Below, piece by piece: positions 1 through 64,000 of a stretch of 64,000 bases of DNA. Origin of the DNA: Deltaproteobacteria bacterium (lineage in GTDB: Bacteria; Desulfobacterota; GWC2-55-46); assembly GCA_016177845.1 (NCBI GenBank), contig JACOUO010000011.1:700326-764325 (forward strand). Reading direction: 5' to 3'. The translations under genes and the position numbers were made by a program. The notes under the pieces were generated by a model. The model saw only the letters and a program-made list of their open reading frames with translations. It did not search any database and was not told the origin of the DNA. Every line of letters starts with the position of its first letter. Position 1 is the stretch's first letter.

Positions 1-1010
1 ACCGCTGCAAGGAGCATTACCTTATTGTAGTCAACCCCTACAACCGTCCTTCTGGGCATTCCGAAAAGAGTAGCGCAGACAAGGGACTGAACCTCTACAA
101 GTATCGTCCTTGTGCCTTCAAGGCTTGAGACGACCGCAGACCCTGAGGCCCCTTCGGGCCTTTCCGCAAGGAATATCTCAGATGGGTTTGAGACCTCATT
201 AAGGCCGCTCTCCTTCATCTCGAACACCCCTATCTCCATAACTGAGCCGAAGCGGTTCTTCACCGCCCTTAGAATCCTGAACGGGTGGCCCCTCTCGCCC
301 TCAAAGTAAAGGACGGTATCTACCATATGCTCAAGCACCTTGGGGCCTGCTATTGAGCCGTCCTTTGTAACATGGCCTACAAGGAATATCGGGGTCTCAA
401 GCGATTTGGCATGGGATATCAGCTTTGCCGATATTTCCCTTACCTGGCTGACGCTTCCGGGAGATGACTCAAGGGCCTCGGTAAAGACTGTCTGAACAGA
501 GTCTATTACAAGCACGCCGGGCTTAAGCTCCCTGATGGCATTTATTATCTTTTCTACGGAAGTCTCTGAATAGACAAGCAGGTTCTCTGAAAGGGCATCG
601 AGCCTCTCCCCCCTCATCCTTATCTGGCGCATGGACTCTTCGCCCGTTACATAGAGGACCTTATGGCCGGCTTGAGCAAATTTGCCCATTGCCTGCAGAA
701 GCAGGGTGGATTTCCCTATTCCGGGGTCTCCTCCGATAAGAATGGCTGAGCCCGGCACCATGCCTCCGCCAAGCACACGGTCAAGTTCCTGAATGCCGGT
801 ATGCACCCTGTACTCCTCAGCCATGTTAAGCTCGGATATAGGCTGGGGCTCTGAGGAATTGGAGAGTATCACCCCTCCCTTTTTCCTTTCCTCTACTGTT
901 TTTTCTTCAAGGAAGGTGTTCCATCCGCCGCAATCAGGGCATTTGCCGAGCCATTTATAAGAGAAGTGCCCGCAGGATTGGCAGGAATAAAATGTTTTGG
1001 CCTTTGCCAT
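1..1010 (-). CDS. radA: DNA repair protein RadA/Sms (5' part, truncated by the window edge)
   Basis: RadA is a RecA-like ATPase that processes recombination intermediates through branch migration. Translating the minus strand from the ATG at 1010 gives an N-terminal four-cysteine zinc finger (CQSCGH then CPDCGG), a Walker A motif GGDPGIGKST, and the RadA-specific KNRFGS motif near residue 250. The frame is open to the window edge, so the C-terminal Lon-like domain is only partly present. It is divergent from the HEAT-repeat/HD-GYP operon, with about 97 bp between the two starts. Identification is secure; only the end is missing. Confidence 0.95.
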   Translation of the reverse strand, partial: MAKAKTFYSCQSCGHFSYKWLGKCPDCGGWNTFLEEKTVEERKKGGVILSNSSEPQPISELNMAEEYRVHTGIQELDRVLGGGMVPGSAILIGGDPGIGKSTLLLQAMGKFAQAGHKVLYVTGEESMRQIRMRGERLDALSENLLVYSETSVEKIINAIRELKPGVLVIDSVQTVFTEALESSPGSVSQVREISAKLISHAKSLETPIFLVGHVTKDGSIAGPKVLEHMVDTVLYFEGERGHPFRILRAVKNRFGSVMEIGVFEMKESGLNEVSNPSEIFLAERPEGASGSAVVSSLEGTRTILVEVQSLVCATLFGMPRRTVVGVDYNKVMLLAA

Positions 1011-1032
1011 AAGTTACGACCTTCAAATACAC

Positions 1033-1057
1033 GGATGTTTACAATTGACAAACATCC
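1033..1057. promoter_or_regulatory. Perfect 8-bp inverted repeat in the radA/HEAT intergenic region
   Basis: GGATGTTT (1033-1040) and AAACATCC (1050-1057) are perfect inverted arms separated by 9 nt. The right half overlaps the -35 hexamer of the plus-strand promoter, and the whole lies between two divergent starts. The position is that of an operator; the binding protein is unknown. Confidence 0.45.
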
Positions 1058-1072
1058 CATTTTTGTTATGAT
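1045..1072 (+). promoter_or_regulatory. Sigma70-type promoter for the HEAT/HD-GYP operon
   Basis: TTGACA (1045-1050), 16-bp spacer, TATGAT (1067-1072). Transcription would start near 1079, about 29 nt before the ATG at 1108. Confidence 0.65.
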
Positions 1073-1107
1073 ATTTTTAAAATTTAACCTACGAAAAAGA
1101 ACTACTT

Positions 1108-2709
1108 ATGGCTTTGGAATTAGTCAATTACGCTAACATACTAAATGAACTGAATAAGGCTGTCAAGATGCATAATTTTTACCCTGACGGACACCCGAAT
1201 TTCGAGTCCGCTCTCGGTAAGTGCTTTGTCGTGTTAAAGAAATGCCTCGATGAGCAGAGCGAGTTCACATGGGTAATCGACCAGAAAGGTTTTTACTCAA
1301 ATAAAATCCCGATAGCCGCCGGAAACCGCGAAATAATACTGCTGGCGAGGAAATTATTTTTCAGGCGCATAAAAGAGATTACCTTTAAATCAAGGACCTC
1401 GATAGAGGAATTGAAAGTCTTCCTTTCCATTTTGAAACTCGAACCTGAAGACTTACAGGAAAGAGGCGGGTTTGAGACTATATTTGCCGAACACGATATA
1501 ATTGGCATACAGCTCAATGAGCTCAGGTACGAAGACCTGAAAAAGCTCAAAAAGGAAATGGAAGATAAGAAACAGGGAGAAAAGCAGGCAGCCGCACAGA
1601 AGAAGACAGAAGAAGACCAAATAGGCGAAGCCGACAAGAGCAAAGAGGATGTAAAACCTCCTGAGCCTGAAAAACCTGATGAGGAAGCCCCACTCGAAGC
1701 GCTCATTGAGCGCATAAGAAAAGAAAAGGACTTTTTAAGGTACAATGACCTTTCAGCGCGCATCAGGGAAAAGGCTAATATCCTTTTGCTTGAGAAAAAG
1801 TTCCTTGAAGCCTTTCCTGTCCTGCTGCTGTTCGCAGAGCATTCGATGGCTTCTTCCTATCTGACGGATGAGATAAGGAATACTGCAACAGACAGGTTAA
1901 GGTCGCTCATAAACCGTGAGATTACCCAGTTCCTTGTGGCAAAGGTCGGGAGCAAGGAAGAGGCTAACAGGCTTGCCATTCAGCATATGCTCTTAACTGC
2001 CGGCATGGACTCGGTGGATTACCTGCTCGATGCGATAATCGTAGCCCCTGAAGCCGTAACAAGGCGGCACCTGTTTAATACGCTTGTGCTCTTCGGCCCT
2101 AACATAAGGCTTCTTGTGGAACAGAGGCTTAACAGCCCCGAATGGTATGTTGTACGGCAGATGGTCTCCCTGCTTGGCGAGATAGGAGACCCCGGAGCCC
2201 TTGACGCAATCGAGTCAGCATACAAAAACCCTGATGTAAGGGTTAAAAGAGAGGTCTTAAAAGGCCTTATAAAAATCCCTTCGCCAAGGTCTACCGAGCT
2301 GATAATGCGCGCGCTCGGCGAAGAGGATGAATCGATAGTGATACAGGCCATTATTTCCCTTGGCATGCTTAAAGACATTACCGCAATTGACGCGCTCGGC
2401 GAGATCGCCCTTAGAAGAGAGCCCTTTGCGGATAAACAGGAGCCGAAAAAAGAGGCGATAAAAGCTCTCGGCATAATCGGCAATACCAGGTGCGTACCGT
2501 ATCTTACAAAGGTTCTCTTTAAAAAGGTATGGTTCGGAAAAAAGTCAAATGAAGAAATACGCGCCCTTGCCGCCCAATCGCTCGGCATGATAGGCGGGCC
2601 TGAGGCGTATGCAGCCGTAAGGGAGGCGTGCGCTGATTCGGAAGGGGAACTTTACCTGGCCTGCAAGAGAATCCTTGATGGAAGAGAGAGGATAAATGAA
2701 CGCAATTGA
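1108..2709 (+). CDS. HEAT-repeat protein with an N-terminal domain shared with the adjacent HD-GYP protein
   Basis: A 533-residue soluble protein of unknown function. Residues 1-140 contain a LN...K...FYPDGHP motif that recurs in the next gene (YPAGHP), so the two share a related N-terminal domain. Residues about 155-200 are a charged, low-complexity linker rich in K, E, P and Q. Residues about 290-533 are HEAT-type helical repeats with periodic L-x-x-L-G-x-I/G-D units, probably a protein-interaction scaffold. It has a consensus promoter just upstream and overlaps the HD-GYP gene by 14 nt, so the two are translationally coupled. A role as partner or regulator of the phosphodiesterase is inferred from coupling and shared architecture, not shown. 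Confidence 0.8.
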   Translation: MALELVNYANILNELNKAVKMHNFYPDGHPNFESALGKCFVVLKKCLDEQSEFTWVIDQKGFYSNKIPIAAGNREIILLARKLFFRRIKEITFKSRTSIEELKVFLSILKLEPEDLQERGGFETIFAEHDIIGIQLNELRYEDLKKLKKEMEDKKQGEKQAAAQKKTEEDQIGEADKSKEDVKPPEPEKPDEEAPLEALIERIRKEKDFLRYNDLSARIREKANILLLEKKFLEAFPVLLLFAEHSMASSYLTDEIRNTATDRLRSLINREITQFLVAKVGSKEEANRLAIQHMLLTAGMDSVDYLLDAIIVAPEAVTRRHLFNTLVLFGPNIRLLVEQRLNSPEWYVVRQMVSLLGEIGDPGALDAIESAYKNPDVRVKREVLKGLIKIPSPRSTELIMRALGEEDESIVIQAIISLGMLKDITAIDALGEIALRREPFADKQEPKKEAIKALGIIGNTRCVPYLTKVLFKKVWFGKKSNEEIRALAAQSLGMIGGPEAYAAVREACADSEGELYLACKRILDGRERINERN

Positions 2710-4036
2710 CAATAAAGAACTGCTCCTGAAAAGCCTTAACGCTTCCCTCAAGAGCAAGAAGCTCTATCCGGCGGGGCACCCTGCCATAGCAGCTCCCGTC
2801 AATAAGTCTTACCAGCTCATCAATGATGAACTGAAGACCTTAAACAATGTAATGATAGGCATAGTGAACGAGACGCTTGTCTTCGAGGACGACCTTATCC
2901 CTGACGGGGAAAAGCTCTACCCTGAGATCATCCAGTACATGGGGGATAAGAATATCGATGCCCTCATCTTTGAGAAGGGGTTCAGCACCAAGGAGCTTTC
3001 CACCCTCCTTGACATCCTTTCAGGCCCGCAGCTTCAGGGCAAAGAGCTCCAGAGGGAACTCTCCGCTAAAAGCGTATTTCACATAACCCTTAAATCCATT
3101 CCTATCGGTAAAAGGAATATCCTTGAGATATATAACGGCGCGGTAGATGTAATCAAAAATGTCATGGGCGAAGTCCGGATGGGTAAAATTCCCAAGGCCG
3201 AGCCTGTCAACAATATCATAAGCGAAATCTCAGAGTCAGTCCTCTCAGACCCAAATGCCATCATCGGGCTGACCATGATAAAGAACTATGACAATTATCT
3301 CTATAACCATTCAGTCAATGTCTCGATACTTTCAATCGCTCTGGGCAGGTCAATGGGACTTAATGAAGAGGAGCTCCATGCCGTAGGGGTAGCCTCTCTC
3401 CTGCACGATATAGGAAAAACCGGTGTGGCCGAAGATATCATCAGAAAGCCGAGCGGCTTAAGTTCCGAGGAATGGGAAAAAGTCAAACAGCATCCCCTGC
3501 TCGGCTCCAATATAATTAAAAGAATGGACAGCATGGAAGAGCTCATAGGAAGGCTTATATATGAGCACCATATCAAGTACGACCACTCAGGCTATCCGCA
3601 GACTACCGAGAACCTGCACCCGCTTACGCAGATAATATCGATAAGCGATGCCTACGACGCGCTCACGACCCTAAGGGTCTATCAGCAGCCGCACAATCCC
3701 GTGGAAGCCGTAAAGGTAATGAACAACTTCTCGGGAAGACACTTCAACCCCGAGACGCTAAAGGCTTTCATGAATATGATCGGGCTTTATCCTGTGGGTA
3801 CAATGGTAAGGCTTTCGACAAACGAGATAGGGATTGTAGTGAAACTGCAGGATGCGCCTGACTCACCCGTGGTCAAAGTCCTATACGATTCGGAAGGCAA
3901 TTCTTTGGAAGCGCCTTACGAGGCCGACCTGAAGAACGAGCCTAATAAAAATATTGTCTCTACCGTGAACCCAACTGCGATGAATACTGATCTGGGGGCT
4001 TTCTTTGAAAGGGAAGCTGCCGAAGCGGCTATTTAA
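2696..4036 (+). CDS. HD-GYP domain cyclic-di-GMP phosphodiesterase
   Basis: HD-GYP proteins hydrolyse c-di-GMP (some cGAMP) at a metal centre. Here residues about 190-360 carry H237-D238 (HDIGKTG), the HH pair at 291-292 and SGYP at 298-301. The consensus after the HH pair is HHExxDGxGYP; here it reads HHIKYDHSGYP, so the glutamate and one glycine are replaced while the GYP signature stays. The C-terminal 80 residues form the small domain often seen after HD-GYP (GLYPVGTMVRL). The N-terminal 140 residues match the N-terminus of the overlapping upstream HEAT protein. No transmembrane segment is visible, so it is likely cytosolic. The family call is firm; its nucleotide specificity is not known. 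Confidence 0.9.
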   Translation: MNAIDNKELLLKSLNASLKSKKLYPAGHPAIAAPVNKSYQLINDELKTLNNVMIGIVNETLVFEDDLIPDGEKLYPEIIQYMGDKNIDALIFEKGFSTKELSTLLDILSGPQLQGKELQRELSAKSVFHITLKSIPIGKRNILEIYNGAVDVIKNVMGEVRMGKIPKAEPVNNIISEISESVLSDPNAIIGLTMIKNYDNYLYNHSVNVSILSIALGRSMGLNEEELHAVGVASLLHDIGKTGVAEDIIRKPSGLSSEEWEKVKQHPLLGSNIIKRMDSMEELIGRLIYEHHIKYDHSGYPQTTENLHPLTQIISISDAYDALTTLRVYQQPHNPVEAVKVMNNFSGRHFNPETLKAFMNMIGLYPVGTMVRLSTNEIGIVVKLQDAPDSPVVKVLYDSEGNSLEAPYEADLKNEPNKNIVSTVNPTAMNTDLGAFFEREAAEAAI

Positions 4037-4042
4037 GATTTT

Positions 4043-4606
4043 TTAACGGTCCATCTCTCCGAGCGCTTTTAAGGCAATGCTTCTCATCCTGACATTGCCT
4101 TTGATGGCAAAGTATGTCATTGCCTCTTCTGCCCTTTTATCTCCGAACCTGCCGATAAGTTCGAGCGCCCTCTCCACAACTCCTGAATCAGAGTTTTTCA
4201 AAGTCTGCATAAGAGGGCCAAGCAGCCTTGAGTCTCTGTAGTTGCCGAGCGCCTCTATCGTAGCTCTCACTACTATCGCGCTCTGGTCTTTAAGAGCTTC
4301 CACCAGGAGGGGAAGAGCGTTTACATCGCCGAGGGTGCCAAGCACTCTTACGGTTGCCGCGCGTACATCTTCGGACGGGTCTTTTACGGCTTTGGCAAGC
4401 AGCTCGATAACCTTCGGGCCTTTAAGGTCTGCAAGGGCATATACGGCGCGGGCCTTTTCAAGCATTTCGCCTGACTCTATCTTTTTAGAGAGCATATCGA
4501 GACGGGCGCGTATCTCAAGCTTCTCAAGGGCTTCAGCCGCGGACTTCCTGATCAACTCCTCTTTATCCCTGAGGGCGTTTATGAGGATCTCTTTTCTCTT
4601 GTCCAT
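4043..4606 (-). CDS. Small HEAT-repeat protein
   Basis: 187 residues made almost wholly of HEAT/PBS-lyase-like repeats of about 31 residues, with recurring units such as SAAEALEKL, EDVRAATVRVLGTLGD and AIVVRATIEALGNY. There is no signal peptide or catalytic motif, so it is probably a cytosolic binding scaffold. It is convergent with the HD-GYP gene (6 bp between stops) and lies 15 bp downstream of trmFO on the same strand, so it is probably co-transcribed with trmFO. The specific function is unknown. Confidence 0.75.
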   Translation of the reverse strand: MDKRKEILINALRDKEELIRKSAAEALEKLEIRARLDMLSKKIESGEMLEKARAVYALADLKGPKVIELLAKAVKDPSEDVRAATVRVLGTLGDVNALPLLVEALKDQSAIVVRATIEALGNYRDSRLLGPLMQTLKNSDSGVVERALELIGRFGDKRAEEAMTYFAIKGNVRMRSIALKALGEMDR

Positions 4607-4621
4607 ATGCTTTAACCTATA

Positions 4622-5932
4622 TCAGATTTCATTACCGGTTTCAAGACAATCTATTGCCCACGCCTTCAAATCTTCCAACGCCTTTCTTGCCTGCTGTTCC
4701 CTCCTGTCCTTTCCCTTTAAAGGAGGAAGGAGCCCCATGTTTGCATTCATAGGCTCAAATCTCTTGCGGGGCTCATCAGAGATATGGTTCATAAGAGCGC
4801 CTGTTATGGTTGTATTCGGAGGGCATACCGCAGCTTTTCCCTTCAATATTCTTGCCGCGTTAATGCCTGCCAAAAGGCCTGATACGGATGATTCGCAGTA
4901 GCCCTCCACACCTGTTATCTGACCCGCGAAAAATATCCTCGGCTCTGCTCTTAACTGCTGGGAATTTGTCAGAAGCCTTGGGGAGTCGATGTAACTATTC
5001 CTGTGGAGCTTTCCAAGGCGGGCAAACTCGGCATTCTCAAGCCCCGGTATCATCCTGAATATCCTCTTCTGCTCAGGGAATGTCAGGCGGGTCTGGAAGC
5101 CGACTATATTATAAAGAGTATCTTCCCTGTTCTCGCGTCTGAGCTGCACTACCGCGTGCGGCCTTATGCCTGTGCGCGGGTCATCAAGCCCCACCGGCCT
5201 CATTGGGCCGAACAGAAGCGTTTTTGGCCCTCTCTGCGCCATGACTTCAATGGGCATGCATGACTCAAAGCTTGCCATGTCCTCGAACTCATGCAGCCTT
5301 ACCTTGTCAGCGGCTATAAGCTCTGAATAGAACCGTTCGTATTCTTCCTTTGTGAACGGGCAGTTTATGTAATCATCTCCGCCCTTATTATAACGGGACG
5401 CCTTGAACGCCTTATCCATGTTAATGGATTCCTTATAGACGATAGGAGCAACCGCATCATAGAAGTTAAGGCTCTCAGAACCAACGAGGGCTTTTATGCA
5501 ATCCGCGAACGCATCGGATGTCAAAGGCCCGGTTGCTATTATCAAGGGCCTGCCTTCGGGAAGGGAGGTCACCTCTTGTCTTATGATATTTACCCCAATC
5601 TCCTTGAGTCTGTCCGTAATGAAATTCGAGAACGCTACTCTATCAACAGCAAGCGTCTGCCCGGCAGGGACCTGCGTTGCTTCAGCGGCCTTTATTATAA
5701 GGGAGCCGAGAATTCGCATCTCTTCTTTAAGAAGGCCTGAGGCGTTCTCAAGGCTGTTTGATTTAAGGGAATTGCTGCACACAAGCTCTGAGAGTGTATC
5801 GAGCGAATGCGCCGGTGAAAACCTTTTCGGCTTCATCTCAAAGAGGCTGACCTTGCAGCCCCGCCTGGCTATCTGGTAAGCGGCTTCACAGCCCGCAAGC
5901 CCGCCGCCTATAATCGTAATCTCATCTGACAT
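4622..5932 (-). CDS. trmFO: Methylenetetrahydrofolate-tRNA (uracil-5-)-methyltransferase TrmFO
   Basis: This flavoenzyme makes 5-methyluridine at position 54 of tRNA using methylene-THF and FAD. The 436-residue length is normal. The N-terminus has the FAD dinucleotide fold [19 protein letters not shown], and family segments such as [20 protein letters not shown] and [21 protein letters not shown] follow. It is read away from the acylphosphatase gene and followed by a small HEAT gene on the same strand. TrmFO replaces the SAM-dependent TrmA in many non-proteobacterial lineages, which helps place the organism. Confidence 0.95.
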
Positions 5933-6035
5933 GGGAAGTCCTCCGTTTTTATATTACCCCTGCAATGAACTTTCCTTCAAGTCTTTTATTCGTGGGCGCC
6001 TTGCCAATAATGGGAATTTATGGTAGGTTTTTAAA

Positions 6036-6332
6036 ATGGATAAGATGGTCAGGGCTCATCTCTTAATCGAGGGTTTTGTGCAAGGCGTCTCCTACAGGGC
6101 AAATACGGTGGAAGTGGCGCGCGATAACGGCGTCTGCGGTTGGGTGAAGAACAACCCCAACGGAACGGTTGAGGCCATAATCGAGGGCGAAGAGTCCGCA
6201 GTGAAAAAAGTGATACAGTGGTGCCACTCCGGGCCTCCTATGGCAAGGGTGGACAGGGTCAATGTAAGCTGGGAGCCGTTCAAGGATGAATTCGATAATT
6301 TCATTGCCCTTACACGGTATAACAGCTATTGA
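6036..6332 (+). CDS. acyP: Acylphosphatase
   Basis: 98 residues with the acylphosphatase fold signature GFVQGVSYRANT near residue 14, where the arginine is the phosphate-binding catalytic residue, and GWVKNNPNGTVEAIIEG near residue 36, which carries the catalytic asparagine. It hydrolyses carboxyl-phosphate bonds such as those of acetyl phosphate or 1,3-bisphosphoglycerate. The stop overlaps the region just before the following lipoprotein gene, suggesting an operon. The ribosome-binding site is weak (TAGGT). Confidence 0.93.
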   Translation: MDKMVRAHLLIEGFVQGVSYRANTVEVARDNGVCGWVKNNPNGTVEAIIEGEESAVKKVIQWCHSGPPMARVDRVNVSWEPFKDEFDNFIALTRYNSY

Positions 6333-6343
6333 CAGGAGTTTTC

Positions 6344-6937
6344 ATGAACTACATTAAGCCTTCGGCGTTTTTATTGGCAGGCATGATTCTAATCGCAGGC
6401 TGCACGCCTGTTCCTAAATCCCCGATGCACCTCTTCCCGGATGAAAAGGGGCAGGAGGGCTACTACAGGCTAAAAGACTCCGGGGTATTCGAGAGCAAGG
6501 CAATCAAGATATCCGTGAGCCTGCTTGAAAAAACAAACCCTGAATTAGACCCGATGGTAAGCGCCCTTCTGGATAAGGATTTCGTGGTAGTCAGGATGGA
6601 TATTGTAAATTATTCTCCTGTAAGGGCAATGTACAACCCAGCCTATACAGCCCTCATGAGCGATTCATTCGACTATAGAAAACCACTCGATTATACGGAC
6701 ATATACGATATGACTGCCAATATCCCCGGATTCGAGAACGGGATTGCAAAGCTTAAAGGAAAATTCTACGACTTAAACGAAACAGTAAATCCGGGAGAGA
6801 AGTCTTCAAAGCTCCTGATATTCAAGCCCCTCTCAAAAGACATAAAGACCGCCGAGCTTTCCATCAAGGAAGTCTATATCGGCACAGAGACCATTCGGCT
6901 TACCTTCCCGTTCGTGCTTAAGGCAAAGGTAATTTAG
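6344..6937 (+). CDS. Putative outer-membrane or periplasmic lipoprotein
   Basis: The ATG at 6344 is preferred over an upstream in-frame TTG because GGAG sits 5 nt before it. The protein then starts MNYIKPSAFLLAGMILIAGC, a type II signal peptide with lipobox LIAGC, so it is lipidated at that cysteine. The remaining about 175 residues are predicted extracytoplasmic and have no motif I recognise. It lies 11 bp after the acylphosphatase gene on the same strand. Membrane location is well supported; function is unknown. Confidence 0.75.
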   Translation: MNYIKPSAFLLAGMILIAGCTPVPKSPMHLFPDEKGQEGYYRLKDSGVFESKAIKISVSLLEKTNPELDPMVSALLDKDFVVVRMDIVNYSPVRAMYNPAYTALMSDSFDYRKPLDYTDIYDMTANIPGFENGIAKLKGKFYDLNETVNPGEKSSKLLIFKPLSKDIKTAELSIKEVYIGTETIRLTFPFVLKAKVI

Positions 6938-6939
6938 CC

Positions 6940-7245
6940 TTATTCAGGCATATACTCCTTTACCTTTTTCTTCGTCTGATCCATAGCGTCTTTGGTCTTG
7001 TCTACCGCCTTTTTAGTGGAATCCACTGTCTTATCTACCGCTTCCTTTGCATCCTTTGCAGTTTCCTTGACCTTCTCCTCGGTCTGCTTTACGGTATCTT
7101 TCATGCCCTTTTCATACTTCTCAAGCTTCTGGCCTGCCTCCTGGGTCTTGCTGCCAAAGGTCTTTACATATTTCGCGCCGCCAAAGTAAAGGAACACGGC
7201 AAGCACAACGATTCCAAGTAGAATTCCCAGAACTATTTTTTTCAT
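6940..7245 (-). CDS. Small single-pass membrane protein with a Lys/Asp/Thr-rich amphipathic helix
   Basis: 101 residues: one transmembrane segment at residues 4-23, then a long charged helix with repeated DKT/VKET/KDA units of about 7-11 residues, like YtxH or LEA-type stress proteins. It is convergent with the lipoprotein gene (2 bp between stops) and 15 bp downstream of rsmI on the same strand. The repeat pattern suggests a stress or envelope protein, but no function can be assigned. Confidence 0.65.
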   Translation of the reverse strand: MKKIVLGILLGIVVLAVFLYFGGAKYVKTFGSKTQEAGQKLEKYEKGMKDTVKQTEEKVKETAKDAKEAVDKTVDSTKKAVDKTKDAMDQTKKKVKEYMPE

Positions 7246-7260
7246 ATCCGCCTCACCTGC

Positions 7261-8103
7261 TTATAAGTTCAATGCCTCTTTAATGCGAAGTGCCTCTTTA
7301 TAGACTTCCCCTTTGGGGATGTTGAACTGCTGTGCAATCGCCTTTGCGACCTCATTGAGTTTAAAGCCTGACCTTAAGAGATTTTCTATCTCCTTATCAA
7401 GGCTGGCCTCTTCCTTTTGCTCTTTTTCAGTCCTTATTATAAGGGCTATCTCCCCTTTGAGCTCCCTGTCCCTGACGCTCTCAAGCACAGATGAAGCCTT
7501 GCCCCTCATAACTTCCTCATGCAGCTTTGTGAGCTCTCGCCCTATTATTACTTCAACATCGCCAAGAACTTCAAGTATGTCCTCAAGGGTTTCTTTTATT
7601 CGCCTCGGGGAATCGTACATCACATATGTATGTTCGGTACCTTTGAAATCCAGCAGGAACTTTTTCCTCTGCCATGATGACGATGGAAGAAAGCCCTTGA
7701 ATGTAAACTCATCAAGAGGCAGACCCGATACGCTTAGAATGGATATCAATGCAGATGGGCCGGGCACGGCCACTACGGGGATTGCATTTTCTACGGCAAG
7801 TTTTATAAGCCTGTAGCCTGGGTCTGAAATGCCCGGAGTGCCTGCGTCAGATACAAGGGCTATGTTTGCGCCTTCCTTGAGCTTCCCGATAAGCTGAGGG
7901 GCCTTTTCCTTTTCATTGTGCTCAAAGTAGCTTGTAAGCTGGGTAGCAATTCCGAAGTGTGTCAGAAGTTTTTTTGTATGGCGTGTGTCCTCTGCGGCTA
8001 TAAGGCTTACTTCTTTTAAGATACGCAAGGCCCTGAAGGTAATATCTTCCATGTTGCCGATAGGCGTGGCAACTACATAAAGCGTTCCGGTATCCAAGCT
8101 CAT
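7261..8103 (-). CDS. rsmI: 16S rRNA (cytidine1402-2'-O)-methyltransferase RsmI
   Basis: RsmI 2'-O-methylates C1402 in the ribosomal P site using SAM. The 280-residue protein has the tetrapyrrole-methylase fold with the RsmI motifs VATPIGNMEDITFRAL (near 10), AAEDTRHTKKLL (near 35) and LVSDAGTPGISDPGYRL (near 83). A C-terminal helix-turn-helix-like extension (GFKLNEVAKAIAQQF) is typical. The start overlaps the stop of the ABC permease by 4 nt (ATGA), so it is translated from the ABC exporter transcript. Confidence 0.95.
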   Translation of the reverse strand: MSLDTGTLYVVATPIGNMEDITFRALRILKEVSLIAAEDTRHTKKLLTHFGIATQLTSYFEHNEKEKAPQLIGKLKEGANIALVSDAGTPGISDPGYRLIKLAVENAIPVVAVPGPSALISILSVSGLPLDEFTFKGFLPSSSWQRKKFLLDFKGTEHTYVMYDSPRRIKETLEDILEVLGDVEVIIGRELTKLHEEVMRGKASSVLESVRDRELKGEIALIIRTEKEQKEEASLDKEIENLLRSGFKLNEVAKAIAQQFNIPKGEVYKEALRIKEALNL

Positions 8104-8864
8104 TTCCTCCTCTCAAAAACAAGGGCTGAGAGGAATGTAAATAAGACCGAAAAAACGCTTATGAAGATAATATCGACATATAAGGGGAACTCTGCCACAA
8201 GCCTTCCCCCCTCAGGCAGCAGTATATGCTTGAATGAATCGACTCCAAAGCAAAGCGGGTTTATGTAGGTGAACATCTTAATAAAAGGCGGCAGTGAGTT
8301 GACAGGATATAGCGCTCCGCTTAAGAAAAACATTGGCAGCACTATGAAGTTCATTATCACATTGAAGCCCTCAAGCGAAGTAAGAAAAGAGGCCACGAAA
8401 AGCCCGAGCGCGGTTATGGAGAGCGCGACAAGGAACATAAGAAAGATCATTATTATGTATTCGCTTATCCCGACATTGAGGTGCAGGAGCGGTGCGATAA
8501 GGAGCAGTGCCGCGCCCTGAAATACCGAAAGGGCTGTGCCGCTTAAAAGCTTTCCGAAGACGATAGTCACCCTTGAGACAGGGGAGACAAGCATCTCCCT
8601 TAAAAAACCGAATTCCCTGTCCCAGACAACAGAGATGGTAGAAAATATTGAGCTGAAAAGTATTGTCATGCCGACAATGCCGGGCAGAATGAACTGGATG
8701 TAGTTCACCCCCGTATCTATATCGATGAGCTTGGTAAATCCTGAGCCGACGATAAAAAGCCATATCAGAGGCCTTGCCAGTGTCACCACAAGCCTGCCCT
8801 TCTGGCGGAAGAACCTTTTAAATTCCCTGAGGACTATTACATATATTGCTTTATAGGATAGCAT
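8100..8864 (-). CDS. ABC-2 type transporter permease
   Basis: 254 residues with about six hydrophobic segments and the ABC-2 signature region (NFIVLPMFFLSGALYPVNSLPP) near residue 175. It is the membrane half of an exporter of the daunorubicin-resistance (DrrB)/NodJ type. The ATPase gene lies 3 bp upstream. The substrate cannot be told from sequence: exporters of this class move drugs, lipids or polysaccharide precursors. Confidence 0.88.
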   Translation of the reverse strand: MLSYKAIYVIVLREFKRFFRQKGRLVVTLARPLIWLFIVGSGFTKLIDIDTGVNYIQFILPGIVGMTILFSSIFSTISVVWDREFGFLREMLVSPVSRVTIVFGKLLSGTALSVFQGAALLLIAPLLHLNVGISEYIIMIFLMFLVALSITALGLFVASFLTSLEGFNVIMNFIVLPMFFLSGALYPVNSLPPFIKMFTYINPLCFGVDSFKHILLPEGGRLVAEFPLYVDIIFISVFSVLFTFLSALVFERRK

Positions 8865-8867
8865 CTC

Positions 8868-9821
8868 TCAGTTGCCCACCTTTGTAAACCTTGTCGATGG
8901 GCCGTACTCCCTTATCTCTTTTCCCGTAAGGTTTATGAAGACATCCTCAAGGCTCGGCTTTTTCAGGTTGATGGAGAGGATATTTGTCTCAAGCTTCTCA
9001 AAGAGCTTTGGTATGCACTTCTCGCCTGACTCGACAAGCACGGCAAGCCCTGTCTCAAGCTTCTTGGCCTTAAGCCCGAATTTTTCTTGTATTTCTACTT
9101 GCGCCCTTTCATCATCAGAGGTCTTTATATAGATGGTATCTCCCCTGAGATTTCTCTTAAGGTCGTCGGGCTTTGCGCAGGCGATTATCTGCCCATTATC
9201 TATTATTGCTATGCGGTCGCAGGCCTCTGCTTCCTGCATGTAGTGGGTTGTCATAAAAACTGTATTGCCCTCTGTCTTTTTCAGCTTTTTGATGAACTCC
9301 CAGACATGCGCCCTTGTCTGCGGGTCAAGCCCGAGGGTCGGCTCGTCAAGGAATAGCACCTTGGGCCTGTGGAGAAGTCCCCTTGCTATCTCAAGCCGCC
9401 TCTTCATGCCGCCGGAAAATTTCCTTACAAGGTCGTTCTTCCTGTCCCTAAGCCCAACTACTCCGAGTATCTCATCGATCCTCTCTTCAGAGAGCCTTTT
9501 TTCCATATTGTACATATAGCAATGGAACTTGAGGTTCTCATAGGCCGTCAGCTCGTTATCAAGAGTTATCTCCTGAAATACGAGGCCGATGGAAGAGCGC
9601 ACCTTGTGCGCCTCTTTACGGCAGTCAAAGCCGTTTACAAGGGCTATGCCCGAATCAAAGTTAAGGAGGGTGCAAAGGATATTGATGGTAGTGGTCTTGC
9701 CTGCGCCGTTCGGCCCTAAAAAGCCAAAGGTCTCCCCTTCGTTCACCTCAAAGGAGACTCCCCTTACAGCCTCTACGCTGTTATATCTTTTTACAAGGTT
9801 TTCTACTTTTATTATTGGCAT
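8868..9821 (-). CDS. ABC-2 type exporter ATPase (DrrA-like)
   Basis: 317 residues with Walker A GPNGAGKTTT, the Q-loop QEITLD, the ABC signature FSGGMKRRLEIARGL, Walker B VLFLDEPTLGLDP and the switch histidine in MTTHY. The C-terminal 90 residues form the extra domain common to DrrA-type exporters. It pairs with the permease 3 bp downstream and probably drives efflux. It is the first gene of a three-gene unit with the permease and rsmI. Confidence 0.92.
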   Translation of the reverse strand: MPIIKVENLVKRYNSVEAVRGVSFEVNEGETFGFLGPNGAGKTTTINILCTLLNFDSGIALVNGFDCRKEAHKVRSSIGLVFQEITLDNELTAYENLKFHCYMYNMEKRLSEERIDEILGVVGLRDRKNDLVRKFSGGMKRRLEIARGLLHRPKVLFLDEPTLGLDPQTRAHVWEFIKKLKKTEGNTVFMTTHYMQEAEACDRIAIIDNGQIIACAKPDDLKRNLRGDTIYIKTSDDERAQVEIQEKFGLKAKKLETGLAVLVESGEKCIPKLFEKLETNILSINLKKPSLEDVFINLTGKEIREYGPSTRFTKVGN

Positions 9822-9949
9822 TTTATGAAAAACCGAACACTTTCGAGCTATGAATTATAGCACAAAAAAGAAGGGAAAGACTATGGAGATTACAAACGAC
9901 CTTGGGTTAAAAAAGGGCAAAGACAAATCTGTGGCAATCACAAAATAAA

Positions 9950-9982
9950 AACCCCTTCATAGTTTTATATGAGGGGATTTGT
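9950..9982 (-). terminator. Intrinsic terminator downstream of phoR
   Basis: CCCCTTCATA pairs with TATGAGGGG with one bulge, followed on the minus strand by TTTTTATTTT. It lies 16 bp after the phoR stop. Because A-runs flank both sides it could act in both directions. Confidence 0.7.
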
Positions 9983-9997
9983 TTATCAGCTATGGAT

Positions 9998-11050
9998 CTA
10001 ATCGCACGCCTTCAGAGAAAAACTGAATGTTGAGCCTTTGCCCGGAGTGCTTTCCACATGGAGCTTGCCGTTATGCCCCTGTATTATGTGCTTAACTATC
10101 GCAAGTCCCAGGCCTGTTCCGCCCAGATCGCGGCTCCTGGCCTTATCTACCCTGTAGAACCTCTCAAAAATCCTCGGTATGTCATCAGCCGGGATACCGA
10201 AACCCGTATCCTTTACATTCACTTTTACATTGCCGTTATTCTTACCGGCATTAATGGATACATTACCGCCTGACGGCGTATACTTAATTGCGTTATCAAG
10301 GAGATTGACCATTACCTGCTCAAGCCTGTCCCTGTCGCCAAGTATCTTTGGAAGCCCGTCAGGTATCTGGGAAGAAAGCGTTATGCCCTTGTCCCTCGCC
10401 TGTTTCTCAAAACCTGTCGTTATGTAAAGTATCAGCTCTTTAAGGTCAACAGGGGCTGATACTATGGTCATCTGGTGCGACTCAAGCCTTGATAAGGTAA
10501 GCAGGTCGTCTATAAGCCTTGCCATTCTGGTTGCGTGCCTGTCAATGACCCTCAGGAACTCCTTAAGCGTTTCCTTGTCATCCATCCCGCCGTCAAGGAG
10601 CGTCTCCGAATACCCTTTGATGCTGGCAAGAGGCGTCCTCAGCTCATGGGAGACATTCGCCACGAAATCCTTTTTTATGGTCTCTACCCTCTTCTCCTCA
10701 GTTATATCCTGCAGGAATAAAAGAAGGCTGAAATCCTCTTTTTCCTTCAAGGGCACTACATGCACCTTGAAGAACCGCGAGGCTTCGCTTATCTCAATAT
10801 CCTCTGATTTCCCTCCCCTGCTCTGAAGGAAGTGATCTACCTTCTTAAGCAGGCTTGAGTTCTTTATTATCTCTCCTACAGGCTTATCTTCAACTCCATT
10901 GTCAATCGGGAAAGAGTTCAGGAAATACGGGTTTGCGTAAAGGGCGGCTCCCTCTTTATTGAGCACCAGAACTCCGGCCTGCATCTCCCTTGCAATTGTC
11001 TCAAGTATGATATTCTTGCCCACGCTAATCCTCTTTGAACCTGTATCCAA
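9998..11050 (-). CDS. phoR: PhoR-like histidine kinase without membrane segments
   Basis: The sensor kinase of a PhoR/PhoB-type pair. Residues about 15-125 are a PAS domain (GVLVLNKEGAALYANPYFL). HisKA follows with the phosphorylated histidine in FVANVSHELRTPLASIKGY, then HATPase_c with N box NLLDNAIKYTPSGG, G1 DTGFGIP and G2 GGTGLGLAIVK. At 350 residues it is shorter than typical PhoR because the N-terminal transmembrane anchor is absent, so the kinase is probably cytosolic. It overlaps phoB by 26 nt and ends the arsC-phoB-phoR operon. No pst or phoU gene is nearby, so phosphate as the signal is only an analogy. Confidence 0.85.
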   Translation of the reverse strand: MDTGSKRISVGKNIILETIAREMQAGVLVLNKEGAALYANPYFLNSFPIDNGVEDKPVGEIIKNSSLLKKVDHFLQSRGGKSEDIEISEASRFFKVHVVPLKEKEDFSLLLFLQDITEEKRVETIKKDFVANVSHELRTPLASIKGYSETLLDGGMDDKETLKEFLRVIDRHATRMARLIDDLLTLSRLESHQMTIVSAPVDLKELILYITTGFEKQARDKGITLSSQIPDGLPKILGDRDRLEQVMVNLLDNAIKYTPSGGNVSINAGKNNGNVKVNVKDTGFGIPADDIPRIFERFYRVDKARSRDLGGTGLGLAIVKHIIQGHNGKLHVESTPGKGSTFSFSLKACD

Positions 11051-11729
11051 CGCCTCTTACGGTCTCTATATATTTTCCCGCGCTCTTGAGTTTTGCCCTG
11101 AGCCTTCTGACATGAGTGTCAACAGTCCTTTGTATGACATAGCAGTCCTGCCCCCATGCCCTGTCAAGGATGGTATCCCTTGAAAGCACCCTGCCCTTTG
11201 CCTCAAGCAGTTCGGTCAGGAGCTTGAACTCGGTTGATGAAAGGACTATCTGCGCCCCGTTTACCGTTACCTTATGCCTCGAATAATCTACGGAAAGTTC
11301 GTTGAATGAAATTATCTTATCTGATGAAACGGGAGTTTCCTTGGGCTCAGCCGATCTTTTCAGGACAGCCCTCACCCGCAGTATCAACTCCCTCGGGCTG
11401 AACGGTTTTGTTATGTAGTCCTCTGCGCCAAGCTCAAAGCCGATTACCTTATCGACCTCTTCGCCCTTTGCGGTAAGCATTATGACAGGAATCGGATGGG
11501 TGGATTCTTTGTTCTTAAGCCTCCTTAAGACCTCTGTGCCTTCCATGTTGGGAAGCATTATATCGAGGACTATCAGGTCAGGCTTCTTTAATTTCGCAAG
11601 CTCTATTGCCTCCGGCCCGTCCTTTGCCAAAAGCACGGTAAAGCCGGCCTTCTTTAAATTATAATCAAGGAGGTTTAAAATATCGCTCTCATCGTCTACA
11701 ACGAGTATCTTAATCTCCTGTTTCTGCAC
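11025..11729 (-). CDS. phoB: PhoB-family response regulator
   Basis: 234 residues: a receiver domain (residues 5-125) with acidic pair DDESD, phosphoacceptor aspartate in LIVLDIMLPNMEG and the conserved lysine in TKPFSPREL, then an OmpR/PhoB winged-helix DNA-binding domain (145-232) ending VRGVGYRFKED. It overlaps the kinase gene by 26 nt and arsC by 20 nt, so the three are one translationally coupled unit. Target genes are not evident. Confidence 0.9.
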   Translation of the reverse strand: MQKQEIKILVVDDESDILNLLDYNLKKAGFTVLLAKDGPEAIELAKLKKPDLIVLDIMLPNMEGTEVLRRLKNKESTHPIPVIMLTAKGEEVDKVIGFELGAEDYITKPFSPRELILRVRAVLKRSAEPKETPVSSDKIISFNELSVDYSRHKVTVNGAQIVLSSTEFKLLTELLEAKGRVLSRDTILDRAWGQDCYVIQRTVDTHVRRLRAKLKSAGKYIETVRGVGYRFKED

Positions 11730-12132
11730 TTATCAGTTCCTTTACCTTGTTTTCTATATCGTCCCTCACGCGCTGCATCACTTCCCACGGCCTTCCGAGC
11801 GGGTCGTCTATCTTCCAGTCTATCTTCTTACCTTTGAAGTCAACCGGACATAGCATATCGGCTGAACAGCATCCGAGCGTCACCACGACATCAGCCCAGC
11901 CTATCATCTCTTCAGTCACCTGCTTTGAGGTGTGACCTGAGATATCTATTCCCTTCTCAGCCATTGCCTTGATGGTATTCCGGTTCACAATGCCTGAGGC
12001 TGAAGTACCCGCGCTCTGCACTTCCACCTTGCCTTTTCCGTGGATTTCAGCGAAGCCCTCTGCCATCTGGCTTCTGCAGGTATTGCCAACGCAGACAAAC
12101 AATATTTTTCTAAGACTTTTCTCAGCCGCCAT
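11710..12132 (-). CDS. arsC: Arsenate reductase of the low-molecular-weight phosphatase type (ArsC)
   Basis: 140 residues with the phosphatase P-loop CVGNTCRSQMAEG near residue 14, and a second redox cysteine region TLGCCSADMLCPVDFKGKK near residues 85-103 matching the Cys82/Cys89 pair of thioredoxin-coupled ArsC. The DPLG segment supplies the general-acid aspartate. The enzyme would reduce arsenate to arsenite using thioredoxin. It is the first gene of an overlapping operon with phoB and phoR, and no ArsB/Acr3 or ArsR gene is in view. A plain protein-tyrosine phosphatase is less likely given the extra cysteines. Confidence 0.85.
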   Translation of the reverse strand: MAAEKSLRKILFVCVGNTCRSQMAEGFAEIHGKGKVEVQSAGTSASGIVNRNTIKAMAEKGIDISGHTSKQVTEEMIGWADVVVTLGCCSADMLCPVDFKGKKIDWKIDDPLGRPWEVMQRVRDDIENKVKELISAETGD

Positions 12133-12230
12133 ATCAATACCTTTTATTTATCGTTCAATATTCTTTTTTAACACAATGCAAGGACAAGGGCAAGTTGATT
12201 GGTGTTCTGAGACAGCTCCAGGTTAATAGA

Positions 12231-12263
12231 ATAAAAAAAGCCCGGCTTGTAAAAGCCGGGCTT
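12231..12263 (-). terminator. Intrinsic terminator of nfnAB
   Basis: Perfect stem AAGCCCGGCTT / AAGCCGGGCTT with a four-base loop, followed on the minus strand by seven T. It lies 17 bp after the nfnB stop. Confidence 0.9.
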
Positions 12264-12279
12264 AAGAGTGACATTTATC

Positions 12280-13698
12280 TTACCATACCCCTGTTGTGAG
12301 GTATTCATGAATGGAATCTGCGGCCCTTCTGCCGTCTCCCATCGCGAGGATGACGGTAGCGCCTCCCCTTACGATGTCTCCGCCTGAGAACACGCCCTGT
12401 TTGCTGGTGCGCCCAGTATCAGGATTTACGGTGATATTGCCCCATTTGTTGACCTTGATATCAGGCGTTGTCTGCGGGATAAGCGGGTTTGCGCCGTTGC
12501 CAATGGCAACGATTGCCACATCCGCGTCAATCAAATACTCAGAGCCTTTTACCTCTACAGGCCTTCTCCTACCTGATTCATCAGGCTCTCCAAGCTCCAT
12601 CTTAACGACCTCAACTGCTTTAAGCCTTCCGTCCTGGTCCCCGATAAACCTCTTGGGATTTGTAAGAAGCTGGAACTTAAGCCCTTCTTCCTCTCCGTGA
12701 TGGACTTCCTCGGCCCTTGCCGGAAGCTCTTCCCTTGAACGCCTGTAAACGATAGTGACCTCTTCGGGGCACAGCCTCAGAGCTGTGCGCGCTGAGTCCA
12801 TGGCAGTATTGCCGCCGCCTATAACCACGACCTTCTTACCCCTTATGATGGGTGTATCAAATTCAGGGAACTGATAAGCCTTCATCAGGTTTACCCTTGT
12901 AAGGTATTCGTTTGCCGAATAAACACCCGAGAAGTTCTCTCCGGGTATGTTCATGAAATTGGGAAGTCCTGCGCCTGAGCCTACGAAAACAGCTCCGTAG
13001 CCATTGGCAAGAAGCTCATCTATTGTCTCAAGCTTGCCTACGACAGCATTGAGGACTATCTCTACTCCCATGCGTTTGAGGTACTCGACTTCAGACTGCA
13101 CAATCCTCTTGGGAAGCCTGAACTCAGGGATGCCGTACATAAGAACGCCGCCTGCGGTGTGGAGTGCCTCAAAGACCGTAACCTTGTGGCCTTTCTTTAC
13201 GAGGTCGCCCGCAACTGTCAAGCCCGCGGGCCCCGCGCCTACGACAGCTACTTTCTTGCCTGTCCACTTTGGTATTTCAGGGACAGTCACTTCACCGTGC
13301 TCACGCTCATAATCAGCCGCGAACCTCTCAAGCCTTCCGATTGAGACTGACTCGCCTTTCTTGCCGATAATGCAGACCTTCTCGCACTGGTCTTCCTGCG
13401 GGCAGACCCTGCCGCATACCGCGGGCAGCCCGTTTGTCTCTTTGATCTTATGGGCAGCTTCAAGGAACTTGCCCTCTGCTATCAATCTGATAAACCAGGG
13501 TATGTCTATATTGACAGGACATCCGCCGACGCACAGAGGCTTTTTGCACTGTATGCACCTTTTTGCCTCTTCCATTGCCTGCTCGGCTGTATATCCGTAA
13601 GGGACTTCAAAAAAGTTCTTTATTCTTTCATGCGGGTGCTGCTCAGGCATGGACTGCCTGGGTATCTTCATCCGTTCTTTGGTCTCATTCGGGTCCAT
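12280..13698 (-). CDS. nfnB: NfnB: NADPH-binding large subunit of NADH-dependent ferredoxin:NADP+ oxidoreductase
   Basis: 472 residues of the GltD/SudA family. The N-terminus carries two [4Fe-4S] cysteine sets (CIQCKKPLCVGGCP near 50 and CGRVCPQEDQCEKVC near 94), followed by FAD (VVGAGPAGLTVAGDL) and NADPH (VVIGGGNTAMDSAR) dinucleotide folds. Alone it could be read as a glutamate synthase small subunit. However, the NfnA homologue lies 58 bp upstream on the same strand, no gltB is near, and the length matches NfnB of known bifurcating complexes. The complex couples exergonic NADPH/NADH chemistry to ferredoxin reduction in the cytosol. Confidence 0.88.
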   Translation of the reverse strand: MDPNETKERMKIPRQSMPEQHPHERIKNFFEVPYGYTAEQAMEEAKRCIQCKKPLCVGGCPVNIDIPWFIRLIAEGKFLEAAHKIKETNGLPAVCGRVCPQEDQCEKVCIIGKKGESVSIGRLERFAADYEREHGEVTVPEIPKWTGKKVAVVGAGPAGLTVAGDLVKKGHKVTVFEALHTAGGVLMYGIPEFRLPKRIVQSEVEYLKRMGVEIVLNAVVGKLETIDELLANGYGAVFVGSGAGLPNFMNIPGENFSGVYSANEYLTRVNLMKAYQFPEFDTPIIRGKKVVVIGGGNTAMDSARTALRLCPEEVTIVYRRSREELPARAEEVHHGEEEGLKFQLLTNPKRFIGDQDGRLKAVEVVKMELGEPDESGRRRPVEVKGSEYLIDADVAIVAIGNGANPLIPQTTPDIKVNKWGNITVNPDTGRTSKQGVFSGGDIVRGGATVILAMGDGRRAADSIHEYLTTGVW

Positions 13699-13756
13699 CA
13701 GGTTTTGCTCCTTTTCAAATGTTGTCCAAGTCTTTTAATATTTCAAGGCCTTAGCG

Positions 13757-14602
13757 CTATTCGTAGCACTTGGCGCCTTCGTGATAGGTGAACTCTTCCA
13801 TTGCCAGTTTTTCTTCTTTCATATAACTGCGGTTCCTCAATACCAGCTCTTCGAAGTTGACCTCATGCCCATTAAACTCAGGGCCGTCAACGCAAACGAA
13901 CTGGTTCTTGCCCCCAACCGTTACCCTGCACGCTCCGCACATTCCTGTGCCGTCGACCATGATTGGGTTAAGGCTTACCATTGTGTGGATGTTGTACGGC
14001 TTAGTAGTGTTGCTCACCGCCCTCATCATGGGCACAGGGCCGATGCCTACTACAACGCCAATCTTCATGCCCTCATCGATAAAGTTCTGCAAAACCTGAG
14101 TTACAAAACCGTGGTGCCCGTAGCTTCCGTCATCTGTTGTTATATAGAGCTCATCGCTTGCCTGTTTCATCTCATCTTCAAGGATGAGAAGGCTCTTTGT
14201 CCTTGCGCCGATTATTGATATGACCTTGTTGCCTGCGGCCTTAAGGGCCTTGGCTATCGGAAGCACCGGGGCTGTACCGATGCCGCCTCCTACGCAGACA
14301 GCAATCCCGAAGTTCTCTATGTGTGTGGGCTTTCCAAGCGGGCCGACCACATCAAGTATGGAATCGCCTGTAACCATATCACCGAGGATGGCTGTTGATT
14401 TGCCGACTTCCTGCATAATGATGGTAATGGTGCCTTCCTTCTCGTCTGAGTCAACTATAGTAAGAGGTATCCTCTCTCCATGCTCGTTCATCCTGAGGAC
14501 CACGAACTGGCCTGCCTTCCTCTTTTTTGCGATTAACGGCGCCTTTATCTTGAATTGATAGACCGTATGCGCAAGTTCTTTCTTCTCTGTTATTTCAAAC
14601 AT
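13757..14602 (-). CDS. nfnA: NfnA: FAD/[2Fe-2S] small subunit of the bifurcating transhydrogenase
   Basis: 281 residues of the ferredoxin-NADP reductase/PyrK family. There is an N-terminal flavin-binding barrel with RIPLTI near residue 45, an NAD-binding half with VGGGIGTAPVLPIAKAL near 106, and a C-terminal [2Fe-2S] site where three cysteines lie in GMCGACRVTVGGKNQFVC plus a preceding loop. It is the first gene of the two-gene nfnAB unit. As in the Thermotoga enzyme, it would bind NAD(H) and the 2Fe-2S centre. The DHOD electron-transfer subunit is the alternative, but pyrD is absent nearby. Confidence 0.88.
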   Translation of the reverse strand: MFEITEKKELAHTVYQFKIKAPLIAKKRKAGQFVVLRMNEHGERIPLTIVDSDEKEGTITIIMQEVGKSTAILGDMVTGDSILDVVGPLGKPTHIENFGIAVCVGGGIGTAPVLPIAKALKAAGNKVISIIGARTKSLLILEDEMKQASDELYITTDDGSYGHHGFVTQVLQNFIDEGMKIGVVVGIGPVPMMRAVSNTTKPYNIHTMVSLNPIMVDGTGMCGACRVTVGGKNQFVCVDGPEFNGHEVNFEELVLRNRSYMKEEKLAMEEFTYHEGAKCYE

Positions 14603-14693
14603 GATGAACTCCTTTTTATGATCGCTTTCGGCAATTTATCTGTTTTGAAAAGCGGCTGAATATTATCAGAATTACTTTTATAACGCAACAAAA

Positions 14694-15431
14694 TCATGCG
14701 CTTAAAAGAATCCAGAATTCCTTGTTTCCTTTTGCCCCTGTTATCGGGCTCTCCGTATGTCCGATGGCCTTGTAGCCTTCCCCTTCGGCAAATTCCGTAA
14801 TCCTGTCGATTACAGCTTTGTGCTTCTCAGGGTCTTTTACGATGCCGCCTTTGCCGACCTGGCCTTTGCCAACCTCGAACTGCGGCTTTATGAGGGCAAG
14901 CACAAGCCCTCCTTCCTTCAAAAACTCCTTTACCTTCGGAAGCACCTTCTCAAGAGAGATGAACGAGACATCGATGACCGCCATGTCCACCCTCTCTCCG
15001 ACCTCGTTAAAATCCATGTACCTGATATTTTTTTCCTCAAGCACACAGACCCGCGGGTCGTTCCTCAGGCTTATATCCAGAATGCCTTTGCCTACATCGA
15101 TGGCAAATATCTTTTTTGCGCCCCTTTTAAGGAGGCAATCAGTAAAGCCGCCCGTTGATGAGCCGACATCCATTATTACAAGGCCGTCTGCAACTACATT
15201 GAACTTATCAAGCGCGCCCGTAAGCTTTATGCCGCCCCTGCTTACAAACGGGACTTCTTCCTTCAGCGTGATAAGGCTTTCCGGATTTACTTCCTTTCCT
15301 GCCTTATCTACCATCTCCCCATTGACAAGGACCTTGCCCGCCATTATGAGGGCCTGGGCCTTCTGGCGGCTGCCCACCAGTCCTTTTTCAAAAAGGAGCG
15401 TATCTATCCTGACTTTTGGGGGCTTTTTCAT
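14694..15431 (-). CDS. tlyA: TlyA family rRNA 2'-O-methyltransferase / hemolysin A homologue
   Basis: 245 residues: an N-terminal S4 RNA-binding domain (RIDTLLFEKGLVGSRQKAQALIMAGKV) then an FtsJ-type SAM methyltransferase domain with VIMDVGSSTGGFTDCLLKRGAK near residue 88. TlyA methylates C1409 of 16S rRNA and, in some species, C1920 of 23S rRNA. It follows dxs by 5 bp, and the ispA-dxs-tlyA order is widely conserved. The hemolysin name is historical. Confidence 0.92.
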   Translation of the reverse strand: MKKPPKVRIDTLLFEKGLVGSRQKAQALIMAGKVLVNGEMVDKAGKEVNPESLITLKEEVPFVSRGGIKLTGALDKFNVVADGLVIMDVGSSTGGFTDCLLKRGAKKIFAIDVGKGILDISLRNDPRVCVLEEKNIRYMDFNEVGERVDMAVIDVSFISLEKVLPKVKEFLKEGGLVLALIKPQFEVGKGQVGKGGIVKDPEKHKAVIDRITEFAEGEGYKAIGHTESPITGAKGNKEFWILLSA

Positions 15432-15436
15432 ATTAT

Positions 15437-17332
15437 CTAAAAAGCCACTTTGATTGACTTTTTATTCTCTCTTAGTATAGATTTTACCGCTTCCTCAATC
15501 CCTTCGGCATTGAGGCCGTACTTTGCCCTAAGTTCGTCCTGAGTGCCGTGCTCAACAAACTCATCAGGCACGCCAATCCTCTTTACGGGGATTTTTACGC
15601 CGTGCTCTTCAAGCAGTTCCAATACCGCGCTTCCGAACCCGCCCTGAAGCGCGTTCTCCTCAACCGTTATTATGCCGCCTGTTGAGGCAGCCGCATCCAA
15701 TATGCACTCATGGTCAAGCGGCTTTACGAAACGGCAGTTTATAAGCCCGGCCTTTATGCCTTCCTTCTCAAGCATCTCAATAGCTGAGATAGCGGGATAG
15801 ACCATTGTGCCAAGGGCAAGTATCGTAATATCAGGGCCCGTCTTTAATACCTCTGCCTTACCTGCAGGGATTTCCCTGAGCGCGCCTGTCGTGTCAACGC
15901 CAAGGCATGTGCCCCTCGGATACCTTATCGCTGTCGGCTTCCCGTATCTTACGGCTGAATACAATAGGTGCCTGAGTTCATCTTCATCTTTGGGAGCCGC
16001 AATTACCATGTTAGGTATGTGCCTTAAAAAAGATATATCAAAAAGTCCGTGGTGAGTTGCCCCGTCAGCGCCCACTATTCCTGCCCTGTCCATTGCGATT
16101 ACAACAGGCAGATTCTGAAGGCAGACATCATGGAAGACCTCGTCATACGCCCTCTGGAGGAATGTGGAATAGATTGCGGTAACAGGGACAAAACCCTCTT
16201 TTGCAAGCCCTGCCGCAAAAGTAAGGGCGTGCTGTTCAGCTATGCCTACATCGAAAAACCTGTCTGGATATTTCTCTGCAAACTGGGCAAGGCCTGTTCC
16301 TTCGGGCATTGCCGCTGTAATGGCAACTACCTTCTCATCCTTCTCGGCAATCTCAAGAAGTGTTGAGCTGAATACCTTTGTGTACGAAGGCTTTGATTTT
16401 TTCTTGGGCCTGCCAGTCTCAAGCACGAACGGGCCTACGCCGTGGAAAGACGCAGGGTCTTCCTCAGCGGGCAGATAGCCCTTTCCCTTCTTGGTTGCCA
16501 CATGGACAAGTATCGGGCCTTTTATGTCATTTAAATCCTGAAAAGTCTTTATGAGCGATTCAATATCATGCCCATCAATAGGGCCTAAATAATGAAAACC
16601 AAGCCCTTCGAACAACATGCCCGGGGTCAGGAGCGTTATCAACGAATCCTCCGCCCTTTTGGCTATACCCATGAGCTTGTCGCCAATCCTTGGGATTGAC
16701 TTGATAAAGGATTCCACCTCTTTCTTGAGCATTGTGGCGAAGCGGCCTGTAAGTTTCCTGCTTAGGAATGAAGAGAGAGCGCCTACATTTCTGGAGATGC
16801 TCATCTCGTTATCGTTCAGTATTACAATAATGTCTTTTTTCAGATGCCCTGCCTGGTTCAATCCCTCAAAGGCAAGTCCGGCTGTCATCGAGCCGTCGCC
16901 TATAATAGGGATTACCTTATACCTCTTTCCGTGCAGGTCGCGCGCGGCTGCCATGCCGAGAGCGGCTGAAATGGAAGTTGAGGAATGGCCAACGCCAAAT
17001 GCGTCATGTTCGCTTTCAGCCGGCTTCGGAAATCCGCTTATGCCGCCGAACTGCCTTAGCGTATGGAAGTCTTTTCTTCTGCCTGTAAGTATTTTATGCG
17101 GATATGCCTGATGGCCTACATCCCAGATTATTTTGTCGTGCGGAGAATTGAAAACATAATGGAGCGCGATTGTAAGCTCGACAGCGCCAAGGCTTGATGC
17201 AAGATGCCCCCCTGATTCAGATACCACCTCAAGTATGAGTTCCCTTATGTCAGCCGCAAGCTGCGGCAGCTTCTGCACCTCTATGGCTTTGAGATCAGCG
17301 GGAGAGTCTATCGTATCAAGCAATTTACGCAT
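15437..17332 (-). CDS. dxs: 1-deoxy-D-xylulose-5-phosphate synthase
   Basis: 631 residues, the usual length. The enzyme condenses pyruvate and glyceraldehyde-3-phosphate, with thiamine diphosphate, in the first step of the MEP isoprenoid pathway. Visible motifs are [14 protein letters not shown] (near 75), the ThDP-binding [18 protein letters not shown] (near 147) and the transketolase-like middle domain with [15 protein letters not shown] (near 400). It lies 17 bp after ispA and 5 bp before tlyA. The stretch is ordinary and complete. Confidence 0.96.
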
Positions 17333-17349
17333 CTTTTTTTAACTACCTG

Positions 17350-18231
17350 TTATTTCTTTCTATCCACTATGAATCGGGCGATTGCCCGCAGCGGGTCTGC
17401 TTTATGGTCAAAACCTGAAAGCGAACTTACGGCAATATCCGCAAGCTCCGCGGCTCTCCTCTTTGCTTCAACAATGCCTATCAGCGCAGGATAAGTCGCC
17501 TTGCCCTTTTTCTCATCTCCGCCTGTAGCCTTGCCCATCTCCTCAGCCGAGCCTTCGACATCGAGGATGTCATCGGCTATCTGAAAGGCAAGCCCTATTG
17601 CCCTGCCGTAATGCGTAAGGCTCTCAAGCTCTTCTTTTGAAGCGCCTCCGAGCATTGCCCCGCACCGTACGGCGCCGAGTATAAGCTCGCCTGTCTTGTG
17701 TATGTGTATGTATTCGAGCACGGGAAAAGCAATATCCTTTCCCTCTGATTCGATATCAACGACCTGCCCGCCTATCATGCCCATGGACCCTGCTGCCTTG
17801 GCAAGCTCTAAGGTGGCATTTGCAAGAGCGGTCTTATCTGTGATTTCTGTTTTAGCTATTATTTCAAAAGCGGCTGTAAGAAGTCCGTCGCCCGCGAGGA
17901 TGGCTATCGCCTCACCGAACATCTTGTGGCAGGTAGGCCTTCCCCTTCTCAGGTCATCGTTGTCAATTGCAGGCAGGTCATCATGGATGAGAGAATATGT
18001 GTGTATGCATTCAAATGCGCAGGCTGTGTTGAGCGCCGCATCGGGGCTGCCCCCGACCGCCTCGGCAGAAGCAAGGACAAGCACCGGCCTTATCCTTTTT
18101 CCGCCTGCAAACATGCTGTAGCGCATCGCCTTATGCAGGCTCTGCGGGTATTCGTCTTCCTTTGGGAGAAGCCTGTCCAATCCTTTGTTTACTAATTGAG
18201 CCTGCTGCGCTAAATAACTTTCAAGATTCAA
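17350..18231 (-). CDS. ispA: Polyprenyl diphosphate synthase (farnesyl/geranylgeranyl type)
   Basis: 293 residues with both aspartate-rich metal-binding motifs: HDDLPAIDNDDLRRGRP near residue 90 and QIADDILDVEGS near 225, plus GGKRIRPVLVL near 43. It elongates allylic diphosphates with isopentenyl diphosphate. It starts the ispA-dxs-tlyA operon. The chain-length specificity (C15 or C20) cannot be read with certainty. No xseAB genes precede it, unlike the usual arrangement. Confidence 0.92.
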   Translation of the reverse strand: MNLESYLAQQAQLVNKGLDRLLPKEDEYPQSLHKAMRYSMFAGGKRIRPVLVLASAEAVGGSPDAALNTACAFECIHTYSLIHDDLPAIDNDDLRRGRPTCHKMFGEAIAILAGDGLLTAAFEIIAKTEITDKTALANATLELAKAAGSMGMIGGQVVDIESEGKDIAFPVLEYIHIHKTGELILGAVRCGAMLGGASKEELESLTHYGRAIGLAFQIADDILDVEGSAEEMGKATGGDEKKGKATYPALIGIVEAKRRAAELADIAVSSLSGFDHKADPLRAIARFIVDRKK

Positions 18232-18422
18232 ACTGCCTCTCTTCCGGCCATTCGGCTTCCGGCTTGCTTGCGCTCTATCGCTGCCGGTTTCCGCTGCATC
18301 TGTATTAGGAATTTCCGCCTATACGGTAAAATATATGATAACAGAATACTAAATCAATTACAAGATTACAATATGCCGTAAAACAAGGGAATTAACCAAT
18401 GAATCAGAGGGAAAAAAGGCAA

Positions 18423-18462
18423 TAAAAAAACCCCCTCCTGACAAAGCAGAAGGGGGGTTTAG
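18423..18462 (-). terminator. Intrinsic terminator of cspA
   Basis: Stem of C5-6 with TCCTG... against ...AGAAGGGGGG, then seven T on the minus strand, 60 bp after the cspA stop. Confidence 0.8.
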
Positions 18463-18522
18463 CGACTTAAAGAAGAACTAAGTCCAAGGCATTCTATGCC
18501 CGGAAAAATTACCGATGGGTAA

Positions 18523-18738
18523 TTAGGCTGAAGCGTTGCTCAGCTTTGCAACATTTGAAGCCTGGGGTCCCTTGGGTCCCTGTGTGATCTCGAATTCTAC
18601 TTCTTCGCCCTCTTTGAGAGTCTTGAATCCGTCGCCAGTGATTGCGGTGTAATGTACGAATACATCCTCACCTGATTCCTGCTGAATGAAACCAAAACCT
18701 TTTGTGTCATTAAACCACTTTACTTTACCTCTTGCCAT
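18523..18738 (-). CDS. cspA: Cold-shock family single-stranded nucleic-acid-binding protein
   Basis: 71 residues, the whole length of a CspA-type OB fold, with RNP1 KGFGFIQQ and RNP2 VFVHYTAI. It binds single-stranded RNA/DNA as an RNA chaperone. GGAGG stands 9-13 nt before the ATG. It is monocistronic between two hairpins. A consensus promoter about 150 bp upstream leaves an unusually long structured leader, as in Escherichia coli cspA, so post-transcriptional control is likely. Confidence 0.95.
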
Positions 18739-18782
18739 TTCCTGCGCCTCCTTGTTTTCTGGAACTCTCCTGCAGCACTAAT

Positions 18783-18818
18783 AAAAAGCCGTTGAGGGTT
18801 ACTGCGGTCCTCAACGGC
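18783..18818 (-). terminator. Terminator-like hairpin inside the cspA leader
   Basis: A perfect 10-bp stem (18788-18797 with 18809-18818, 11-nt loop) is followed on the minus strand by TTTTTAT. It lies between the cspA promoter and start codon, so it may be an attenuator rather than the terminator of the gene before it. Confidence 0.65.
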
Positions 18819-18886
18819 CCGATAACTCCACAATTCAGCATTAATTTCATGCTGCTACTTAGAATGCCCCATGTAAAATTAAGCTA

Positions 18887-18915
18887 ATCCTATCAATTCC
18901 TACAAACCCTGTCAA
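18887..18915 (-). promoter_or_regulatory. Sigma70-type promoter of cspA
   Basis: On the minus strand TTGACA (18910-18915), 17-bp spacer, TAGGAT (18887-18892). Transcription would begin near 18880, giving a leader of about 140 nt. Confidence 0.75.
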
Positions 18916-19014
18916 GCTTTTTTTCGATATAAAACTAAACCGTTTAAAAACTTAATAAACAAAATTTTAAATGCCAGAGAACAGGATTATTTTGATAATT
19001 TTCAAATTCCCTTT

Positions 19015-19914
19015 TTATTCCATCAAATCCGACAGCCGTACAATCTCGACTCCGTCTTTTTCCAATGCTGAAACTGATTCTTTAAGGGCTTCAATGGTCT
19101 CAGGGTACGGATGCCCTATCGCTATGGCGTGGCCCCGCTTTTTTGCAATTGCGACAGCCTGGGCTATCTGCCCTTTTATGTATTTTACATCGCGGTTGTT
19201 ATCAAGAAAAACATTACGGTCCATGTTCTTTACGCCAAGCTCTTTGGCGAGCTTTCCCGCGATGGAATTGGATGAGGTCTTGCTGTCGAGAAAGAACATA
19301 TTATTCTTTTTTATCACCTGAAGCACCGCCCTCATCTGCGCGTCCTGCTCGGTGAATTTAGAGCCCATGTGATTGTTGATGCCGCTTGCGTGGGGAACAG
19401 TTTTCAGGTCCTCCTCGACCCTCGCCTTAATATCATTTATCGTCATGGTTGTCAGCAGGGCGTCAGTGCCGGGATTATGTTCGCCTGCGTCTTTCGGCTC
19501 CATAGGAAGGTGCATTATTACCTCAAGGCCCTTTGTGTGCGCCTCTTCAGCGGTCTGAGAAGAAAATCTCTGGTTGGGCATTATCGCAATAGTTACAGGC
19601 TCTCCGAGAAGCACAAGTTCCCTGAGCTTTTTCATGTCAGTTCCCATGTCGTCTATCACTATGGCAACGCGAGTCTTTTTTACTGGATAGACCCTTGGCT
19701 CTGTCGGATGTATAAGAGGTTCAGCCGGAGGCTCCTGAGGAATATCCTCGACAGGGGGAATATTTGATACAGGAGGCCTTTGAGGCTGCTTAGGCAAAGG
19801 CTTACCGAAATCATAGAATTTAAAGAGAACAAAGGTAAATACAATTCCGAAGATAAAGCCGACCGCAAGAAGCGACCACGAACTGAAACCCTTGCTCTTT
19901 TTCCTTTTCGCCAT
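19015..19914 (-). CDS. Divergent polysaccharide deacetylase family protein (YibQ-like)
   Basis: 299 residues: a basic N-terminus and one transmembrane or uncleaved signal segment (residues 13-32), a proline-rich periplasmic linker (38-78), then a NodB-like barrel. Recognisable segments are VAIVIDDMGTDMKKL (near 83), EVIMHLPMEP, HASGINNHMGSKFTE and GHAIAIGHPYPETIEAL, as in the divergent polysaccharide deacetylase family. The metal-binding residues of true deacetylases are only partly kept, so enzymatic activity is uncertain. It follows ctpA and the envC/ftsEX genes on the same strand, pointing to an envelope role. Confidence 0.85.
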   Translation of the reverse strand: MAKRKKSKGFSSWSLLAVGFIFGIVFTFVLFKFYDFGKPLPKQPQRPPVSNIPPVEDIPQEPPAEPLIHPTEPRVYPVKKTRVAIVIDDMGTDMKKLRELVLLGEPVTIAIMPNQRFSSQTAEEAHTKGLEVIMHLPMEPKDAGEHNPGTDALLTTMTINDIKARVEEDLKTVPHASGINNHMGSKFTEQDAQMRAVLQVIKKNNMFFLDSKTSSNSIAGKLAKELGVKNMDRNVFLDNNRDVKYIKGQIAQAVAIAKKRGHAIAIGHPYPETIEALKESVSALEKDGVEIVRLSDLME

Positions 19915-19937
19915 CTGTCCGTCCCCGTTATTTATTT

Positions 19938-19980
19938 AAAAAAAAATGGCAGGCTGCCCTTTAAGAACAGCCTGCCATTT
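19938..19980 (-). terminator. Intrinsic terminator of ctpA
   Basis: Perfect 13-bp stem AAATGGCAGGCTG / CAGCCTGCCATTT with an 11-nt loop, then nine T on the minus strand, 14 bp after the ctpA stop. It separates ctpA from the following deacetylase-like gene, which needs readthrough or its own promoter. Confidence 0.9.
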
Positions 19981-19993
19981 CATTGAGCTTGAT

Positions 19994-21313
19994 TTAGCTT
20001 ACTTTCTGGTTTGTGCCTTTGAAAATGTACCAGCTCTTAAGATAATCGATTGCGCGCTTAAGCTGGACATCCTCGCCTTCAGCCGCCGGCTTGGCTGGTT
20101 CCTCGACCTTTATCTTTTCTACTTCCTTCTTCTCTACCTTCTTGGGCTCTTCAACAGGGCCTTCGGGGGCGAGATGGCCTTCAAGGTCCTTCTCTTTAAG
20201 ATGGCCCTTGGGGACTTCGCCTACTACGATATCAGGCTCAATGCCCTTTGCCTGAATAGACCTGCCTGAAGGCGTATAATACTTTGATGTCGTAATCCTT
20301 ACGGCTGAACCGTCTGAAAGCGGGATTATCGTCTGAACAGAGCCTTTTCCAAAGGTTGTCGTGCCGAGGATAATCGCCCTCTTATGATCCTGAAGAGCTC
20401 CTGCCACAATTTCAGAGGCGCTTGCGCTTCCGTTATTTACAAGCACTATCATCGGGTAGTCAGGCTGGCTCTTTGCCGTATCAGCGTTAAATGTCATGTC
20501 CTGGCCCTGAGCCCTGCCCTTTGTGTAGACGATGAGCCCCTTATCGAGGAATTCATTTGATACGCTTACAGCCTCCTGAAGAAGCCCGCCGGGGTTGTTC
20601 CTCAGGTCAAGGATAAGGCCTCTCATGCTGCCGTTCTTCTGGAGTTCCTTTAAGGCCTTCTCAAGCTCTTCTGTCGTATTCTCCTGGAACTGGGCTAAAC
20701 GGATATACCCGAACCCTTCCTCAAGCTGTTTGTATTTAACGCTCTTGACCTTGATGATCGCCCTGTTGAGCGTAAACTGCCTCGGAGCGTCAAAACCATC
20801 CCTCATGATGTGAATGGTTATCGGCGTATCCTTGGGCCCTCTCATAAGGCCTACGGCTTCGGTGAGGCCCATGTCTTTTGTGGATTTATCGCCTATCTTT
20901 ACTATCTTATCCCCTGCGAGCAGGCCTGCCTTGAAAGCAGGCGTGTCCTCAATAGGGGAGATTACCGTAAGGATATTCTCCTTTGTGCCTATCTCAATGC
21001 CTATGCCGCCGAAACTGCCCTTTGTGTCAATCTGCATCTCGGTGTACTCTTCAGGGGTCATGAAGCTTGAGTGGGGGTCAAGGCCTTTTACCATGCCCTT
21101 TAACGAATTATAAATGACCTCTTTCGTGTCAACATTTTCAGCATAATTTTCCTGAATTATTCCCAATACATCTGTGTAAATCTTCAGGCTCTCGTAAGTA
21201 TTATTCGGTATGGAGACGACCCTCTGGGACAGTCCCCATGAGGCGAACGAGAAGAGAACCACTACGAAGAAAACACCGCCCACGAACTTTGGGCTGGTCA
21301 ATCTCTTTATCAT
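19994..21313 (-). CDS. ctpA: Carboxyl-terminal processing protease (S41 family) with PDZ domain
   Basis: 439 residues: an N-terminal signal/anchor (10-28), a PDZ domain (about 90-175), and the S41 Ser-Lys catalytic core with the serine in NNGSASASEIVAGALQD and lysine in TTTFGKGSVQT. A Lys/Glu/Pro-rich tail follows. It degrades or trims periplasmic proteins, in other bacteria often cell-wall hydrolases. It is 105 bp after envC on the same strand and downstream of ftsEX, which fits turnover of cell-separation factors. The catalytic site is intact. Confidence 0.95.
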   Translation of the reverse strand: MIKRLTSPKFVGGVFFVVVLFSFASWGLSQRVVSIPNNTYESLKIYTDVLGIIQENYAENVDTKEVIYNSLKGMVKGLDPHSSFMTPEEYTEMQIDTKGSFGGIGIEIGTKENILTVISPIEDTPAFKAGLLAGDKIVKIGDKSTKDMGLTEAVGLMRGPKDTPITIHIMRDGFDAPRQFTLNRAIIKVKSVKYKQLEEGFGYIRLAQFQENTTEELEKALKELQKNGSMRGLILDLRNNPGGLLQEAVSVSNEFLDKGLIVYTKGRAQGQDMTFNADTAKSQPDYPMIVLVNNGSASASEIVAGALQDHKRAIILGTTTFGKGSVQTIIPLSDGSAVRITTSKYYTPSGRSIQAKGIEPDIVVGEVPKGHLKEKDLEGHLAPEGPVEEPKKVEKKEVEKIKVEEPAKPAAEGEDVQLKRAIDYLKSWYIFKGTNQKVS

Positions 21314-21418
21314 CTATTTCCTCCTGTTTTATAACAGAATCAAGCCTGAAAGGCTTAAACTCTAATAGTATAACTCTACGGATTGCAAAAGTAAAACCAG
21401 AAAAAGGGTACTCACAAA

Positions 21419-22594
21419 TTATTTTCCGGCAAGCCAGCCCATGGGGTCCCTCGGCACCCCGTGCTGGCGTATCTCAAAGTACAGTCCTGATGCCGCCTCA
21501 GTTCCCGTATCCCCTACAAGGCCTACCTCTTCGCCCTTCCTTACCGTATCGCCCTTCTCCTTCGAAGCCCTTGAGAGATGGGCAAAAAGGGTATAAAAAC
21601 CGCCTTTATGGTCAACAATCAGCACCTGCCCGTACCCCTTAAGCCACCCTACATAAATGACCTTGCCCTCAAAAACGCTTCTGGCAGGGGTTCCTGACGG
21701 AGCATCGATTATGATGCCGTTATTGAATGTGACCGTATTGAACTTAGGGTGTTTGACCTTGCCGTAGAATGACACCACCTGCCCGGCTACAGGCATGGGC
21801 AGCCTGCCTTTCATTGCGGCAAAGCCTGTGCCTGCAGGCACAGGGACTTCCTCTTCACCCTGCGACCTTAATTTATTGAGCAGGTTTGTAAGCGCTGCGG
21901 CAGCCTGCTCAAGCTCTTTTACTGTCTTTATCTTCCTGTCTTTCTCGCTCTTTACTTCATTTAGCAGAGCTGTCTTTTGCCTCTGAAGCGCCTCGGTCTC
22001 GTTCTTCTTGGCTGCTGCGGCGTTCTTGGAGACCTCCACCTCTTTGTAAAGCGAGCTTAGCTTCTTCTTTTCCGCCCCAAGCTTCTGAAGAGTCTTTTCA
22101 TACCCGTCAATAAGCTCGGAATCCGAGTCCATTATCATGGTGAGGTATTTGTGTTTCCTTCCAAGGTCATCGGCTGAATCAGATGAGAAGAGGACCTTCA
22201 TTGCCTCGCCCCTGCGCATCTTATACATCGCCTTAAGCCTCTTTATGAGCCTCTCTGATAATGCCTTTCTATCCTTCTCAAGACGAGTGATATTGGCATT
22301 GGCCGAGGCGACATTCCTTTGCACCTCCGCGAGCGAGCCTTCGATTTTTTTCAGCTCTTCCCGCTTTTCGTCAAGGCTTTTATTTATGTTATCAAGCTCG
22401 CCGAGGATATTTGTCTCCTTCTCGGCCATGAGCTTTATGCCTTTTTTTTCCTCTGTTATCTGCTTTTTTACATCCTCAAGCCTTTTCTCTCTCTTGAGCA
22501 GGTCCTGCTTTGGAGTCGCCTTTTCGCAGTACCCGCCCTGCGGGACTGAAAAGATAAAAAGCAGCAAAAATATGCAGAAAATAAGCCTTCTCAT
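21419..22594 (-). CDS. envC: EnvC-like murein hydrolase activator with a degenerate LytM domain
   Basis: 391 residues: a signal peptide (1-23), a long coiled coil (about 25-245), then a C-terminal LytM/M23 domain. The zinc ligands of active M23 enzymes are lost: the first His/Asp pair is replaced in FNNGIIIDAP and the final HxH reads SGLYFEIR. Only FAHL keeps a histidine. That is the hallmark of EnvC, which does not cleave peptidoglycan but activates amidases under FtsEX control. It overlaps ftsX by 4 nt. Confidence 0.92.
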   Translation of the reverse strand: MRRLIFCIFLLLFIFSVPQGGYCEKATPKQDLLKREKRLEDVKKQITEEKKGIKLMAEKETNILGELDNINKSLDEKREELKKIEGSLAEVQRNVASANANITRLEKDRKALSERLIKRLKAMYKMRRGEAMKVLFSSDSADDLGRKHKYLTMIMDSDSELIDGYEKTLQKLGAEKKKLSSLYKEVEVSKNAAAAKKNETEALQRQKTALLNEVKSEKDRKIKTVKELEQAAAALTNLLNKLRSQGEEEVPVPAGTGFAAMKGRLPMPVAGQVVSFYGKVKHPKFNTVTFNNGIIIDAPSGTPARSVFEGKVIYVGWLKGYGQVLIVDHKGGFYTLFAHLSRASKEKGDTVRKGEEVGLVGDTGTEAASGLYFEIRQHGVPRDPMGWLAGK

Positions 22595-23481
22595 ACCTTC
22601 AGGAATTTTGCAAGCGAGATGAGGCTGCCCGCAACCCCCATGAAAACACCTGCGCCGATAAAGATAAGAAAGAGCATGAGACCTGAAACAGGTGAAGCTA
22701 TTGCAAAGCTGAAATAAGCCGGTATCTCTGAAAGAAGAAAATACCTGCCGACTGCCATTATGATAAGGGCGAAAACGCCTCCCAGAACTCCCTGAAGAAC
22801 GCCTTCGATAAAGAACGGTATCTTTATATATGAGTCTGACGCCCCCACAAGCTTCATTATCTCTATCTCATCCCGTCTGGCATAGACCGCAAGCCTGATG
22901 GTATTTGAGATTATAAATAATGTAGCGGCGGCGAGGAAGATGCCTATGGTGATTGCGCCAAGCTCGATAAACTTCAAAAAGGCTGAGAACTTCTCAACCC
23001 ACTCCTGGCTGAATTGTATATCGTCAACCCAATCGAGGGCCTTTAGCCTCTCTACCGTTGCAGTGACCTGTGAAGGGTTTTTAAACGAGTCCATCACCTT
23101 TATTTCAAAGGAGGCCGGCAAAGGCGCAGCATCCACCCCGTCCAGTATGGACTCATGGCCAATAAGTTCGCGCCTTAAATCCTCAAGCGCCTTTTCCTTT
23201 GGTATAAATTCTGCGCTCTTTACACCGGGGACTTTCAAAAGAATTTCTTTAAGCCGCGCGGAATCAGACGCGGCGCTGTCCTTTACATACGCTACTATCT
23301 GCGTCCTGTCGCCAAGACTGCTTACAGTGCTATTGAGGTTTAAGAATATGAACAGGAATAGGGAAAATATGGCGAGCGCGAAACCAAGCGTAATGGCGGT
23401 AAGAACTGTGGTAATAAGGTTCTCCCGTAAAGAGCGCAGAGCGTCGGTAAATATATACAGGAGGTTTCCTGTGCCTCCCAT
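22591..23481 (-). CDS. ftsX: Cell division protein FtsX
   Basis: 296 residues with four transmembrane helices (about 25-47, 175-200, 225-248, 270-292) and a large periplasmic domain between helix 1 and 2, the FtsX layout. ARRDEIEIMKLVGASDSYI near residue 205 is the conserved cytoplasmic coupling region. With FtsE it forms the ABC-like complex that transmits divisome state to EnvC in the periplasm. The gene overlaps ftsE by 1 nt and envC by 4 nt. Confidence 0.95.
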   Translation of the reverse strand: MGGTGNLLYIFTDALRSLRENLITTVLTAITLGFALAIFSLFLFIFLNLNSTVSSLGDRTQIVAYVKDSAASDSARLKEILLKVPGVKSAEFIPKEKALEDLRRELIGHESILDGVDAAPLPASFEIKVMDSFKNPSQVTATVERLKALDWVDDIQFSQEWVEKFSAFLKFIELGAITIGIFLAAATLFIISNTIRLAVYARRDEIEIMKLVGASDSYIKIPFFIEGVLQGVLGGVFALIIMAVGRYFLLSEIPAYFSFAIASPVSGLMLFLIFIGAGVFMGVAGSLISLAKFLKV

Positions 23482-24134
23482 CAGTTTACAAGCCTCCCGT
23501 TCTCAATGTGAACAGTCCTTTTTCCGAACCTGTCTATCAGCCCCTTGTCGTGGCTTGCTATGATAACGGTTGTGCCTTTGTTGTTCACTTCCTTGAATAG
23601 CTCCATTATTTCATTTGAAAGCGCGGGGTCGAGGTTCCCCGTAGGCTCGTCAGCCAGTATTATGGCAGGGTCTTTCACCAATGCCCTTGCGATTGCAACC
23701 CTTTGCTGCTCGCCTCCTGAGAGGCTTAAAGGATTGAAGTTAGCCCTGTGCTGGAGCTTCACATAAGAAAGCATCCGCAATACCCTCTTTTTGATATCCC
23801 TTGGGTTGACGCCCATTATCTTTAAAGAGAGCGCGACATTATCGAAAACCGATTTATTTGGAAGGAGCTTGAAATCCTGAAATACAAAGCCGATACGCCT
23901 TCTGAGGAGCGGTATCTCCTTGGGCGGTATCTTTACATAATTCCTGCCGTCGATGATAATCTGCCCCTGTGAGGGCGCTTCCGAGCCGAAGATTATCTTA
24001 AGCAGGGTCGATTTACCGGCCCCGCTCGGCCCGGTGATGAAAAGAAACTCTCCCTTGGCGACCTTGAAAGTTACGTCAGTAAGGGCAGAGGCAGCGCCTT
24101 CATAATTTTTAGAGACATGGAAGAGTTGTATCAT
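23481..24134 (-). CDS. ftsE: Cell division ATP-binding protein FtsE
   Basis: 217 residues, usual FtsE length. Walker A GPSGAGKSTLLKI (near 36), ABC signature LSGGEQQRVAIARAL (near 138) and Walker B AIILADEPTGNLDP are intact, with switch histidine in IIASHDKG. It powers the FtsEX complex at the division septum. It starts the ftsE-ftsX-envC-ctpA unit, the operon order that couples division to amidase activation. Confidence 0.95.
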   Translation of the reverse strand: MIQLFHVSKNYEGAASALTDVTFKVAKGEFLFITGPSGAGKSTLLKIIFGSEAPSQGQIIIDGRNYVKIPPKEIPLLRRRIGFVFQDFKLLPNKSVFDNVALSLKIMGVNPRDIKKRVLRMLSYVKLQHRANFNPLSLSGGEQQRVAIARALVKDPAIILADEPTGNLDPALSNEIMELFKEVNNKGTTVIIASHDKGLIDRFGKRTVHIENGRLVN

Positions 24135-24219
24135 CCCGCCGGCGTATAAAAAACTTTTTATTTTTAATTACTTAGCCTAAAAACAGGCACTGACATTATC
24201 CCAATTGACGCTTTTTATG

Positions 24220-24609
24220 TCAATCCAAAATTACTGCGTCCGCCTCTACCTCGATGAGTATTTCAGAAGATATCAGCCTGCTGACCTCAACCATGGCTGT
24301 TGCCGGCCTTATCTCACCGAAAAACTCGCCGTGAGCCTTGCCGATTTTCTCCCACTCATCGATGTTTTTCACATAAATCCTTGTGCGGACAACATCTTTT
24401 AATGAGGCTCCGGCTGTCTTAAGCGCCTTTTCAATGTTTTTGATAGCCTGAACAGTCTGGGCGTATGAGTCATTGATGCCAACGATATTGCCCTGCTCAT
24501 CTGTTGCGGTAGTGCCTGATACAAAGATCTGGTTGCCTGCCTTTACAGCGCGGGAATATCCGACAATCGGCTCCCACTTAGACCCTGTTGAAATGTTCTT
24601 TCTTTCCAT
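24220..24609 (-). CDS. ridA: RidA family reactive enamine/imine deaminase
   Basis: 129 residues of the YjgF/YER057c/UK114 fold. It contains [39 protein letters not shown] and [26 protein letters not shown], where the first arginine is the substrate carboxylate-binding residue of active RidA. It hydrolyses reactive enamines made by PLP enzymes. The gene stands alone, 85 bp after ftsE on the same strand direction. Two terminator-like hairpins lie in the 150 bp before its start, which is odd for a housekeeping gene. Confidence 0.9.
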
Positions 24610-24639
24610 ATTATAAGCTCCTTGAAATTATTGGGAATG

Positions 24640-24667
24640 AAAAAGCCATCCGAGATAAGAGGATGGC
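24640..24667 (-). terminator. Terminator-like hairpin in the ridA leader (proximal)
   Basis: Perfect 7-bp stem GCCATCC/GGATGGC with a 9-nt loop and five T after it on the minus strand. It ends about 30 bp before the ridA ATG, so it lies upstream of the gene it would silence. Confidence 0.6.
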
Positions 24668-24684
24668 AGATTTTATTGAAATTT

Positions 24685-24733
24685 TAAAAAATCACCTGCT
24701 CCGGCGAAGAATTTCTTAATGTCTTCCGAGGTG
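24685..24733 (-). terminator. Terminator-like hairpin in the ridA leader (distal)
   Basis: Arms 24693-24710 and 24722-24733 pair as CACCT...CGG..AAGA with TCTTCCG-AGGTG, with two bulges on one side. Six T follow on the minus strand. Confidence 0.5.
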
Positions 24734-24957
24734 AATTTTCAGAAATTTAACATGAATTTAAATGAAAAGAAAGATTAGATATGAAAAAAGGAACAGCTGC
24801 TTCAAAAACCGGGCTGTTTCTCTTTATGCCTGCCCTTCCTGGCCTTTTTTACATGATTTTGCCTTTGGAATTTCAAATCCTACTCCGGAACGGTAGTATA
24901 ATTATATTAATGGCATGTAAATTTATTTCCTGCTATTAAGTATTAACGGATGCCCTA
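24734..24957. other. Intergenic region between ridA and the hybrid kinase
   Basis: About 220 bp with no convincing gene. A 52-codon open frame (24781-24939, plus strand, hydrophobic) has no clear ribosome-binding site. The minus strand would be the source of any transcript ending at the two hairpins before ridA. Confidence 0.4.
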
Positions 24958-27822
24958 ATGAAAAGGTTCTTACAGGCAAAAGTTCTGCGCATTACCGGAC
25001 ACAGGCAAACTGATGAGGCGTTGCGGGAGAGCGAAGAGCGTTTTAGTTCGCTCATTCAAAACATCCCGAGCGTCATTCTCTACCTATCGCCTGACGGGCG
25101 GATACTTGAATTCAATCCAGAAGCTGAGCGGCTATATGGCCTAAAGCGCGAAGAGGCACTTGGAAAAAACTATTTGGAGCTGTTCCTTCCTGAAAATGTA
25201 CGGGATGCGGTTGCTGCCGATTTTAAAAAAGTCCTGGCGGGAATACCGACCAGAGGCTTTGAAAACCCGATCAAGGTGCGGGACGGCACTGAGCGAATAG
25301 TTCTCTGGAACGCCAATCGTATGCTCGATGCCGGAGGCCGCCCTGCCGGTATCATTGCTGTCGGACAGGACATTACCGCTAAAAAAAAGGCTGAGGAAGA
25401 ACATCTCCTCCACCTGCGCTTTCTGGAGAATCTTGAAGAGATCGACCGGGCCATCCGCTCCACGGAGGACCTGAATGAAATGATGATGAATGTGCTTGAT
25501 GCAGTCCTTTCGGTCTTTGAAAGCGACCGCACCTGGCTACTCTACCCTTGTGACCCCCGCGCCCCGTCGCATAGGGTCCCCATGGAACGGACCCGCAAGG
25601 AATATCCCGGCGCATTTGCTGCCGGAATAGACATGCCGACACTGCCCGAAGCCGCTGAAATCTTCCAGATGGCACTGGACAATGACGGCCCGGTTACTTT
25701 TGACCCACAATCCGAGAAGGCTCTGCCGCCGCATATATCCGAACAGTTCTCCATCAAATCCATGATTCTAACAGCCATCTACCCGAAGCTTGGAAAACCC
25801 TGGGTCTTCGGCATGCACCAGTGTTCCAATGCCCGCGTCTGGACAGAAGAGGATATAAGGCTTTTCAAGGCAATCGGGCGCAGGGTTGCCGACAGGCTCA
25901 GCAGCCTGCTGCTCCTTACAGACCTGAAGGAAGAAGAGGAGAAGTTCCGCCAGCTTTCTGAAAATGTCGATGCGATTTTCTGGATCACATCCCTCGACAA
26001 ATCCAAACTGTTCTACATAAATCCAGCGTATGAGAAGGTATTTGGCCGCACATGCGAGAGCCTCTACAAATCTCCCAGGTCATTTATGGAGGCCATCCAC
26101 CCGGAAGACCGTGAGCGGATAATCAAAGCTATGCCAATGCAAAACCTCGGCACATTCGATGAAGAATACAGGATCATCCGCGCAGACGGAACTATCCGCT
26201 GGATAAAGACGCATGCCTTTCCTGTAAAGAATGAAACAGGAGAGGTTTACCGTATTGCAGGCGTCACTGCCGACATTACTGAGCGCAAACTTGCGAATGA
26301 GGAATTGATAAGCTCTGAGAGAAAGTACCGCACCCTCTTCGAAGAATCGAAAGACACTATCCTGATATTCAACCCGGAAGGAAGAATCCTTGATATCAAC
26401 AGCTCGGGGCTGGAACTTTTCGGTTATCACTCCAAAGAAGAGCTTTTCAAAATCAACTTCAACGAGCTTTGCTGTGACCCGGACGACAGAAAAAGATTCG
26501 CGCATGAAATAGAGCAAAGGGGGTTTGTGAGGGACTTCGAGGTGCAGTTAATGAGGAAGGACGGGCAGAAGGCCGATGTGAATGTGACCGCGAATACGGT
26601 GCGCGATGACTTGGGCAACATTGTGATGTACAGGGGCATACTGCGGGATGTTACCGAGAGTAAAAAGCTTGAGCAACAGCTCTTACAGGCACAGAAGATG
26701 GAAGCTGTCGGGCAGCTTTCAGGCGGTATAGCCCATGACTTTAACAACATTTTGACCACGATAATGGGCTCCGGCGAACTCCTGGAGATGAAGATAGAGA
26801 AAGATGACCCGGCACGGGTCTTTGTTGACAACATCCTCTCATCAACAGCCAAGGCCGCGAAGCTGACCCAAAGCCTGCTCACCTTCAGCCGAAAGCAGCC
26901 GGTTGACCTTGTGCCTCTGAAACTGAATGAGCTTATAGTAAATTTCAAAAAACTCCTTTCGCGCCTCATCGGTGAAGACATTGAACTTAAGACGGCTCTT
27001 ACGGGCTATGACCCTGTTATCAGCGCGGACAAAAGCCAGATGGAGCAGATACTAATGAACCTCGCCACAAACGCGCGGCACGCGATGCCTGCAGGCGGCC
27101 TATTAAGGATAAAGACTGAGCTTGCAGAATTGGATGACGAATTTGTAAGAGCGCATGGTTACGGAGCACCCGGAGGGTTTGTTTTGCTTAGCGTATCAGA
27201 CACAGGGGTCGGGATGGATTCAAGGACCAAAGAAAGGATATTCGAGCCTTTCTTTACGACCAAAGAGGTCGGGAAAGGCTCCGGCCTCGGGCTCTCCATA
27301 GTGTACGGGATTGTCAAGCAGCATAACGGATATATAGATGTTTACAGCGAGCCGGGAAAGGGAACCGAATTCAAAATATATTTTCCGCTGACCGAATTAG
27401 GGTCGGAAAAAGCCGCAGAATTTAAAATCTCTGAGACTGCAACAGGCGGCTCTGAAACGATTTTGCTCGCCGAGGATGACGAGAGCATCAGGACCCTCAT
27501 AAGGTTTACACTCGAAAGATTTGGATACAGGGTCATAGAAGCTGCAGACGGGGAGGACGCTGTAGAAAAATTCAAAAAGAATAAAGCAATGATAGATCTT
27601 CTGGTCTCCGACCTGATAATGCCAAAAAAAAGCGGCAAGGAGGTCTACAGTGAATTGCTCAAGATGAACCCGTCTCTCAAGGCCTTATTCATAAGCGGCT
27701 ATACCGAAGAGGTTATCCAGAAAAAGGGCCTGCTCGAAGAGAAGCTGCGCTTTATCCCCAAGCCTTTCTCACTCACCTATTTTTTAAAAAAGATACGGGA
27801 AGTTCTCGATATGGAAACATAG
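24958..27822 (+). CDS. Hybrid histidine kinase with PAS-GAF-PAS-PAS-HisKA-HATPase-REC
   Basis: 954 residues without transmembrane segments, so cytosolic. Reading in order: PAS (about 25-145, ending VGQDITAKKKAEEE), a GAF-like domain (150-315, with MILTAIYPKLGKPWVFGMHQ), PAS (320-445, ending VTADITERK), PAS (450-570), HisKA with GGIAHDFNNILTTIMGSG, HATPase with NLATNARHAMPAGG and GSGLGLSIVYGIVKQHNG, and a C-terminal receiver (about 835-950) with phosphoacceptor aspartate in DLLVSDLIMPKKSG. The signal is unknown. It is convergent with the cco locus, only 17 bp separating the stops and no terminator between. Confidence 0.92.
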   Translation: MKRFLQAKVLRITGHRQTDEALRESEERFSSLIQNIPSVILYLSPDGRILEFNPEAERLYGLKREEALGKNYLELFLPENVRDAVAADFKKVLAGIPTRGFENPIKVRDGTERIVLWNANRMLDAGGRPAGIIAVGQDITAKKKAEEEHLLHLRFLENLEEIDRAIRSTEDLNEMMMNVLDAVLSVFESDRTWLLYPCDPRAPSHRVPMERTRKEYPGAFAAGIDMPTLPEAAEIFQMALDNDGPVTFDPQSEKALPPHISEQFSIKSMILTAIYPKLGKPWVFGMHQCSNARVWTEEDIRLFKAIGRRVADRLSSLLLLTDLKEEEEKFRQLSENVDAIFWITSLDKSKLFYINPAYEKVFGRTCESLYKSPRSFMEAIHPEDRERIIKAMPMQNLGTFDEEYRIIRADGTIRWIKTHAFPVKNETGEVYRIAGVTADITERKLANEELISSERKYRTLFEESKDTILIFNPEGRILDINSSGLELFGYHSKEELFKINFNELCCDPDDRKRFAHEIEQRGFVRDFEVQLMRKDGQKADVNVTANTVRDDLGNIVMYRGILRDVTESKKLEQQLLQAQKMEAVGQLSGGIAHDFNNILTTIMGSGELLEMKIEKDDPARVFVDNILSSTAKAAKLTQSLLTFSRKQPVDLVPLKLNELIVNFKKLLSRLIGEDIELKTALTGYDPVISADKSQMEQILMNLATNARHAMPAGGLLRIKTELAELDDEFVRAHGYGAPGGFVLLSVSDTGVGMDSRTKERIFEPFFTTKEVGKGSGLGLSIVYGIVKQHNGYIDVYSEPGKGTEFKIYFPLTELGSEKAAEFKISETATGGSETILLAEDDESIRTLIRFTLERFGYRVIEAADGEDAVEKFKKNKAMIDLLVSDLIMPKKSGKEVYSELLKMNPSLKALFISGYTEEVIQKKGLLEEKLRFIPKPFSLTYFLKKIREVLDMET

Positions 27823-27839
27823 TGGCTCATACGCCATTT

Positions 27840-28529
27840 TCAGCTCAGAGTGCATAGCGGATATACTTTCATGAGCATATCCATGAACTGGCCTGAAAAG
27901 AATATCGATTTTATTCCGAGAGCTATGATGATGACCGAAGAAAAGGCTGACAGGGCCCTTGACCTGTATTTGCCGAGCATCCCTGAATAAGAGCCTGCTA
28001 AGAGCAGAGGCAAAAGCGTGCCTGCCCCAAGTGATGCCATTATAAGGGCCCCGTTTACGGGCTCTGCGGTTGAAGCGGCCTTTATACCCGCGGCATAGAG
28101 AAAGCCGCATGGAATTAACCCGTTCATCATCCCCAGAATAAAAGCCCCTGATTTTTTATTATTCAGACGAAGCCGTGAAAAAAATTGCGGGATTTTAAGC
28201 GGCAGGAGCCCCGCAAAAAATCTTTTGACCTTTACAGGCATAAAGCCAAGCATTTCCATACCGATAAGGATCATGAAGATGCCTGCCAGCACTGGGAGAG
28301 CCGTTTGGAATCTGCCGAAAAAGCCTGTTGCTATAAGCATCTTCCCCAGAAGCCCCATTAAAAACCCAAGCCCTACATAAGAGGCAATCCTGCCTGCGTT
28401 ATAAAAGAACGAGAATAAAAAACCGCCGCCAAACTTCATGGAGCAGGCCATGATAAGCCCGCCGCACATGGCAAGGCAATGGAGCGCGCCCAAAAGACCG
28501 ACGCTGAACATAAGGACATAATCTGTCAT
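27840..28529 (-). CDS. SafE/TauE-like membrane protein of the cbb3 assembly cluster
   Basis: 229 residues with six hydrophobic helices and the N-terminal motif GLLGALHCLAMCGGLIMA, typical of the COG2836 family that often ends ccoGHIS operons. The family is annotated as sulphite exporter or DsbD-like. Its job in cbb3 loci is unproven but probably copper or redox handling during assembly. It starts directly after the ccoS stop (no gap), so it is co-translated. Membrane location is certain; substrate is not. Confidence 0.82.
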   Translation of the reverse strand: MTDYVLMFSVGLLGALHCLAMCGGLIMACSMKFGGGFLFSFFYNAGRIASYVGLGFLMGLLGKMLIATGFFGRFQTALPVLAGIFMILIGMEMLGFMPVKVKRFFAGLLPLKIPQFFSRLRLNNKKSGAFILGMMNGLIPCGFLYAAGIKAASTAEPVNGALIMASLGAGTLLPLLLAGSYSGMLGKYRSRALSAFSSVIIIALGIKSIFFSGQFMDMLMKVYPLCTLS

Positions 28530-28679
28530 CTATTTATCATCCCCGTCATCGAAAAATATCCTGTACTTGGGCCCTTCCATATCCTCGAACTGGCCTGACC
28601 TGACAGACCAGACAAGGAATACCAGCCCAATCGCCCCCAGAAATATTACCGCAGGTATCATTAAAAAAAGTATCTCCAT
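28530..28679 (-). CDS. ccoS: cbb3 oxidase maturation protein CcoS (49 residues)
   Basis: A tiny gene found by reading the gap after ccoI. It encodes one transmembrane helix (MEILFLMIPAVIFLGAIGLV) followed by WSVRSGQFEDMEGPKYRIFF and an acidic tail DDGDDK. The QFEDMEGP..RI pattern is the CcoS signature. CcoS is needed for haem and copper insertion into CcoN. A strong GGGAGGAAG ribosome-binding site precedes the ATG. It lies between ccoI and the SafE-like gene, the usual order. Confidence 0.9.
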   Translation of the reverse strand: MEILFLMIPAVIFLGAIGLVFLVWSVRSGQFEDMEGPKYRIFFDDGDDK

Positions 28680-28689
28680 ACTTCCTCCC

Positions 28690-31212
28690 CTATCTCTCCC
28701 GTGCCGTCCACAGTGAATTTCCTATAACGGCAAGCGAGCTTAAAGGCATGGCTACAGCCGCAAGCACCGGCACGATAAAGCCAAGGGCCGCAAGCGGCGT
28801 CATTATGATGTTGTAGACAAACGATATCATCAGGTTTCCCTTTACGGCCTTGAAGGCATTTCTTGATGTCCTGATGGAGTCAACTACAAGCATTGGGTTA
28901 CTGTTGAGCAGCACTATATCCGCGGAGGATATAGCAATATCCGCGCCTGACCCTATCGCAATGCCTACATCGGCCCTTGCAAGCGCAGGCCCGTCGTTTA
29001 TCCCGTCCCCCACCATGACAACAACCCAGCCCTCGCCTTTTATCTTCCTGATGACATTCTCTTTATCTTCAGGCATCACCCCGGCAATCACATTTTCTAT
29101 TCCGAGAGGGCCGGCAATGGCCTGTGCCGCAAGCCTGTTATCTCCGGTCAGCATTGTGATCGTAAGCCCCATTGATTTAAGCCGCTTTACGGCTTCTTCG
29201 GACTCAGCCCTCAACGGATCGGACACAGCTATCAGCCCCATTACTTCAGAAGCTGACTGGCTTGATTTCGCTATATATACAACCGATTTTCCCTGGCCGC
29301 TTAGCGCCTGTTCCTGTCTTAAAAGGTCAGCCGGAATATATATGCACCTCTCTTTAATGAAAAACGCTGAGCTTCCTGCAATTATCTTTTCTTTTAAGGC
29401 GGAATCACGGAAGTGGACAATGTTTGAGGTGATGGTCCTTTGGGCTGAAGCCGTTTTTCTGACGAACGCCTCAGCGCCCCTGCCCGGATAAGCCCTGAAC
29501 CCTTCGGCCTTGTTTATAAAAGCCCCGCGTTTAAGGGCCTCTTCATGTATAGCCTTTCCTATCGGGTGCTCAGAGAACTGCTCCAATGTGCCTGCAAGAC
29601 CAAGCAGTTCCTTCTCATCATTGCAGCGCGCGGATATTACATCGGTAACAAGCATCCTGCCCTGCGTGAGCGTCCCTGTCTTATCAAAAACCACATGGGT
29701 TGCCTTATGGAGTTTTTCAAGGGCCTCACCGCTTTTTATAAAGATGCCTTTGCGGGCCGCTTCCCCGCAAGCCGCCAGCACTGCCGCGGGGGTTGCAAGG
29801 GCAAGCGCGCAAGGGCATGTCACTATCAGAACGGCTACTGAATAGACTACAGCTTTTGAAGGGTCATTCAAATACCAGTAGATGAATGTACAAACAGCGG
29901 CGGCCAGTATTATCGGAACAAAATATCCGGCAATCCTGTCAGATAGCTTCTGGATACTGGCTTTACTCACCTGCGCGTTCTCAAGCAATTTCGTGATACC
30001 CGAGAGCCTTGTATCGCCGCCCGCCTTTGTGACCTCGAATAAAAAAACCCCGTCAGTATTTATCGTCGCCCCGAATACCTCCGAGCCTTTCTCTTTTACT
30101 ACAGGCTTTGATTCGCCTGTAAGCAGCGATTCATCTACGCTGGTAAGCCCCTCAGTTATAATGCCGTCAAGCGGGACTCTCTCGCCGGGCTTTACCTCAA
30201 GAATATCGCCAACCGTTACAGTACGCGCAGGCACAACTGTCCTTACACCGTCTTTGACAAGGGTGGCCTTTTCAACTGCCATATGCCTGAGGCGGGAAAT
30301 GGCGTTTCCAGCCTTTCTCTTTGCGCCTGCTTCAAGAAACCTTCCTATAAGGATCAGGAATATGAACATTACGACTGAATCGAAATAGACATCTCCCCTG
30401 CCCTTGATTGTCGCCCACACGCTGTAGAAAAATGTGATAAGCGAACCCAAGGCTATTGGCAGGTCCATTGTCATGGCCCTGTTGAGAAGCCCTCTTAAGG
30501 CCCCGGACACAAAGGGAAACCCTGAATAGAATACAACAGGTACTGCCACAAAAAGACTAAGCCACTGGAGAAAACCCTTATAGCTTTCTTCAATCCCCCA
30601 GAAATAACCGGCATAGAGCCCTTCGGCAAGGAACATGGAAGCCGCAGCGCAAAAGCCGGCAACGGACATCCTTACAAGGATGTCCGTACGCCCGTTATCA
30701 AGGGCCGCCTCCTTTGTCCTGTCATAAGCTGAGGCCTTATAGCCGAGTGAATTTATTTTTTTGATGATATCTTTCAGAGAGGTTTTATGAGCGCTCCATT
30801 TGACAGCCATCTCATGAGTAGAAAAGTTGACGCTTGAGATGGCGACTCCCTCAATCCTTGATGTCACCTTTTCTAAAAGCCACACGCATGCGGCACAGTG
30901 AATGCCCTCAATTTGAAGAGTTGCCTCCCTAAGCTCCCCTGTCTCTTTTACAAACGAATCATCTGCAAAAAGGTCTTCTTTTTCAGCGAGGAATAAAGCC
31001 TTGCCCGGCAGCTTATCCCTTTTCTCATAATATCCTTCAAGGTTTGAAGCAAAGATGTATTTGGCAACCGAGGCACACCCTGCGCAGCAAAACTCAAGGT
31101 CCCGGCCTTTTATATTTTCGCTGAAAAATGCCCCGTCTTCCTGCCCACAGTGAAAACACGCCTTTTTTTCTGCTGCGCCTATGGCGAGTGTATCCGTACT
31201 TTCAAGCACCAT
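28690..31212 (-). CDS. ccoI: Copper-transporting P1B-type ATPase CcoI
   Basis: 840 residues. An N-terminal cysteine-rich domain (C19xxC22, C42C43xxC46) is followed by an HMA domain with C106xxC109 (GIHCAACVW). Eight transmembrane helices follow, with the metal-transport motif TCPCAL at 465-470, phosphorylation loop D510KTGT and the hinge GDGINDGPALARADVGIA. This domain order is CcoI/FixI, which exports copper for the cbb3 oxidase. It lies between ccoH and ccoS. Confidence 0.94.
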   Translation of the reverse strand: MVLESTDTLAIGAAEKKACFHCGQEDGAFFSENIKGRDLEFCCAGCASVAKYIFASNLEGYYEKRDKLPGKALFLAEKEDLFADDSFVKETGELREATLQIEGIHCAACVWLLEKVTSRIEGVAISSVNFSTHEMAVKWSAHKTSLKDIIKKINSLGYKASAYDRTKEAALDNGRTDILVRMSVAGFCAAASMFLAEGLYAGYFWGIEESYKGFLQWLSLFVAVPVVFYSGFPFVSGALRGLLNRAMTMDLPIALGSLITFFYSVWATIKGRGDVYFDSVVMFIFLILIGRFLEAGAKRKAGNAISRLRHMAVEKATLVKDGVRTVVPARTVTVGDILEVKPGERVPLDGIITEGLTSVDESLLTGESKPVVKEKGSEVFGATINTDGVFLFEVTKAGGDTRLSGITKLLENAQVSKASIQKLSDRIAGYFVPIILAAAVCTFIYWYLNDPSKAVVYSVAVLIVTCPCALALATPAAVLAACGEAARKGIFIKSGEALEKLHKATHVVFDKTGTLTQGRMLVTDVISARCNDEKELLGLAGTLEQFSEHPIGKAIHEEALKRGAFINKAEGFRAYPGRGAEAFVRKTASAQRTITSNIVHFRDSALKEKIIAGSSAFFIKERCIYIPADLLRQEQALSGQGKSVVYIAKSSQSASEVMGLIAVSDPLRAESEEAVKRLKSMGLTITMLTGDNRLAAQAIAGPLGIENVIAGVMPEDKENVIRKIKGEGWVVVMVGDGINDGPALARADVGIAIGSGADIAISSADIVLLNSNPMLVVDSIRTSRNAFKAVKGNLMISFVYNIIMTPLAALGFIVPVLAAVAMPLSSLAVIGNSLWTARER

Positions 31213-31214
31213 GT

Positions 31215-31679
31215 CTACACCTTGACCTTAAAGCTCTTCTCGATTGATTTTCCCGACCTCGCCGCTTTCACATCCATGTACCAGTACCCTTCAAGCGGAA
31301 TTGAAATTATTCCTGAGTATGAACCGTCTTTTAAGTAGAGCGTTACGCTACTGTCGAACTTATTTGTAGCCGGGCGCTTTAAAAAAAGCATTACTTCTGC
31401 ATCTTTGACCCATCTGTTTTCAGAATCCTTTATATCTACTTTTACGGTATTACCCTGCGGCTTAGGGATGCCATCGAATGAAAGCTCTATATTCCATCCG
31501 AGCATGCGCTCTTCCGTAATTTTATTATTATAAAGCAGGCCCTTCCTGTAATAGTCCGCATCAGTAAGGCCGTCATCGCTCTTTACCGCAAAGTACAGGA
31601 ATGTAAAATTCACAATAAAGATTACTGAGAAGAATGCAACAATGGCTGCGGGCCATGGAGATATTTTTTTCTTTTCCAC
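31215..31679 (-). CDS. ccoH: FixH/CcoH family cbb3 assembly protein
   Basis: The GTG at 31679 is preferred to the upstream in-frame start at 31709 because AAAGGAGAG stands 8 nt before it and the longer version overlaps ccoG. The protein then has an N-terminal transmembrane helix (PWPAAIVAFFSVIFIVNFTFLYF) and a periplasmic beta-rich domain (about 55-154) ending LEGYWYMDVKAARSGKSIEK. This is the FixH layout. CcoH helps stabilise the assembled oxidase. It lies between ccoG and ccoI. Confidence 0.88.
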   Translation of the reverse strand: MEKKKISPWPAAIVAFFSVIFIVNFTFLYFAVKSDDGLTDADYYRKGLLYNNKITEERMLGWNIELSFDGIPKPQGNTVKVDIKDSENRWVKDAEVMLFLKRPATNKFDSSVTLYLKDGSYSGIISIPLEGYWYMDVKAARSGKSIEKSFKVKV

Positions 31680-31705
31680 TTCACTCTCTCCTTTTAAAAC
31701 ACAAA

Positions 31706-33082
31706 TCACCTAAGGGAGACCTTAGCATGTTTATCAGCCGTATCAGGCGTAAGGAATGTTGAGCCGCGTCTGGCAACCATACGGGGATTATCCACATCTT
31801 CTATAACAAAATCGAAGTGCGTGACCTTCTTATCCGTTATTCCGTTCTCAATTACAAGCGCGAGATAGGTCTTATAAACCTCGCCGCTTTTGACTGTTAT
31901 AGGGTTTGCCCCCATGCGCATTGATGCGTTCAGGCCCTCTGTCTTTATCATGTACTTATGGTCAACCCTGTCCATGTTCATTGCCTTTATCGTGTACATG
32001 TTCGATATGCGCCCGTCCTCTGTTCTCTGGTACAGCGATGACCTCTCCCTGAGCACATCAAGGTCAAGCGGCTTTCTTACAGAAAGCTTGTATGTAAAGG
32101 TCGAGACAAGCAGCACGAGCGATACGGCGTACACGAACATCCTCGGCCTCAGCACCTTTGTGGCCCCGCCTGCTATTGACCTGAGAGAGCCGTACCTTAT
32201 AAGCCCTCGGGCAAGGCCCAGCTTATCCATCACCGAGTTGCACGCGTCAACGCACTGGGCGCAGGCGATGCACTCATACTGAAGCCCGTTCCTTATATCT
32301 ATGCCAGTGGGGCAGACCTGCACGCACAGAGTGCAATTGACACAATCTCCCGCGCCCTTTTGCGCATCTTTCTTATGCCCTCTCGGCTCACCCCTTTTCT
32401 GGTCATAGCCTATGATAAGGGTGTCCTGGTCAAAGAGCGCGCTTTGAAACCTTCCGTAAGGGCAAGGGACAAGACACATCAGCTCTCTTAAAAAAGCGCA
32501 GTCCATGTATGTGGTAAATGTAAAAAAGCCCAGCCAGAAGAGGTTCGCGGAAGTAAGGGTAAATGTTGCAAGCCTTTCAAAAAGCTCTGAGGCAGGCACA
32601 AAGTACGCCACAAACGTAAAGGCGGTAAAGAACGAGAACGCTATCCAGAGAGAATGCTTTGCTGCCTTTTCACCTATTTTTATAATTGTCCATGAGCCTT
32701 TATCGAGCGTTATCCTCTCTCTCCTGTCGCCCTCGATAAATTTTTCAATAAGCATGAATATGTCTGTAAAGAGGGTCTGCGGGCATGCGTATCCGCACCA
32801 GAGCCTGCCTGCCAGAGCCGTAAAGAAAAAAAGAGAAAAAACAAGAAAGACAAGGAGTATAGCTAAGTAATATACCTCCTGAGGCCAGATGATGAGATTA
32901 AAGATATAGAACTTTCTGCCGGGTATATCGAAAAGAAGCGCGGGATGGCCGTCGTACCTCACCCAGGGCAGGATGAAGTAGATGCCGAGAAGCAGCGCGC
33001 TTACTGCCCACCTTACCGACCTGAACCTGCCTGATACGCTTTTAGGATATATCTTCACTCTTTTTTCGGTAGTATCCGCCAT
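31706..33082 (-). CDS. ccoG: CcoG (FixG) membrane ferredoxin-type protein
   Basis: 458 residues: about five transmembrane segments, NosR/RdxA-like cytosolic cysteine motifs including the twin [4Fe-4S] sites CVNCTLCVQVCPTGIDI and CIACAQCVDACNSVMDKLG around residues 245-290, and a C-terminal periplasmic Ig-like domain (about 335-458). CcoG reduces copper(II) for delivery to cbb3. The membrane half also has CAYACPQTLFTD. It is separated from ccoP by a GC-rich hairpin without a T-run. Confidence 0.94.
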   Translation of the reverse strand: MADTTEKRVKIYPKSVSGRFRSVRWAVSALLLGIYFILPWVRYDGHPALLFDIPGRKFYIFNLIIWPQEVYYLAILLVFLVFSLFFFTALAGRLWCGYACPQTLFTDIFMLIEKFIEGDRRERITLDKGSWTIIKIGEKAAKHSLWIAFSFFTAFTFVAYFVPASELFERLATFTLTSANLFWLGFFTFTTYMDCAFLRELMCLVPCPYGRFQSALFDQDTLIIGYDQKRGEPRGHKKDAQKGAGDCVNCTLCVQVCPTGIDIRNGLQYECIACAQCVDACNSVMDKLGLARGLIRYGSLRSIAGGATKVLRPRMFVYAVSLVLLVSTFTYKLSVRKPLDLDVLRERSSLYQRTEDGRISNMYTIKAMNMDRVDHKYMIKTEGLNASMRMGANPITVKSGEVYKTYLALVIENGITDKKVTHFDFVIEDVDNPRMVARRGSTFLTPDTADKHAKVSLR

Positions 33083-33101
33083 AACCTTTTTCCATTAGAG
33101 C

Positions 33102-33129
33102 AGGCGGGCCCCTTTACCGGAGCCCGCCT
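33102..33129. promoter_or_regulatory. GC-rich hairpin between ccoP and ccoG
   Basis: AGGCGGGC (33102-33109) and GCCCGCCT (33122-33129) form a perfect 8-bp stem between the structural and assembly genes, without a T-run on the minus strand. It is probably an RNA-stability or processing element that lets ccoNOQP accumulate over ccoGHIS. Confidence 0.5.
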
Positions 33130-33134
33130 CAGAT

Positions 33135-33635
33135 TCATTTAGTTTCAGAGAGGCTTTTGACGAACGCCGCCACATCAGCTATTTTTTTCGCTCCGAGCGT
33201 CCCCCACGGAGGCATGCCGTTTGCCGTGCCTGATGTTATTGTCTTTACTATCTCTTCGGGCCTGCTGCCGTATATCCATGTCGCGTCAGTCAGGTTAGGC
33301 CCTATTGCGCCGTGCGCGTCCGCGCCGTGGCACGGAGTGCAGTTCTGCGCGAATATCTCCTTACCATCCGCTATCGCGCCCGGGTCCGCGACAAGCGCGT
33401 TCAGATCAACGGGCGCGTTCTTCAGTGAAGCGTATTTAACTGCCGCTTCCGCCATCTCTTCTTCGTACATACGGGCCTGGTTCCAGCCCGTCGCGCCCTT
33501 CCACCAGCCCGGATAAAGAATCCAGTAAGCTATGGCGAAAGCTATGGCGATATACAGCAGCCACATGAGCCACCGCGGGATGGGGTTATCGTATTCTTCT
33601 ATGCCGTCAATGGAGTGGGGAATTTTTTCCGCCAT
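33135..33635 (-). CDS. ccoP: cbb3 oxidase subunit CcoP, short one-haem form
   Basis: 166 residues: a CcoP N-terminus (HSIDGIEEYDNPIPRWLMWLLY) with one transmembrane helix, then a single cytochrome c domain with CTPCH near residue 102 and axial methionine in NGMPPWG near 143. Classic CcoP is about 300 residues with two CxxCH motifs. Here only one is visible, so this is a mono-haem, shortened CcoP. It passes electrons from soluble cytochrome c to CcoO/CcoN. It is 16 bp after ccoQ. Confidence 0.9.
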   Translation of the reverse strand: MAEKIPHSIDGIEEYDNPIPRWLMWLLYIAIAFAIAYWILYPGWWKGATGWNQARMYEEEMAEAAVKYASLKNAPVDLNALVADPGAIADGKEIFAQNCTPCHGADAHGAIGPNLTDATWIYGSRPEEIVKTITSGTANGMPPWGTLGAKKIADVAAFVKSLSETK

Positions 33636-33651
33636 CTTTAAGCCTCCTTAA

Positions 33652-33795
33652 TCAATCTTCGAGAAAAGGTATGTTTTTATGTTCTTCGAGCCTCTCCCTG
33701 TTCTTCCTTCTGTAAGCCCAAAAAAAGACGGCGCAGTAGAAGATGAAAAAAACTATCAGGATAAACGGCTTAGTCATCTCAAGGTATGTTTCCAT
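33652..33795 (-). CDS. ccoQ: cbb3 oxidase small subunit CcoQ (47 residues)
   Basis: Read from the gap between ccoO and ccoP: METYLEMTKPFILIVFF and a single transmembrane helix, then the basic stretch AYRRKNRERLEEHKNIPFLED. Size, one helix, basic cytoplasmic tail and position are those of CcoQ, which stabilises the complex under oxygen. The start lies 15 bp after the ccoO stop. Confidence 0.85.
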   Translation of the reverse strand: METYLEMTKPFILIVFFIFYCAVFFWAYRRKNRERLEEHKNIPFLED

Positions 33796-33810
33796 AAGCC
33801 CTCTTTGGTT

Positions 33811-34416
33811 TTACTGTCTTTTGACTGCCGTGCCGAGTGACTGCAGGTACGCAATTATGGCGTCAAGCTCTGTCTTTCCCTTCAACCCCTCCGGCGCCTT
33901 TCTTATCTCCTCATCCGTATACGGGACTCCGAGCGTCTTCATGGCCTGCATCTTTTTCTGTATGAGGCTATCATCCAGCGCGGCCTGCGAAAGCCACGGA
34001 TACCTCGGCATTACGGATTCAGGCACAAGCGAGCGCGGGTCTTCCATATGCTGCACATGCCATGAATCAGGGTACTTTTTGCCTATCCTCGCAAGGTCAG
34101 GCCCTGTCCTTTTTGAGCCCCATTGGAACGGGTGGTCATACATGGACTCGGCAGGCTTTGAGTACGGGCCATATCTTTCCGTTTCGGCCCTGAACGGCCT
34201 TATCATCTGGGAATGACAGTTGTAGCAGCCTTCCCTGATATAGATATCCCTGCCCTCAAGCTCAAGGGGCGCATACGGCCTGACACCTTCAAGCGGAGGG
34301 ATGGTCGATTTAAGAAAGAACAGCGGCGTAATTTCCACAAGCCCTCCGACGCTTATAAGGCATATGACAAGCACCGCCATCAAAAGGCTGTTTTTTTCAA
34401 TGACCTCGTGTCTCAT
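33811..34416 (-). CDS. ccoO: cbb3 oxidase mono-haem cytochrome c subunit CcoO
   Basis: 201 residues: an N-terminal membrane anchor (residues 12-34), a CcoO domain with haem-attachment [20 protein letters not shown] near residue 60, and axial-methionine region [12 protein letters not shown] near 130. It hands electrons from CcoP to CcoN. It overlaps ccoN by 4 nt. Confidence 0.95.
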
Positions 34417-35858
34417 GCAAGCCTCCCTGCGGCAGACCTGCCCGTCATTATCGTGTTGTAAGCCATTACCAGCATCCCTGTAAAGAAGATGAACCCTCCG
34501 AGAAGCCTCATTACATAATAAGGGTGCATGGCTGCCACAGACTCTGCAAAGGTATAAGTAAGCGAGCCGTCAGGGTTGACAGCTCGCCACATGAGGCCCT
34601 GCATGATGCCTGATATCCACATAGCCACGATATAGACGACAACCCCTATTGTAGCAAGCCAGAAGTGCGCGTTTATGAGCTTAGTGCTGTGCATCTCTGT
34701 TTTGGCGAACACCCTTGGGATCATGTAGTAGAGCGCGCCTATGCTTATCATTGCAACCCACCCCAGGGCTCCGCTGTGGACATGGCCAATGCCCCAGTCC
34801 GTATAATGGGAAAGCGAGTTCACCGCCCTTATCGACATCATGGGCCCTTCGAATGTGGACATGCCGTAGAAGGATATGGCAACTATCATGAACTTAAGTA
34901 TCGGGTCTGTGCGGAGCTTATCCCACGCACCCTTTAATGTCATGATTCCGTTGACCATGCCGCCCCATGACGGTGCGATGAGCATGAGGCTGAATGTCAT
35001 GCCAAGGGTCTGCGTCCAGTCCGGAAGCGCCGTGTAGAGGAGATGGTGCGGCCCCGCCCAGATATACAGGAATACAAGCGTCCAGAAGTGTATGATCGAG
35101 AGCCTGTAGCTGTAGATGGGCAACTGCGCCTGCTTTGGAAGGAAGTAATACATTATCCCCAAAAAGCCCGCTGTGAGAAAAAAACCGACCGCATTATGGC
35201 CGTACCACCACTGGACCATAGCGTCCTGCACCCCAGCGTAGGCAGAATATGACTTTGTCAGGCTTACAGGCAGCTCGAATGAGTTAAAGATGTGCAGCAC
35301 GGCAATGGTAATTATCATGGCCATGAAGAACCAGTTGCCGACATAGATATGTTTTTCCCTTCTCCGCCAGAGAGTAGCGAAGAAGTTAATCCCCAGTATT
35401 ACCCATACTATGGCTATGAGGATGTCTATAGGCCACTCAAGCTCGGCGTACTCCTTGCCGGTAGTAACGCCCAGCGGCAATGTGAGTGCGGCAAGAACAA
35501 TAATAAGCTGCCAGCCCCAGAAGGTTATTGAGGCAAGCGCATCGCTAAAGAGCCTTGTCCTTGTCGTCCTTTGCACCGAGTAGTATATTGAGGCAAAAAG
35601 CACGCAACCGCCGAAGGCAAAGATTACCGCATTCGTGTGCAGCGGTCTTATCCTCCCGAATGAAAGAAAGGGCAGATCGAAATTAAGGGCAGGAAACGCA
35701 AGCTGGGCCGCGGCTATGACCCCGACCAGCATCCCTACTATCCCCCAGACTACTGCCATGATGCAGAACTTTTTTACTACAGCGTCGTTATACCTTGGTA
35801 TTGCCTCTTCCAGCACCCCGACCCTCGCCAGAGGGGGCGCAGCCAGTTCTTCCGCCAT
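34413..35858 (-). CDS. ccoN: cbb3 cytochrome c oxidase catalytic subunit CcoN
   Basis: 481 residues with 12 transmembrane helices. The haem and copper ligands are all seen: IRPLHTNAV (low-spin haem), [11 protein letters not shown] and [12 protein letters not shown] (CuB), and [11 protein letters not shown] (haem b3 and low-spin haem). The C-type cross-linked tyrosine is in LYIWAGPHH. This is a complete proton-pumping, high-affinity oxygen reductase. It starts ccoNOQP. A long non-coding stretch upstream holds a promoter and a possible small RNA or leader. Confidence 0.96.
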
Positions 35859-36202
35859 ACAAAACCTCCTTGATTAAATAATAGTGCTTATCTATGAAAA
35901 ATATCGCGCTTATGCACGACCGGTATTGGCTAAACGAACGCCCGAATAAAGTGTATTAAAAAGACCCTTTTAGTCTTAGTAAATGGTAAAAAAATTGAGG
36001 GTTTTGAAAAATTAAGTTTGGTTGCCTGTGCTCTTTATTCTTCCCCGCATCTTTACACGCTGAGCAAAGCACCTTTTTTTTGGGGAACTCCGTTTACGGC
36101 GTTACGGAGCAAGGCTTACTTGACGCATCCCCATCTGGCAAGGCTCCAGAAAAAATGCTGCAAACTTTTTAATTGAACGCTTCTGTGACAACTAAACTCA
36201 GA

Positions 36203-36321
36203 CAAAAAAACTTCAAATCAGGTTTTTTAGCACATGGGAAAACAGCCTTAGGCGCTACTCCCCTCTTTTATGTGCAGCATCTAAGTTAATTGAAGTTTGG
36301 AGGATTGCATATAGGACAATT
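36203..36321 (-). ncRNA. Candidate small RNA or terminating leader upstream of ccoN
   Basis: From a TTGACA-17-TAAAAT promoter (start near 36321) the minus-strand transcript would fold into a closing stem AAACTTCAA/TTGAAGTTT (36290-36298 with 36208-36216), enclosing a second stem GCACAT/ATGTGC and an inner GGGGA/TTCCC helix. Seven T follow the closing stem, as in an intrinsic terminator. It may be an independent RNA of about 118 nt or a leader controlling ccoNOQP. I do not recognise it as a known family. Confidence 0.45.
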
Positions 36322-36327
36322 TGGATG

Positions 36328-36356
36328 ATTTTAGTCCTGTATTGGCTTGTTGTCAA
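36328..36356 (-). promoter_or_regulatory. Consensus promoter upstream of ccoN
   Basis: On the minus strand TTGACA (36351-36356), 17-bp spacer, TAAAAT (36328-36333). It lies about 470 bp upstream of the ccoN ATG. Confidence 0.65.
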
Positions 36357-36469
36357 GGGAATTATAAAAAAATGCGCCCTCAATACTTACAGACGAGATT
36401 TTATCCTGCCTGATCAATCCCACCATTGAAATGGCGGGGATTGCCGGTAACTATACATGGATACAGGAG

Positions 36470-39157
36470 TTATCCCTGTTTTCCCTTAAGATATGCCGAT
36501 GCCTGACCGTAAATGGCGGCGCACACCTGTTCCGGGACAAGTTGGACGATACGCTCTAACGCGGCGGTCACTTTCTCCTTCAAGTCAGGCTTTAAACTGC
36601 GCACATGCTGAAAGGTATTCAATAGGCGCCCTGCAGTGGTCGCATTTATAGGCGCAAGGTTTATAACCGTATCAGCGGCCCACTCTATTCCCCTGTCAGT
36701 CCAGATGACCTTATTGTTGGAGGCCATTGTCAAAAACAGCGCCCTGCACCATGTAGGCTGCGTGATGTCAAAGGTTACGCGGGCCCTCTCGCCCTCTATC
36801 ATCTCAAAGACATCCTCTCTTGTCCCGCTTGATATCACGCGAAGATAATTGGCATAACCGCTGATATGCTGATGCCAATTTTCGTAAACTTTTTCAAGAA
36901 CAGCTCTGCGGGACGGCTCGGTTGAACGATTAAGGACAGTAAGCGCAGCTACCCTTTCGCTTGCTGTAGCAGCCGTATGAAAACAATCAAGGATAAGCCG
37001 ATGGCTGTCCTTGGAATCGTCAATAGCAATAAGCTCCAGCAATACATTCTTCAGCATCCGTTCCTCTAACCCATCCCGCGGGGACTTGCCTTTTGCCGCA
37101 TAGGAACCGATCTTCTTAAATTCACTGAGAAGCTCATCTCTGTATCTCGCGTTTACGGCTGACATAAGCTTCTCTCGTGCGAGAACCAGTTCCCGGTACC
37201 ATGTAGCATAACCGCGGTCAAGGGGCTGCTCATCGATGCGCAGGTAATACGCCTTCAGCGATGAGGGAATACCTTTGTCTAAAAGGAAAACGCCATATAA
37301 ATCAAGCCATTCCCCGCTTATGGCAGAGTCGGGTTTCTCAAGGAGTTTTACCCGTTCCATGTCAGTGAGCTTGCGCATCGCGTCTACCCGATTATAGGCG
37401 TTTGGGTCAAGGCGTGTCTGCAGAGCCAGAGTTTTAGCGTCTATGTTTGCATGCTGAAAAGTGCCGTAAAAAGAACAGTCGCGGTTCATGGAGGCGAAAG
37501 CAGGTGGTTCCGACAGATTTTCAAAAACAAGTTCGGCTTCGTAATCCTTAAGCGTAAAGACCTTTTGCGTCCCCTTGATATCCTGCCCCTGTTTATCTAC
37601 AAGTGCAACGCTGACAGGCAGCATAAAAGGCCTTTTGCCTTGTTCCCGCTCCTGTCGAAAATGTATGCGATAGCGTCCTTTTTCGTATTCGGTGGCCGCA
37701 TGCACTTTCGGATACCCTATCCTGTAGAGCCATTCGCTCTTGAACTGCTCAAGGGAGATTCCCGAGACTTCTTCAAAACACCTGAAGAACTGGTCTGTAT
37801 TAGCGTTTCCTGAACGGTAGCGGTTGAAGTACAATATCTTTCCTGCCTTGAAAGCCTCGGCGCCGATAAGGAGGCGCAGCATCCTTATAACCTCAGCCGC
37901 CTTTACATATGTCACACCGTCTATCAATTCTTCGGGGTCATTGAAACCTTCCCTGACAATGCGCCCGAAATGTCCGGCATCTTCTATCGTCAAAGGGCCG
38001 AGCAGAGGGGCCCTGATGGAGTCAACCTGATAGAGCCTTACAAAGGCAGGGTCAAAGAGGTCAGCCATGAACTGCCTTTCCACATCGACCGTATAGGCCT
38101 CATTCAGCCAGACATCAAAAGGTGTTTCCATGGTGGTTTCGCTTCCGCACTGGTTATGTTCAAATTCATGTACAATTACCGCGTGGGCATACAAAAGTAT
38201 GGTATCAAGCGTGTGCTCTGTTATCAGAGCGGCATCAGTCACTATGGTCGTATTCCCAAGGTTTTCCATGCCGCCGAAATTTGATTTCGCCATGCAGATG
38301 GTGCGGTAGGTATCAAACCCATATTCATAGTCCTGCGTCTTTTGAACCCAGAGCACAGATTCCTTAAGTATTGCCATGGGTATGCGGGCATCTTCCTTTG
38401 AGCCTGGCGGTACCAGATATTCGAGCCTGACTGTGCGGCCTGACGGATAGGTGACATCATCCGTAAGGGTATCCCATGTGCCGGCACAGACAAAGAAAAG
38501 ATAGGGAGCCATTGGCACCGGGTTTTCATAGGTGATGACCTGCCTCTTAGGGTCGCCTGCCTTGGGCACAGGCTTGCCATGAGGGTTAAGGCTGCGGTTG
38601 ATGTTCCCATTGCTTATCAGATGCGTGTAGGCCATGTCAGCTTCAATGGTGGTCGTCATAGTGCATTTGGCGCGGCAATCGTCAAAGATGGGCATGATGC
38701 GCTGAAACCCCCATTGCTGGCACTGTGAGATGAACTGCTGCGGGGCCCCCGGAGGGGCCGTGTCTTTATATATACCCTCAAATATATGGTCAGACGGGAA
38801 GCACCGGGTAGATATCCTCACAAAAAATCTCTCGCCTGAATTTATCTCCCGGGGCAGTTTTATAATGAGCTTGGCTTTTTCATTGAGGTATTCAAAGGCC
38901 AATGCAATGCCTTGATTATTATCTGAAGGGCCATCGCACCACTGCACCTTATCTATCTCAAGGTCTTTGGCGTCGAGCTGTATCTCATTGATGCTTTTCA
39001 CCGCAGTCATCTGAAGGCAGTTGCGGGCCTCGACCTTATCTCCGTGGAAATTGAGGTATATTGTCAGATGTTCGAGCCTTACCGGAAGCTCTCCGAAGTC
39101 ATGCCATTCATATTTAAACTTTCGAGCGGGTGTCCTATTTTCAGTATTTATTTCCAC
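36470..39157 (-). CDS. pepN: M1 family zinc aminopeptidase (PepN-like)
   Basis: About 895 residues. The zinc site HEFEHNQCGSETTMETPFD...NEAYT (HExxH then the downstream glutamate) and the exopeptidase motif FGGMENLGNTTIVT are intact, and the C-terminal ARM-like domain with DPNAYNRVDAMRKLTD matches alanyl aminopeptidase. The GTG at 39157 is chosen because GGGAGGA precedes it; an upstream in-frame ATG at 39193 has no clear ribosome-binding site. It is cytosolic and removes N-terminal residues from peptides. Strand and position suggest a monocistronic gene. Confidence 0.88.
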   Translation of the reverse strand: MEINTENRTPARKFKYEWHDFGELPVRLEHLTIYLNFHGDKVEARNCLQMTAVKSINEIQLDAKDLEIDKVQWCDGPSDNNQGIALAFEYLNEKAKLIIKLPREINSGERFFVRISTRCFPSDHIFEGIYKDTAPPGAPQQFISQCQQWGFQRIMPIFDDCRAKCTMTTTIEADMAYTHLISNGNINRSLNPHGKPVPKAGDPKRQVITYENPVPMAPYLFFVCAGTWDTLTDDVTYPSGRTVRLEYLVPPGSKEDARIPMAILKESVLWVQKTQDYEYGFDTYRTICMAKSNFGGMENLGNTTIVTDAALITEHTLDTILLYAHAVIVHEFEHNQCGSETTMETPFDVWLNEAYTVDVERQFMADLFDPAFVRLYQVDSIRAPLLGPLTIEDAGHFGRIVREGFNDPEELIDGVTYVKAAEVIRMLRLLIGAEAFKAGKILYFNRYRSGNANTDQFFRCFEEVSGISLEQFKSEWLYRIGYPKVHAATEYEKGRYRIHFRQEREQGKRPFMLPVSVALVDKQGQDIKGTQKVFTLKDYEAELVFENLSEPPAFASMNRDCSFYGTFQHANIDAKTLALQTRLDPNAYNRVDAMRKLTDMERVKLLEKPDSAISGEWLDLYGVFLLDKGIPSSLKAYYLRIDEQPLDRGYATWYRELVLAREKLMSAVNARYRDELLSEFKKIGSYAAKGKSPRDGLEERMLKNVLLELIAIDDSKDSHRLILDCFHTAATASERVAALTVLNRSTEPSRRAVLEKVYENWHQHISGYANYLRVISSGTREDVFEMIEGERARVTFDITQPTWCRALFLTMASNNKVIWTDRGIEWAADTVINLAPINATTAGRLLNTFQHVRSLKPDLKEKVTAALERIVQLVPEQVCAAIYGQASAYLKGKQG

Positions 39158-39260
39158 AGTTATAATGTCCTCCCAAAGGCCGCCCTGAATCATGCCAGCC
39201 TGAATATTATTTATTATACACGATTAAGGGAAACGGAGCGGCCCGTATGGCGCAAAACCC

Positions 39261-39300
39261 TAAAAAGCAAAAGGGCTGATTTCTTGCGAAATCAGCCCTT
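39261..39300 (-). terminator. Intrinsic terminator of the tRNA-Val/tRNA-Asp unit
   Basis: Perfect 13-bp stem AAGGGCTGATTTC/GAAATCAGCCCTT with four-base loop, then TTGCTTTTT on the minus strand, directly after tRNA-Asp. Confidence 0.9.
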
Positions 39301-39307
39301 GGATGTC

Positions 39308-39384
39308 TGGCGGGGCCGACGGGACTCGAACCCGCGCCCTCTGGCTTGACAGGCCAGCGTTATAACCGACTTAACTACGGCCCC
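39308..39384 (-). tRNA. tRNA-Asp (GTC)
   Basis: Minus strand, 77 nt including an encoded CCA. Acceptor GGGGCCG/CGGCCCC, anticodon stem CTGGC/GCCAG with loop CTGTCAA, T-arm GGGTTCGAGTCCC, discriminator G. All arms pair well. Confidence 0.95.
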
Positions 39385-39400
39385 CTATGGAAAGGAAAAA

Positions 39401-39476
39401 TGGTAGGCGGAACAGGGCTCGAACCTGTGACCCCAGCCTTGTAAGGGCTGTGCTCTACCAACTGAGCTACCCGCCC
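39401..39476 (-). tRNA. tRNA-Val (TAC)
   Basis: Minus strand, 76 nt with encoded CCA. Acceptor GGGCGGG/TCCGCCT with two G.T pairs, D-arm GCTCAGTTGGTAGAGC, anticodon loop CTTACAA, T-arm CAGGTTCGAGCCCTG. It lies 16 bp before tRNA-Asp on the same transcript. Confidence 0.95.
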
Positions 39477-39517
39477 ATTTTACCTTACTCTTCTTTTCTG
39501 CCGCTTTAAGGCGCTCA

Positions 39518-39550
39518 GGAAAAGAAACCCCGCCTTAGTGTCTGACGGGG
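39518..39550 (-). terminator. Probable terminator of lon
   Basis: CCCCG/CGGGG stem (39528-39532 with 39546-39550) followed on the minus strand by TTTCTTTTC, about 70 bp after the lon stop. The stem is short, so confidence is moderate. Confidence 0.5.
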
Positions 39551-39619
39551 ATTCAATTATTTATCAATATTCACAGCCGATGTCAAGAAAAAAGCTGAAA
39601 ATATGATTTATTTTTTGTA

Positions 39620-42022
39620 TTAATGCCTGATTACTTCGCTCTCAACAACGGGTGAGGGCACCTGATTTTCGAAGTTGGCCTTTATTTCCTTGAATATCTC
39701 TTCCCTGCCTTTGACATTCAAAGCCTGCACAAGCACCTGGTCCATGTGTTCGACCAGATAAGGCTTTACCTTGGAGAGTATCTGAGGCGGTATTTCCTTA
39801 AGGTCCTTCTCATTCTCCTTGGGGACAAGCACCTTGGGAATGCCTGCCCTGTGGGCCGCAAGCATCTTCTCTTTAAGGCCGCCTATGGGAAGCACCTTGC
39901 CCCTCAAGGTAATCTCGCCTGTCATGGCCACATCCTTGCGTACAGGTATCTTAAGGAGGGCTGAGCCGATTGCCGTAGCCATTGTGATGCCTGCTGACGG
40001 GCCGTCCTTGGGGATGGCGCCTTCGGGCACATGGATATGTATATCAAGCTGCTGATAAAAGTCCTTCTCAAGGCCGAGCTCTCCGGCGCGGCTTCTGATG
40101 TAAGTCATGGCCGCCTGCGCTGACTCCTGCATTACATCTCCAAGCTTACCCGTGATGATGAGCTTGCCTTTGCCCGGCACAAGAGCTACTTCTATTCCGA
40201 GAAGCTCTCCGCCTGCCTCTGTCCATGCAAGTCCTGTCGCAACGCCGATTTCATCTGTTGCTTCGATTGTGCCGTAACGGTACTGTGCAACTCCGAGGTA
40301 CTTGGAAAGGCTCCTTACCGTAACGGAAACCTTTGTGTCCCTGCCCTTCTTGAGTATTTCCTTGGCTGCCTTTCTGCAAACGGTAGCAACCTGCCTTTCA
40401 AGGTTCCTGACCCCTGCCTCTTTTGTATACTTCCTGATGACGGCAAGGATCGTGGCGTTACTCAGGTCAAGATTGGCGTCCGTAAGGCCGTGCATCTTAA
40501 GCTGCTTGGGAAGCAGGAAGTTCTTTAATATGTGGAGCTTCTCAAGCTCGGTATAACCGGGTATCCTTATTATCTCCATCCTGTCGAGGAGCGGATAAGG
40601 TATGCCCTGTATCGAGTTAGCCGTTGTAATGAACATTATCTTGGAAAGGTCATAATCGCAATCAAGATAATGGTCGCTGAATGTATGGTTCTGCTCAGGG
40701 TCAAGGACCTCAAGAAGCGCTGAAGCCGGATCTCCCCTGAAGTCGTGGCTCATCTTGTCGACCTCGTCAAGGAGAAAGACTGGGTTATTAGAGCCGGCCT
40801 TCTTAAGCGACTGGATTATCTTGCCCGGCATTGAGCCTATATAGGTCCTTCTGTGGCCCCTTATCTCAGCTTCATCTTTAACGCCGCCCAGTGACAGACG
40901 GACAAAGTTCCTGCCTGTTGCCTTGGCAATGGATTTTGCAAGTGAAGTCTTACCAACGCCCGGAGGGCCTACAAGGCACAGTATCGGGCCTTTCATCTCA
41001 TCGACAAGGCCTCTTACCGCAAGATACTCAAGTATCCTTTCCTTTACGGTCTTAAGGCCGTAATGGTCAGCCTCAAGCACATCCTCGGCGCCTGAGATAT
41101 CGATCTTCTCATCGGTCATGTGGTCCCACGGAAGCCCCACAAGCCAGTCTATATAGTTCCTGGAGACGGTTGCCTCGGCTGACATTGGAGACATAAGCTT
41201 AAGCTTCTTTATCTCCTGCTTGGCCTTGCGCGTGGCCTCCTTGGACATCTTCTTGGTCTTTATCTTCTCCTCAAACTCCTGTATCTCAGACTTGAACTCG
41301 TCTTTTTCGCCGAGTTCCTTCTGGATAGCCTTCATCTGCTCGCTTAAGTAGTACTCCTTCTGGGTCTTCTCCATCTGGCGTTTGACCCTCTGGCGTATCT
41401 TCTGCTCTACTTCAAGTATCTCGATCTCGCTCTCCATGATGCTGTAGAGCCTCTCAAGCCTCTTTGTAGGGCTCGATATTGTAAGGAGCGCCTGCTTGTC
41501 CTCAAGCTTGATGGTAAGGTGCGAGGCAATCGTGTCCGCAAGCCTGCTCGGGTCTTCAATGGAAGACACGCTCATTATCATCTCAGGCGGGACACGCTTG
41601 TTAAACTTCACATAAGACTCAAATGACTTAACGACAGAGCGAAGGAGCGCCTCTGTCTCTACCGTCTCATCCGTTAATTCATCAATCTCCTCGACATTGA
41701 CCATGAAGCATTCGTCTTCGGAGACAAACTCTTTTATACGTGCCCTTCTCTTGCCCTCGACAAGGACCTTAACCGTCCCGTCCGGGAGCCTAAGTAGCTG
41801 CAGAATCGTGCCGAGAGTTCCTACTTCATATATATCATCCTGGCCCGGCTCTTCTGTCTTTGCCTTTTTCTGGGCTGCAAGAAGAATGGATTTATCGTTA
41901 CCCATCGCGTGCTCAAGGGCCTTTATGGACTTCTCCCTTCCCACAAAAAGGGGCACTACCATATAAGGGAATATTATGATATCTCTTAACGGTATTAATG
42001 GGATTACCATCTTGTTTTTCAA
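39620..42022 (-). CDS. lon: ATP-dependent Lon protease
   Basis: About 800 residues: N-terminal substrate domain, AAA+ module with Walker [14 protein letters not shown] and Walker [11 protein letters not shown], and the Ser-Lys protease domain with catalytic serine in [15 protein letters not shown] and lysine in [16 protein letters not shown]. The TTG at 42022 is chosen because AAAGGGAGG lies 7 nt before it; the longer frame starting at 42061 adds residues unlike Lon. It degrades damaged and regulatory proteins. It follows clpX in the tig-clpP-clpX-lon order. Confidence 0.95.
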
Positions 42023-42092
42023 ATCTCTTCCTCCCTTTAATCCTGAAAAAAACGAGTACATTTAATTTGTCCGTTTTTTATAATGCTATCCG

Positions 42093-43346
42093 TTAAGCTG
42101 TCTCCGCCCGATTGCCGTACACAATGATAGGCTTGGCTTTATCAAGGATGACATCTTCGTTGATGATGCATTCTTTTATATTTGTCTGTGAAGGCAGCTC
42201 GTACATCGTATCGAGCATGACATTTTCAAGGATGGCCCTTAAGCCCCTTGCGCCTGCCTTCCTTCTCATTGACTCTCTGGCTACCGCTGAAAGGGCGCCG
42301 TCCGTGAATTTGAGCTTTACGTTCTCAAATTCAAAGAGCTTCTGGTACTGCTTGATTATCGCGTTCTTGGGCTCGTTGAGAATCCTTACAAGGTCTTTCT
42401 CACTGAGCTCGTCAAGTACGGCGACTACAGGCAGCCTGCCCATGAACTCGGGGATAAGGCCGTATCTCAGGAAGTCCTGCGGTTCGACCTCGTGCATGAG
42501 CTTGGCAAGGTTTGTCGGGTCGATTGCCTTTTTCTCCTCGGCATTGAAACCGACCGACCTCTTGCCTATCCTCTGGGATACTATGGTGTCAAGCCCTGTA
42601 AAGGCTCCGCCGCATATAAAGAGTATGTTTGAGGTATCTACCTGCAAGAACTCCTGCTGCGGGTGCTTGCGCCCGCCCTTGGGCGGCACATTTGCCACAG
42701 TACCTTCGATTATCTTAAGGAGAGCCTGCTGCACTCCCTCACCCGATACGTCACGGGTGATGGAGGGGCTGTCGCTCTTCCTTGATATCTTGTCAATTTC
42801 ATCAATATAGACTATGCCTTTCTGGCACCTTTCGATGTCATACTCGGCGTTCTGCAGTAAACTTAAGATAATATTTTCTACATCCTCGCCGACATAGCCT
42901 GCCTCGGTAAGCGTGGTGGCGTCAGCAATCGTGAACGGGACATTGAGTATCTTGGCAAGAGTCTGAGCGAGAAGGGTCTTGCCTGAGCCTGTGGGGCCCA
43001 CAAGGAGGATGTTGCTCTTCTGGAGCTCGACATTGCCGAGGGCTATTTTACCCTCAATCCTCTTGTAATGGTTGTGCACAGCTACAGAGAGCACCTTCTT
43101 GGCGTGGTCCTGCCCTATCACATACTCATCAAGGACCTTTTTTATCTCGGTCGGCTTGGGTATCGTATGTTCACGCTTCTTGAACTCTTCCTTTTCATAC
43201 TCTTCCGCGATGATATCGTTACAGAGCTCAATGCACTCGTCACAGATATACACCATCGGTCCGGCCACGAGCTTACGAACCTCATCCTGCCCCTTACTGC
43301 AAAACGAACAGGTTAAATAACTCCCGCCTTTTTTGTTTACTGACAT
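42093..43346 (-). CDS. clpX: ClpX ATPase subunit of the ClpXP protease
   Basis: 417 residues. N-terminal C4 zinc-binding domain (CSFCSKG...CDECIELC), AAA+ core with Walker [19 protein letters not shown] and Walker [14 protein letters not shown], and the IGF-type ClpP-binding loop replaced by a RIGKRSVGF segment. The sensor-2 region [13 protein letters not shown] is intact. It unfolds tagged substrates into ClpP. It is 91 bp after clpP and 31 bp before lon. Confidence 0.95.
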
Positions 43347-43437
43347 CTTTTTCCTCCGGCTTTTGCTCGTCCGCCAAGATGCGTTCTATTTTCAAAATCA
43401 TCAGGGCAGTCCCAAGGCCTTCTTTTTTTCTTATATA

Positions 43438-44046
43438 TTACCTTGGCTTGAGTGAGTCTGTAGCAACTCTCTTTTCTATGACCTTATCAATTATACCATA
43501 CTCCCTTGCCTGTTGCCCAGACATAAAAAAGTCCCTTTCAGTGTCCCTGTGGACTTTTTCGATGGGCTGGCCGGTGTGCTTCCCCATGATATTTGCCAGC
43601 TCTTCCCTGACCCTTAAAATCTCCTTGGCCTGGATGTCGATATCGGTGGCCTGGCCCTGCGCTCCGCCAAGGGGCTGGTGGATGAGTATCCTTGAATTCG
43701 GAAGCGCGAATCTCTTTCCCGCGGCACCTCCCGCAAGGAGCAGCGCCCCCATGCTTGCGGCCTGCCCGATGCAGATTGTAGAGACATCAGGCTTTACATA
43801 CTGCATTGTATCATAAATCGCGAGGCCTGCGGTAACAAGCCCGCCCGGAGAGTTGACATAAAGATGTATATCCTTGTCCGGGTCTTCTGATTCAAGAAAA
43901 AGCAGCTGAGCTACAATAAGATTGGCGACATTATCATCAACAGCCGTTCCAAGGAAGATAATCCTGTCCTTCAGAAGCCTCGAGTAGATGTCGTACGCCC
44001 TCTCCCCGCGGCCTGACTGTTCCACTACCATCGGGACTAATGTCAT
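43438..44046 (-). CDS. clpP: ClpP proteolytic subunit
   Basis: 202 residues. Catalytic serine in [14 protein letters not shown], histidine in [14 protein letters not shown] and aspartate in the [11 protein letters not shown] segment, all as in ClpP. The first 10-14 residues are a propeptide. It forms the barrel used by ClpX. It lies between tig and clpX. Confidence 0.96.
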
Positions 44047-44103
44047 GGGCCCTCCAAAAGGTTAAATTGTTATCAATATTGTATCGGCTGTTCTGCCGCA
44101 ATC

Positions 44104-45393
44104 TTAAGCGGCAGTTTTGCTTGATTCCAGAATTATATCAAAAACCTTCTCGTGCTTCATGCCGTCCTGAATGACCTTGAGAGCGCCTTCCTTCTCTATC
44201 CTGCTCATGAGCGACTCAAAAGGCACATTCCTCTGGGCTGCGAGGACTTTTACAGCTTCCTCTGTCTCTTCCATCGAGACCTGAACATTTTCCTTGAATG
44301 CGAGATGATCGAGGACAACATCTTCCTTGACCTGCCTTATGGCGATATTTGTGTATTTATCCTTAAGGGCATCAGGCGCAAGCTCCCTGTCGCCAGGCTC
44401 GAATACATTACGCTTGATATTCTCGATGACCCTGTTGATGATAACGGAATAATACCTGTTGACAAGCGATTCAGGCACTTCGAACTGATTTTTTTCTATA
44501 AGCTTATCAAGGATGGCGTTTTTCAGCCTTTCCTTTTCCTGTGTTTCCTTTACCTTTGTAAGCTCTTCCTTTACCTTTGCCCTGAGCGCTTCGAGTGAAT
44601 CGCAGCCAACGCCTTTTGCGAACTCTTCATTAATTTCAGGAAGGGTCTTTTCCTTTACTTCCTTAAGAGTAATATGGAAGGTCGCTTCCTTGCCGCCAAG
44701 CCCGCCTTCGCTGTAGTTATCAGGGAACTTTATCAAGGGGTCCCTCTTATCGCCTTTTGAAGCTCCCCTTAAGGATTCATCAAATCCCGGAAGTATTGTC
44801 TTCTCGCCGATGATGATGGGGTAATCATGGGTGTGACTGTTCGGAATCTCTTTGCCGTCAACCTCAGCGTCAAAGTCGACCACTACGAGGTCGCCTTCCT
44901 GCGCCGGGCGGTCAACAACCTTATAATCGACTCTGGCCTCGCGTATCCTCTGGATGCCTTCATCTATATCCTTTTCACTTACTTCAACAGGCTTTTTATC
45001 AAGCTCCATTCCCTTGTAGTCCTGAATATCAAGCTGGGGGTTTACCTCAATCGTTACCGAATATGTAAACTCCTGGCCCTCTTCAACCTTGGGCGTCTTG
45101 ATCTCGACCTTGGGGGCTTCAACGGGCATGAGCTTCTTATCCATAAGGACATTGGGGTATGAAGTCTCGATGAGCTTCTTTGTCACCTCTTCCTGAATAT
45201 GGTCGCCAAACTTCGCCTTAATTATGTTAAGTGGCACAGCGCCTTTCCTGAAGCCTGCGACAGAGGCGTTAGCCTTTAAGGACTGATAAGCTGACTTTAG
45301 TTCGCCTGTTACTGTTTCCGCGGGTAATGTTACATCGACCTTCTTCTTTACGGTGCTTAAATCCTCAACTTCTGCTTTGATGTTCTTCTGCAT
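44104..45393 (-). CDS. tig: Trigger factor
   Basis: 429 residues: ribosome-binding N-domain with GFRKGAVPLNIIKAKFG near residue 47, a PPIase (FKBP-like) domain (about 155-245), and the helical C-terminal chaperone domain. It folds nascent chains at the ribosome exit. The order tig-clpP-clpX-lon is a classic quality-control unit. A tRNA-Leu lies 107 bp upstream on the same strand. Confidence 0.95.
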   Translation of the reverse strand: MQKNIKAEVEDLSTVKKKVDVTLPAETVTGELKSAYQSLKANASVAGFRKGAVPLNIIKAKFGDHIQEEVTKKLIETSYPNVLMDKKLMPVEAPKVEIKTPKVEEGQEFTYSVTIEVNPQLDIQDYKGMELDKKPVEVSEKDIDEGIQRIREARVDYKVVDRPAQEGDLVVVDFDAEVDGKEIPNSHTHDYPIIIGEKTILPGFDESLRGASKGDKRDPLIKFPDNYSEGGLGGKEATFHITLKEVKEKTLPEINEEFAKGVGCDSLEALRAKVKEELTKVKETQEKERLKNAILDKLIEKNQFEVPESLVNRYYSVIINRVIENIKRNVFEPGDRELAPDALKDKYTNIAIRQVKEDVVLDHLAFKENVQVSMEETEEAVKVLAAQRNVPFESLMSRIEKEGALKVIQDGMKHEKVFDIILESSKTAA

Positions 45394-45499
45394 TTTCCCT
45401 TATCCTTTGTTATATTCTTTTTTTCAAAAATATTTTGAAACTCAATTCTCTTTATTATTCCGCCGGAAAACTCCCCGGCGTTGCCGGCAGGGTATATCA

Positions 45500-45582
45500 T
45501 GGTGCGAGAGGGGGGACTTGAACCCCCATGGTTGCCCACCAGATCCTAAGTCTGGCGCGTCTGCCAGTTCCGCCACTCTCGC
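45500..45582 (-). tRNA. tRNA-Leu (TAG)
   Basis: Minus strand, 83 nt with encoded CCA and a long variable arm. Acceptor GCGAGAG/CTCTCGC, anticodon stem CCAGA/TCTGG with loop CTTAGGA, T-arm GGGGTTCAAGTCCCC, discriminator A. Confidence 0.95.
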
Positions 45583-45717
45583 GCAAGTTACGAGAATGGT
45601 GCTTAATGCGTCGTTTTCTCATTCTTGCCGGAAAAACAGGTGAAAAACACTGAAAACTGAACTTATTGGGGCTATAAGAGCTTAAATTTGATGGAATTCC
45701 TCGAAATGCTCCTAAGT

Positions 45718-45746
45718 ATTATATGTGATTAATACTCCCCTTGCAA
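45718..45746 (-). promoter_or_regulatory. Promoter upstream of tRNA-Leu and tig
   Basis: On the minus strand TTGCAA (45741-45746), 17-bp spacer, TATAAT (45718-45723). It is about 130 bp before the tRNA 5' end and could serve the tRNA and tig-clpP-clpX-lon. Confidence 0.6.
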
Positions 45747-45791
45747 CAAAAAAGGTTTGAGCTATTTCACTGATATTTGGCTGTGTTACGG

Positions 45792-47981
45792 CTATTTTTT
45801 GAGCTTGAACCGCTTGATGCTCTCGGTCAGTTCCTTATCAAGGCGGGCCATCTCCTCAACTGCCCTGTCAGCCTCCATCGCCTTTTCGGTATTCTCTACC
45901 GATATTCTCCTTACAGCTTCTATTGCCTCAAGCACCTTTACGGTATTGCGGCTCTGCTCTCTTATGACATTATTTATATACATCACCATCTCGCCTACAT
46001 TGTCGATGGTGGCGTTGATCTGCCTGTTCGCCTCTACCTGTGAACGGGTAGAGCTTTTTACCTTATAGGCAATGTCCGCCATCCTCTCGGAGGCCTTGTT
46101 GATAAGCTCGCTGCCCCTTGCCTGTTCCTGCGTAGCATTGACTATCCTTCTGGTCATCTCCGCGACTTTCTCAGTCGCTTCGACAACCATCCTGCTCTCT
46201 TTTGCCTGGTCAGCCGAAGCGCGGGCTATCTCCCTGACGCTGGTCGTTGATCTCTGGGCGCTGGCTACTATCTTCTTAAGCCCCTCACCTGCCTCCATAG
46301 AGAGCTTCACTCCCTCTTCTACGCTCAGGTAGCCCCTTTCCATAGCCTTTACAGCCTTGTTGCTCTCTATTTCAACCGAGTCTATTATCTCAGAGACCTC
46401 TTTTGCGGAGGTCGATGTCCTCTCGGCAAGGTCTTTGATCTCGTTGGATACAACAGAGAAGCTCTTTCCGTGCTCGCCTGACTGCGCGGCAATAATAGCA
46501 GCATTGAGGGCAAGAAGGTTTGTCTCCTCGGCAACTTCACGGATGACATCGAGGATTTTGCCTATCTCTTTAATCTTTTCCGAGAGGCTGTTTATTATAT
46601 CTGTCGATTCCTTTGTTATCTCTTTTGTCTTTACAATGCCCTCAATGGTGCTTTCAACGGTCTCAAGGCCGGACCTTGCGTCCTTTATGACATCATCGGC
46701 AAACCTTGAAGCCTCGGCGGCGTTAGTCTCCACCTCTTTTATCCTTGCGTTTATCTGTACCATTGAAGAGGAGACCTGCATTACTGCAGAAGACAGATTT
46801 TCTATATTCTCTGATATCTCCTTGATTGAGAATGACATATCTTTTGTGGAGGTAGCCGTATCCTCTACGCTTAAGAAGAGGGACTCAAGATTATCCACCA
46901 CTTCGCTGATTGACGCCCCAAGCTCTAAAACCGATGACGAGCCTTTCTCAACAGATACGGTGAGGGTATCAGTGTATTTTGCAAGCTCTGAAATGGAGGT
47001 ATTGATATCCTGCATGTTAGAGCCGATGGAATCGAGTGAAGCCCCCTGCTTATTCGAGCCTTCAAGCACATGCCTGCTCACATCCCGAACGCTTGTGGAG
47101 ATATTGACCGCGTCATCAGAGGTGCGCCTTATATCCTCTATCATCCTGTGAAGGTTTCTTACGACATCGTTTATCTGGGTCGCGAGGTCGCCTATCTCAT
47201 CATTGGATTTAATCGTGGTCTCATTGGTAAGATCGCCCATGGCAAGGTGCTTGGTTGTATCGGCAAGGGTCAATACCGGAGAAGTGACCACCTTTCTTAT
47301 GAAGGCAAGCCCAACAAGCCCCATTGCAAGGATTACGGCAAAGCCGTAGGCAATCGAGCGCCAGATATCGGCCATGGCAGCTGCCATCTCGCTCTCAATA
47401 GGGAGCGTTATCTCAAGCCCGCCTACCACATCGCCGATCTTAAAGTCTTTTTTCACAGCCGTAGGATAGGTGTTATGACAATCAACGCAGGTCTGGGAAG
47501 TAGCCACATCAGGGATCATGTACCTTACGGATTCCTTGCCGTTAAAGTTCCCGAAGCTGTAATGCCTTGTCTCAGCGCCCTTGGCAAACTTCTCAAGGGC
47601 CTCTTTCTGGAAGTCGTCACGGGGGGCGCTTGTAGGATTTATAGGATAGAAGCTTACAAGCTCCATGTGGAAGCCGCCCTCTGTGCCGAGGGACTGGGAG
47701 ACCTCTTTAATGAATGTAGCGGGAAGAGGAATGGACTTCTCCACTTCATGGTATGAGCCTGTGACATTGATGCCTGCCTCAAGGGCGCGCTTTACGATAG
47801 TGGAAGTGTAGAACTGCCTGTGGGCTGATATCTCACGGGAAAGGAAGCCGGCTGTCGTCAAAGCCATCCTGCGGGTCTGCTCTATCCTCTCCTTATATAT
47901 ATAGATGCTATAGACCCCAAATATAACAGCCCAGACCAGAGCCGCAAAAATCAATAATTTAACCCTGATACCAAATCTCAT
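45792..47981 (-). CDS. Methyl-accepting chemotaxis protein with a c-type haem motif
   Basis: 729 residues: a transmembrane segment at 9-27, a periplasmic sensor domain (about 40-200) of the DUF3365/Tll0287 kind with C165-V-D-C168-H169, a second membrane segment (205-227), HAMP (about 228-285) and a long MCP signalling domain with the hairpin tip EVAEETNLLALNAAIIAAQS. The haem site suggests redox, oxygen or NO sensing. It lies downstream of the second respiratory module, consistent with energy taxis. It is a full-length receptor; no other chemotaxis genes are nearby. Confidence 0.9.
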   Translation of the reverse strand: MRFGIRVKLLIFAALVWAVIFGVYSIYIYKERIEQTRRMALTTAGFLSREISAHRQFYTSTIVKRALEAGINVTGSYHEVEKSIPLPATFIKEVSQSLGTEGGFHMELVSFYPINPTSAPRDDFQKEALEKFAKGAETRHYSFGNFNGKESVRYMIPDVATSQTCVDCHNTYPTAVKKDFKIGDVVGGLEITLPIESEMAAAMADIWRSIAYGFAVILAMGLVGLAFIRKVVTSPVLTLADTTKHLAMGDLTNETTIKSNDEIGDLATQINDVVRNLHRMIEDIRRTSDDAVNISTSVRDVSRHVLEGSNKQGASLDSIGSNMQDINTSISELAKYTDTLTVSVEKGSSSVLELGASISEVVDNLESLFLSVEDTATSTKDMSFSIKEISENIENLSSAVMQVSSSMVQINARIKEVETNAAEASRFADDVIKDARSGLETVESTIEGIVKTKEITKESTDIINSLSEKIKEIGKILDVIREVAEETNLLALNAAIIAAQSGEHGKSFSVVSNEIKDLAERTSTSAKEVSEIIDSVEIESNKAVKAMERGYLSVEEGVKLSMEAGEGLKKIVASAQRSTTSVREIARASADQAKESRMVVEATEKVAEMTRRIVNATQEQARGSELINKASERMADIAYKVKSSTRSQVEANRQINATIDNVGEMVMYINNVIREQSRNTVKVLEAIEAVRRISVENTEKAMEADRAVEEMARLDKELTESIKRFKLKK

Positions 47982-48328
47982 CCGTCTTCCTGTTCCTCAA
48001 TGGAATGCCAAATAGGTAAAGCATAAACGGCCACAGAAACTTTTGCCAGGGCCGCCGCGAATCCTCATCAATTAGAATATATCGGCTGAAAATTGGGAAC
48101 CTGAAAAATAGAGGATTGCCGCTGATTCAAACCCTTGCCGGGCGGGGCCCTAAAGATTTTAAGAAGCTACAGGCAAAAAACGGCAATGTACGCGTAAGTA
48201 CAATTATCTTGAATAATATAAGAAAAACAGGCTTTTGACAAGTTTTTTTATGGAAAGCGGGGAACAGGGCATCTGCCCCGGTACATAGACGTTAGGCCCG
48301 GCTGGAAGCCGGGCCTAACAGGACTGGA
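47982..48328. other. Intergenic region between the chemoreceptor and the 215-residue membrane protein
   Basis: 347 bp without an obvious gene. It contains the 13-bp stem-loop at its right end and AT-rich segments before the chemoreceptor start. A partial flagellar-sigma -10 (GCCGATA on the minus strand near 48089) lacks a matching -35, so I do not call a promoter. Confidence 0.35.
48291..48319. repeat. 13-bp perfect stem-loop just after the 215-residue ORF
   Basis: GTTAGGCCCGGCT and AGCCGGGCCTAAC pair perfectly around a 3-nt loop, starting 10 bp after the stop. No T-run follows on the minus strand, so it is probably an RNA-stability element or a Rho-type end rather than a standard intrinsic terminator. 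Confidence 0.6.
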
Positions 48329-48976
48329 TTATTCTACTACAAGCTTATTGATTTTATCGTCAAACCTTACTACCTTTATTTCCTTTGGTTTTATGTTCAC
48401 CACCTGATCAAGCGTATAATCAGGGGCGGCTTTATTCCCCTTATCATAGAGGTTTGCCTGAAATCTGTGCGTACCCGGCCCTACCATGAACTCATCATAT
48501 ATATATGATGCCATGTCTTTTTTCAGGCCTGTCGGAGAGTAGGATTTATTAAGCATCTGCTTGCCGTCAACCCACAGCTCTACGCTCACTGGGTGTCTTT
48601 CACGGGGGCAGTCGGCAAGCTTCTGCATGCTCATCTGCACCCTTTTGACTTCCTTAAGCTCTTTACGGTAGCGGTCGCCCTCTTTCTTCATCATGTCTGA
48701 TTCCCCGCAATCCGAGACCCTTTTACCCGTATGCTTGAAGGCTACCTTGAATGCGGCGTCATTTGCCCTGTAATGAGAGTATGAGAAATCAGAAAGAAAA
48801 AATATGGGCAAGGAGATTACCATCAACACAGCCACGAGCTTAACGAATATTGCGGCTGAGAACGGCTCTTTCTTTTTCGGTACCGCTTTCTTATCCTTCT
48901 TAAAAAGGAACTCTTTACCTATTATGTATGCGCTTGGTATTAAAAACGCCAGAAATACGATTACTATTATTAACAT
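48329..48976 (-). CDS. Uncharacterised membrane protein of the second respiratory module
   Basis: 215 residues: two transmembrane helices near the N-terminus (residues 2-19 and 44-64) and an extracytoplasmic beta-rich C-terminal domain with VSVELWVDGKQMLNKSYSPTG and VGPGTHRFQANLYDKG, resembling a small Ig-like domain. It starts within the last codon of the cytochrome b fusion gene (1-nt overlap), so it is its translational partner. No cofactor motif is visible. The role is unknown; an accessory or assembly subunit fits the context. Confidence 0.75.
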   Translation of the reverse strand: MLIIVIVFLAFLIPSAYIIGKEFLFKKDKKAVPKKKEPFSAAIFVKLVAVLMVISLPIFFLSDFSYSHYRANDAAFKVAFKHTGKRVSDCGESDMMKKEGDRYRKELKEVKRVQMSMQKLADCPRERHPVSVELWVDGKQMLNKSYSPTGLKKDMASYIYDEFMVGPGTHRFQANLYDKGNKAAPDYTLDQVVNIKPKEIKVVRFDDKINKLVVE

Positions 48977-50511
48977 TATGCATCCCTCCTGTCTTTAAGC
49001 CCCTTCTGAAAATCCTCAAGATTCGCAATGAAGGTATCTGTTTCAACTGCTGACAGGTAAACAGCATTTATCCGCGCCCTATCTATTGATTTCTTGACTA
49101 CAGGCGGCCTGAAGCCTGCGAGCCGGCCCATAAACCAGTCCGTACCCCTCCTGTAACTGCAGTCGCCCTGTCTGCAAGCCGCTACGAACACTCCGTCAAT
49201 GCCCTTTTCAAACGGGATATAGAGCATCGAGGGCTGAAGCATTCCGATACAGGGCAGGTTTATGACCCTTGCCCACTCATATCCGTTTATTTTACCGGTG
49301 CCGTCGGCCTTGCCTGAAAGCCAGGCTCCTTTGGCGCAGGCAAATACTATTACCTTTTTATCAACGCCTGCATCTTTCAGTTCGGCGCAGAGCCTTCTGA
49401 CTGTATCCTTTACATACTCTTCCGAGATATCAGGCAGGTTAAGCGCCTTGTAGTCACATGCACCCACGCATATTCCGCAGCTCGCGCACCTGCTCTTATT
49501 GACTACAGCCTCAAGCGGATACGCCAGGCCGTCCGTCCTCTTCCTCATCTGTATAGCCTGATAAGGGCAATCTTCCATGCAAAGCTCACAGCCTGTGCAG
49601 TTCTCAAGCGTGACCTCGACCTCAGGGGTCTTTTTTGTGCGTGTAAGCCACGGTACGATGGCTACGATAAGCGTTATCGTTATAATGAAGGCCCACATGC
49701 CATGAGCCGATATAAACTTAAGCGGAGGGAAGATAAACATATAGAACCAGTCAATTGGCACTAATTCAGGCAAGGTCTTAAGCTCTGCCGGAGGCGCGCT
49801 CGTCGCAGGCTTGATGATGGAGATAAGGAACAAAACCAGAACAAGCCCGTAACCGATAAGCCTCGGCGGATTGATGACCGCCTTTGTTACCCTCACAATA
49901 TGGATCAGTATGAGGATAAAGATAAAAAAGATGGAGCTGAAGTGGATGAAGAGCACTATATAGAAAAGCTGGTCGGTAAGATTCTCAAGCCTTGCGAAGT
50001 TCAGGCTCAGAGGAAGGCCGAAAATAGGCACATTCTCAAGCATGTAAGAGGAAAGTGTAGCCACATATCTGGCCTTTTCATCCCATACCATCCAGTAACC
50101 GAAGATGCCGCCTGCTATGAGAACCCATGCTATCACTATGCCCGAGACCCAGGCTATCCATCTCCAGTGCTTGTACCTGTCAAGAGTAAAACATCTTGCC
50201 GCGTGCAGGAGCATCGTTATCACAAGTCCGTCTGAAGCATACCTGTGGAACGATCGTATGATGCCGCCTAAGTACCACTGGTTGACGGTAAGCGACTGTA
50301 CCGAGAGATACGCTCCCCTTGCTGTGATGTTATAGAAAAGGAACAGGTAGATGCCTGTTATAAGAATTATCCACAGGAAAAATATGCTTACAGCCCCGAG
50401 ATAGTAAAACGGGTTGTAGGCTGAAGTGGTTATCTGGTTTATTATCTTTTCAATCCATAACCAGAACCTCTCCAATTGCCCTTTTGGCCTGAACTCTCTT
50501 TTCTCTCCCAT
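48976..50511 (-). CDS. Cytochrome b / two-[4Fe-4S] ferredoxin / MvhD-like fusion protein
   Basis: 511 residues with three parts. Residues 35-290 are a cytochrome b6-like membrane domain with haem-ligand histidines 89, 103, 190 and 204. Residues 305-352 hold two [4Fe-4S] sites (C305xxC308xxC311xxxC315P and C342xxC345xxC348xxxC352). Residues 385-500 resemble the MvhD/FlpD delta subunit of hydrogenase-heterodisulphide reductase, with C392, C421, C446 and C451. It lacks the NWC motif of MvhD, so one ligand is displaced. It would link the quinone pool to a soluble iron-sulphur carrier. It is 32 bp after the SCO gene. Confidence 0.88.
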   Translation of the reverse strand: MGEKREFRPKGQLERFWLWIEKIINQITTSAYNPFYYLGAVSIFFLWIILITGIYLFLFYNITARGAYLSVQSLTVNQWYLGGIIRSFHRYASDGLVITMLLHAARCFTLDRYKHWRWIAWVSGIVIAWVLIAGGIFGYWMVWDEKARYVATLSSYMLENVPIFGLPLSLNFARLENLTDQLFYIVLFIHFSSIFFIFILILIHIVRVTKAVINPPRLIGYGLVLVLFLISIIKPATSAPPAELKTLPELVPIDWFYMFIFPPLKFISAHGMWAFIITITLIVAIVPWLTRTKKTPEVEVTLENCTGCELCMEDCPYQAIQMRKRTDGLAYPLEAVVNKSRCASCGICVGACDYKALNLPDISEEYVKDTVRRLCAELKDAGVDKKVIVFACAKGAWLSGKADGTGKINGYEWARVINLPCIGMLQPSMLYIPFEKGIDGVFVAACRQGDCSYRRGTDWFMGRLAGFRPPVVKKSIDRARINAVYLSAVETDTFIANLEDFQKGLKDRRDA

Positions 50512-50543
50512 TTATTCCTCTTTGTTTTTTTTATTAAGGCTTT

Positions 50544-51365
50544 TTAGCGGCGCGCCTTCCTTCTGAAAAATCCTATTATCTTTTTTCCCCACACAAAGTA
50601 AATGATGAGGCCGATGACAAGCGACTGCATGAAAACACTTAAGATTATCGGGTAATCTATTACATACTTGCCGGTGTACGGGTCGTACTTGTAGCAGAAG
50701 AACTTAATCTTATCGACAATTGAAGCCGAGCTGTCCACAGGAGGCTTTCCGGTGATAAGCTCATCTATCCTGTTGCCAAGGACCGAAGACTGAGTCCTTA
50801 AGCTGTAGACCTGCTTGTATATCGTTCCGTCAGGCCTGAAGACGGTGGCCATATCGATATGGTCAAAACTGCCGTCTTCCTTTTTCTTAAAATAAAAACC
50901 GACCTGTGAGGTAAGTTTTGCAATCGTATCAGCATCAGCAGCAGCAAACCTTATTGAGTTGAAATCATTGACAAACTTCAGCCCGTATTCCCTCATCTTC
51001 TGAGGCGTGTCATGCTCAGTGTCAAAACCGATTGTAAGCGCGTTGAACTTATTGCCGAACCTGTCCCTTGAATCATCTATTACCTTTTTAAACTCTGCCG
51101 TGATACCGGGGCACACATGGGGGCAGCTCGTGTATATGAAACTTATTACAAGCGGTTTTTCGTCCTTGAAATAATCGCTGAGCCTGAACTTTACCCCATC
51201 CTGGTCAGTCAAGGCGTAATCATCTATCTTCTTGCCTTCAGCGTTTACGGAGTTGTCGTATGCCTTTTTAAGCCCGACAGTATCAAGCTCCTCGCCGGCC
51301 TGAGAAGCCATTGGAAGAAGCAGCAGCATGAACAGCAGTGTAAGAGCAATTTTTACGGCCTTCAT
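50544..51365 (-). CDS. SCO1/SenC family copper-delivery protein
   Basis: 273 residues: a signal peptide (1-23), a thioredoxin-like domain with copper-binding CPHVCPGI near residue 85 and the conserved histidine in FDHIDMATVFRPDG, and a C-terminal transmembrane helix. It delivers copper to CuA. It follows the haem-copper subunit I by about 340 bp and stands before the cytochrome b fusion, as SenC does in the norSY-senC loci of ammonia oxidisers. It has its own FNR-like box and -10. Confidence 0.9.
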   Translation of the reverse strand: MKAVKIALTLLFMLLLLPMASQAGEELDTVGLKKAYDNSVNAEGKKIDDYALTDQDGVKFRLSDYFKDEKPLVISFIYTSCPHVCPGITAEFKKVIDDSRDRFGNKFNALTIGFDTEHDTPQKMREYGLKFVNDFNSIRFAAADADTIAKLTSQVGFYFKKKEDGSFDHIDMATVFRPDGTIYKQVYSLRTQSSVLGNRIDELITGKPPVDSSASIVDKIKFFCYKYDPYTGKYVIDYPIILSVFMQSLVIGLIIYFVWGKKIIGFFRRKARR

Positions 51366-51458
51366 TCAATCCTCGTGAGATTCGAATTTTAAAAAAGAAA
51401 ACACCTGAATATGACTTCAAGCCCCTGCAACAATACTTTAGTAAATTTATCGGTTATT

Positions 51459-51499
51459 ATATTATCAGCAAGGGGAAAGAGCTTGTATGATTTATATCA
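51459..51499 (-). promoter_or_regulatory. CRP/FNR-type promoter of the SCO/cytochrome b operon
   Basis: Box TGATTTATATCA (51488-51499) with TAATAT (51459-51464) 23 bp downstream. A TATAAT also occurs 3 bp further on. The box is centred about 41.5 bp from the expected start. Confidence 0.55.
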
Positions 51500-51657
51500 G
51501 CAAAAACTTCTTTTTTAAATAGTTTCGAAATTATGAATATATGCAAACTTCATAAGCACGCCGGGGCCTAAAGTATCTACATAGTATCAGAACTCAAAAA
51601 ACTCTGAAATTATAGCATGTTATAGGATTTAAAACAAAATTTTATCGGAGAGAAAAT

Positions 51658-51688
51658 AAAAACGGGGCTGCTTTGAAGCAGCCCCGTT
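51658..51688 (-). terminator. Intrinsic terminator of the haem-copper subunit I gene
   Basis: Perfect 11-bp stem CGGGGCTGCTT/AAGCAGCCCCG with a tight loop, T-run on the minus strand, 20 bp after the stop. Confidence 0.9.
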
Positions 51689-51707
51689 TCAGTTGGAACC
51701 TGTGTTC

Positions 51708-53222
51708 TTAATCGCCTATCTTCTTACCGAAGATGATCGAGCCAAAGGAGATTAAGATGTAGAGCACGCCGCCGATAGCCGCAAGCACACCACCCACACC
51801 CATCATACTCATGAACATATCGATGGCAGGGTCAAAGGTGAAGGAGAACGGGGCGCCTGAGAAGGTGATATCATAATGCCTTCTGGGCACGCCGAACTGG
51901 CCTGCGCTCATCATGCCTATTGAAAGGGTGGCAACGCCTACTCCGTAAAGATAGGGCTGGATTGTGGCAAAGCCCTTCCAGATTATCTCCCTCTTGAAGA
52001 TATAGGGAATAAGGAGGTAGGTGAAGCCCATGAAGGCGATTGTCGTACCCGCGACTACAGTACCGTGGAAGTGGCCTGTAATAGCCCAGGTATTGTGACG
52101 GATAATATTGAACTGCTCTGTTCCGAAGATGACGCCTGTGATACCGCCAAGGAAACCGAAGAGGAGAATTGATATTGCGATGCCTGAGAAGGCCGGGTTG
52201 CCCCAGGGCGCCTTTTTAAGCCACTCGAAAAGTCCTCTTGTGAAGCCCTGCCTTCTTAAGGCGACCTCAATGGAGGCCGGGATAGCGAAGGCGTGTATCA
52301 TACTGGCAAGTACAGCAAGGTGCATCATGTAGCTTGTGTTTACGATCTTGTGCCATGTTGAAAGAACAGGGTCAACAAGAAGGTGGTGCTCAGAGGCCAC
52401 ATTGATGAACAGTATGTAGAGTACGAAGGCTGTCCTTGAGAGCTTCTCGTTGACAGGCTTGCTGCCTACTACAAAAGCCGCTGTCATGTACCATACGGCT
52501 ACCATCGCGCTGACATTTATCTGCTGCGAAGGATGACCGAGACCCCAGAACACAAGCCTGTAGGCTGCCGGGTCAACATAGCCGATGATGTTTAATGCCC
52601 ATAATAATGTAGGGATGAAGATTGCCGCGCCGTGCGCAAGCGTAAGTACGGCGATGATGGAGCCTGCCGCCATACCGAAAGAACCGAGGGGAAGCGAGCG
52701 TTTGTATCCGCCGTCCCTCTTTGAAAGTGTTACGTTAATGAAGAAGATTATGAAACCGAGCAATGCGCCTACGGCGAATAATATGACGCCGAGATAATAA
52801 ATCGGGTCAGCCTTTAAAGGCACATATGATGTAAACATTACATCCGCGCCGCCAAGGAGGACGATAACATTGATTACGCCGCCTCCGATAAGCATTAGCG
52901 CGAACGCCAACCAACCGAGCCATGGGACATATGACCTCGTGCCTAATAAGACAGTTGAGGTAAAATGAACCAGCGCCACTTCAAAGAAAATAATCCATGC
53001 GAGCAGTGCGTCTATGCCGTGCAGTGTGAGAAACCTGTAGTAATTGGTCGCTCCAAGCAGGTGCACGCTCGGCCACCTTGTCAACGCTACCAGAAGGGCC
53101 ATCAAACCGCCCACGGCAAGAGTCGCAAGGGCTGCGATTACATTCCACTTTATCAGGTTCTCACTGCTTTTTTCTATCTTAAGCCCTGATAAGGGATCTG
53201 TTCTGAATTGAAAATTCGCCAT
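51708..53222 (-). CDS. Haem-copper oxidoreductase subunit I lacking the active-site tyrosine
   Basis: 504 residues, about 12 transmembrane helices. Ligands by position: low-spin haem H68 and H386, high-spin haem H384, CuB H230, H279 and H280. The A/B-type cross-linked tyrosine lies four residues after the CuB histidine; here it is Q234 (GHPSQQIN). The C-type position six residues before the HH pair is Ile273, so neither class is matched. E278 lies next to the CuB pair. This suggests NO reduction or an unusual oxidase. It is followed by a terminator and a SenC gene. Confidence 0.85.
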   Translation of the reverse strand: MANFQFRTDPLSGLKIEKSSENLIKWNVIAALATLAVGGLMALLVALTRWPSVHLLGATNYYRFLTLHGIDALLAWIIFFEVALVHFTSTVLLGTRSYVPWLGWLAFALMLIGGGVINVIVLLGGADVMFTSYVPLKADPIYYLGVILFAVGALLGFIIFFINVTLSKRDGGYKRSLPLGSFGMAAGSIIAVLTLAHGAAIFIPTLLWALNIIGYVDPAAYRLVFWGLGHPSQQINVSAMVAVWYMTAAFVVGSKPVNEKLSRTAFVLYILFINVASEHHLLVDPVLSTWHKIVNTSYMMHLAVLASMIHAFAIPASIEVALRRQGFTRGLFEWLKKAPWGNPAFSGIAISILLFGFLGGITGVIFGTEQFNIIRHNTWAITGHFHGTVVAGTTIAFMGFTYLLIPYIFKREIIWKGFATIQPYLYGVGVATLSIGMMSAGQFGVPRRHYDITFSGAPFSFTFDPAIDMFMSMMGVGGVLAAIGGVLYILISFGSIIFGKKIGD

Positions 53223-53278
53223 CTGTATTAAACACCTCCCTTTCTGATTTAACCAACCCGCCCTTTGTATTTACCTGG

Positions 53279-53319
53279 ATTATATGGAAAGTCTTACAGT
53301 TTAAAAATGACTTTTATCA
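53279..53319 (-). promoter_or_regulatory. CRP/FNR-type promoter directly before subunit I
   Basis: Box TGACTTTTATCA (53308-53319) and a perfect TATAAT (53279-53284) 23 bp downstream on the minus strand, with the expected start near 53272 and 50 nt to the ATG at 53222. Confidence 0.65.
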
Positions 53320-53428
53320 TAACCATCCGGCTTTTACGGCGCATTCAGGCCTTCTATTTCAGCCTTATCAAACGCGCGCGTAAGTGAAGCGGTGCAACCT
53401 TTGAATAGAGCAAAACGCCCTTTGTAAT

Positions 53429-53563
53429 TTACTGAACTCCCCAAACATCCATAAGCCATTTGAGGTGCGCGAACCAGATAACAACGAAGACCGCCAGGAA
53501 TATCAGCGCGAGCACGAATACTCCGGGTGCCTCCATTTCGTTTCTGTGATCATGTGCTGGCAT
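53429..53563 (-). CDS. Small membrane subunit of the haem-copper complex (44 residues)
   Basis: Read from the gap between subunit II and subunit I. It encodes MPAHDHRNEMEAPGVFVL and one transmembrane helix ending in WFAHLKWLMDVWGVQ. AAAGGAGG lies before the ATG, a strong ribosome-binding site. Its size, single helix and place between subunits II and I are like the small subunit IIa of B-type oxidases. Identity by sequence is not certain. Confidence 0.75.
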   Translation of the reverse strand: MPAHDHRNEMEAPGVFVLALIFLAVFVVIWFAHLKWLMDVWGVQ

Positions 53564-53598
53564 TTTGATAACCTCCTTTGCTACATTCAGAGCTTAAG

Positions 53599-54123
53599 TT
53601 ATTTTACATACATTTTGCCGACCATTGTATGGTGGCCTATGCCGCAGTACTCGTTGCAGACTATGTGGAACTCGCCGGTTGTAGTGGGCGTAAGCTTAAG
53701 CACATAATCGTAGCCGGGCAGCGCCATGAAGTTCATGTTAATCGGCAGGATTGAAAACCCGTGCTGAATATCCATGGATGAAAGATGGAGCCTGTAGGTC
53801 TTGCCCTTCTCAAGTTCGAGAACAGGGTACCACTGCCACATGCTCGCCCTTACATATATAGGCTCAGACGGATTGGGATGAACGACCGGGAAACCGTTCT
53901 CCTCGCCGACTTTATACTTGGCGACCATGCCTTCAACAAGCTTGTCAAAATCCTCCGCAGTGACCTTATAAGTCTCTGAGGGAGGGTTCTGGGAGCCGAC
54001 AACATGGTAAATCGGCATAAAGATAAATGAAACAAGCATCCATATCAACGCAACGCCAACCCATATTCTTTCATCCTTGCTTAATGGGTTCCACCACATT
54101 CTCTCTGGTTCGTAAATCGCCAT
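53599..54123 (-). CDS. CuA-containing subunit II of the haem-copper complex
   Basis: 174 residues: one N-terminal transmembrane helix (20-40) and a periplasmic cupredoxin domain with a complete CuA site, H121, C156, E158, C160, H164 and M167 (CNEYCGIGHHTM). It accepts electrons from a c-type carrier. The 53-residue protein is upstream and subunit I follows after the 44-residue gene. With CuA intact the complex is cytochrome c-linked rather than a quinol oxidase. Confidence 0.93.
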   Translation of the reverse strand: MAIYEPERMWWNPLSKDERIWVGVALIWMLVSFIFMPIYHVVGSQNPPSETYKVTAEDFDKLVEGMVAKYKVGEENGFPVVHPNPSEPIYVRASMWQWYPVLELEKGKTYRLHLSSMDIQHGFSILPINMNFMALPGYDYVLKLTPTTTGEFHIVCNEYCGIGHHTMVGKMYVK

Positions 54124-54134
54124 TTTCCTCCTCC

Positions 54135-54296
54135 TTATCGGGCTATCGGCAGCTGAGGCACATTCATCACTTCAATAAGGCCCCATACCGTATAGACCAC
54201 TGTCGGGACTACCACGCCCAAAATTAACAGCAGATAGATATTATCGTAAAGCGTTTGCCAGGCCGGGATCGGCCCTTCATCCCTGTTTGTACTCAT
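54135..54296 (-). CDS. Small single-helix membrane protein (53 residues)
   Basis: Read from the gap upstream of subunit II. MSTNRDEGPIPAWQTLYDN leads into one transmembrane helix (about 20-42), and it ends IEVMNVPQLPIAR. AAAGGAGG precedes the ATG. It is the first gene of the operon and 11 bp before subunit II. No family recognised; a small oxidase subunit is inferred from position. Confidence 0.65.
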   Translation of the reverse strand: MSTNRDEGPIPAWQTLYDNIYLLLILGVVVPTVVYTVWGLIEVMNVPQLPIAR

Positions 54297-54368
54297 CGTG
54301 CCATCCTCCTTTCAACTATTGTATTTGCGTGCATGGAGTACACCCCTCCTTATATATTTTGATAATTA

Positions 54369-54409
54369 AATATATTAAGAACTACAAAGACAATAAATGA
54401 CTTTTATCA
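54369..54409 (-). promoter_or_regulatory. CRP/FNR-type promoter of the subunit II operon
   Basis: Box TGACTTTTATCA (54398-54409) with TATATT (54369-54374) 23 bp downstream on the minus strand, start expected near 54362. Confidence 0.65.
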
Positions 54410-54496
54410 GGTTTTTAATTTATCTTTAATGTACAAGAAAAAAGGATAAGGATTGAATCTTCGGGTAAGAAAAATGTAAGCAATAATGGATGATAT

Positions 54497-54525
54497 TTTA
54501 TATACCAAGTTCCCTCATTTGTCAA
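54497..54525 (-). promoter_or_regulatory. Sigma70-type promoter upstream of the subunit II operon
   Basis: TTGACA (54520-54525), 17-bp spacer, TATAAA (54497-54502) on the minus strand, about 130 bp upstream of the FNR-like box. Confidence 0.5.
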
Positions 54526-54619
54526 TACAGGTTACAAAATAAGGGTTGATTTACATAAGAAAATTACTTTCCGAAGATTAAGCTGGAATAACCGAAGCGT
54601 GCGGACAACAGGTATTTTA

Positions 54620-54652
54620 AAAAAAAACGGGGCAGGTAAAAACCTGCCCCGT
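54620..54652 (-). terminator. Intrinsic terminator of the porin gene
   Basis: Perfect 11-bp stem ACGGGGCAGGT/ACCTGCCCCGT with a four-base loop and nine T on the minus strand, about 20 bp after the stop. Confidence 0.9.
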
Positions 54653-54672
54653 CGAGACATCCAATCCTGAGA

Positions 54673-56076
54673 TTAGAAGTTTGCTGTGATCTGGAGGTAT
54701 GCCCAGTCCTGATCTTCTTTGTCTTCTGTTGCTGCTGTTGTTGTGAAGTAGTCATCAACAAAGTCGCCTGTGAAGAAGCGGCTGTAGCCTACTTCTGCTG
54801 TAAGGGCGTTGTTGTACTTGTAGGTAGCTACTACGTCAACTTCGCTGCCCAGATCATCTTTGCTGTTTGCTGCCCTTGCGCCACGGACGCCTGTCGGGGT
54901 GTTGTTCCAGTTAGCTGCGCCGTACCATGCATCTTCCTTCTCAGCAAGCTTGAAGTTCCAGTATGCGGCATAGAGCCTTACTTTCTCTGTTACATCGGCT
55001 GATGCGTTTACTGTCCAGGCCTTTACGTTCCTCCAGGCCTGAAGGTCCATATTGCCGAGCTTGTCATGGTTTGTGGGGAAGAGGTTGAAGAATGTCTTTA
55101 TCTTGTCGTTCGGTGTTGCTGCTGTGCCTGCATCCTTGTCGCCTGAGGCAAAGTCATACTCTGCGCCAATCCTGACTTTTACAGGTGTCGGGAGTGTGTA
55201 GCCGACCTTTGCTGCATAGGCATAGGATGAGATGTTGAAGTCTGTGCCTTTTGTGTTTACATCGCCGGTCTGGAAGGGTACTTCCAAGGTGTAGTCAAGG
55301 CCTGCAACCGCACCCTTTAACCTGGCGCCGAGTGTGTAGAGGTGCTGGGCTTCATCAGGTACTGCTGTGGCTGATGTTACGGGTGTGTTGCCAAGGAAAC
55401 CGTTGGCTCCGATTACTGTGCCGAAACCGAGCGGGTTTGCTGCTGTCTGTGAGCCGTTCCTTACTGCTAAAGCATAAAGGTCAAGAGTATTGTTCGGGAT
55501 GGCCTTTACTGTGGCATAGATACCATAGAAGTCCTGGTCTGTGTTTGTTGTGCCGTTATCCGCGAGCTTTGAAGCGAAGAGGTCAACATTGGCAACATCT
55601 GTTGTTACCATGAACTTAAGGGCATCAAATGACCTGCCGTTGTTTGACCAGCCGAATGTGCCGATAAGCCTTTCATCGCCGTATGCGAGTTCCTGACGGC
55701 CTGCCCTGAATGATACGGGTGCGCCGAGGAGGTTATCTACATTGACATATGATTCGTGGAGATCTGTGACATTGCTGGTGCCGTCATCTGTGAGGTTAGG
55801 TCCGCCGGCGGCTGATGTTGCTGCGCCCCATGTCCTTGTATCCTGAAGGGTGATCTTTACTGAAACATCATCTGTTGCCTTGGCATTGGCTGTAAGCCTT
55901 ACCCTCTGGCCCCATGAATCTGTGTGGTCATTTACATTCTTATTGAAATCTGCATTATTCCTGTATTCACCCCTCAACCTGTACTGACCGCCAAATGTTA
56001 CATCTGCCGCGCTTGAGGGTACTGCCCATGCAGCAGTAATAGCAGCTGCAAAAACCGACAACATAATTCTCTTCAT
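54673..56076 (-). CDS. Outer-membrane beta-barrel porin
   Basis: 467 residues from the ATG at 56076, chosen because GGAGGAAGAAGG precedes it; an upstream in-frame ATG at 56208 gives a poor N-terminus. A signal peptide (MKRIMLSVFAAAITAAW, cleaved after about residue 24 at SSA-AD) is followed by alternating beta strands and a terminal phenylalanine (QITANF). No closer family is recognised. An FNR-like box sits about 300 bp upstream, linking it to the respiratory module. Confidence 0.85.
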   Translation of the reverse strand: MKRIMLSVFAAAITAAWAVPSSAADVTFGGQYRLRGEYRNNADFNKNVNDHTDSWGQRVRLTANAKATDDVSVKITLQDTRTWGAATSAAGGPNLTDDGTSNVTDLHESYVNVDNLLGAPVSFRAGRQELAYGDERLIGTFGWSNNGRSFDALKFMVTTDVANVDLFASKLADNGTTNTDQDFYGIYATVKAIPNNTLDLYALAVRNGSQTAANPLGFGTVIGANGFLGNTPVTSATAVPDEAQHLYTLGARLKGAVAGLDYTLEVPFQTGDVNTKGTDFNISSYAYAAKVGYTLPTPVKVRIGAEYDFASGDKDAGTAATPNDKIKTFFNLFPTNHDKLGNMDLQAWRNVKAWTVNASADVTEKVRLYAAYWNFKLAEKEDAWYGAANWNNTPTGVRGARAANSKDDLGSEVDVVATYKYNNALTAEVGYSRFFTGDFVDDYFTTTAATEDKEDQDWAYLQITANF

Positions 56077-56314
56077 CCTTCTTCCTCCTTCTATAGTTAG
56101 ATAGTTATTACTGCCCAGTTGAATTAAGCGCTGTTTTTTTTCAACGCATTGGACACGGATGTAAATCAACTTCAGGAACTGTTCTGCGGCGCATGTTCTT
56201 TCAAACATTGCACTGCAGGAAAAAACCGCGTGAATTCTAAATCCGCTGCTGCTCTAAAGAGGAAGACCGTATATTGAGCCTGTACGAGCCCTCTGACTAT
56301 AAAAATGTGCTTTC

Positions 56315-56343
56315 TTTATACACAACCTGACTAATGCTGTCAA
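56315..56343 (-). promoter_or_regulatory. Consensus promoter of the porin gene
   Basis: TTGACA (56338-56343), 17-bp spacer, TATAAA (56315-56320) on the minus strand. The FNR-like box at 56375-56386 would be about 72 bp before its start, the class I distance. Confidence 0.65.
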
Positions 56344-56374
56344 GCATTTTAGTACTAGTCCTTAAAAAAAATTA

Positions 56375-56386
56375 TGATTATTATCA
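56375..56386. promoter_or_regulatory. CRP/FNR-type box upstream of the porin
   Basis: TGATTATTATCA, with flanking A and T making ATGAT/ATCAT halves. TAAAAT (56346-56351) lies 23 bp downstream on the minus strand, as for the other three boxes. Confidence 0.6.
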
Positions 56387-56450
56387 TAACAATGATTTAT
56401 TTCGTTCTTAATGCTTTCCAAAAACATAGAACTGGGAAAAATCATTGTTT

Positions 56451-57431
56451 CTAAACAACTCCGGCCTTAATCAGATCATGGAGATGGACAACGCCCTCAA
56501 CCGCATTCGATTCACCATCACATACAAAAAGCGATGTTATCGAGTGTTCCTCCATCTTCCTTAAAGCCGCTTCCGCAAGAGAGGCTTTGTCTATCATCTT
56601 AGGGTTTTTGTTCATCACATCCTCAACCTTTTTATTGAGGATGCTGTCCCCTTTCTCCAAAGACCTCCTAAGGTCTCCGTCGGTGATGACGCCAAGCAGT
56701 TTTTTACCTTTAAAAACGCCTGTGAGACCCATCCTCTTGGCGGTCATCTCAAGGATGGCATCCTTCATAAAAGTGCCTGCGGCGACCCTCGGCACCAGGG
56801 GGCCCGAGTGCATCAGCTCCTCTACCCTCATAAGTTTTCTGCCAAGGCTTCCTGCCGGATGAAGGCTTGCGAAGTCCTCAGCTTTAAATCCCCTCTTCTC
56901 TATAAGCGCCACCGCAAGGGCATCGCCCATTGCCAGGCAGGCTGTTGTAGAAGCTGTGGGGGACAGCCCTAAAGGGCATGCCTCTTCTTTTACGCCAACA
57001 TACAGGAACGCGTCTCCGTAACGGGCAAGGGTAGATTTCTTCCTGCCTGTCATGGCTATCATTTTCACACCCATCCTTTTTACGATGGGAATTATTTTTA
57101 TGAGTTCTTCTGTTTCGCCTGAATTGGAGATGGCAAGCAGGATGTCGTTTTTCATGAGCATCCCGAGGTCTCCGTGGACACCCTCGGCAGGATGAAGGAA
57201 GAATGCCGAAGTGCCTGTGGAAGCAAGGGTTGAGGCTATCTTCTGCCCGATGATGCCGCTTTTGCCCATTCCGCTTACGACAACCTTGCCTGTCGTGGAG
57301 AGTATCATCTCAACGGCTTTTGAGAAATCGCCGTCAAGATGTCTGGCCAATGCTTTTATGGCGTTAGCTTCAATTTCAAGGACGCGCTTTGCGATACTTA
57401 GGGTGAGGTCCTTTTTTACCTTCTTTGGCAT
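56451..57431 (-). CDS. kdsD: Arabinose-5-phosphate isomerase (KdsD/KpsF)
   Basis: 326 residues: a sugar isomerase domain (about 35-185) with KVVSGMGKSGIIGQKIASTLASTG and HGDLGM, then two CBS domains (about 205-325). It turns ribulose-5-phosphate into arabinose-5-phosphate, the first step of Kdo synthesis. It is 32 bp downstream of kdsA and ends the kdsB-pyrG-kdsA-kdsD set. Confidence 0.93.
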   Translation of the reverse strand: MPKKVKKDLTLSIAKRVLEIEANAIKALARHLDGDFSKAVEMILSTTGKVVVSGMGKSGIIGQKIASTLASTGTSAFFLHPAEGVHGDLGMLMKNDILLAISNSGETEELIKIIPIVKRMGVKMIAMTGRKKSTLARYGDAFLYVGVKEEACPLGLSPTASTTACLAMGDALAVALIEKRGFKAEDFASLHPAGSLGRKLMRVEELMHSGPLVPRVAAGTFMKDAILEMTAKRMGLTGVFKGKKLLGVITDGDLRRSLEKGDSILNKKVEDVMNKNPKMIDKASLAEAALRKMEEHSITSLFVCDGESNAVEGVVHLHDLIKAGVV

Positions 57432-57463
57432 ATCCAGCTTCCGTAGTTGTGAACCGAAAATTT

Positions 57464-58291
57464 TTAAGCCCTGGTAAAGCCTTTGACCAGACTATCTATT
57501 CCAGTAAGTTCCTCTAAAATTCCTTTTACATCTTTTAAATCTATTGAATTGGGCCCGTCGCACAGAGCCTTGTCAGGGTCGGAGTGGACCTCCATGAAAA
57601 CCCCATCGACTCCTACGGCTACCGCCGCCCTTGCAAGGTGTCTTGCCATTGTCCTGTCCCCGCCTGAGCATGTGCCCATGCCACCGGGTATCTGGACGCT
57701 GTGCGTGGCATCAAAGACAACAGGGTAACCGAATGACCTCATTATTGGCAGAGACCTGAAATCAACTACAAGGTTGTTGTATCCGAAGCTTGCGCCTCTC
57801 TCGGTCAATATGATGTTGTCGTTGCCTGTGCTTAATGCCTTCTGGACAGACTGGTTCATATCAGGAGGGGCTATGAACTGTCCCTTTTTTATATTAATGA
57901 CACGGCCTGTTTTGGCTGTTTCCACAATTATATCGGTCTGACGGCAGAGGAAGGCCGGTATCTGGATGATATCAGCTACTTCGGCTACTTCCGCCACATC
58001 TTCTTTGCAATGGACATCGGTAAGTATTGGGACATCGAACTCGTCCTTTGCCTTTTTAAGTATCCTGAGGCCCTCTTTTATGCCGGGGCCCCTGTAAGAC
58101 TTAACAGATGTCCTGTTAGCCTTATCATAGGATGACTTAAAGACAAAAGGCGTCTTAAGGTCTGAGGTAATCCGCTTAAGCTCATCAAGGGTCGCAAGGG
58201 CTGCCTTTTCACTCTCAATGACGCAAGGCCCCATGATGAAGAAGAGCGGGCCTGAACCTATGGAGAAATCCTTAACCCTTATCTGCTTCAT
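57464..58291 (-). CDS. kdsA: Kdo-8-phosphate synthase
   Basis: 275 residues. It condenses arabinose-5-phosphate and phosphoenolpyruvate. Visible are [11 protein letters not shown] (near 20), [12 protein letters not shown] (near 52), [10 protein letters not shown] (near 95) and [11 protein letters not shown] (near 195). A metal-type cysteine/histidine is not checked. It overlaps pyrG by 20 nt, and kdsD follows 32 bp on. Confidence 0.95.
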
Positions 58292-59999
58292 TTAATGAAA
58301 GCGCTTTCGCGGATTTCCTGATTGATGCGGAACGGGACGGCGTTTCCTTCTTTTTCTTTTTTGCCGGCCCTTTTGACGCGTGCTTCTTATGGGTCAGAAT
58401 TGATTTTATGAATCCTCTGAAAAGAGGGTGAGCTTCCATGGGCCTGCTCTTGAACTCAGGATGGAACTGACAGGCAACAAACCATGGGTGGTGCTTATAT
58501 TCCATTATTTCAACAAGGGCCTCATCAGGTGAAAGACCGCTGAAATCAACGCCTACCTTCTCAAGGGGCGCCCTGTATTTATTATTTACCTCGAACCTGT
58601 GCCTGTGCCTCTCGCTTATCTCGGATGAGCCGTAAACCGTGTGCGCCTTTGAGCCTTTCTTAAGGACGCACGGATACGCGCCAAGCCTCATGGTGCCGCC
58701 TTTTGAGTTTATCGCCCTCTGTGTCTCCATAATATCGACTACCGGGTCAGGAGATTCAGGGTCAAACTCGGCTGAGTTGGCTGACTTAAGTCCGCAAAGG
58801 TCTCTTGCTATCTCTATTATCGCCACCTGCATTCCAAGGCAGATGCCGAAGAACGGAAGCTTGTTTTCACGGGCATATTTGATTGCGGCAATCTTACCCT
58901 CAACACCGCGGTTGCCGAACCCGCCGGGTATAAGGAGGCCGTCAACATTTTTAAGGAAGAACTGCGCGCCTTTTTTCTCGACTTCTTCAGAGTCTATATA
59001 CTGGAGGTTTACGCGGCAGCCGTTGGCAATGCCGCCGTGGATAAGGGCTTCGTGAAGGCTCTTGTAAGAGTCCTGCAGGTTCACATACTTTCCTACTATG
59101 CCGATTGTGACCTCGCCCTTGGGGTTGCTTGCCTTTTTTACTATCTCTTCCCACTTCTCAAGCTTGGGGGCGCGCGTCCATATGTTAAGGAGCTTTATTA
59201 TCTTCTCATCAAGGCCCTCACGGTGGAATACCAGCGGGACTTCATAGATGCACTTTACATCTTCTGCCGAGATGACAGCGTCCTTATCGACATTGCAGAA
59301 AAGGGCGATTTTGCTCTTAAGTTCTACGGCAACGGGCCTGTCAGACCTGCACAGCAGGATATCGGGCTGGATACCGATTTCCCTGAGCTTATTGACGCTG
59401 TGCTGTGTGGGCTTTGTCTTTATCTCGTGGGCTGAGGCGATGTAAGGGAGCAATGTAAGGTGCACATACATCACGCTTTCCCTGCCAAGGTCAAACCTCA
59501 ACTGCCTGATGGCCTCAAGGAACGGAAGGCTTTCAATGTCGCCCACTGTGCCCCCGACCTCTATGATGGCAACATCGACACCGTTTGCTATGCTTAAGAT
59601 TTTACTTTTTATCTCATCAGTGACATGGGGAACGACCTGAACAGTGCAGCCGAGGTAATCTCCCCTTCTCTCTTTTGTAATGATTGAATCATAGACCTGG
59701 CCTGTAGTGAAGTTATTGCGCCTGGTGAGCTTGGCGTTCGTAAACCTCTCATAATGGCCAAGGTCAAGGTCTGTCTCTGCCCCGTCATCGGTTACAAACA
59801 CCTCACCGTGCTGTGAAGGGCTCATTGTGCCGGGGTCGACATTTATGTACGGGTCAAGCTTCTGTATGGTAATAGTAAGCCCCCTTGATTCAAGGAGCGC
59901 TCCTATCGAGGCGCTTGCCAACCCTTTGCCGAGGGATGAGACAACGCCGCCTGTTACGAAAATGAATTTTGTCTTTATCTGTTTTTTCAAGTCCACCAT
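58272..59999 (-). CDS. pyrG: CTP synthase
   Basis: 575 residues. Synthetase domain with [23 protein letters not shown] near 15, then a glutamine amidotransferase domain with the catalytic cysteine in [10 protein letters not shown] and histidine in [10 protein letters not shown]. It makes CTP from UTP, ATP and glutamine, the activating nucleotide for Kdo. Residues after about 540 form a Lys-rich tail ([15 protein letters not shown]) that goes past the usual 540-550 end. It lies between kdsB and kdsA. Confidence 0.96.
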
Positions 60000-60138
60000 A
60001 AGAGTTCTTTGAAGGTCTCCGGGATGTCCCTGCGCTCAGGCGTATAAAACCGGGCAGGGTGATTTAATTGATTTGGTTTTTATCGGGAATTAATTCTAAC
60101 TAATATACCTGAAACGCACATAGTTATAAATACTTTTT

Positions 60139-60876
60139 TTAAGGCCGCGCTTTTATAAGCCTTCTCACCCTTTCAAGGTCCTCAGGGGTATCCACTGAAA
60201 TCGGGTTATATTTTGTCTCAACTACCTTTATCCTGTAGCCGTTCTCAAGGGCGCGGAGCTGCTCAAGGCTCTCTGTCTCCTCCAGAGGCGTAGGCTCAAG
60301 CTTCGGGAATTTTAATAAAAAATCCCTTCTGTAAACATAAAGCCCTATGTGCTTGTAAGGCTTGCTCCTTAACTTCCGAAAAGAACCTTTGCCGTAAGGA
60401 ATGGGACTGCGTGAAAAATAAAGCGCGTACCCGTCCTTGTCCGTAACTACCTTCACGGCATTTGGATTATAGTATTCTTCCTCTTCTGTTATCTCTGTTT
60501 TAAGGGTGCAGACCAGCAGGTTCGGGTCCGCAAGCATCGGAGCTACCGCCCTGTCAATCAACTCAGGCTCGATAAGAGGTTCATCCCCCTGCATGTTTAC
60601 AATGATGTCGGCGGAGGTTTTCTCAGCCGCTTCGGCAATCCTGTCAGTGCCTGACCTGTGGGCGGATGAGGTCATAACCGCCCTGCCCCCGAAAGACTCT
60701 ACAGCCTTTAAAATCCTCTCGTCATCGGTTGCTACGGTCACATCATCTATAAGGCGGGCCTTCTTCGCCTGTTCATAGACCCACTGCACCATCGGCTTTC
60801 CGCCGATGTCGGCAAGGGGCTTTCCATTTAAACGGGTTGAACCAAATCTGGCGGGGATAAAAGCTACTGCATTCAT
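60139..60876 (-). CDS. kdsB: CMP-Kdo synthetase
   Basis: About 245 residues. Starts MNAVAFIPARFGSTRLNGKPLADIGGKPM, the nucleotidyltransferase motif, and carries NMQGDEPLIEPELID near 98. It activates Kdo with CTP. The ATG at 60876 gives the usual start; the in-frame TTG at 60885 adds 3 residues and neither has a good ribosome-binding site. It is upstream of pyrG by 139 bp on the same strand, and together with kdsA and kdsD gives a full Kdo set. Confidence 0.93.
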   Translation of the reverse strand: MNAVAFIPARFGSTRLNGKPLADIGGKPMVQWVYEQAKKARLIDDVTVATDDERILKAVESFGGRAVMTSSAHRSGTDRIAEAAEKTSADIIVNMQGDEPLIEPELIDRAVAPMLADPNLLVCTLKTEITEEEEYYNPNAVKVVTDKDGYALYFSRSPIPYGKGSFRKLRSKPYKHIGLYVYRRDFLLKFPKLEPTPLEETESLEQLRALENGYRIKVVETKYNPISVDTPEDLERVRRLIKARP

Positions 60877-61098
60877 TCGTAGCAATATATCAAATCCAGC
60901 TTTTATGTCAATGAATTGTTAGGCGGAAAAATCATGCTGAACGGGGAAGAATTTTCCCTGAAAAATAGCGTTTTTAAAGGGTTTTTTGGGCAGTTTCAAA
61001 GAGGGCTGTTTTACCATTGACAGAATGCGGTGCCTGTGTTAATTTTTTTAGTCCATGCCAATGATTTCCGGGACACTTCCCGGAAATCCAGTCAAAAC

Positions 61099-61184
61099 GC
61101 CGGAGTGGTGAAATGGCAGACGCGCGGGACTCAAAATCCTGTGGGGTAACACCCGTGTCGGTTCGAGTCCGACCTCCGGCACCA
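61099..61184 (+). tRNA. tRNA-Leu (CAA)
   Basis: 86 nt with encoded CCA and a long variable arm. Acceptor GCCGGAG/CTCCGGC, anticodon loop CTCAAAA, T-arm TCGGTTCGAGTCCGA. It abuts the integrated element, whose first gene points back at its 3' end. Confidence 0.95.
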
Positions 61185-61205
61185 GATTTTAAGTCATCAG
61201 ATTTG

Positions 61206-62300
61206 TTAGTGAATTACCTCTTCCACCCTTTCAGAAGTCCGAGCCTTTTCAAGCCCTGGAATATCCGACTGTGATAAAATTGTGATAGCGTGTTCCTGTA
61301 CCCTTTTTGCAGCCAATTTCAGATCAGCTTCATTCACAATGTTATACCTGTCAAAGATACTTCTTGTCTTATGACCTGATACTTTCATTGCTACTCTTTC
61401 GGGTACGCCTGCACGAACCATATTTCTCACAGCCGTTCTTCTGAAGTCATGGAACAGCTTGCCTTCAAGCCCTGCTTCTTTACAGGCACTCTTCCAAGAG
61501 TCTCTAAAATCGATTATACGCTCACCAGCTTCACCAAAGAACACCCAAGGACACTTAGGATAGGTTTTATCTTTTAACGCCTTCTGGAAGCGTATAGACT
61601 CTAATAGCTCACCTTCCATATAAATCATCCTTGCTTCTTTGTTCTTTGTGTCCTGCGGCTTAAGAGTGATCTTGCCCTCTATTAGATCGACCTGAGACCA
61701 TTGGAGATTTAATATCTCCATTTTCCTCATGCCTGTATAATACGCCATTGTTATAACAGGCTTGAAATAAGCTGGTAAAGCACTTCTTAGAGCAAGATAA
61801 TCCTTATGCTCATAATATCCCTGTCTAACATTGTTTTCCTGCAAGCGAGGTATATAAGGGATATTCAGAACCTTTGGAGGCGTTGTCCTTGCGCCAAGAT
61901 TGAACATCCTTTTAAGGGCAGCCAATTCCCTATTGATTGTGGCATTCTCAGCCTCTTCCTCTTGCCTCATAAGTATATAGGCTTGAATCCTGCTTGAGGT
62001 TATATCAACCGCCCTCATGCCTTCAAAGGAACGGCTAAGATGCCTTACACATCTTTCAACCTTATCAATGGATTTCTTCTGGTTGATCCTGTAATCAGTG
62101 CTAAGACCTTGGCTTAATTCCTCAAAAGTAGTTTCTCTTGCCTCGACTTCAAAGAACTTCCCCTCAACTATCTGAGTCTTTATCTTGCAGAGTATGTCTT
62201 CTGCCAACTTCTTGGATGTAGTCTCACATGAACGGCGCACCTGTTTACCATTATATGAAAAGCTCATCCACCAGACCTGGTCTCTCTTGTAAAGTCCCAT
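61206..62300 (-). CDS. int: Tyrosine recombinase/integrase
   Basis: 364 residues of the phage-integrase family. An N-terminal SAM-like core-binding region is at about 75-165. In the catalytic domain the arginine is in [14 protein letters not shown], the HxxR in [11 protein letters not shown] and the second histidine in [12 protein letters not shown], whose tyrosine is the nucleophile. It inserts and excises the element at the tRNA-Leu. The N-terminus ([20 protein letters not shown]) is an arm-binding-type domain. It is complete and likely active. Confidence 0.92.
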
Positions 62301-62401
62301 TACTCCTCCTTCCTGAGACCTTGACTTAGGCTGGCTTCCCGTTTTGTACGATTATAGTTTTTTAGAGCTTTAGTGTCCATATCTCTTGCTTAACTGTACG
62401 A

Positions 62402-62432
62402 GTTTGCCGGTTATTACCCTATACCGGCAAAC
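62402..62432. repeat. 10-bp perfect inverted repeat near the integrase start
   Basis: GTTTGCCGGT (62402-62411) and ACCGGCAAAC (62423-62432), 11-nt spacer, about 100 bp upstream of the integrase start. Likely an operator or arm site of the element. Confidence 0.4.
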
Positions 62433-62842
62433 CGCATTCTTTATGCTGGTAAAGGTGCTTTTTAAATCCAATCCGTCCAAATTCTGCATATTCTTATTTA
62501 TTAAGGACTTAACCTCTATTCATGTATTTTGAGGGTGCTGTGTTACTAAGCGGTGCACCCTGCCCCTTTTTGGCGTTCTGGGCTTATGCTACGCCTATGA
62601 AAAGACGGGCTCCGCTTCGCTTACACCAAGGGGTGAACTCCCCTTGGTTATCCCCCACACGCTTCTACAAGCCTCAGTGCCATGCGCAACGGAAAAGCCC
62701 CGTTGCCAAATAAATGCTGGATGCCGTTGCTGGCCTATAAAAAGAAAAAACCTTGTTGCTGTTGGAAACCCCGTGCCTCTTGAGGCGCATTGTGCGCCCG
62801 CCCGCTAAAGCGGGCAGAACGCCCACGCGCCTCTAAAACAAA

Positions 62843-62878
62843 AAGCCTATAAAAGCATTCAGATACCTTTATAGGCTT
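62843..62878 (-). terminator. Terminator of the ribbon-helix-helix-like gene
   Basis: AAGCCTATAAA and TTTATAGGCTT pair around a 14-nt loop and are followed on the minus strand by TTTTTGTTTT, 31 bp after the stop. Confidence 0.7.
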
Positions 62879-62908
62879 GTTTGGCTTGGCTTACTATCAC
62901 CTGCGCCT

Positions 62909-63199
62909 TTATTGTTCTTCCTCTATCTTCTTCCAGATTTTCTTACCCTCGCCCTTTAGCATAATCTCAAGGTCAATTAATCTATCCATGTTCTTGAGAA
63001 AAGAACCGAAAAAGGCAAGATTATTCCTCAGCCCTAAATCCGACTTCTTCAAGTGAGGTATAGCCCTGTTCAAATCCCGAATGTAAGCCCGTATGACATA
63101 TCCCACATTCAAGTCAGGATCCCCATAATCGCTCAGTGATTTTCTAAGCTTCTCGAATTCATCCTCATCAAGACGGAGGGAGTAAGTTTTAAGACCCAT
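62909..63199 (-). CDS. Small ribbon-helix-helix-like protein of the element
   Basis: 96 residues. The N-terminus GLKTYSLRLDEDEFEKLRKSL then LNVGYVIRAYIRDLNR has the strand-helix-helix pattern of CopG/ParG-like DNA-binding proteins. The rest is a charged helix. In such elements proteins of this type regulate integrase or act as relaxosome or partition accessory factors. It is divergent from the RES gene. The fold call is by eye only. Confidence 0.6.
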   Translation of the reverse strand: MGLKTYSLRLDEDEFEKLRKSLSDYGDPDLNVGYVIRAYIRDLNRAIPHLKKSDLGLRNNLAFFGSFLKNMDRLIDLEIMLKGEGKKIWKKIEEEQ

Positions 63200-63325
63200 A
63201 AAGACCAGCCCCTAATTAAAAGTTATTCGCATATTATTACTTTTGCAATAAAGTTGTCAAGAGCTATTATTTTTTAAACTTTCAAATTGTGCTATATTAC
63301 TTTTCAAAAAAAAGGCAATCAACTC

Positions 63326-64000
63326 ATGAGTGAAAATCAAATAATCAAAACTAGCTTACCTCTTAAAGATTTAATTATTTTTTCTGAATTTTTAAAAGAG
63401 ATTCGATATAAAAATAGGTTTTTTTTAGACGATGCTTCTGAGAAATTCTGTAATAATATTATAAAATACGCCAAAATGTTTAAGACGCGTGAATTTATTA
63501 AAGGCGAACAGTTCTATAGAGCAAGAATATATGAGTTTAATTCAAGTGCACATTTTTCTATTGATGTAATGAGTGCACCACCTCCAGAAAAAGCTACCCA
63601 CGGCAGACTTAATCCCGTCGGAATACCTTACTTGTATTTAGCTAATAATAGCAATACTGCTATAGCTGAAGTCAGACCTTGGGTGGGTTGCAATATAACA
63701 ATTGCAAAATTTGTTCTAAATCGGACAATAACTCTTATTAACTTTTCAAGTGCTTTATCTTTAGAAGAATTAAATAAGATGAATTTCGAAAAATATGAAG
63801 GTGCTGAGCTTACATGGCGTGAACTTATTTCATGGTTGTTTTCTGCACCTTTTGATCCAAGAGATGATACAGCATATATGGCGACGCAATATTTGGCAGA
63901 AAAGATTAAAAAAGAGGGGTTTGACGGAATTCTCTATGATAGCGCATTGGCTTCAGGAGGTTACAATATTGCGTTATTTGATAAAAATAATGCAAGTGCA
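63326..64000 (+). CDS. RES-domain protein (5' part, running off the window)
   Basis: 225 codons in frame to the window edge from the ATG at 63326. RES toxins break down NAD+. Motifs are FYRARI at 63-68, THGRLNPVGIPYLYLA at 91-106, AEVRP at 114-118 and FDGILYDSALASGGYNIALF near 199-218, which carry the Arg, Tyr, Glu and Ser residues of the family. An N-terminal helical extension of about 60 residues is present. Codon use is much more AT-rich than the rest of the window, so it was probably acquired. No Xre-type antitoxin gene is seen before it. Confidence 0.8.
   Translation, partial: MSENQIIKTSLPLKDLIIFSEFLKEIRYKNRFFLDDASEKFCNNIIKYAKMFKTREFIKGEQFYRARIYEFNSSAHFSIDVMSAPPPEKATHGRLNPVGIPYLYLANNSNTAIAEVRPWVGCNITIAKFVLNRTITLINFSSALSLEELNKMNFEKYEGAELTWRELISWLFSAPFDPRDDTAYMATQYLAEKIKKEGFDGILYDSALASGGYNIALFDKNNASA

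Follow-up and report, generated by a model that had tools for sequence, protein, structure and literature searches.

The locus studied here encodes a haem-copper enzyme with a CuA-containing subunit II and a subunit I that lacks the active-site tyrosine of oxygen reductases. This raises the question of whether the enzyme reduces O2 or nitric oxide (NO) and, in the latter case, to which family of NO reductases (NORs) it belongs. We analysed the locus within the window, i.e. the whole stretch of 64,000 nucleotides, and by comparison with related loci and genomes. Our main reading, to which we give a probability of about 0.88, is that the locus encodes an eNOR-type, CuA-containing NO reductase of the haem-copper superfamily. 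eNOR is an already known, biochemically characterised family, to which the host locus would add a member; less familiar are the partner gene, a helix split off from subunit I and a sister family without CuB.

Gene layout and metal sites

An open reading frame check returned the locus genes where the sequence-only reading had placed them, all on the minus strand (Table 1). Because terminator-like hairpins flank orf53, subunit II, orf44 and subunit I on both sides (51659-51690, and a second one upstream of orf53 at 54626-54653), the four genes probably form one core transcript that ends at the first of these hairpins, both hairpins being consensus matches and not proof. The cupredoxin subunit II is separated from the downstream subunit I only by orf44. 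The position of the SCO gene is kept in many of the compared eNOR loci.

Table 1. Features of the eNOR locus, in order from orf53 downstream (positions in the window)
Feature	Position	Strand	Description
orf53	54135..54296	-	small membrane protein with one helix; conserved subunit associated with eNOR
subunit II	53599..54123	-	cupredoxin with complete CuA, one TM anchor; PF00116
orf44	53429..53563	-	single TM helix, counterpart of the C-terminal helix in longer subunits I of eNOR
subunit I of eNOR	51708..53222	-	504 aa; PF00115, 195 bits; haem and CuB ligands intact
terminator-like hairpin	51659..51690	-	14-bp stem, strong, intrinsic type; directly 3' of subunit I
SCO/SenC family protein	50544..51365	-	PF02630; CxxxC (81, 85); probable copper chaperone
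cytochrome b/2[4Fe-4S]/FlpD fusion	48976..50511	-	PF00033, Fer4, PF02662; conserved eNOR partner
hyp215	48329..48976	-	membrane-anchored, 3' of the cytochrome b gene; family unassigned

We aligned subunit I with Y-type oxidases, cNOR, qNOR and cbb3 oxidases. The six metal-ligand histidines read earlier from the sequence (H68, H230, H279, H280, H384 and H386) were all confirmed. The alignment also agrees with the earlier reading of two replaced tyrosines: Q234 falls in the column of the oxidase cross-link tyrosine, and I273 aligns with a Tyr of the cbb3 oxidase encoded by the host itself, the C-type position. The CuA set of subunit II is complete, as had been claimed (H121, C156, E158, C160, H164 and M167), and the best PDB match of this subunit is a ba3 subunit II (1.7e-13).

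Q234, H230, H279/H280 and H384/H386 were invariant in an alignment of 18 sequences from four phyla with 50-90% identity. Gln occupied the tyrosine column in 19/19 eNOR-like sequences vs Tyr in 8/8 B-type oxidases; the aligned Gln-bearing homologues came from Gemmatimonadota, Verrucomicrobiota, Sumerlaeota, Deinococcota, Thermomicrobiota and Alphaproteobacteria, and the sole exception among homologues was a copy in one relative (L062) that is broken by a frameshift. Judged from these alignments, the residue pattern of subunit I is not due to chance, because the ligands and Q234 are invariant in the 18 sequences and both small ORFs recur beside homologues. The glutamate before the CuB histidine pair (E278), which had been singled out as worth attention, is present in the host's lineage and confined to it; other members have Ala or Met, for which reason we rejected E278-HH as a defining motif.

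All eNOR-like sequences have a tyrosine on TM8 (Y298) that the oxidases lack, and this residue might lie near CuB; the predicted structure model had a pLDDT of 69 and was low around the active site. Regarding the proton path, the alignment showed conserved K-path positions Y245 and S307, with His310 as the equivalent of T312 in ba3, a set of residues consistent with the single proton channel predicted for eNOR.

We made two side observations on plasmid-borne relatives. In the eNORs of Thermus plasmids (L066:14983-16665 and L067:11983-13668) HFK replaces HFH on TM10, so that the predicted ligand of the low-spin haem would be Lys, not His. A plasmid of Thermomicrobium roseum (NC_011961.1) carries both an eNOR and a second haem-copper enzyme (441066-442391, L093), an sNOR candidate with Asn in the tyrosine column.

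Family assignment

The residue in the tyrosine column sorts NORs, with Glu in cNOR and qNOR, Asn in sNOR and CuANOR, Asp in gNOR and Gln in eNOR (PMC8756737, Table A4). The eNOR family (Hemp & Gennis 2008; Murali et al. 2024, both as cited in PMC8756737 and PMC11388526) is related to the B-family oxidases and is listed among the biochemically characterised NORs, with NO reduction reported (PMC11388526). B-type O2 reductases carry a Tyr four residues after the CuB histidine of TM6, and subunit I has Gln234 at this place. A cNOR or qNOR identity was ruled out by Gln in place of Glu and by a CuA subunit in place of the haem c of NorC or a fused quinol domain.

In a maximum-likelihood tree the Q-bearing proteins formed one clade (support 92/95), which grouped with a CuB-less sister family (100/98), the two together being split from the B-type oxidases. 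The Y-bearing B-type oxidases were monophyletic (100/99), leaving subunit I outside the canonical oxidase clade; the phylogenetic check proposed along with the sequence-only reading thus spoke against a canonical oxidase. The founding member of the family was reportedly found to reduce NO, and one eNOR was reportedly purified from Rhodothermus marinus. The tree was built without this characterised Rhodothermus enzyme, and it is the marker residue and the kinship with the B family that carry the family assignment. Comparison with the PDB, by sequence as well as by fold, gave ba3 oxidases as the solved structures nearest to subunit I, as expected since eNOR is a B-family relative. The Gln marker, the phylogeny and the conserved small ORFs all support what had been suspected from the sequence, namely a tyrosine-less putative NO reductase with two small subunits.

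Plasmids of T. thermophilus carry an eNOR homologue in the nitrite/NO (nic) cluster described in PMC5748679, beside nsrR/DUF542, nirJ and nirM, and in TTHNAR1 also nirS. In TTHNAR1 the homologue sits between the nir genes and nsrR/DUF542, which is the site of norC-norB-norH (norCBH) in strain JL-18. No cNOR was found on the two searched plasmids that carry the eNOR homologue. L067 and L114 represent the same plasmid site in two T. thermophilus strains, occupied by eNOR in the first and by norCBH in the second; within the nic cluster one NOR seems to have been exchanged for another. This exchange at a single Thermus site provides independent genomic evidence for the function of eNOR.

Small subunits, cytochrome b partner and CuB-less sister

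The sequence-only reading had proposed two extra small subunits of 44 and 53 residues, and both recur next to homologues. A homologue of orf53 was found 5' of subunit II in eNOR loci with intact upstream sequence, among them those of Thermus (41 aa), Thermomicrobium and Defluviimonas, and these homologues share the pattern DNxxLLLxLxxxxxxxxYxxWG. By this recurrence both small ORFs are real genes, and orf53 is conserved across phyla.

In the host's lineage orf44 is a separate gene, located 5' or 3' of subunit I. By tblastn it matches a segment within the ORF for subunit I in Defluviimonas and Opitutia, and in aligned C-termini it matches the C-terminal helix of subunit I from Thermus, Thermomicrobium, Defluviimonas, Gemmatimonadota and Verrucomicrobiota. 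The alignments indicate that orf44 is this helix, detached from subunit I by gene fission. That orf44 could be recognised as subunit IIa of a ba3 enzyme was also considered and rejected, as it had no PDB match at E<=10 and its tblastn match falls inside longer subunits I. Two relatives (L073 and L074) have a tandem pair of eNOR subunits I, about 73-75% identical to that of the window, with orf44 between them.

The cytochrome b/FlpD protein has haem-ligand histidines at positions 89, 103, 190 and 204, and its structure matches are cyt b6 and MvhD. These four histidines and eight ferredoxin cysteines were invariant in the full-length sequences among the 30 homologues compared. The gene was present in 36/38 genomes with eNOR vs 3/109 others (147 relatives, which are related genomes and not independent). 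It is adjacent to the eNOR genes in Defluviimonas and Verrucomicrobia and, in divergent orientation, in Gemmatimonadota. As it was not found near the eNOR genes of Thermus and Thermomicrobium, it is not needed everywhere for catalysis. Among the papers searched, none described a cytochrome b/FlpD protein together with haem-copper enzymes. The adjacent hyp215 had no Pfam or NCBIfam matches, and it is kept at the same place in several phyla. In one relative (L062/L082) stops or frameshifts break both eNOR subunit I and cytochrome b/FlpD, as if they were lost together.

The fusion is conserved and, as an electron-transfer protein, apparently undescribed; we read it as a putative quinone-linked partner of eNOR. 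A wider reading, which we put forward tentatively and hold to be possible rather than probable, is that eNOR forms the core of a larger, unrecognised NO-respiration module. In such a module the cytochrome b/2[4Fe-4S]/FlpD protein and hyp215 would be a dedicated partner that links the quinone pool to iron-sulfur carriers of the cytosol by electron transfer keeping pace with NO reduction, with the CuB-less two-haem sister of subunit I added in some phyla.

This sister family keeps the haem ligands and one CuB histidine but has lost the TM7 histidine pair (IY, LF or VY instead). Copies were seen in the host's own genome (C14, L068:8449-9852) and in L059, L060, L061, L063, L071, L072, L078, L083, L085 and L087; in nine relatives, and also in Verrucomicrobia, the sister is a direct neighbour of eNOR. 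Genes for a haem o synthase and a cytochrome c lie beside the host copy. Near it, on the minus strand (L068:7144-7566), is a gene for a 140-aa protein whose only match is a 64-residue stretch of cbb3 subunit I. Our literature search on CuB-less haem-copper enzymes found nothing relevant.

Host denitrification, rival readings and known systems

The host genome (3.0 Mb, 100% complete) contains narG above the cut-off, two cd1-type nirS with cytochrome c domains, one of them near NirJ-like and NirF-like genes, and canonical bc1 genes. Both an A-type and a cbb3 oxidase are also encoded. Neither nosZ (PF18764) nor nirK was found over the cut-off in the host. A PF00115 search, whose control detected both cNOR and qNOR, found no other haem-copper NOR than the enzyme of the window, and eNOR looks like the host's only NOR of this superfamily. 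Since narG, two nirS and bc1 are present and nosZ and another haem-copper NOR are absent, the gene content suggests a partial denitrifier that would take nitrate to N2O. In the host genome (C20, L118:3430-8634, minus strand) a cd1 nitrite reductase gene adjoins the genes of bacterial Ku and ligase D, i.e. of non-homologous end joining.

Among 64 relatives nirS occurred in 24/36 with eNOR vs 5/28 without it (Fisher 1e-4, relatedness not corrected). Because 12/36 eNOR-bearing relatives lack nirS, the role of eNOR in some hosts may be detoxification; nirK matches were present in two of those 12. That the enzyme is an NO reductase mainly for detoxification rather than respiration would fit those eNOR-bearing relatives in which nirS and nirK are both missing, and the decay of the eNOR copy in one relative. 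However, the CuA site and, as it seems from its residues, the K-type path are retained, as in energy-coupled enzymes, and the host has narG and two nirS; we hold this reading to be unlikely.

The locus could also encode an unusual O2 reductase whose redox tyrosine has moved elsewhere, e.g. to Y298 on TM8. The invariance of Y298 in eNOR-like sequences and its absence from oxidases speak for this, as do the apparently kept K-type path and the ba3 oxidases as best PDB matches. However, A-type and cbb3 oxidases are already present in the host, the Thermus homologue stands in for cNOR in an NO-respiration cluster, and NO reduction by eNOR has been reported (PMC11388526); we regard an O2 reductase as highly improbable. 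An eNOR may also reduce some O2. Gene order had suggested an sNOR, since subunit II, subunit I and SCO follow each other like norS-norY-senC, as pointed out in the sequence-only reading, and both enzymes are CuA types. The diagnostic residue led us to reject this likeness: Asn is expected in an sNOR, whereas Q234 is the eNOR marker. The Asn-bearing Thermomicrobium enzyme also fell outside the group of eNOR and B-type oxidases in the tree, although on a long branch, and an sNOR identity is hardly credible.

The analysis established the ligands, Gln234, the conserved small ORFs, the phylogeny and the gene content; activity, electron donor, proton route and transcript structure are predictions for an eNOR. 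Electrons from quinol would reach CuA of subunit II by way of bc1 and a soluble carrier (a cupredoxin or cytochrome c). From there they would move to the low-spin haem (H68/H386) and on to the high-spin haem (H384) and CuB (H230, H279, H280) in subunit I, where two NO would be reduced to N2O. With Gln234 in place of the cross-linked tyrosine, the extra electron and proton donor for O2 splitting would be missing, and because of this two-electron NO chemistry would be favoured. Protons would probably be taken from the cytoplasm by the K-type path (Y245, S307, H310); NO reduction would then be electrogenic. The products of orf53 and orf44, the latter as the detached C-terminal helix, would act as small membrane subunits, and SCO would supply copper. 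In the host, eNOR would finish the route from nitrate over nitrite and NO to N2O.

Standard pipelines annotate eNOR as cytochrome c oxidase, and production of N2O, its predicted product and a greenhouse gas, is therefore missed in such hosts. What eNOR requires to work can be approached through concrete targets: the conserved orf53, the helix detached as orf44, the CuB-less sister and the cytochrome b/FlpD protein.

Compared with the eNOR family, the host enzyme agrees in its CuA subunit II, in a subunit I related to the B family and in Gln for the cross-link tyrosine, and the residues of a putative K-type path are largely retained. It differs in its C-terminal helix, which is a separate 44-aa gene, in E278 before the CuB histidine pair and in the adjoining cytochrome b/FlpD gene, a comparison made without the Rhodothermus eNOR sequence itself. 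With the B-type (ba3) cytochrome c oxidase of Thermus it shares the fold (TM-score 0.77-0.78), the CuA subunit II and the K-path Tyr and Ser, but it lacks the cross-link tyrosine, has His310 at the equivalent of T312 and belongs to a separate clade. The sNOR (norSY-senC) is likewise of CuA type with an SCO gene close by, and differs by Asn where the host enzyme has Gln. cNOR and qNOR are also NO reductases of the haem-copper superfamily without the tyrosine; they have Glu at its position, a non-haem iron site and a haem c or quinol donor, and are distant in the tree.
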